Positions 1 to 22,614 of a stretch of DNA of 22,614 nucleotides are shown piece after piece. The notes under the pieces were generated by a model that was given only the letters and a program-made list of their open reading frames with translations, was not told the DNA's origin and ran no database searches. The translations under genes were made by a program, and so were the position numbers. Source of the stretch: Nitrososphaerota archaeon (GTDB taxonomy: Archaea > Thermoproteota > Nitrososphaeria > Nitrososphaerales > CADDZS01); the NCBI GenBank assembly GCA_021325255.1, contig JAJPHP010000068.1, forward strand, positions 1 through 22,614, in the 5' to 3' direction. Each line of letters opens with the position of its first letter. The first letter of the stretch is position 1.

Positions 1-71
1 CTGGGTTTATTTCCTTCCTCCCTTATCCTCTTTTGCTTTGATGTCATGGCGTCAGCGGCGAATTGCTCTAA

Positions 72-962
72 CTAGCATATATTGTTACTTATCCAAAGAG
101 CGATAATGCGCTCTTTTGCCCGTCTTGTAAGTGGTATTTCACTGATAATATCTGGCTCGTAAATTGGAGCATAATCTATCTTCCGTGCTTCTTTGTAAAA
201 CCTCTCAAGGGCCTCTGCGACATCTTGTTCTTCCCCTACCTTCAAGGGATCGAGTCGGTCAGGATAAATCGTGCGAATAACTTGGTAGAAGAGGAGTTTA
301 TTGAGTTGTAAATACCCAGATTGTTCAGCAATTAGACGATTGTTTGCATCATTAAGCTCAAGCCCTTGAGCTTCCAGCCAATCAGAATATCTCTCCTTGA
401 ATTTCCTCTCATGCAACCTTTCGGTCAGGGATGTCACGAAATCAGGCAATAAATCGTTGAACGCTTCGTGTAAGGTGTCCACAAGGGTATCGTCAAGTGC
501 CTTGAGACGTATTGGTGTCTGACCTAGTGTCAGCTTTAGTATTTGTTCGGCCCAGCCAGCCGAGAGTTCGAACTCGAAAGAGGCTATTTCGCTCTCAAAT
601 GGAGATCTGTCACCTTTCTGGTAAAGGATGATACGCTTTGTGTTGCATGTAAGGTAAAAAGGAAAGGCGCCATAAACTGCGTATCTGACAGCCTGTTCTA
701 TCACTTCAGGGTCTCTTGGTTCAATATCTCGCTCTACTTTTCCGACTTTTTTCTTGAATTTCGCCTCGACGACAAAGAGTCGTTTTCCTGCCCTCTCGGC
801 AAATAAGTCGGCTATCCCACCATCTACAGGCACGTCGAAATGAAAATCTAGGATGTCGGAGACGCCAAGCGCAATAGCTGCTTCTTTCATCTTTGGTAAG
901 ACGTACTGAGCGACAAAATCCCTTTCAGAACGCCATCTTTCCATCGTAGCGCTTTGTGGCAT
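72..962 (-). CDS. Restriction-type PD-(D/E)xK nuclease domain protein, probably a truncated remnant
   Basis: A 296-aa protein with an N-terminal HsdR_N-like/COG2810-type nuclease domain. The pattern G-G-I-A-D52-L, then V-V-E66-A-K68, then a Q near residue 90 followed by a hydrophobic strand (residues 93-105), is the PD-(D/E)xK core, so it probably cleaves or once cleaved DNA. Residues 110-280 resemble the linker that, in fused restriction-modification proteins of this family, leads into an N6-adenine methylase domain. Here the frame stops at residue 296, just where that domain would begin, and nothing methylase-like follows in the remaining 71 bases. I infer a C-terminally truncated copy, although a stand-alone nuclease of this size is possible. 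The start is the ATG at 962; a second ATG lies at residue 7. A TATA-like box sits about 26 bases upstream, which suits a leaderless mRNA. It borders the 3' end of tRNA-Val, a common insertion site. Confidence 0.7.
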   Translation of the reverse strand: MPQSATMERWRSERDFVAQYVLPKMKEAAIALGVSDILDFHFDVPVDGGIADLFAERAGKRLFVVEAKFKKKVGKVERDIEPRDPEVIEQAVRYAVYGAFPFYLTCNTKRIILYQKGDRSPFESEIASFEFELSAGWAEQILKLTLGQTPIRLKALDDTLVDTLHEAFNDLLPDFVTSLTERLHERKFKERYSDWLEAQGLELNDANNRLIAEQSGYLQLNKLLFYQVIRTIYPDRLDPLKVGEEQDVAEALERFYKEARKIDYAPIYEPDIISEIPLTRRAKERIIALWISNNIC

Positions 963-982
963 CTTTTTGTTATAGAATAAGA

Positions 983-992
983 TTTATTAAAA
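983..992 (-). promoter_or_regulatory. TATA-like box for the nuclease gene
   Basis: On the minus strand the sequence TTTTAATAAA is centred about 26 bases upstream of the ATG at 962. That is the archaeal TATA-to-transcription-start distance, so the transcript would begin at or next to the start codon. The identification rests only on sequence and spacing. Confidence 0.45.
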
Positions 993-1085
993 TACTATCT
1001 GCCTTGAACTTGTTACGATTCACACCGGGGCCTAAAACTGAACACTCAAGAAAAACAAAATAATTTCCATTTATACCAAAAAGTA

Positions 1086-1193
1086 TGGGCTCGGAGGGAC
1101 TTGAACCCACGACCCCCGCCGTTTTCTTGAGGAGCTACCTGAAATCATTCCCCCAGTCAGAGCGGTGTCCTAACCAAGCTAGACGACGAGCCC
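1086..1193 (-). tRNA. tRNA-Val(GAC) with an intron
   Basis: On the minus strand GGGCTCG (1-7) pairs with CGAGCCC (66-72), followed by A73 and no encoded CCA. The D arm has stem GTCT/GGAC. The T arm is GTGGG-TTCAAGT-CCCTC with one T-T mismatch. The anticodon stem CCGCT/GGCGG is interrupted by about 33 bases (1122-1154). Placing the break at the canonical 37/38 position gives anticodon GAC, and the overall sequence resembles archaeal tRNA-Val. The intron can form GGGGA/TCCTC as its inner helix. The exact splice points were not proven by a full bulge-helix-bulge fold. A TATA-like TTTATGCAAA lies about 20 bases upstream of the mature 5' end. Confidence 0.85.
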
Positions 1194-1333
1194 GTTTCTT
1201 CAGAAGCCTTTGCATAAACCCTTGCTACCGAGTTCGTTTAAATGCTTTCTCAGTACGCGGCGACCCGCATTTCTCGTCAAGTCCCGTAGCCAAATGCAAG
1301 CGCGCCTCACGCGAAAAATGGAAATAACCTTCA

Positions 1334-2773
1334 GTGCGAAATGAATTCCATCGATGCGTCGGCGACTTGGCTAGATCAAAGAGAACTATCATCTACCTTG
1401 CCATAGCGGTAATAATAATCATCGTCGCCTCATCGCTTGGCTACTACTACCTGTATGCCGCGCGAGCAGGAACTATTGCCGTAATATACCAGAGCTCCCC
1501 CCAAACTGGAAGATTTGTATCAGTCTATCCCACGCAATCAAACGAGACTTCGCCCAACGCAATCGCAGTGGATTCGCACGGCAACGTGTGGTTTACTCTA
1601 GAGAACGAAAGCAAGCTTGCCGAGCTCATACCGAGCAACGGGACAATTCATGAGTACAATATACCTGGGGCGGGAAGCGGAGGGACTGTGACATGGGGAA
1701 TTGCAGTAGAGAACTCGAAAAACCTCGTGTGGTTCACCGAGCAGGAATCAAATGCTGTGTGGAGCTTCGACATGACAAAGTACACATTTAAGAAGTACCC
1801 ACTTCACACCACGAACGCCCTGCCATTTGACATCGCCCTTGACGCAAGCGGCAACGTGTGGTTTACCGAGCTGTACGCAAACAAGATCGGCGAAATAAGC
1901 TCCTCCGGACGCCTCACCGAAACGAGCATCCCCATGCCCGGAGACATCGAACCTGCAGGAATTGCCGTGGACAGCGCGGGAAAGGTTTGGTTTACTCTTG
2001 CTGGAGCGAACAGCATAGGTTCCTTCTACCAGGGGAGTTTTGAGTACTTCAACCTGTCTGGCCAGATTTACTCACCGGTTGGAATCGCGGTGGATAAAAA
2101 TGAAAACGTCTGGATCACCCAGCATGGCCCGAGCCTCATCTCAGAGTTCAATCCCTCGACCAACTCATTCAGGTCAATATCGACGAGCGTCCCGCCTCCA
2201 CCGCTGAACGCATCGCTACCATACTTTGTCTACGTCGATTCTCAGGGCAGGGTCTGGATCAACGAGCACTACGGGAACTCGATCGCCGTACTAGATCCAG
2301 AGACAGGTAACATGACTGAGTACAAAGTCCCGACCCACCACACCCTCGCAGGTGACATTAGCGGAATGCTCACGATGGAAATCTCGCCTTACAACGGTGA
2401 TCCATGGTTTACAGAATTTTTCTCAGGAAGCGTTGGAACGGTGAACGCATCAGAGCCTCTCGGTTTGAGCCTGCAAATCAACAATCAATCATCCGGAGGA
2501 ATTGAGCAGATTCACATTGCAAAAGGAGGGAGCGCGACACTTGGTCTCTCGGTAAATGCGAGTGAAACAAGCCCAATAGAGCTTCAGGGATTCACAGGAA
2601 ATATAACCGGCGGCCTATCGTATGCATTTTCCCCAAGCGCAGGAGCAGGGAGCTTTCGAAGCAACCTGACAATCACCGCGAGCGACTCCAAATCAGGCGT
2701 GTACTTTGTGACGATAAGCGCGTCCACCAGTGATCTGGTTGTATCTCGAGTTGTTGAGGTAATCGTCTCCTAG
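1334..2773 (+). CDS. Membrane-anchored Vgb-like seven-bladed beta-propeller protein
   Basis: A 479-aa protein. Residues 1-17 are basic, residues 18-42 form one hydrophobic segment (signal anchor or signal peptide), and the rest is predicted outside the membrane. Seven repeats of the type G-N-V-W-F-T-E/L (first VWFT near residue 84, last PWFTEF near 358) mark a seven-bladed NHL/streptogramin-lyase-like propeller. The final ~100 residues are Ser/Thr/Gly-rich and look like an Ig-like beta-sandwich. Bacterial Vgb opens streptogramin B, but archaeal homologues with an anchor are common and their substrate is unknown. I therefore do not call antibiotic resistance; extracellular binding or a sugar/peptide lyase role is equally possible. 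The start is GTG at 1334. Its GC-rich codon use differs from the genes right of tRNA-Ile, consistent with resident chromosome. Confidence 0.85.
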   Translation: MRNEFHRCVGDLARSKRTIIYLAIAVIIIIVASSLGYYYLYAARAGTIAVIYQSSPQTGRFVSVYPTQSNETSPNAIAVDSHGNVWFTLENESKLAELIPSNGTIHEYNIPGAGSGGTVTWGIAVENSKNLVWFTEQESNAVWSFDMTKYTFKKYPLHTTNALPFDIALDASGNVWFTELYANKIGEISSSGRLTETSIPMPGDIEPAGIAVDSAGKVWFTLAGANSIGSFYQGSFEYFNLSGQIYSPVGIAVDKNENVWITQHGPSLISEFNPSTNSFRSISTSVPPPPLNASLPYFVYVDSQGRVWINEHYGNSIAVLDPETGNMTEYKVPTHHTLAGDISGMLTMEISPYNGDPWFTEFFSGSVGTVNASEPLGLSLQINNQSSGGIEQIHIAKGGSATLGLSVNASETSPIELQGFTGNITGGLSYAFSPSAGAGSFRSNLTITASDSKSGVYFVTISASTSDLVVSRVVEVIVS

Positions 2774-3198
2774 CAGGTTCGATTCGCGCTACCTTCGTCT
2801 ACTTTTCGTACTCAAATCAGGGTCAGATTAATTTTGTCAAGCTTAACAGACCTGATGAGGGAACACGGCAAGGCAAGGGGACCTTTGAAAATCGCGACGC
2901 TCGCAACAACACGATCGATGACGAGGAAATCGAACCAAGCTCGTCCTACAGATATAACAGCATCGGCATAGACCGACCGCCTGTCATGATAGCTATACGT
3001 CACCGGCTAGGATTGAAATGGTCGAAATTCATTGGAGCGATGGTGAGTAGCGTCTTCAACAAAATCGAGGGGTTACGTGCAGAATTTGAGCTGTCGAACA
3101 ACAGTTGTTTTGTGACCGTGCGGGCTGACAAGAAAGAACGATAATCATCTCGGTAGATCAGCCCCGCTAGCTTGCTGCTGCTCTTTCTTCGTCTTCCT
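2774..3198 (+). other. Intergenic stretch with a weak open frame
   Basis: No recognisable gene. The plus-strand frame at 2986-3144 (52 codons from ATG, ending in TAA) has protein-like codons, and the same frame stays open back into the propeller gene without a usable start. Two short minus-strand frames overlap it. None has a motif I can name. It may be an eroded gene. Confidence 0.25.
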
Positions 3199-3357
3199 CT
3201 ATAGATCGATGATTTTCTCCTTGTTCTCATTCAGATAGCGTTTGAACTCCTCCGTTTCGTATCTGCTGAACCTTATGTTCTCAGGATAAGGCAGAACTCT
3301 GACATCCTCGAAAGAGTCGCAATCGCTTCCTGTGGTGATGTAAGCAAGATACTTCAC
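3199..3357 (-). CDS. Small hypothetical protein (52 aa)
   Basis: A GTG-started frame of 52 codons ending in TAG. The product begins MKYLAYITTGSDCD and ends in a charged helical segment rich in E, K and R. The composition (aromatic beta-like start, then an amphipathic helix) looks like a real protein rather than noise, and the frame extends 8 codons upstream before an in-frame TGA without another good start. It lies on the same strand as, and downstream of, the histidine kinase, 67 bases from that gene's stop, so it could be co-transcribed. I do not recognise the family. It could also be the surviving C-terminal end of a longer gene. Confidence 0.4.
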   Translation of the reverse strand: MKYLAYITTGSDCDSFEDVRVLPYPENIRFSRYETEEFKRYLNENKEKIIDL

Positions 3358-3424
3358 GCATGAATATGTTGAACCTTCAGGCTGGCTTCCCGAGAAGCAG
3401 ATTCAGGTCGGAGAAGCCCGCTCT

Positions 3425-4822
3425 CTATTCAGCTTGTATTTCCTTGAGAGGCGACTTTGGCAAGAGCACCTCAATCAGCGTTCCCTTGGTGTAGTCTCCG
3501 TCGACCCTATCCTTGACCCTTAGTCTCCCGCGGTAGCGCTCGACGACAAGCGCGTGCACTATTGACATTCCAAGACCAGTACCTTTTGCCCCGTTGAGAA
3601 ATCGTGTGAACAATCTTTGTTTGAGCTCATCAGAGATCCCCCTCGCGTTGTCGCTAATCGAAACCTTCACCCAAGCAGATGAAGTATCTTCCCACCGAGA
3701 GCCTTCCTCCCTTGGAGATGAGGTGTCTCCATTCTCCTCGCAGATCGTAGTCTCAATCATCACTTCGGTCCCGTCGCAGTGCCTGACCGAATTGGAATAG
3801 AGGTTCAAGAACACATCGCGCAAGAGCTCGTCGGCAATTGCGAAAAACCGTTGCGATTCCTGCCCCGCTGGTGGTCCTTCCATGCGCCTGTCCTGCACAG
3901 TTGAGGAAGGAAGGACTATCAAGCGATGATTGACCCTCTTATTCGCGAACGACCCGTCACTCTTTCCCACGAGGTTTATGGCGCTGTCGATAATACTCAG
4001 CAGGTCAACTGAATGGAGACTCGGTTTCCCCTCCGAAACAACTCTAGCCAGTTTCTTCGCCTTCTCCACGAGATCGTTCATCGCGTCCAGGGAAGAGATC
4101 TGAGTCATCAACATCTTCTTCGACACCTCACTTCCCTCCGCTTTCTCCACAAGCATCTCGGCGCAGAGCCGGATTACCTGGCAGTAGTTCCTGATGTCAT
4201 GGGTCAGTATGTCCTGTAATAGTATGGCCTCCCTTCTGCTTTGCCTCTCCATTTCCAGAATCATCTCCAGTTCACTGGTTCGTTCTCTGACGAGCGCCTC
4301 GAGGTTCTTGGAATACGAATCGAGTTCCTGCTTGTCTCGCATTCGCTCGATAAGGTCCGCGGCCTGCCTCGCGAGCAAGTCTAGCAGACGAAGGTCGGAT
4401 TCGGAAGGCACGTGCGGCTCTCGGAAGTGTGTTGAAATTACTCCTATCAATTCTCCGGACCTGCTGATGAGCGGGGTCGACTGACAGGCTCTGACCCCTG
4501 CATGAAGCATAACTTTGAGTGATGGAGTCCCGACGAATATCGGGCTCGTCGTTATGTCTTGGACTATCACCCGTTTCCCGGCTTCCTTCGCTGCTCCGCA
4601 CGAAGCCCCGACTTCATTTTTGACAATTCTGAAGAAGTCGAGGAAGGGCAGTTCGAATCCGCGGTGCGCGACAATCCTGAGATTGCCATCTCCCTCAAGT
4701 ATCTGCATGTTCCCCATGTCCGTGTGCATGAGTTCCACTGCGGCACCCACGAACTCGGAGAGCAGCCCCTCCATGTCCTGCTGTGCGACGAGGTGTACAC
4801 TGAGTTCGTGGAGCCTCGACAA
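3425..4822 (-). CDS. GAF-domain sensor histidine kinase, start uncertain
   Basis: A 465-aa cytosolic sensor kinase. Residues ~15-160 form a GAF domain (pattern ending in LIGVISTHF); residues 165-195 are a coiled-coil linker; the H-box is L-T-H-D-I-R-N near residue 210; the ATPase domain carries an N-box (NLYSNSVRH), a G1-box (SDNARGI) and a G2-box (GTGLGMS). It should autophosphorylate on the H-box histidine and pass phosphate to a response regulator; none is adjacent. There is no membrane segment. The listed start is TTG at 4822, but the same frame stays open 40 codons further upstream (to 4942) with protein-like residues (such as LISNENLSHELAGL) and no ATG, GTG or TTG, then meets TGA. An N-terminal truncation or frameshift is likely, possibly with loss of a PAS domain. 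Confidence 0.85.
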   Translation of the reverse strand: MSRLHELSVHLVAQQDMEGLLSEFVGAAVELMHTDMGNMQILEGDGNLRIVAHRGFELPFLDFFRIVKNEVGASCGAAKEAGKRVIVQDITTSPIFVGTPSLKVMLHAGVRACQSTPLISRSGELIGVISTHFREPHVPSESDLRLLDLLARQAADLIERMRDKQELDSYSKNLEALVRERTSELEMILEMERQSRREAILLQDILTHDIRNYCQVIRLCAEMLVEKAEGSEVSKKMLMTQISSLDAMNDLVEKAKKLARVVSEGKPSLHSVDLLSIIDSAINLVGKSDGSFANKRVNHRLIVLPSSTVQDRRMEGPPAGQESQRFFAIADELLRDVFLNLYSNSVRHCDGTEVMIETTICEENGDTSSPREEGSRWEDTSSAWVKVSISDNARGISDELKQRLFTRFLNGAKGTGLGMSIVHALVVERYRGRLRVKDRVDGDYTKGTLIEVLLPKSPLKEIQAE

Positions 4823-5236
4823 TCCCGCAAGCTCGTGTGAAAGATTTTCGTTCGAGATAAGAGGCCACCAGGTTTGGGTTTTGTGCGTAGCTATGTCGTT
4901 AGGAATAACCTCGCTCGGATGAGATATCTTAGCTTCACACCCTCAAGAGGTTATGTTTCGCGTTTTAGGCGCATGCTATTTTCAATGTGAACCGCAATTA
5001 AAACCCCGCTATTAAAGAACACATAGACGTTTCTTCTATGCGGTCATAATCCGGTGGACGGCTGCCCTCACATTTCAGCCAGTTCGATTGAATCGAATAT
5101 CCACGTGAGAATAGTCTTCTATTGAACTACAACCGAGCACCTGAAGGCTGACATCGCTCGCACCAGAAACACATTCGCTTGTATCTCGGCTTTAAGTACG
5201 CCTGTGCTCCATCCGGCTCCTGCACCTAGGTAGGCA
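4823..5236. other. Intergenic stretch upstream of the histidine kinase
   Basis: The part up to 4942 is the open continuation of the kinase frame. Minus-strand A/T-rich boxes near 4995-5015 could serve as promoters for it. From about 5020 to 5236 I see no gene, repeat or RNA. Confidence 0.3.
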
Positions 5237-5350
5237 TGGACTGGAGGGGATTTGAACCCCTGACCTCCCGCGTTCTCTAAAACGCCTACGTACAGTTGGA
5301 GAATGGCATTTCGTGCGAGGCGGGCGTTACTACCGCTGAACTACCAGCCC
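5237..5350 (-). tRNA. tRNA-Ala(CGC) with a 41-base intron
   Basis: On the minus strand GGGCTGG pairs with CCAGTCC (one G-T wobble), followed by A73 and no CCA. The T arm AGGGG-TTCAAAT-CCCCT is perfect. The anticodon stem is CCCGC/GCGGG with loop CT-CGC-A and C38. The intron occupies 5273-5313, between positions 37 and 38. It contains a 7-bp inner helix, AAATGCC/GGCGTTT, as expected for a bulge-helix-bulge substrate of the archaeal splicing endonuclease. Confidence 0.9.
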
Positions 5351-5819
5351 TCAGTTCTTTTGAGAGAGAGCAGTTTCTCTCTCCCCCATTTGTTCCACTT
5401 TGCGCCCGAGGTTAAATGAATATTCCGATTGCGGAATAGAAAGACCGGTCCCGTCACATAGCTGGTCGTCGTGCACTCACGTGCTCCTCAACGCCTGCGC
5501 ACATTCGCTTTTCAGAATTATCAGGTTGTTAACCTCGTTCGTTCATTATCTTTGGAGAGTGTACGGTCAGCGGCTTGTCGCATGGCCGCTCACAAGACTG
5601 GTTCACGTGTGGACCCTTCCGGTGAGGTACCTTAGTCGCCCATACATTGTGTATCGCGCAAAAACTCGAGTGCCGGTGCAAACGGCCAGGAAGAAATGAA
5701 ATCACAATCAGAGGGTACCTATACGTCCTCTACTTCGATTCAGATTGGCCAAGCAGAAGCTTAAAAAAAGGAACAAAGAACTACCTTCCTCCCAAGCAAG
5801 CAAAGTTGCTCACTGACTG
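5351..5819. other. Intergenic region between tRNA-Ala and tRNA-Ile
   Basis: No convincing gene. A TTG-started plus-strand frame of 99 codons (5400-5699) is rich in Arg, Leu and Val without any motif and is probably chance. An 8-bp inverted repeat (5362-5369 with 5376-5383, GAGAGAGA/TCTCTCTC) lies just upstream of tRNA-Ala. An A-rich TATA-like stretch at 5760-5769 is about 50 bases before tRNA-Ile. Confidence 0.3.
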
Positions 5820-5943
5820 GGGCCGGTAGCTCAGCATGGACAGCCACTGATAAGTTCACTAATGGTGGTGCACTTAGAGCGCGTGACTGATAACTCTATA
5901 GTTAGAGATCACGAGGTCGCCGGTTCAAATCCGGTCCGGCCCA
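5820..5943 (+). tRNA. tRNA-Ile(GAT) with two introns, one in the D-loop
   Basis: GGGCCGG pairs with CCGGCCC, followed by A73 and no CCA. The T arm GCCGG-TTCAAAT-CCGGT is perfect. The anticodon stem CGTGA/TCACG encloses CT-GAT-A. A 15-base intron (5893-5907, with inner helix CTCT/AGAG) sits at 37/38. A second insertion of about 34 bases (near 5840-5873) interrupts the D-loop between AGCATGG and TTA, inside the otherwise perfect GCTC/GAGC D stem; it can form GCCAC/GTGGT. Removing both gives a normal tRNA-Ile. The exact D-loop splice points are ambiguous by one or two bases. An integrase begins 48 bases downstream, so the 3' end is the likely attachment site. Confidence 0.88.
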
Positions 5944-5991
5944 TCCCGATTTTCAGTTCAAATCTAAGACTTATTAGGCTCGAAAAAGCAA

Positions 5992-7368
5992 ATGCAAAGG
6001 CATTTGCCAACAAATTTCAAGGACTATTCCAAACAAGAGTACGGCGAATTCCTTCAAGATCCCAATGTCAAGCGCTGGTACAACAACCTCTCAAAGTCGA
6101 GTGTAATTGTCGCCGATATCTATCTGCGAAGACTTGGCAGCTTCTGCAAGAAACTGAGTGTTACTCCATCTCAATTCTCACGGTTTAGCCTCCGAAGAAT
6201 GGAGGATATGGCCCAGGACTATATCGATGAATTTGAGAAAAGAAAGAACCCCGAAACCGGACGACAGTATGCACCGGGATATGTCGACTCTAATCTCAAA
6301 GCAATCAAAAGCTGGGCTGAATGGAACAGGAAAAAGTTTCAGCGAAGGATCAAGATCTCGAACGTAAGCAAAACGCCTACACTTGAAAATGAACGAATTC
6401 CAACACAAAAGGAGCTTGCCCGAGTTCTCTACGCTGAATCCACACCTCTTCGAACTCGAGTCAGCATAGCTCTGATGGCGTTTGCCGGTCCGAGACTTGA
6501 AGTTCAGGGTGATTATCTAGGGCTCGAAGGACTGAGAATCAAGGATTTTCCTGAGCTCAAATTGTCAAAGGACGAAGCGAAATTCGCAGTAGTCCCTACG
6601 ATAATTATTGTTCGAGAGGAGTTAAGCAAGTCCAGACATCAATATTTCACATTCCTTGCGGATGAAGGCTGCGAAATTCTAAAGCAGTATCTGGAAAGAA
6701 GATTGTCCGAAGGCGAAGATCTTTCCGAAAACTCTCCGATAATTTCAAGCAGCAAATCGCAACAAAAGAAGATCAGCAGTGTAAAGATCCCTGACGCTTC
6801 TCCAGTCCTCCGCACCACAAAGATAGGGAACGACATTAGAACAGCCATGCGAGCAGTGGATCTTCCCTGGCGGCCATACGTATTCAGAAGTTACTTTGAC
6901 ACCAACCTTATGCTAGCAGAAAGCAAGGGGCTCGTAACTCATGCATATCAACAGTTTTGGATGGGGCATACTGGTGACATTGAAGCAAGGTATACCACGA
7001 GAAAACACACACTGCCTCAGGAAATGGTTGAGGATATGAGAAAATCGTACGAGAAGGTTGCAAACCAGTTCCTGGAAACTTCAACGAACAAGAAATCTCC
7101 CTCGGCTGACGAGATCAAAAGGATGCACCAAGAATCTTTACTTTCACTCGCTGGATGTACCAAGGAGCAGATAGACAAGATGGATCTTGAACACATGTCG
7201 AATGAAGAAGTTCAACGCAAGGCAAGGGAGATATTCTTTGGCATAAATACAAACAAGGGCCAAAGAGTTGCAGTTCAAGTTCCAGAAGTTGACGGGCTTC
7301 TCGCAAAGGGATACAAAGCGGAGCATAATCTCCCGGATGGCAGAGTCGTCATGATGCCCCCGTTCTAG
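5992..7368 (+). CDS. Tyrosine recombinase (integrase), Thaumarchaeota type
   Basis: A 458-aa site-specific DNA recombinase that would integrate or excise a mobile element. Residues 10-125 form a SAM-like core-binding domain and residues 135-345 the catalytic domain. Visible active-site residues: R168 (in FAGPRLE), a probable K213, R299 in a Y-V-F-R-S-Y motif (Tyr replaces the usual His of HxxR), H326 in W-M-G-H, and the nucleophile Y334 in E-A-R-Y. About 120 residues follow the tyrosine; the ending KGYKAEHNLPDGRVVMMPP matches the tail seen in thaumarchaeal integrases. The ATG at 5992 is the first good start. It lies 48 bases after the tRNA-Ile 3' end and reads away from it, so the tRNA is the probable target. 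The gene is intact, unlike SSV-type integrases that are split on insertion. Confidence 0.92.
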   Translation: MQRHLPTNFKDYSKQEYGEFLQDPNVKRWYNNLSKSSVIVADIYLRRLGSFCKKLSVTPSQFSRFSLRRMEDMAQDYIDEFEKRKNPETGRQYAPGYVDSNLKAIKSWAEWNRKKFQRRIKISNVSKTPTLENERIPTQKELARVLYAESTPLRTRVSIALMAFAGPRLEVQGDYLGLEGLRIKDFPELKLSKDEAKFAVVPTIIIVREELSKSRHQYFTFLADEGCEILKQYLERRLSEGEDLSENSPIISSSKSQQKKISSVKIPDASPVLRTTKIGNDIRTAMRAVDLPWRPYVFRSYFDTNLMLAESKGLVTHAYQQFWMGHTGDIEARYTTRKHTLPQEMVEDMRKSYEKVANQFLETSTNKKSPSADEIKRMHQESLLSLAGCTKEQIDKMDLEHMSNEEVQRKAREIFFGINTNKGQRVAVQVPEVDGLLAKGYKAEHNLPDGRVVMMPPF

Positions 7369-7393
7369 TATTACGAATCAAAGCCAAAAGTAA

Positions 7394-7401
7394 GATTTAT
7401 C
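7394..7401 (+). promoter_or_regulatory. Possible TATA box for the helicase gene
   Basis: GATTTATC lies about 58 bases before the GTG at 7456 in the 87-base gap after the integrase. It would give a leader of about 30 bases. The match is weak, and read-through from the integrase is an alternative. Confidence 0.25.
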
Positions 7402-7455
7402 GAGAGATTCAATACTTCCCTTCCAATGTAATTCGAAGCCGGTGCAATATCCCTG

Positions 7456-10400
7456 GTGAACTGTCTCAAAAGCGCACTTGAATCGAGTTTGGACATTTTC
7501 TACGAAGGCGATGGTAACAAAATAGCGAAAACTTTCTACATTCCCGTACTCAAGCAATCCTCGAGCTACAAGCGCGTTTCAGGATACTTCAGCCTCGATA
7601 GCTTGGTGGTTGTTGCAACCGGACTTGCGGGCTTGATTAAAAATGACGGAAAAATGAATCTCGTCCTTGGGGCACACGATGTCGGGAAAGATCTGAATGA
7701 AGCCTACCTCTTGAGTAGAGATAGGGCTCAAGATCTGCTCAAGGATATCGGAGAGAGAATTTCTTCAGGTCTTGAGAGGATCGAGGACATTCTAGTCAGA
7801 AGAAGAATTGAAGCTATTGCTTGGATGCTTGCAAATGGAACATTGGAAATCAGGGTGGCAATTCCCAAGAGAACGTACCTTGGTCTGGGCAATGGAATAT
7901 TTCATGAAAAGGTTCTAGTGTTCGACGATCAAAACGGATGTACAGTTGCAGCAGCGGGGAGTGCGAACGAAACACTCGCAGCTTACAGTGTGAACGGTGA
8001 AAACCTCACTGTTCACATGTCTTGGAAGGAAGGTCATCAAGAGTATCTTGAGAGATACAAAAGCAAGTTTGAGAGCCTGTGGTCTGACACTCATCCAGAT
8101 TACTATGTGCTTCCACTTCCCGAAGCTCTCGAAACCAAACTGAAGGAGAGGTTCTACCCAGATTCGAGGCCCGAGTTCGATCCTCTGGAGCAGAAGGAAG
8201 TCGTACAATTCGAACTGATGCCGGATCGGGACACATGCGCAAGGTTGGTGCCAGTGGCAAAACTAGTGAAGGAGCTGGGCCGGATCAGAGGCTTTGCCCA
8301 GCTAGGACTAGGTCCCGTCAGGCTGTATCCTCATCAGATCTTCACAGTTGATTTTGCGCTGGGCAGATTTCCTCACAGAGTCCTACTTGCAGATGAGGTC
8401 GGGCTGGGCAAGACACTGGAGGCTGGAGCGATAATCAAGAGACTCATAGACATGAAGGGAGTTCAAAGGATTCTGATACTCTCTCCAAGAAATGTGGCAA
8501 GACAATGGCTGGATGAACTCTGGATTCATTTTGGGTTGAGATTCTGGTTTTTCGAGCCCGCATCCAAGAGCTATATATCTGCGGATGGCTCTTCGACAGA
8601 TCTTGGAAAGGAAAACCCCTTTGACAGAAACGGCATTGATTTCATGATATGTTCCTGGCACTATGCGCGGGGTACCAAGAGGAGGCCCTCGGAACTGATG
8701 CAGGCTACAAAGTACTTCGATCTTGTCATAGTGGACGAGGCACACAATGCGAGGATGAAGCGTGAATCAAGTGGTAAGGTCATTCCTACTAGGTTGAATG
8801 AGCTCTGCAACTGGCTGGGGGTAACAAGCCCAAACATGATACTCTTGACTGCAACGCCTGTTCAGCTTCGTTCAGTCGAAGCACTTGACCTGCTAAGGAT
8901 ACTTGGATTGGGAGGGCCTTGGGTTCATGAAAGCGATTTCGAAAAGTACTATGAAATAATAACTAAACAAAACGAGGAAATAGACAACGATGAGTGGCTC
9001 TTCGCATTCGAGTTGGCGGGTTGGATCGCGAAAAATTACCTTTCAGAGAAAGAAACATCGAAGATCCTCTCGAAGATCTTCAAAGACGAGGAATCTGCCT
9101 ACAGTCTTTCGCAAGCAATTACTCGCGAGAGAATCACTTTGCAGAATATTCAGACGCTGAGCCGAAAGCATTCCCCTTCTTCTCTGAAACAGTTTCTTCT
9201 CGCCTTCAGCCCTGTTCAATGGTTTATGGTCAGGAATACGAGAGAGAATCTTGAAAAGCTTGGTTATGTGTTTCCAAATCGAGTTCTTGATGAAGTTCCC
9301 GTGGAACTAGAACGAAAACATTCAGAAATCCTAGATAAGCTTGATGAGTACCTGTCGAACCACTACGCAAAATACGAAAGATATCTCTCTCCTGAGAACA
9401 AGGGTGTCTTAGGATTTGTAAAGTCGGTATATCATCAAAGGTTCGTCAGCTCGTTTTCCTCAGCTTATCTTACTGTCAGAGACAGAAGGTTGTTTCTCGA
9501 AGCGCTGCTGGAAGGAGATAGAGATGCACTCCTTCGAGTAGCTTCCAAGCTTTTCGTTGAGGAAGAGTGGGAGGAAGACGAAGAACGACTCATTGAATCG
9601 ATGGAAGAAGCTTTGGACAAAGGCGCAAGGAGCCTGATACTTTCGGAATTAAAGTTTCTCAGAGATCTAGAGTCGGCTCTCCAAAAGTATGATCCTCAGA
9701 TCTTGAGTGGAGATGATCCGAAACTCAAAAAACTCGTCGAGGTAGTCGATGGCCTTGTCTCAAAAGGACACAAGGTCCTGACATTCAGCAAGTACACGGA
9801 TACTGTGGACGCAGTTGTGAAATTCCTAGGCCGGAATAGCTCTAGCCTGACCAAAAGCGAAATTGGTATTTACACTGGCGAAGGAGGAAAAGTGTTCGAT
9901 CTCGATCAAAATAGATACATTTTGGTGGGAAAGGAAGAAGTGAGAAGGGCATTAGAGACTGGGCCTCTCAAGATACTAATCTGCAGCGATGCCGCAAGCG
10001 AAGGCCTCAACTTGCAGTCGGCGAGCGCAGTGGTCAATGTTGACATGCCTTGGAACCCAGCAAGAGTCGAGCAAAGAGTGGGAAGAGCTGACAGGCTTGG
10101 CCAGAAAGCAGCAGAGGTTCTTGTGAAAAATGTATGGTATCCTGAATCAATTGAGGCGCAAATGTACAAGGCTCTTTTTGATAGGAAGGAGATCTACAAA
10201 CTTGTGGTCGGACCTGCCCAAGAGATCTTCAGCGAGGCAATGCGCAGAGCATTGGATACCAATGCAACCGGAGCAGAACTTAGAAAAATAGTTTCGGACA
10301 CCTTCGATACTCTGCACCGAATAAAGGAGGAAGTAACAAAGACCGCGGGGTCTCTTTCTGGGCAAGGATTTCAGGGCGGACATTACCAAGATAATGAAGT

Positions 10401-10791
10401 GATAGATAGAATCCTAAGTTTTGCGAAGAGTGCCTCAAAAGCACTTGGTTACTCAGTATCCACCAGGGATAACCTATTCAATATTGAAGATGAAGGTGTC
10501 CACCCGAAGCTACCCAAAGACCTAGCGCTGTGGAATTCTGCAAGCTTGGAAGAGGGTAGACCAAATGCCCTGACACCGGCCAATCCTATAGTGCAATTCC
10601 TAGCTGACAGAGTGATTGCGGAAGGGGCCGGAATCAGCAAAATGCAACACAGGAAAAGCGTGTATCTTATCAGCGGATTCGACGGGCTCGCAGAGATCGC
10701 CACGATAGAGGGCGATTCCAAGGTAGCCGAAGTCTTGCAAGCTCCAAAAGTGTTTGACCTTTTGGATGAGATGTTGCGGGAGGCGAGCTAG
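7456..10791 (+). CDS. PLD-family nuclease fused to SNF2/DEAH helicase (predicted defence helicase)
   Basis: A 1111-aa fusion. Residues 1-215 are a phospholipase-D-like nuclease domain with a single H-E-K signature (H150, K152, in GIFHEKVLVF) followed by a G-S-A-N-E motif near 168-172; such domains dimerise to make one active site. Residues 290-930 are a superfamily 2 SNF2/RapA-like motor: Walker A A-D-E-V-G-L-G-K-T (312-320), D-E-A-H (427-430), L-T-A-T-P (464-468), motif V S-D-A-A-S-E-G-L-N (about 843) and motif VI Q-R-V-G-R-A-D-R (about 872). It likely translocates on DNA and cuts it. The start is GTG at 7456. Its TAG stop abuts the ATG of the next gene, so the two are one operon. The same architecture occurs beside DUF1156 methylases and DUF499 ATPases in defence islands. 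Confidence 0.9.
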   Translation: MNCLKSALESSLDIFYEGDGNKIAKTFYIPVLKQSSSYKRVSGYFSLDSLVVVATGLAGLIKNDGKMNLVLGAHDVGKDLNEAYLLSRDRAQDLLKDIGERISSGLERIEDILVRRRIEAIAWMLANGTLEIRVAIPKRTYLGLGNGIFHEKVLVFDDQNGCTVAAAGSANETLAAYSVNGENLTVHMSWKEGHQEYLERYKSKFESLWSDTHPDYYVLPLPEALETKLKERFYPDSRPEFDPLEQKEVVQFELMPDRDTCARLVPVAKLVKELGRIRGFAQLGLGPVRLYPHQIFTVDFALGRFPHRVLLADEVGLGKTLEAGAIIKRLIDMKGVQRILILSPRNVARQWLDELWIHFGLRFWFFEPASKSYISADGSSTDLGKENPFDRNGIDFMICSWHYARGTKRRPSELMQATKYFDLVIVDEAHNARMKRESSGKVIPTRLNELCNWLGVTSPNMILLTATPVQLRSVEALDLLRILGLGGPWVHESDFEKYYEIITKQNEEIDNDEWLFAFELAGWIAKNYLSEKETSKILSKIFKDEESAYSLSQAITRERITLQNIQTLSRKHSPSSLKQFLLAFSPVQWFMVRNTRENLEKLGYVFPNRVLDEVPVELERKHSEILDKLDEYLSNHYAKYERYLSPENKGVLGFVKSVYHQRFVSSFSSAYLTVRDRRLFLEALLEGDRDALLRVASKLFVEEEWEEDEERLIESMEEALDKGARSLILSELKFLRDLESALQKYDPQILSGDDPKLKKLVEVVDGLVSKGHKVLTFSKYTDTVDAVVKFLGRNSSSLTKSEIGIYTGEGGKVFDLDQNRYILVGKEEVRRALETGPLKILICSDAASEGLNLQSASAVVNVDMPWNPARVEQRVGRADRLGQKAAEVLVKNVWYPESIEAQMYKALFDRKEIYKLVVGPAQEIFSEAMRRALDTNATGAELRKIVSDTFDTLHRIKEEVTKTAGSLSGQGFQGGHYQDNEVIDRILSFAKSASKALGYSVSTRDNLFNIEDEGVHPKLPKDLALWNSASLEEGRPNALTPANPIVQFLADRVIAEGAGISKMQHRKSVYLISGFDGLAEIATIEGDSKVAEVLQAPKVFDLLDEMLREAS
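7989..8017. repeat. 12-bp inverted repeat inside the helicase gene
   Basis: TGTGAACGGTGA and TCACTGTTCACA are complementary over 12 positions with one G-T pair, separated by AAACC. The repeat lies over codons ~178-187, just after the PLD motif. As RNA it would be a stable hairpin; as DNA it resembles an operator. It may be chance. Confidence 0.5.
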
Positions 10792-11328
10792 ATGAATGAA
10801 ATGAGTTGCGAGTGTACCAAACTCATTGATAATTTGATCACTAGAAACAGGAGAGATGCCAAGCAGGTCGGCTTTCAATTTAGGAACAGCCTCGATGCTT
10901 TCAAATCTGGAATCGTTGAAGGAGCTAAAGAGCTGATTGCCAGGCATCTGTATCGGTCCGGGGTGTACCAGGCAAGTCTTGACTCTAGCTTGAGCCGACA
11001 TTTCGATCCATTGAAAATACTCTCCAGTTTAGAAAAAAGAGTCTCTAAATCGGAACCTGATATCTACAGCTTCTTTCTTCAAAACAAACAAAGAGTGGAA
11101 GAACAAAGTCAGGGTGTAGACATTGACAAACTTCTGAGAGGAGTCCTCAAAAACAAGGAGAGCTCAAAGGGGCTGCTTGAGGGCAATGTTCTTCGGGAAT
11201 TAGCTCAGGTGAAACTGCTCATTGAACGAATGGAGAGGCTCGACAAGTATCTTGCTTCTTGGAGAGAATCGATACGAATGGAAGGAACTGTTGAAATGAA
11301 AGTGATAGTGGACATCCATTCGCCCTAA
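10792..11328 (+). CDS. Hypothetical 178-aa partner of the PLD-helicase
   Basis: The ATG follows the helicase stop codon with no gap, which implies translational coupling and a stoichiometric partner. The protein is mostly alpha-helical and highly charged. Residues 1-55 hold an amphipathic region, and residues ~125-165 form a leucine-patterned, coiled-coil-like segment (LRELAQVKLLIERMERLDKY). No membrane segment, no clear zinc site (only C7 and C9 near the N-terminus) and no catalytic motif is visible. I do not recognise the family. From its position I infer an adaptor or regulatory subunit of the helicase/methylase/ATPase module. It ends 7 bases from the stop of the convergent methylase gene. 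Confidence 0.75.
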   Translation: MNEMSCECTKLIDNLITRNRRDAKQVGFQFRNSLDAFKSGIVEGAKELIARHLYRSGVYQASLDSSLSRHFDPLKILSSLEKRVSKSEPDIYSFFLQNKQRVEEQSQGVDIDKLLRGVLKNKESSKGLLEGNVLRELAQVKLLIERMERLDKYLASWRESIRMEGTVEMKVIVDIHSP

Positions 11329-11335
11329 AAGGCAT

Positions 11336-14131
11336 TTACAGATAATGAGTCAGGCTCTCCCCAGTTTTGCGCGTTGCTTCTGGATTATGACCTAGGCTCT
11401 CAATCAGAGCGTTAGCAGTCCTGCTCTCGTCGACCAGAGACTTTGCAGCACCTCCATTCATTCCCAGTTGGGCTATGACCCTAAGTACTCCTAGGAAACC
11501 AGAGTCCGAAGAGTCTCTTCCAGTTTCAACAAGGAGGTTTTTCACGGCTTGCAATCCCATCTTCTCATAGACCACCAAGGCCGCCTGCACCACATCTATC
11601 AGCGTTCTAAGAGTTTCAGGTTTGTTGATCCTGATGCTTCCCCTTTCGACTCTTTGGAGGGCGGAGAGGACGGTGATCTTGTTTCCCTTTTTCTCGACCA
11701 GGCCTCGTCCTCCTTTTACATCGAGTGAATCGAGGCTTATGTTTCCTCCAAATACTGTCGCTATTCTCGCCAGATCATACTCCGCCTGAAGGTATGGAAA
11801 GTTTCTAAGCAAATTCAGATATGCAAGTGTTTCGAAATCTGCGGATGGAATGTCAGCAGTCAGAAACCTGTTCACGACTTCAGCTACGATTTTGAGCGCG
11901 TCTTCTGGCCCTTTTATCTGACCTGTCGCGTCTTTCACTGTGGAGTAGTCGGCGAATTTTCCCAGGACTGGGCCGTAGGTGCTCACAATGAGGTCGGGTC
12001 CTGAAATTCCAAGAGCGCTGTGCTCTTTCACTTTTTTCTCTGCTTCGTCGTATAGTTCTCGATTTACTTCCTCCCACAGTCCTCTTTTTTCAACTAGTCT
12101 CTTTTTGCATGCGAGCAAAACAGTAACCTTCAATACACCCTTCTCTTTCTTCCCGAACTTTTCTCCAGGTTCTGTTAGAACAGGCCATGAAGCTGTGAAT
12201 GTGAAACCTGCTCTGATCAATGAGGTTGCAAGACCCGCCCAGGCCTCAGCTTTCCTGTGAGTGAACATCACTGTGAGCCTTCCATCATCGCGTAAGACCC
12301 GGTTCATTTCCTTGAAGCCGGCCTCCATCTTTGACTGGTAATGCTGATCTGCTAGCTTCTTTGCGCTACCAGATCCGATATCCTTGAAGAGGGAACTGTT
12401 TGCAACGGCTTCTTCTGTTGTGTCTGTAAGCTCTGATTTGAACGCTTGCGGGAACACGTCTCCAAGCGTTCGCTTCATCCAGACATAGAAGAAGTTCATT
12501 ACCTCGCCGTACATCACATTTTCAGCGTACGGTGGGTCGACGACTATGCACTCAATGCTCTTGTCAGGAATATCCCTCATGTTGGCGGCATCGCCTGAGA
12601 GTATTCGAGGGGTTTGCCTTTCGGCTGGAAGGAGCTTGATTAACTCGGTCAGGGCATCGATTGTTTTGTTTGTAGCCCACGGCCACAACATTGTAGGATG
12701 ATCCCATTCGGCGTAGCTTGTTTTGAACGGGAAGCCTTGGAGGCCCATTGCATGCGCAACTGTGGCCCGATTGACACTCCACAGACTGAGTAAACAATTA
12801 TTGTCAATACATCGATCAAAAACCATTACAAAATATACAACCACTGCCTCTGCAAATTCGTATTCTGGAGTGCCTTCCTTCAACCCCTCAAAGAGACCTT
12901 TCTTTAACTCGGAAAGTTTTTCAAGATAGGTCAAGTGAACTAGGAGCTGGCGAGGATTGAATAGATCGCACCAGCGTTCCATTCCATATTGTAATGGGCG
13001 AGTATCAAAATAAATCTCAGGAAACTTTTCCACTGGAACTAATCCTGATTGATTCCATCTCTCTAGTTTCTCTTTCAGTCTTTGCTCGGCTCTCCCGACA
13101 GCTTCGATCTCCTCCTTTTTCGGAACACGGAAATACCACTTCATCGACCTGCCAGAAGAAGGAATCTTAGAGCACACCGCATAGAGCTGGTGGCCCATCC
13201 TTTGCGCTCTTGCCTCAGTCTTTACACAATCCCCTCCGTTGACCTTTCCACAATTAATACACTTGGCGTCCTTTCCTACATCTGTTCCCTCGTCAGGATC
13301 GAACCCGCGCTCTTTTGGGTTTTCAATTATTTCGAATGTGCAGCTCATTCTGTCTTTGAAAAGTACAGGCTTCGCAGCTATCTTTTCAGAATCTGTTCTT
13401 ACGATCCACCAGTTTGGAGATAGTGGGATCATTGTTCCACAATGCTCGCATCGAATTGTCCGACTCCAGAGGTAGGCATACACTTTCTCACCCTGAACTT
13501 TTGGAAAGAATTCCTCAAGTTCTTTCTTAGCCGATTCGTGAACTTTGAGACAGAATTCTTTAACCGCTGGAATCAGTTTTTCTCCAAATTTAGATGGGTA
13601 TTCCAGCGTCGCTCTGAGGATAACATACGAAACAGGATTGAGGTCGCTTGCGATAGCTGGTAGACCGAGTCTTACAGCTTCGTAAGGGACACTGCCTCCT
13701 CCTGCCATCGGATCTAGTACTGTTGGAAGCTTGCCTCCCCACGATGAGAGTGCCTGCTCCTTTAGCCAAGCCAGCTCCTGATCAGAGGGAACATGTTTGA
13801 AAGCCCGGCCCCATGAAAACGGATTACTCGCAAGCTTCTTCTTTTGCGACTTCCCCTCTAGCACAATTTTCAAAGCTCCACTCATATCCTTATCGAGAGG
13901 CATACCAAGAAGTCTCAGAAACTTTTTTTTATCTCCCTTTGAGGGAATAATTGAACCAGAAATCGTTGCACGGCAACTCGTCAACGGGCGACGCGCAAAC
14001 CATACGTGGAGGCTGTTAACGCCCGGAACCTGACTTGTGCTCCTCTCGCGCACACTCTCGATTCCTACTTCCGTAATTGGAAACCAGTCATCGATCAATG
14101 CGTCCCTTTGTTTCGTTAGATCTTCCTGCAA
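11336..14131 (-). CDS. DUF1156 adenine-specific DNA methylase with Zn-ribbon (COG1743 type)
   Basis: A 931-aa SAM-dependent DNA N6-adenine methyltransferase. The N-terminus shows the DUF1156 signature W-F-P-I-T-E-V-G, then S-L-H-V-W-F-A-R-R-P-L (residues 40-50). The SAM-binding motif I is D-P-M-A-G-G-G-S (140-147), with D-L-N-P at 163-166; the catalytic motif is D-P-P-Y (532-535). Between them lies a ~370-residue insert with C-E-H-C (228-231) and C-I-N-C (291-294), which form a zinc ribbon probably used in DNA recognition. The C-terminal 250 residues are helical. The expected role is modification of host DNA so that the linked helicase/nuclease spares it. The start is TTG at 14131; a second TTG at residue 12 (before I-D-D-W-F-P) would also preserve the conserved domain. 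It diverges from the DUF499 gene and converges with 10792-11328. Confidence 0.92.
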   Translation of the reverse strand: MQEDLTKQRDALIDDWFPITEVGIESVRERSTSQVPGVNSLHVWFARRPLTSCRATISGSIIPSKGDKKKFLRLLGMPLDKDMSGALKIVLEGKSQKKKLASNPFSWGRAFKHVPSDQELAWLKEQALSSWGGKLPTVLDPMAGGGSVPYEAVRLGLPAIASDLNPVSYVILRATLEYPSKFGEKLIPAVKEFCLKVHESAKKELEEFFPKVQGEKVYAYLWSRTIRCEHCGTMIPLSPNWWIVRTDSEKIAAKPVLFKDRMSCTFEIIENPKERGFDPDEGTDVGKDAKCINCGKVNGGDCVKTEARAQRMGHQLYAVCSKIPSSGRSMKWYFRVPKKEEIEAVGRAEQRLKEKLERWNQSGLVPVEKFPEIYFDTRPLQYGMERWCDLFNPRQLLVHLTYLEKLSELKKGLFEGLKEGTPEYEFAEAVVVYFVMVFDRCIDNNCLLSLWSVNRATVAHAMGLQGFPFKTSYAEWDHPTMLWPWATNKTIDALTELIKLLPAERQTPRILSGDAANMRDIPDKSIECIVVDPPYAENVMYGEVMNFFYVWMKRTLGDVFPQAFKSELTDTTEEAVANSSLFKDIGSGSAKKLADQHYQSKMEAGFKEMNRVLRDDGRLTVMFTHRKAEAWAGLATSLIRAGFTFTASWPVLTEPGEKFGKKEKGVLKVTVLLACKKRLVEKRGLWEEVNRELYDEAEKKVKEHSALGISGPDLIVSTYGPVLGKFADYSTVKDATGQIKGPEDALKIVAEVVNRFLTADIPSADFETLAYLNLLRNFPYLQAEYDLARIATVFGGNISLDSLDVKGGRGLVEKKGNKITVLSALQRVERGSIRINKPETLRTLIDVVQAALVVYEKMGLQAVKNLLVETGRDSSDSGFLGVLRVIAQLGMNGGAAKSLVDESRTANALIESLGHNPEATRKTGESLTHYL

Positions 14132-14207
14132 AAGTGCTCGACGTAGCTAATCCTAGGAACGATCAGTACTTATTTATTAGCCAAGAAACGCTGGTTTTCA
14201 CACGCTC
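14132..14207. promoter_or_regulatory. Divergent promoter region of the methylase and the DUF499 ATPase
   Basis: The 76 bases between the two divergent start codons contain one A/T-rich core, ACTTATTTATTAG (14168-14180), which reads as a TATA-like box on both strands. It lies about 30-40 bases from each start. Shared or competing transcription of modification and motor genes is inferred. No clear operator palindrome is visible. Confidence 0.45.
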
Positions 14208-17165
14208 ATGTCATCTAATCCTATTCCGATATGGCGTGAAGAAGCTTGCATTCCAAGAAGGGAGGTCATCGAAGGTACTCTTACTGACGCGGAGCTTGCT
14301 CTAAGCCTATCTGCTGTGGCCTGGGGGAGAGCAAAATCTCCGTACAACGATCCGGTTGCATTTTTCCAATCTACTCATCTGACCAGCAGTATGAAGACAA
14401 TCGTTGAAAGTGTTCTTGGAAGGCTATCGAGGTCAAGAACTGACGTCAACCCAATCATGGTTTTGGACGTTGGGTTCGGTGGAGGAAAGACCCACACACT
14501 CGTCACGATATTTTACGCTGCAAAACATCCACTGGAAGCCCAAAAATATCTTCTCAAAGACCTGAAGCAACCGACAAAAGTGAAAGTCGTGGCCATTTCA
14601 GGGGATGAATATGGAAGTGAGGGTGTCGAGCGTGATGGAGTGAAAATTAAAACAATCTGGGGTGACCTATTCTGGCAGCTAGGCGTCTATCAAAAGTTTT
14701 CAAAACTTGACAAAGATGCGCTGATTCCCAGCCTTGACGACATCCGAACCGCCATCAGAGGAAATCCAACGCTCGTACTGATAGACGAGCTTCCCACGTA
14801 TTTCAAATTACTCGCTTCAGAGGGGAGTGTCGACAAGGCGGTACAATTCATACAGAGACTCGTCATCGCGGTTTCTGAAATAGAGGATGCGGCTCTGCTG
14901 CTTGCGATAGCTGAAGATGTGTACAAGTCTGAAGCTGATCGTGCACGTAAAGCAATAAGCGAGGCAGTCGAAGAAGCAGTGGCTGAGACGAGAGCGCACA
15001 TAAGAAGAAAAGAAACCGTTCTCGTCCCAGTAGCCGAAGAGGATGTCGTTCACATCCTGAAACGCAGGCTTTTTGAAAAGATATCTGAAGTTCAAGCGGT
15101 CACCACCTCTGATGCATATCATCAATTATATTCCAGATTGGCAGTCCCGGATAAGTGGAAGAGTAGTGAATTCAAGAATTCAATTCAAGAAAACTACCCG
15201 TTCCATCCCGAGCTAATCAGAGTCCTCTACGAAAGAGTTTCAACGATAGACAAGTTCAACAGGACTAGAGGCGCAATCAGACTACTTTCTAGAGTAATTA
15301 GAAGAGTCTGGAAAGAGAAAGAAGGCGATGCTCTTCTCGTTCATCCATTTCACGTTGATCTTGCGGATCAGGGAATTTTGGATGACCTAACGACGGGCCT
15401 TGGAGAGGAGAGGAGAAGAAATGCCGCGGAAGCAGATATCTGGAGCAGCAAAGGAGGGGCGACGGCGCAAGAATTAGATAATCAGTCGCAAGCACACTGG
15501 GGCGCTCCCCTAGTAAGAAGAGCTTGCAATACGATCTACCTTTACAGTCTGGCCGCTGGAAGAGAAGGCGCTCAGGGGATAGCTTCGGAAGCGCTTACAG
15601 ATCTATGCACAACACCGCAGAGACCGGATCACTATATGCGAATCAGGGATACCGTCCTGACATTTCTGCTCGACTCATTCCAGTTCATCGATAGAAGGGG
15701 AGAGAGATACGTATTCGTAAAAGAGCCAACCCCCAGCAGAGTAATAGAACAGCTATCTAGAGATATAACCGAGGACGAGAGCCTAAAAACGATCAGCGAG
15801 AAACTTGGAGAACTTTACTCAGGAGACCCCGAATGGCTATCCGTTGAGTTGTTCCCTTCAAACCCTGCAAAAATTCCCGACCAGCCGTATTGCGTTCTGG
15901 CAATATTGAACCCTAGTCTGCACACCGCTCAGTCAGGAGCAAGAAAGCCATCAGATGACGTTGCAAAGTTTCTCATATACAAAGACGAATCCGGAAAGAA
16001 ACTGCGCCAGTTTTTCAATTCCACTTTCTTACTTGTTGCATCTTCTGATAGACTGGAGTCTTTGAGACTGGCGGCCAGGAGACTGAAAGCGGCAAGGATG
16101 GTTCAGGAAGATCTTCTCAAATTCAACATTCCAAAAGACAGGAAATCAGATGTGGCAGAATACGAGGCAAGGCAGGAGAAGAATGTCAATGATTACCTTA
16201 GAGCTGCTTTCTGCAACTTGGTATATTTTGAGCGGCAGGGGCCATCGATCAAGACAATAAGCTCGAATGGGTATGGAAGCGCAAAGGGTGGCAAGGAAGT
16301 AATAGCTCACCAGCTTGTAAACGTGGTAAACAGAGTCAAGGAGGAAGCTCTAGATCCATCTTATGTGTTTGAGTACGCGTGGCCAAAGGGTGCCGGGAAG
16401 ATATCGGTAAAGTCGATGTATGAGCAATTTAATTCGGTCCCAGGCCTCATAATTCCATCAACGAAGGAAATTTTCCAGAAGACAGTCAAGCGGGGATTGG
16501 ATGAGGGAAGCTGGATTTTGAAACTTGGAGATACAACATTTACGCACGAGAAGCTCCCCACAGTGATTCCTATTGATGAAAAGTCAGAACTTCACACGCT
16601 GGCGGAGGCTGAAAAGATCGGTTTGCTCAAACAGCAAGAAACAAAGATTGCAGTATTTGAACAAAGTTCTGCGCCCGGCGCGAGACAGGAATTCATCAAT
16701 AGTCTGGTGCTCGCCGATGCCCCATTGGAAGCCTTGGCAGATGACCTCGCTAAGAGGGGGAGAAGAGACAAGTTCGACCACATAAGCACTATAACATTGA
16801 AAATGAGCGAAGCTGACCAGATGAATTTAATCAACATAAAAAATCTCTTTACGCGATTGTTTCCAGAAAAAGATATTTCTGCAAGACTTGAAGCAACATT
16901 GCAAAGGCCCCGTCTGCCTAAATTTACACTCACAATAGATGTTACAAAGGAAGATACGTCTCAGGAGGAAGGCAAAAATCTCTTCGACGTCGCATGGAAG
17001 CTAAAAGGAACTGAGTATTGTGATATGACCCTGATTTTGGAATGGGAGAATGGTTCAACGCCAGAACAGGTTGCCGATTTGATAAGGAGCCTTGCGAAGG
17101 ATTCAAAAAATCACATCGTTGCAAGCCTTGAAGCTAGAGTTGGAAGGAAAGGAGCTCCGTCTTAA
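14208..17165 (+). CDS. DUF499 AAA-type ATPase (COG1483 type), predicted defence component
   Basis: A 985-aa P-loop ATPase. Residues 1-85 carry the DUF499 lead-in (LALSLSAVAWG, Y-N-D-P-V-A-F-F). Walker A is G-F-G-G-G-K-T-H-T (89-97), Walker B is V-L-I-D-E-L-P-T-Y (190-198), and an arginine-rich sensor-like segment (FNRTRGAIRLLSRVIRRVW) follows near residue 350-370. Residues 500-985 are helical, charged, and end in repeats that may hold winged-helix-like folds. COG1483 proteins are regularly encoded with DUF1156 methylases and large helicases in prokaryotic defence islands. The biochemical role is unknown, but DNA-dependent ATPase or assembly motor is the usual inference. The ATG at 14208 fits the domain start. 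Its TAA stop overlaps the ATG of the next gene (TAATG). Confidence 0.9.
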   Translation: MSSNPIPIWREEACIPRREVIEGTLTDAELALSLSAVAWGRAKSPYNDPVAFFQSTHLTSSMKTIVESVLGRLSRSRTDVNPIMVLDVGFGGGKTHTLVTIFYAAKHPLEAQKYLLKDLKQPTKVKVVAISGDEYGSEGVERDGVKIKTIWGDLFWQLGVYQKFSKLDKDALIPSLDDIRTAIRGNPTLVLIDELPTYFKLLASEGSVDKAVQFIQRLVIAVSEIEDAALLLAIAEDVYKSEADRARKAISEAVEEAVAETRAHIRRKETVLVPVAEEDVVHILKRRLFEKISEVQAVTTSDAYHQLYSRLAVPDKWKSSEFKNSIQENYPFHPELIRVLYERVSTIDKFNRTRGAIRLLSRVIRRVWKEKEGDALLVHPFHVDLADQGILDDLTTGLGEERRRNAAEADIWSSKGGATAQELDNQSQAHWGAPLVRRACNTIYLYSLAAGREGAQGIASEALTDLCTTPQRPDHYMRIRDTVLTFLLDSFQFIDRRGERYVFVKEPTPSRVIEQLSRDITEDESLKTISEKLGELYSGDPEWLSVELFPSNPAKIPDQPYCVLAILNPSLHTAQSGARKPSDDVAKFLIYKDESGKKLRQFFNSTFLLVASSDRLESLRLAARRLKAARMVQEDLLKFNIPKDRKSDVAEYEARQEKNVNDYLRAAFCNLVYFERQGPSIKTISSNGYGSAKGGKEVIAHQLVNVVNRVKEEALDPSYVFEYAWPKGAGKISVKSMYEQFNSVPGLIIPSTKEIFQKTVKRGLDEGSWILKLGDTTFTHEKLPTVIPIDEKSELHTLAEAEKIGLLKQQETKIAVFEQSSAPGARQEFINSLVLADAPLEALADDLAKRGRRDKFDHISTITLKMSEADQMNLINIKNLFTRLFPEKDISARLEATLQRPRLPKFTLTIDVTKEDTSQEEGKNLFDVAWKLKGTEYCDMTLILEWENGSTPEQVADLIRSLAKDSKNHIVASLEARVGRKGAPS

Positions 17166-17620
17166 TGCCCTATAGATACGTTCTCAAATGGACTCGGGGG
17201 TTTCGCGAAAGAATACGTGTTGAGGCGTGGCCTAAGACAATCGACGTGGCTCTTGAGAGCGAAGTAAGAAAACCTTCGTTTCTAATAGGTAAACTCGAAG
17301 GTTCTCGTGCTATCATGCTAAGACAGCTCATAGAAGACGCAATAAGATCCTATGGTTCAAGGCAGAGACAGCTGAGTATCAGAGTTGATTTCCCAAGGGA
17401 CGATGTTCAGGCGATCGCTGTTGCATACAGATTGGGACTCCTCGCAGCAGTGCTTTCGGAGATTAAAGATGAAGAGAGCCTTGAACACGCATATGAGTAT
17501 TTGATGAGGGCCACTCAGGAAGAAATTTGGTTCTGGGCGAGCAAGATGCTCGGTGTCATAGATCAGATTCCGAAGAAGAACAATGTTGTGAAGGCGCTAG
17601 CAGTATTGGCGCGCCCATGA
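17165..17620 (+). CDS. Hypothetical 151-aa partner of the DUF499 ATPase
   Basis: The ATG overlaps the last base of the DUF499 stop, so translation is coupled. Residues 1-55 suggest beta strands with many Arg/Trp/Lys; residues 60-85 and 95-150 are amphipathic helices (ATQEEIWFWASKMLGVI). No catalytic motif, zinc site or membrane segment is visible. It is short for an enzyme and basic, which would suit a nucleic-acid-binding or adaptor subunit of the ATPase; that role is inferred from position only. I do not recognise the family. Confidence 0.75.
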   Translation: MPYRYVLKWTRGFRERIRVEAWPKTIDVALESEVRKPSFLIGKLEGSRAIMLRQLIEDAIRSYGSRQRQLSIRVDFPRDDVQAIAVAYRLGLLAAVLSEIKDEESLEHAYEYLMRATQEEIWFWASKMLGVIDQIPKKNNVVKALAVLARP

Positions 17621-17799
17621 ATCCGAAAGATAAGAAATATTGGACCTTTTGGATGCCACTAGCATCCCTTGCCTCAACGCATATGAGATAGAAGTGAGAC
17701 AGTCTACCAAATAGCTACGAATTTGTATCAGCGCAACAGCGATCATTAGAAAAGCAGTATATGGTTAGGTCTCGCACGAATTTTACGCTCTAAACCACA

Positions 17800-17827
17800 T
17801 TTTTAGGTCATTTTTGTGCTTGTTTTT
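17800..17827 (+). terminator. Tandem T-tract archaeal terminator
   Basis: Three T5 runs (17800-17804, 17811-17815, 17823-17827) occur within 28 bases downstream of the DUF499 operon. Closely spaced U tracts without a hairpin are the usual intrinsic stop signal of archaeal RNA polymerase. Another T7 run follows at 17890-17896. Confidence 0.5.
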
Positions 17828-17942
17828 GATTGAGGGGGTAACCACATACGAAAAGTAGATTTCTTCTGTCAGGTATCGGCTCCTACGAGTTTTTTTGTGG
17901 TGGGAAAGTTGTGCTTCGAGCAAATATAGCTGAGGGCCTGAT
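17828..17942 (+). promoter_or_regulatory. Upstream region of the P-loop NTPase gene
   Basis: The 322-base gap after 17620 holds no gene. Close to the TTG start at 17943 are an AAATATA box (17922-17928) and a GAGGG element (17932-17936) about 7 bases before the start that could act as a weak Shine-Dalgarno. An upstream in-frame TGA excludes a longer N-terminus. Confidence 0.3.
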
Positions 17943-18506
17943 TTGACCAAAAAGATAGTCGTTGGTGGTCCTCCGAGATCTGGAAAGAGTACCTTTGTTG
18001 CGAGCATGAGGAGAGCGCTTCTGGACATTGGAGTGCGAGCCGATTATGTCGAGCTCGATCCATATGCTTCCACGCTCGCCCTGCTAGAAGGACTGATGAC
18101 ACCAGAAGAAAGGCTCAGGAGCAAAAGAAAGGATATTTCGAATGAAGAAATCTTGCAGGTTGCTGAAAGATTAGCCAGTGTTGCGGAAAGTGTCGACATA
18201 TTGCTTGGCGATCTACCTGGCATGATAACAGAGCAAACAAGGATGTTATGTAGATATGCCACACATGCAATAATAATCTGCAGTGATCAGAGTCCAGAGC
18301 AAATGAGCGAATGGCACAAATTCTTCGAGGAACTGCGTATCCCAGTGATTGCGAAGATTGTTTCCAAACTTCATGGGAATGAAGAAGTTAAATCGACAAA
18401 TCGCGATACGACCGAAGCAGTGTTGATCGGTTTGGATAGAGAAGTTAAGGTCGGCGATACTCTAACCAGAATTGCAATCATGCTGGAAACAATTATGAAT
18501 CTGTGA
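17943..18506 (+). CDS. Small P-loop NTPase (187 aa)
   Basis: The Walker A motif lies at the very N-terminus: G-G-P-P-R-S-G-K-S-T (residues 8-17). A D-L-P-G-M motif after a hydrophobic strand (about residues 83-92) looks like a Walker B/switch region of SIMIBI or kinase-like P-loop proteins, and the strand A-I-I-I-C-S-D follows. The lysine-first ParA signature is absent, so it is not a classical ParA. The G-G-P-P-x-S-G-K-S lead reminds me of AAA/kinase-like domains attached to CRISPR-accessory Csx3 proteins, but no Csx3 domain or CRISPR locus is present, so this is only a resemblance. The start is TTG at 17943, fixed by an upstream TGA. It converges with the AbrB-like gene, with a 5-base gap between the stops. 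A regulatory or signalling NTPase is the most that can be said. Confidence 0.8.
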   Translation: MTKKIVVGGPPRSGKSTFVASMRRALLDIGVRADYVELDPYASTLALLEGLMTPEERLRSKRKDISNEEILQVAERLASVAESVDILLGDLPGMITEQTRMLCRYATHAIIICSDQSPEQMSEWHKFFEELRIPVIAKIVSKLHGNEEVKSTNRDTTEAVLIGLDREVKVGDTLTRIAIMLETIMNL

Positions 18507-18511
18507 TGACG

Positions 18512-19156
18512 CTAGGAATGTGGAAAGGTGTGTTCAAGCTTCTCAATTAGTTCGAATGCTTCGTCGATGTCGTCCAACTTGTTTCTCTTGTTGTCCAGTC
18601 GAGCTGTAATTGACGCATCGATTGTTTTGCCCGTCCTTTCAAGACGCTGGAAAAGATCAAACTCGTCTTTTTTCAGATAGTATTCTGGATGTTCTAAAAG
18701 TTTCACGGTATTAGCGTCGCCTTCGGGAAGGAGAGAAAAATTGAACTTACTCATGGATGAGGAATCTGCTACGTGCTTTTTGCTCTGTTCATAATCGCGT
18801 GGATTAAGATTTCGGACTCTAGCATTCAGAACCACATGAATCAGACCATATGGTTCCTCAAGTTTTGATTGTATTGATTTCAATGAGATTTTTCCATCTG
18901 CTGCATCAACTATCCTTGTTCCATCCACTTCGTCATCATACTTCACTTTCAACCCGTGTTTTTCTGCAACCATCTTCACTTCGTTTAGGTCGAAGTTGAA
19001 GATTTTCCTCTTTGCAACGATTTCCATTTCGCCATTCACGATCCTTGTACTAACCTTGAAAATATCTCCGGGTTCTACGTACTTCTTTGCCTGTCTTGGA
19101 ATGTAGAACGCGAGAGATCTCCCCGCTTTTTGCACGGCTCTTTCTTCTTCATCCAA
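18512..19156 (-). CDS. AbrB/SpoVT-type DNA-binding protein with a long unknown C-terminal domain
   Basis: A 214-aa protein. Residues 6-52 match the swapped-hairpin AbrB pattern: V-Q-K-A-G-R-S-L, then Y-I-P-R-Q-A, then V-E-P-G-D, then a beta strand ending in V-A-K-R-K. AbrB domains dimerise and bind DNA as transcription regulators or antitoxins. Residues 53-214 are charged, mostly helical, and unknown to me; they might bind a partner or ligand. The start is TTG at 19156; the next plausible start is the GTG at residue 8, which still keeps the fold. An inverted repeat lies just upstream, between a TATA-like box and the start, so autoregulation is likely. It is convergent with the P-loop NTPase gene. 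Confidence 0.82.
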   Translation of the reverse strand: MDEEERAVQKAGRSLAFYIPRQAKKYVEPGDIFKVSTRIVNGEMEIVAKRKIFNFDLNEVKMVAEKHGLKVKYDDEVDGTRIVDAADGKISLKSIQSKLEEPYGLIHVVLNARVRNLNPRDYEQSKKHVADSSSMSKFNFSLLPEGDANTVKLLEHPEYYLKKDEFDLFQRLERTGKTIDASITARLDNKRNKLDDIDEAFELIEKLEHTFPHS

Positions 19157-19170
19157 AGAATCTTGCGTCT

Positions 19171-19203
19171 CACTACCATATGTTCACTATCATATTGGTA
19201 GTG
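19171..19203. promoter_or_regulatory. Operator-like inverted repeat upstream of the AbrB-like gene
   Basis: CACTACCATATG (19171-19182) and CATATTGGTAGTG (19191-19203) are inverted copies with one extra base in the right arm, separated by 8 bases. The inner part also repeats directly (CACTACCATA and CACTATCATA). It lies 15 bases upstream of the TTG start, a typical position for a self-repressing AbrB protein. Confidence 0.55.
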
Positions 19204-19230
19204 CAGATAATAAAAAACCTACCCATTCTC

Positions 19231-19240
19231 TATTTAAATG
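19231..19240 (-). promoter_or_regulatory. TATA-like box for the AbrB-like gene
   Basis: The self-complementary ATTTAAAT lies about 75 bases upstream of the start at 19156 and upstream of the inverted repeat. That would place the repeat within or just after the transcription start region. Confidence 0.35.
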
Positions 19241-19574
19241 GATCAAGCCTGCAGGGCTGCATTCGCCTCAAGTTTATCCTTTCCCCAACTAGGGAAACTA
19301 ATGGTTTGTTTTGACCCTTATTATAACGGGCCCACTGTAGGAAGCCATAGGAATTTTCCCTAGGAACGTGGATTTTAGCAGGGACTTTGGGGATTCATGC
19401 CCATAATGAAATTCGATATATTCCAATAGCAAATTACACTAGATTCTATCGGAACTCAAATCTCTAGGAAGCTTCAAGGATTTTGAATAAACATAGATGC
19501 AAATTATTGATAGAAGACAGAAAAGTGCCAAGAACAATCCGTCTTGAATTCAATCTTGATTCAGGCAGCATAGT
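19241..19574. other. Non-coding gap between the AbrB-like gene and the HerA-like gene
   Basis: I find no gene or RNA. There is an imperfect palindrome around 19346-19365 (CCATAGGAA...TTCCCTAGG) and an A/T-rich TTATTATAAC at 19318-19327. Their function is unknown. Confidence 0.3.
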
Positions 19575-19582
19575 CTTAAATT
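19575..19582 (+). promoter_or_regulatory. TATA-like box for the HerA-like ATPase gene
   Basis: CTTAAATT is centred about 33 bases upstream of the ATG at 19611, giving a leader of only a few bases. No Shine-Dalgarno is present. Confidence 0.35.
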
Positions 19583-19610
19583 CAATTTTGGAGCGGCCCA
19601 GACTTGGCGG

Positions 19611-22223
19611 ATGAAATTGCAGACGGAAACAGGGATTCCCGAACTAGCCGAGCAGCTCGTAAAAAAGTATGAGTCTCGTCCCGCAGTTCTTGATGGTCTT
19701 CTTCAGCTTGCTGATAATCCAACAAGTATGAGCGCCGGATATGGGATAGAAGAGAATCTTCCTCTCATAAAGTCCAATCTCTCGGCCAGGTACGGAAGCT
19801 CCGAAAACATAGAAGAGATTTTTCAAACGTTAGTTCGCGAAAAAAATAGGATCATGACCGAAGCAAGAACGGAAATCTATTCCGCAGAGGCAGCTCTAAG
19901 AGACGCCCTTCAAAATTCTCCGGTTCTAGAAGACCATTTCATTAATCGCGTAAAATCACTGTCTGTTATCGAAAAGCAAGTAGTAAGTGGCCTTTCTCAA
20001 CTGGATCTTGAGAAGACCTTCACGGTCATGACAGCGTCCCCCATAGCGCAAAGTTGGGGTGGGAAAATGTTGATAGCTTATGTGTTGGCTCTCGGGATGG
20101 ATATTCCGGCCCATGAAATTGAGCCCATACTAATCAAGTCTGGTTTTGCTAATCGATTAAAATGGATAAGTTCTGGCGGGGGGCACAACATAACACAGCC
20201 GCTGGTCATTCCATATTATGTCAAGAGGAAAAAGGCGGAACTAGCATCACTTTCCTCGCCTGTCTCAAAAGACCTCACTGAGATCCTAAATAATTTGGTT
20301 TCAAAGAACGGTTACTCTGAACTAGCGGCCCTCGATGAAGTATCTGAATTAGGCGGCATTGTTCAACAACGTCCCGATTTGGAGGGCCTTCCTGCATGGA
20401 AGGGCATCATTGGAAAATACGAAGGTTCTGTCGCAATATCCCCGTTATTGCAGGGTCGGCTCAAAAATGAGCTAGATCGAATCAAAAGTGAGCTAACAAC
20501 CAAGTTTAGAAATAAGCTGGCTTCGGTTATGGCAGTCCTGAAAGACAAGCACTGGCCACAAATGGAGTTCACCCATGTTCAAAACGGAGAAGATTATTGG
20601 AGAATAGAAGCTGGACTGGGAAGGCCCGTTATCAATGTTGTATGCTCTCCTTGGCTGACTCCGAACATTATGCGACTTTCTGGTGGCTCAACTATTCAGT
20701 TAGTAGCCATTCTGACAAACCAGAGTTTTCCTCGTGCTGAATCAATGATATACAGAATGCGCCAAAGCAGCGGGACTACGATCGCGGGTGCGAGTATAGA
20801 AAAAGTCGATTACAAGAAGCTCAGCAATGACGTAGATTCATTCGTCGATGAAATATTCGCTACACTCAAACAACTCTTGGCGCTAAAGCCAGAGGCAAGT
20901 TCAACACAACCTCTCCCTCGTCCTGAAGCCTCTGAAAAAGCCCCTAAGAAATTACCACCGAAGGAACCAATGACGGAATTCCAAATGCATGTTCCGCCTG
21001 GGGACATTATGCTGGGAAGTAGTACGCTTTCTACAAAACAGTGGGGAGTCTTGGGCAAGACGAGTGAAGGAAAGAATGTTAATTTTGATCTCAATGCTCC
21101 ACACATCCTTTTCGTTTGCGGGAAAATGGGATCAGGTAAGGGCTACACAATAGGTGTTCTTTCGGAGATGTTGTGTCGTGAATCTGTCCCGAACATTTCC
21201 AGCGTTGAAAGGCCTGCTACGATAGTAGTACTCTACAAACCCAAAGAAGACAAGAGATCAGAGTTCTGGAGCATTAGATACCCTAATGATGTTCCAAGTG
21301 AGGTTGAGAGCCTCAGAGATGTGTACGGCGTAGTACCGTCTAAATTACTAGATGATAGTAAGTTCAAAGTATTCCTTGATCCGGGGGTCTATCAGAAAGC
21401 GGCCGATTTGTTCAAGGGAGATTATGGAACTCAGAACGTCTATCCCCTTTATGTTGACCCATCTGATCTGACGGGGGAGGAATGGGCAATTGTGCTTTCT
21501 GCCGGAGGAAAAACAGACCAGCTTTACGTGAAACAGCTATTCCAGATTATAGAGGATAGGCAATTCCAGCCCTTCGATATCAATACAATAAAATCGGATG
21601 TGTTGAACAATGAAATGCTTACTCAGGCCCAGCAAAGGCTCGCGCTTACCCGTTTGAAGATTTTACAAAACTATCTTCAGATAGGAAAAGGAGAGCAAGA
21701 TTTTGTAAGTAATCTTGCAATCGGGGGAGTCAACATTATCGATTTTAGAAAGACAATCAGAACTCCCGATGATGTATTTTCAGTGATGACATTGATTCTG
21801 AGTAGGTTACAAACAAAGAAAGGACTAGAGAACGAACCTTTTGTCTTTGTAATCAACGAAGCTCATGACTATTTCAAAGGAGATGTCTCCAAAGATTTCG
21901 TCGAGAGCATTGAATATCTCATAAGAAGAAAAAGACACGGTGCAAATTGGCTGATGTTAGATACCCACTTCCCTGACGACGTAGATGAAAAGGTGATCAA
22001 ATTGGCAGATGTGAAAATGGTAAATTTCCTCGATGTTACCGTCAATAGCAGGATCTTGAACGACGCTTTCAAAGGCAGGTCAGACGAATTCTCCAAATTG
22101 AAAGTGGGAGAAACTCTGATCTGTGCTGACGATTCTTCATTGGGAAAGAATGTCCCATTAAAAGTTCAAGTAAGACCCCGCTTGACAAAACATGGGGCAC
22201 CTACAAAAACTGCAATAAGTTAG
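19611..22223 (+). CDS. HerA/FtsK-like ATPase with large unknown N-terminal region
   Basis: An 870-aa protein. Residues 1-420 have no motif I recognise (helical, ending in a mixed alpha/beta segment with GGSTIQLVAIL). Residues ~430-460 are a Pro/Lys/Glu-rich linker. Residues ~490-850 form a P-loop ATPase of HerA/FtsK style: Walker A G-K-M-G-S-G-K-G-Y-T (about 504-513), Walker B F-V-F-V-I-N-E-A-H-D (about 743-752), and a late arginine-containing segment (NSRILNDAFKGRSDEF). The residue after the Walker A lysine is Gly instead of Ser/Thr, and Asn precedes the Walker B Glu where Asp is usual; both are odd. HerA-type motors pump or translocate DNA and are frequent in defence systems paired with nucleases. 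No nuclease gene is adjacent, but the N-terminal region could carry another activity. It has its own promoter and is not in the DUF499 operon. Confidence 0.82.
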   Translation: MKLQTETGIPELAEQLVKKYESRPAVLDGLLQLADNPTSMSAGYGIEENLPLIKSNLSARYGSSENIEEIFQTLVREKNRIMTEARTEIYSAEAALRDALQNSPVLEDHFINRVKSLSVIEKQVVSGLSQLDLEKTFTVMTASPIAQSWGGKMLIAYVLALGMDIPAHEIEPILIKSGFANRLKWISSGGGHNITQPLVIPYYVKRKKAELASLSSPVSKDLTEILNNLVSKNGYSELAALDEVSELGGIVQQRPDLEGLPAWKGIIGKYEGSVAISPLLQGRLKNELDRIKSELTTKFRNKLASVMAVLKDKHWPQMEFTHVQNGEDYWRIEAGLGRPVINVVCSPWLTPNIMRLSGGSTIQLVAILTNQSFPRAESMIYRMRQSSGTTIAGASIEKVDYKKLSNDVDSFVDEIFATLKQLLALKPEASSTQPLPRPEASEKAPKKLPPKEPMTEFQMHVPPGDIMLGSSTLSTKQWGVLGKTSEGKNVNFDLNAPHILFVCGKMGSGKGYTIGVLSEMLCRESVPNISSVERPATIVVLYKPKEDKRSEFWSIRYPNDVPSEVESLRDVYGVVPSKLLDDSKFKVFLDPGVYQKAADLFKGDYGTQNVYPLYVDPSDLTGEEWAIVLSAGGKTDQLYVKQLFQIIEDRQFQPFDINTIKSDVLNNEMLTQAQQRLALTRLKILQNYLQIGKGEQDFVSNLAIGGVNIIDFRKTIRTPDDVFSVMTLILSRLQTKKGLENEPFVFVINEAHDYFKGDVSKDFVESIEYLIRRKRHGANWLMLDTHFPDDVDEKVIKLADVKMVNFLDVTVNSRILNDAFKGRSDEFSKLKVGETLICADDSSLGKNVPLKVQVRPRLTKHGAPTKTAIS

Positions 22224-22270
22224 CCTCGATTCACAAGGCTACAGAGCACGAAGGTAAGTGTGAGAAGTCT

Positions 22271-22486
22271 TTAGGAGAGGCAGCTAGGCTTCCTGAAAAT
22301 AGAAGGTGGAAGTTCTGCGTGGGCCAAACCCTTGGATTTTACCGCGTATCTTAGCAAGCTATAGACGAACTCCTTGTCTGGCTCATCTGTCAAATGGAAA
22401 GTCAACGGAGCGCCGCAATTTTTCGCGCAGGGGATCGACATTACGGACATACCTTTTGCAGCAAAGAACTCGTTGCGTTCGGTCAT
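22271..22486 (-). CDS. Small hypothetical protein (71 aa), coupled to the gene upstream
   Basis: The ATG at 22486 overlaps the TGA of the upstream frame as ATGA, a classic coupled start. The protein begins MTERNEFFAAKG and contains a C-A-K-N-C pair (residues ~20-24), which could be half of a metal site or a disulfide, followed by a helical segment and a short basic tail. The frame could be extended to a GTG at 22519, but the overlap favours the ATG. It is convergent with the HerA-like gene (47-base gap). The family is not recognised. Confidence 0.5.
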   Translation of the reverse strand: MTERNEFFAAKGMSVMSIPCAKNCGAPLTFHLTDEPDKEFVYSLLRYAVKSKGLAHAELPPSIFRKPSCLS

Positions 22487-22614
22487 CGCGTCCGAGACTC
22501 CCCTTTCGGGCTTTGGCACATTAACCGAATTGAGCAGGCAGTCTCGCTATTATTGACAAATTGTACGTCAACACCTTCAGCCTGATCTCGTTTTTCTGAC
22601 CTCTCCTCTTCTTC
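22483..22614 (-). CDS. C-terminal end of a gene entering from the right edge (partial)
   Basis: An open frame of 43 codons running from the window edge to a TGA at 22483-22485. The visible part is a Glu/Arg-rich stretch, then V-D-V-Q-F-V-N-N-S-E-T, then a Cys-containing basic end. The start lies outside the window and the function is unknown. The ATGA overlap with the next gene supports both being real. Confidence 0.4.
   Translation of the reverse strand, partial: EEEERSEKRDQAEGVDVQFVNNSETACSIRLMCQSPKGESRTR

What the first reader, a model, noticed from the sequence alone, without database searches (positions are those of the whole stretch)
7456..17620. Five-gene helicase / methylase / ATPase module in an archaeal integrative element
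Seen: a PLD-SNF2 fusion, a Zn-ribbon DUF1156 methylase and a DUF499 ATPase lie together with two coupled small genes, downstream of a tRNA-targeting integrase. Established: COG1743, COG1483 and PLD-helicases co-occur in defence islands; I believe this trio is the set named Hma. Inference: the PLD domain is the nuclease, the methylase protects self DNA, and the two small proteins are constant subunits. The archaeal version with the methylase on the opposite strand may be a distinct subtype.
Basis: partly seen in the sequence, partly recalled or inferred. Interest (0 to 1): 0.75.

Follow-up and report, generated by a model that had tools for sequence, protein, structure and literature searches.

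The report
Archaeal five-gene DNA-methylation defence module
This is an archaeal version of a known class of restriction-like gene clusters thought to fight viruses; it carries two small genes that the passages I could read do not mention, one of which also accompanies the relatives examined here that have the same kind of nuclease.

Summary
All five genes are present at the stated coordinates: a PLD–SNF2 helicase, a 178-aa helical protein, a DUF1156 methyltransferase (minus strand), a DUF499 ATPase, and a 151-aa DUF7680 protein. The three large proteins keep their catalytic motifs and belong to a published class (Hma / DUF499-centred BREX-related systems). The locus is not the Hma form: its helicase is the PLD form of Type-2 systems, but DUF3780 is absent and DUF7680 takes its place. 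The same five-gene order, with the inverted methylase, is found in 5 of 5 complete loci of this clade, which is one branch in trees of all three large proteins. Profile comparison and a predicted fold suggest, but do not prove, that the two small families are distant relatives. The 178-aa gene was found only in the archaeal clade. Most likely this is a restriction-like antiviral system that spares methylated self DNA and attacks with a PLD nuclease-translocase; function is untested. The integrative element is plausible, not shown. New variant of a known kind.

The parts
7456..10791 (+). PLD-SNF2 helicase, proposed nuclease-translocase effector (1111 aa)
   Evidence: SNF2 63.1 bits, Helicase_C 61.5 bits, PLDc_2 27.4 bits; PADLOC PLD_Helicase 212.9 bits; HxK and GSxNE invariant in 48 of 49 aligned rows, the other being a fragment without letters there
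10792..11328 (+). 178-aa all-helical protein, marker of the archaeal clade; unknown family
   Evidence: No family over a cut-off; homologues in 4 of 4 other complete loci of the clade at the same place; AlphaFold2 mean pLDDT 84.7, all helices
11336..14131 (-). DUF1156 amino-methyltransferase with a zinc ribbon (931 aa)
   Evidence: DUF1156 52.1 bits; HmaB 242.7 bits; VVDPPYAE and two CxxC
14208..17165 (+). DUF499 AAA+ ATPase (985 aa)
   Evidence: DUF499 158.3 bits; HmaC 283.1 bits; GFGGGKTHT and VLIDELP
17165..17620 (+). DUF7680 small subunit, its start overlapping the DUF499 stop (151 aa)
   Evidence: DUF7680 31.0 bits; a homologue within -200 to +400 bases of the DUF499 ORF end in 62 of 118 DUF499-fetched loci; AlphaFold2 mean pLDDT 89.9
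5820..5943 (+). tRNA-like gene with two inserts, possible attachment site
   Evidence: Acceptor arms GGGCCGG/CCGGCCC and T-arm read from the sequence; Rfam tRNA 19.9 bits, below the gathering score of 29
5992..7368 (+). probable tyrosine recombinase, weakly supported
   Evidence: Pfam Phage_integrase 14.4 bits, below the cut-off of 27.1; R/GH/Y-like motif read by eye

Best explanation
The five genes encode a restriction-like antiviral system of the DUF499-centred (BREX-related) class. Inferred mechanism: the DUF1156 enzyme methylates an amino group (most likely N6-adenine) at a motif in host DNA. DUF499, an Orc/Cdc6-like AAA+ protein working with its small partner DUF7680, loads on DNA, reads the methylation state and assembles the effector. 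The SNF2 motor then travels on unmethylated DNA while its PLD domain cuts it. In this archaeal clade a helical 178-aa protein, encoded directly behind the helicase, serves as helicase adaptor or regulator, and the methylase is transcribed from the opposite strand, so that protection can be set separately from attack. Shown: gene content, intact motifs, conserved order, joint inheritance, and the small gene accompanying DUF499. Inferred: every biochemical step.
For: Homologues of the three large proteins form one known class (PMC8565338 passages; PMC12839542 abstract, passages and two sections; PMC7641849 passages). Motifs: helicase GxGKT 37 of 37, DExH 36 of 37, motif VI 34 of 37; methylase [DNS]PP[YFW] 79 of 82; DUF499 GGGKTH 129 of 130; PLD HxK and GSxNE in 48 of 49 rows, the other a fragment. 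Order HEL+ 178aa+ MT- DUF499+ DUF7680+ in 5 of 5 complete loci (window, L001, L002, L129, L130). That clade is one branch, support 100, in DUF499, helicase and methylase trees. DUF7680 or DUF3780 lies in 40 of 40 PLD-helicase loci, against 3 of 21 non-PLD loci. In 194 cyanobacterial genomes, 10 of 10 full-length DUF7680 matches have DUF499 on the same contig.
Against: No functional data were found for this clade. All three window proteins fall far below NCBI's anti-phage equivalog cut-offs (318 of 1100, 232 of 1000, 190 of 1200 bits). Only one HxK motif was seen in the PLD region, so cutting would need a second copy, which is untested. The methylase specificity is unknown, and the zinc-ribbon stretch is not unusually variable within the clade. 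DUF499 also occurs without DUF7680: 26 of the 37 cyanobacterial genomes with DUF499 have no DUF7680 match. In 14 of the 18 loci counted as having no small gene, an unassigned ORF of 90-330 aa lies behind DUF499, so there 'none' means none recognised. The 178-aa protein has no known fold match, so its role is a guess.
Confidence: 0.72

Rival explanations
1. It is simply an Hma (Type-1 BREX-related) system, and the small genes are passengers.
For: HmaB and HmaC are the best PADLOC matches of the methylase and the ATPase.
Against: The helicase is of the PLD branch. The 18 loci with a non-PLD helicase and no recognised small gene all run HEL-MT-DUF499 in one direction, whereas the archaeal clade runs HEL+ MT- DUF499+ in 5 of 5. 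The small genes are conserved in the clade and DUF7680 far beyond it.
Confidence: 0.07
2. It is a replication- or maintenance-related module of the mobile element (Orc-like ATPase, SNF2 motor, methylase) and not a defence system.
For: DUF499 is described as homologous to CDC6/ORC1 (PMC7641849 passages); the locus lies near a probable recombinase and a HerA-like gene.
Against: Related loci lie in many unrelated bacteria and archaea. The flanking window genes do not travel with the module: 0 of 7 flanking proteins matched an ORF of the other loci searched, many of which have short flanks. NCBI names proteins of related sets anti-phage, as annotation, not as a test seen here.
Confidence: 0.1
3. 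A type IV-like system that attacks modified foreign DNA, with the small proteins as modified-base readers and the methylase serving another purpose.
For: PMC12839542 suggests that DUF3780 is a reader of modified bases; PMC7641849 links archaeal DUF499 operons with EVE domains.
Against: A methylase with its DPPY motif is present in all 5 complete archaeal-clade loci; no reader-domain match was found for the small proteins.
Confidence: 0.11

Closest known systems
Type-2 DUF499-centred BREX-related system (PMC12839542), and NCBI's anti-phage DUF499/DUF3780/DUF1156/phospholipase D set
   Same: PLD (HKD) domain at the start of the SNF2 helicase, DUF1156 methylase, DUF499 ATPase, and a small gene right behind DUF499
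   Different: DUF7680 instead of DUF3780; an added 178-aa gene; inverted methylase; different gene order; a branch apart from the sampled DUF3780 loci in three trees
Hma (PMC8565338) / Type-1 BREX-related
   Same: Homologous helicase motor, methylase and ATPase
   Different: The yardstick helicase L079 has no PLD match and ends in NOV_C; 18 of 21 non-PLD loci have no recognised small gene, and those 18 run HEL-MT-DUF499 in one direction
Archaeal SNF2-nuclease / COG1743 / DUF499 operons noted in PMC7641849
   Same: The same three large components in archaea, including helicases with PLDc nucleases
   Different: The passages seen name neither DUF7680 nor a 178-aa gene
Type-3 BREX
   Same: AAA+ ATPase, N6-methylase and SNF2 helicase are described as homologous (PMC12839542); the window helicase and methylase also match BrxH and PglX models (166.5 and 51.6 bits)
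   Different: No PglZ, BrxA, BrxB or BrxL match is listed for the nine window proteins scanned (the helicase list is cut at 25 of 56 families and the methylase list at 25 of 27)

Membership tests
Hma (Payne 2021) | HmaB-like methylase and HmaC-like ATPase together | tested here: met
   242.7 and 283.1 bits, the best PADLOC matches of the two proteins
Hma (Payne 2021) | helicase of the HmaA family | tested here: not met
   165 bits to HmaA against 212.9 to PLD_Helicase; PLD present. Yardstick L079 scores 697 bits to HmaA. PADLOC's own score threshold was not available here
Hma (Payne 2021) | three-gene operon | tested here: not met
   Five genes on two strands, the same in 5 of 5 complete loci
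[quoted passage not shown]
   PLDc_2 at residues 128-209; H, K, G, S, N, E conserved
Type-2 BREX-related (Rakesh and Krishnan 2026) | standalone DUF3780 gene (98% of taxa in the paper) | tested here: not met
   No DUF3780 match in the nine window proteins scanned; DUF7680 instead. DUF3780 in 1 of 50 genomes holding related loci, 50 of the 80. A distant relation of the two families is suggested, not proven
Type-2 BREX-related (Rakesh and Krishnan 2026) | DUF499 of the published Type-2 clade | tested here: inconclusive
   Window DUF499 lies outside the branch of the 9 DUF3780 loci used as stand-ins (support 100); the published clade itself could not be used, and the tree carries long-branch warnings
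NCBIfam anti-phage DUF499/DUF1156/PLD equivalogs | scores over the curated cut-offs | tested here: not met
   190 of 1200, 232 of 1000, 318 of 1100 bits
Type-3 BREX-related | PglZ gene in the locus | tested here: not met
   No PglZ match listed for the nine window proteins scanned; the helicase is a PLD fusion, whereas Type-3 helicases have no nuclease fusion
Restriction-modification-like function | methylation of self and restriction of unmethylated DNA | not testable with these tools
   No methylation or challenge data

The most novel reading that the evidence does not exclude
All PLD-helicase DUF499 defence systems are four-subunit machines whose DUF7680 or DUF3780 subunit (one family with one slot) couples the AAA+ sensor to the PLD nuclease, and archaea evolved a five-subunit subtype with a metal-binding helical helicase partner and a separately transcribed methylase. 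The published three-gene description of this class would then be missing an obligate part.
Probability: 0.45. Interest if true: 0.62.

Novelty: new variant of a known kind. Interest (0 to 1): 0.48.

Why it matters
If right, a widespread antiviral class has a small subunit that the published text I could read does not describe in the DUF7680 branch, and its presence tracks the kind of nuclease the helicase carries. That makes it directly testable whether the small protein controls the PLD nuclease. The archaeal clade gives a compact five-gene set for reconstituting a DUF499 system, whose sensing step is not known.

Tried and rejected
The 178-aa protein as a detached C-terminal domain of the helicase: profile comparison with bacterial and archaeal helicase tails gave probabilities of 0.1-0.8%. 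This is a weak negative, because archaeal and bacterial tails do not align with each other either (0.1-0.2%). Known folds for the two small proteins: no match with E up to 0.001 in the PDB or, for DUF7680, in BFVD. A hypervariable zinc-ribbon recognition stretch: not seen; local dips at other methylase stretches appear in one close pair, L004-L129. Att repeats: none. Viral copies of the 178-aa gene or of the integrase: none found. DUF3780 in the phylum of G048: 0 of 198 genomes, an answer that the tool itself calls uninformative. The phage-defence paper cited as ref. 112 of PMC12839542: not held. The statement that I found DUF7680 in no paper rests (0 papers) and on 0 occurrences in the main text of PMC12839542. 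Supplements could not be opened, so its authors may have counted such loci under another name. The 178-aa protein has no name to search for; (Thaumarchaeota with DUF499) gave 0 papers. The first PLD pattern was too strict (2 of 37) and was replaced by the alignment. The motif-I pattern matched 39 of 82 methylases and is not used.
Full report
WHAT IS THERE. Five ORFs lie at the stated coordinates: helicase 7456-10791 (+), 178 aa 10792-11328 (+), methylase 11336-14131 (-), DUF499 14208-17165 (+), 151 aa 17165-17620 (+). Family searches over nine window proteins give PLD plus SNF2 and Helicase_C, DUF1156, DUF499 and DUF7680; the 178-aa protein matches no family over a cut-off (one Pfam match of 19.4 bits, cut-off 26, is taken as chance). 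A database cluster with 100% identity to the window DUF499 is named as from a Nitrososphaerales archaeon. No whole genome is held for the window.

IS IT MORE THAN CHANCE. Loci were fetched with DUF499 alignments: 80 from genome contigs, the best of 413 confirmed relatives and so leaning towards the window's kin, and 38 from viral contigs. L001 (Thaumarchaeota) and L002 (Methanomicrobiales) carry the same five genes in the same order and strands. L003 and L004 (Bathyarchaeota) are cut off by a contig end in or just past the methylase and show MT- DUF499+ DUF7680+; L005 (Syntrophobacterales), a short contig, shows DUF499+ DUF7680+. A DUF7680 search of 300 genomes of the phylum of G001 matched 5. 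Two of these, fetched as L129 and L130, have the full five-gene order; two are L001 and L003; one (G067, L131) is a 52-aa fragment with no other module gene in the 16 kb fetched. The phylum of G002 gave 1 of 294, L002 itself. So the order is the same in 5 of 5 complete loci, window included, and the module is rare in the archaea sampled. Only 5 other 178-aa homologues were found among 5.8 billion proteins, by a search of limited reach.

SMALL GENE BEHIND DUF499. DUF7680 is not an archaeal oddity. Pfam matches bacterial proteins at the same place strongly, e.g. 159.6 bits in L025 and 101 bits in L013. An iterated profile started from three bacterial seeds finds it within -200 to +400 bases of the DUF499 ORF end in 62 of 118 loci (104 of 118 have at least 600 bases downstream). 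Of 132 loci with DUF499, 61 have a helicase ORF over 2300 bases. Forty of these have a PLD helicase: 29 carry DUF7680 and 8 carry DUF3780 beside DUF499 (within 700 bases or overlapping). The other 3 also carry one: L008 and L062 hold DUF7680 about 7.4-8.1 and 4.5 kb past DUF499, and L137 holds an annotated DUF3780 behind a split DUF499. Of 21 non-PLD loci, 18 carry neither and 3 carry DUF7680 (L026, L027, L039). In 14 of those 18 an unassigned ORF of 90-330 aa lies behind DUF499, so a small gene too diverged to recognise is not excluded. Some loci were chosen by the small gene itself: L129 and L130 by DUF7680, L132-L142 by DUF3780. Without these, 29 of 29 PLD loci (window included) carry DUF7680 in the locus (27 adjacent, 2 distant), against 3 of 21 non-PLD loci. 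In 194 cyanobacterial genomes DUF7680 matches 14 and DUF499 matches 37. All 10 full-length DUF7680 matches have DUF499 on the same contig (9 within 3 kb, one, G1089, at about 9-10 kb); the 4 partial matches do not. 26 of the 37 genomes with DUF499 have no DUF7680 match.

DUF7680 AND DUF3780. DUF3780 is in 1 of 50 genomes holding related loci (50 of the 80 loci's genomes were given), so the two mark different lineages. Yet both sit directly behind DUF499 and before the methylase in bacteria: DUF3780 does so in 6 of the 7 plasmid regions fetched (L136 has no methylase) and in L132-L135. Profile comparison aligns them along most of their length: score 31.5, or 29.6 on trimmed columns, probability 19-25% (55% with another alignment over 105 columns). 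150 column shuffles reached at most 21.4, and the reversed profile 14.6. With smaller alignments the probability was only 4-6%. The DUF7680 model (mean pLDDT 89.9) has five strands, one of them three residues long, and five main helices. PMC12839542 describes DUF3780 as a four-stranded sheet with five helices and says that no definitive homologue was found (passages). I read this as a probable distant relation, not a proof; DUF3780 was not folded here.

THE ARCHAEAL SUBTYPE. In trees of DUF499 (56 rows), helicase and methylase (46 rows each, FastTree), the window clade is one side of a branch with support 100, and the DUF3780 set is another. All three trees are quick ones without bootstrap; the DUF499 and helicase trees carry long-branch warnings. 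The window clade includes one bacterial bin (L005) in the DUF499 tree. In 67 loci with all three large genes the orders are: loci with DUF7680, DUF499+ MT+ HEL+ 34; no small gene recognised, HEL+ MT+ DUF499+ 18; DUF3780, DUF499+ MT+ HEL+ 9; archaeal clade, HEL+ MT- DUF499+ 5; L008, HEL+ MT+ DUF499+ 1. The 178-aa gene was found only in the archaeal clade, in 5 loci of the 132. Its model is all helical, with no PDB match with E up to 0.001. A CxC at its start (in the 7 of 10 rows that have that end) and a DxH at its end (10 of 10) are conserved; a metal site is my guess.

ACTIVE SITES. Helicase GxGKT 37 of 37, DExH 36 of 37, motif VI 34 of 37; methylase [DNS]PP[YFW] 79 of 82; DUF499 GGGKTH 129 of 130. 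PLD HxK and GSxNE are conserved in 48 of 49 rows, the other being a fragment without letters there; the Asp that follows in the window is not conserved in the DUF3780 loci. The DPPY motif is typical of amino-methyltransferases (recalled), and PADLOC names its model a DNA-adenine methylase, although PMC8565338 calls HmaB an m5C enzyme.

COMPARISON WITH WHAT IS KNOWN. PMC8565338 (passages) names Hma, a three-gene operon, as a candidate defence system. PMC12839542 (abstract, passages, sections 29 and 33 and part of the references) groups these systems as Type-1, -2 and -3 BREX-related; Type-2 has the HKD helicase, and DUF3780 in 98% of taxa. PMC7641849 (passages) had already noted archaeal operons of SNF2-nuclease (PD-(D/E)XK or PLDc), COG1743 and DUF499. 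PMC3710099 (passages) noted DUF499 in restriction operons. PMC11705971 (passage) reports Hma in an archaeal provirus. Thus the class is known, also in archaea. What I found in no paper is DUF7680 (0 papers); the 178-aa partner has no name to search for and is not in the passages seen. The window meets the helicase criterion of Type-2 but not the DUF3780 criterion, and it is below all three NCBI equivalog cut-offs. I recall that the DUF3780 set was shown to block phages in a 2020 study by Gao and colleagues; that paper was not seen here, and NCBI product names are the only support.

MECHANISM. The best reading is restriction-like defence as stated in Best explanation. Shown: parts, intact motifs, order, joint inheritance. 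Inferred: methylation of self, sensing by DUF499-DUF7680, cutting by PLD, a helicase partner role for the 178-aa protein.

MOBILE SETTING. A tRNA-like gene (5820-5943) lies just before a probable recombinase (5992-7368); both calls are weak, and no second attachment copy is in the window. The seven flanking proteins tested have no match in the other loci searched, so the module, not its surroundings, is conserved in this sample.

Noticed in passing
window 17943-18506 (+): A small P-loop ATPase matches the Csx3-associated AAA models of PADLOC (79.5 bits), directly downstream of the module; it has no match in the other loci searched.
   Followed up: partly
window 19611-22223 (+): An 870-aa protein with weak HerA / mad8-like matches (mad8 49.4 bits; HerA chain 8wiv E 0.013), perhaps a DNA translocase of the element.
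   Followed up: partly
window 1086-1193 (-) and 5237-5350 (-): Two tRNA genes with long inserts in the anticodon region exceed the Rfam gathering score (45.3 and 50.1 bits against 29) but are missed by ARAGORN.
   Followed up: no
L026 and L027, DUF499 locus: An Ignavibacteria bin and a Methanoperedens bin carry nearly identical DUF499 (end branches 0.014 and 0.025): recent transfer between domains or a binning error. DUF7680 is present beside a non-PLD helicase; that of L026 carries NOV_C.
   Followed up: partly
L005: A Syntrophobacterales bin holds an archaeal-clade DUF499 plus DUF7680: transfer to a bacterium or misbinning.
   Followed up: no
L008 2819-21659: A Sigynarchaeum (Asgard) locus has a PLD helicase ORF of 1437 aa, the order HEL+ MT+ DUF499+, and two DUF7680-like ORFs on opposite strands 7-8 kb past DUF499.
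   Followed up: partly
178-aa family, alignment A6: CxC near the start (7 of the 7 rows that have that end) and DxH at the end (10 of 10) are conserved, a possible metal site joining both ends.
   Followed up: no
methylase, L004 against L129: In this close pair, three 40-residue stretches of the methylase alignment (from window ORF positions 81, 361 and 441) fall to 42-55% identity while the other 21 stretches are 70-100%, perhaps specificity-setting segments.
   Followed up: no
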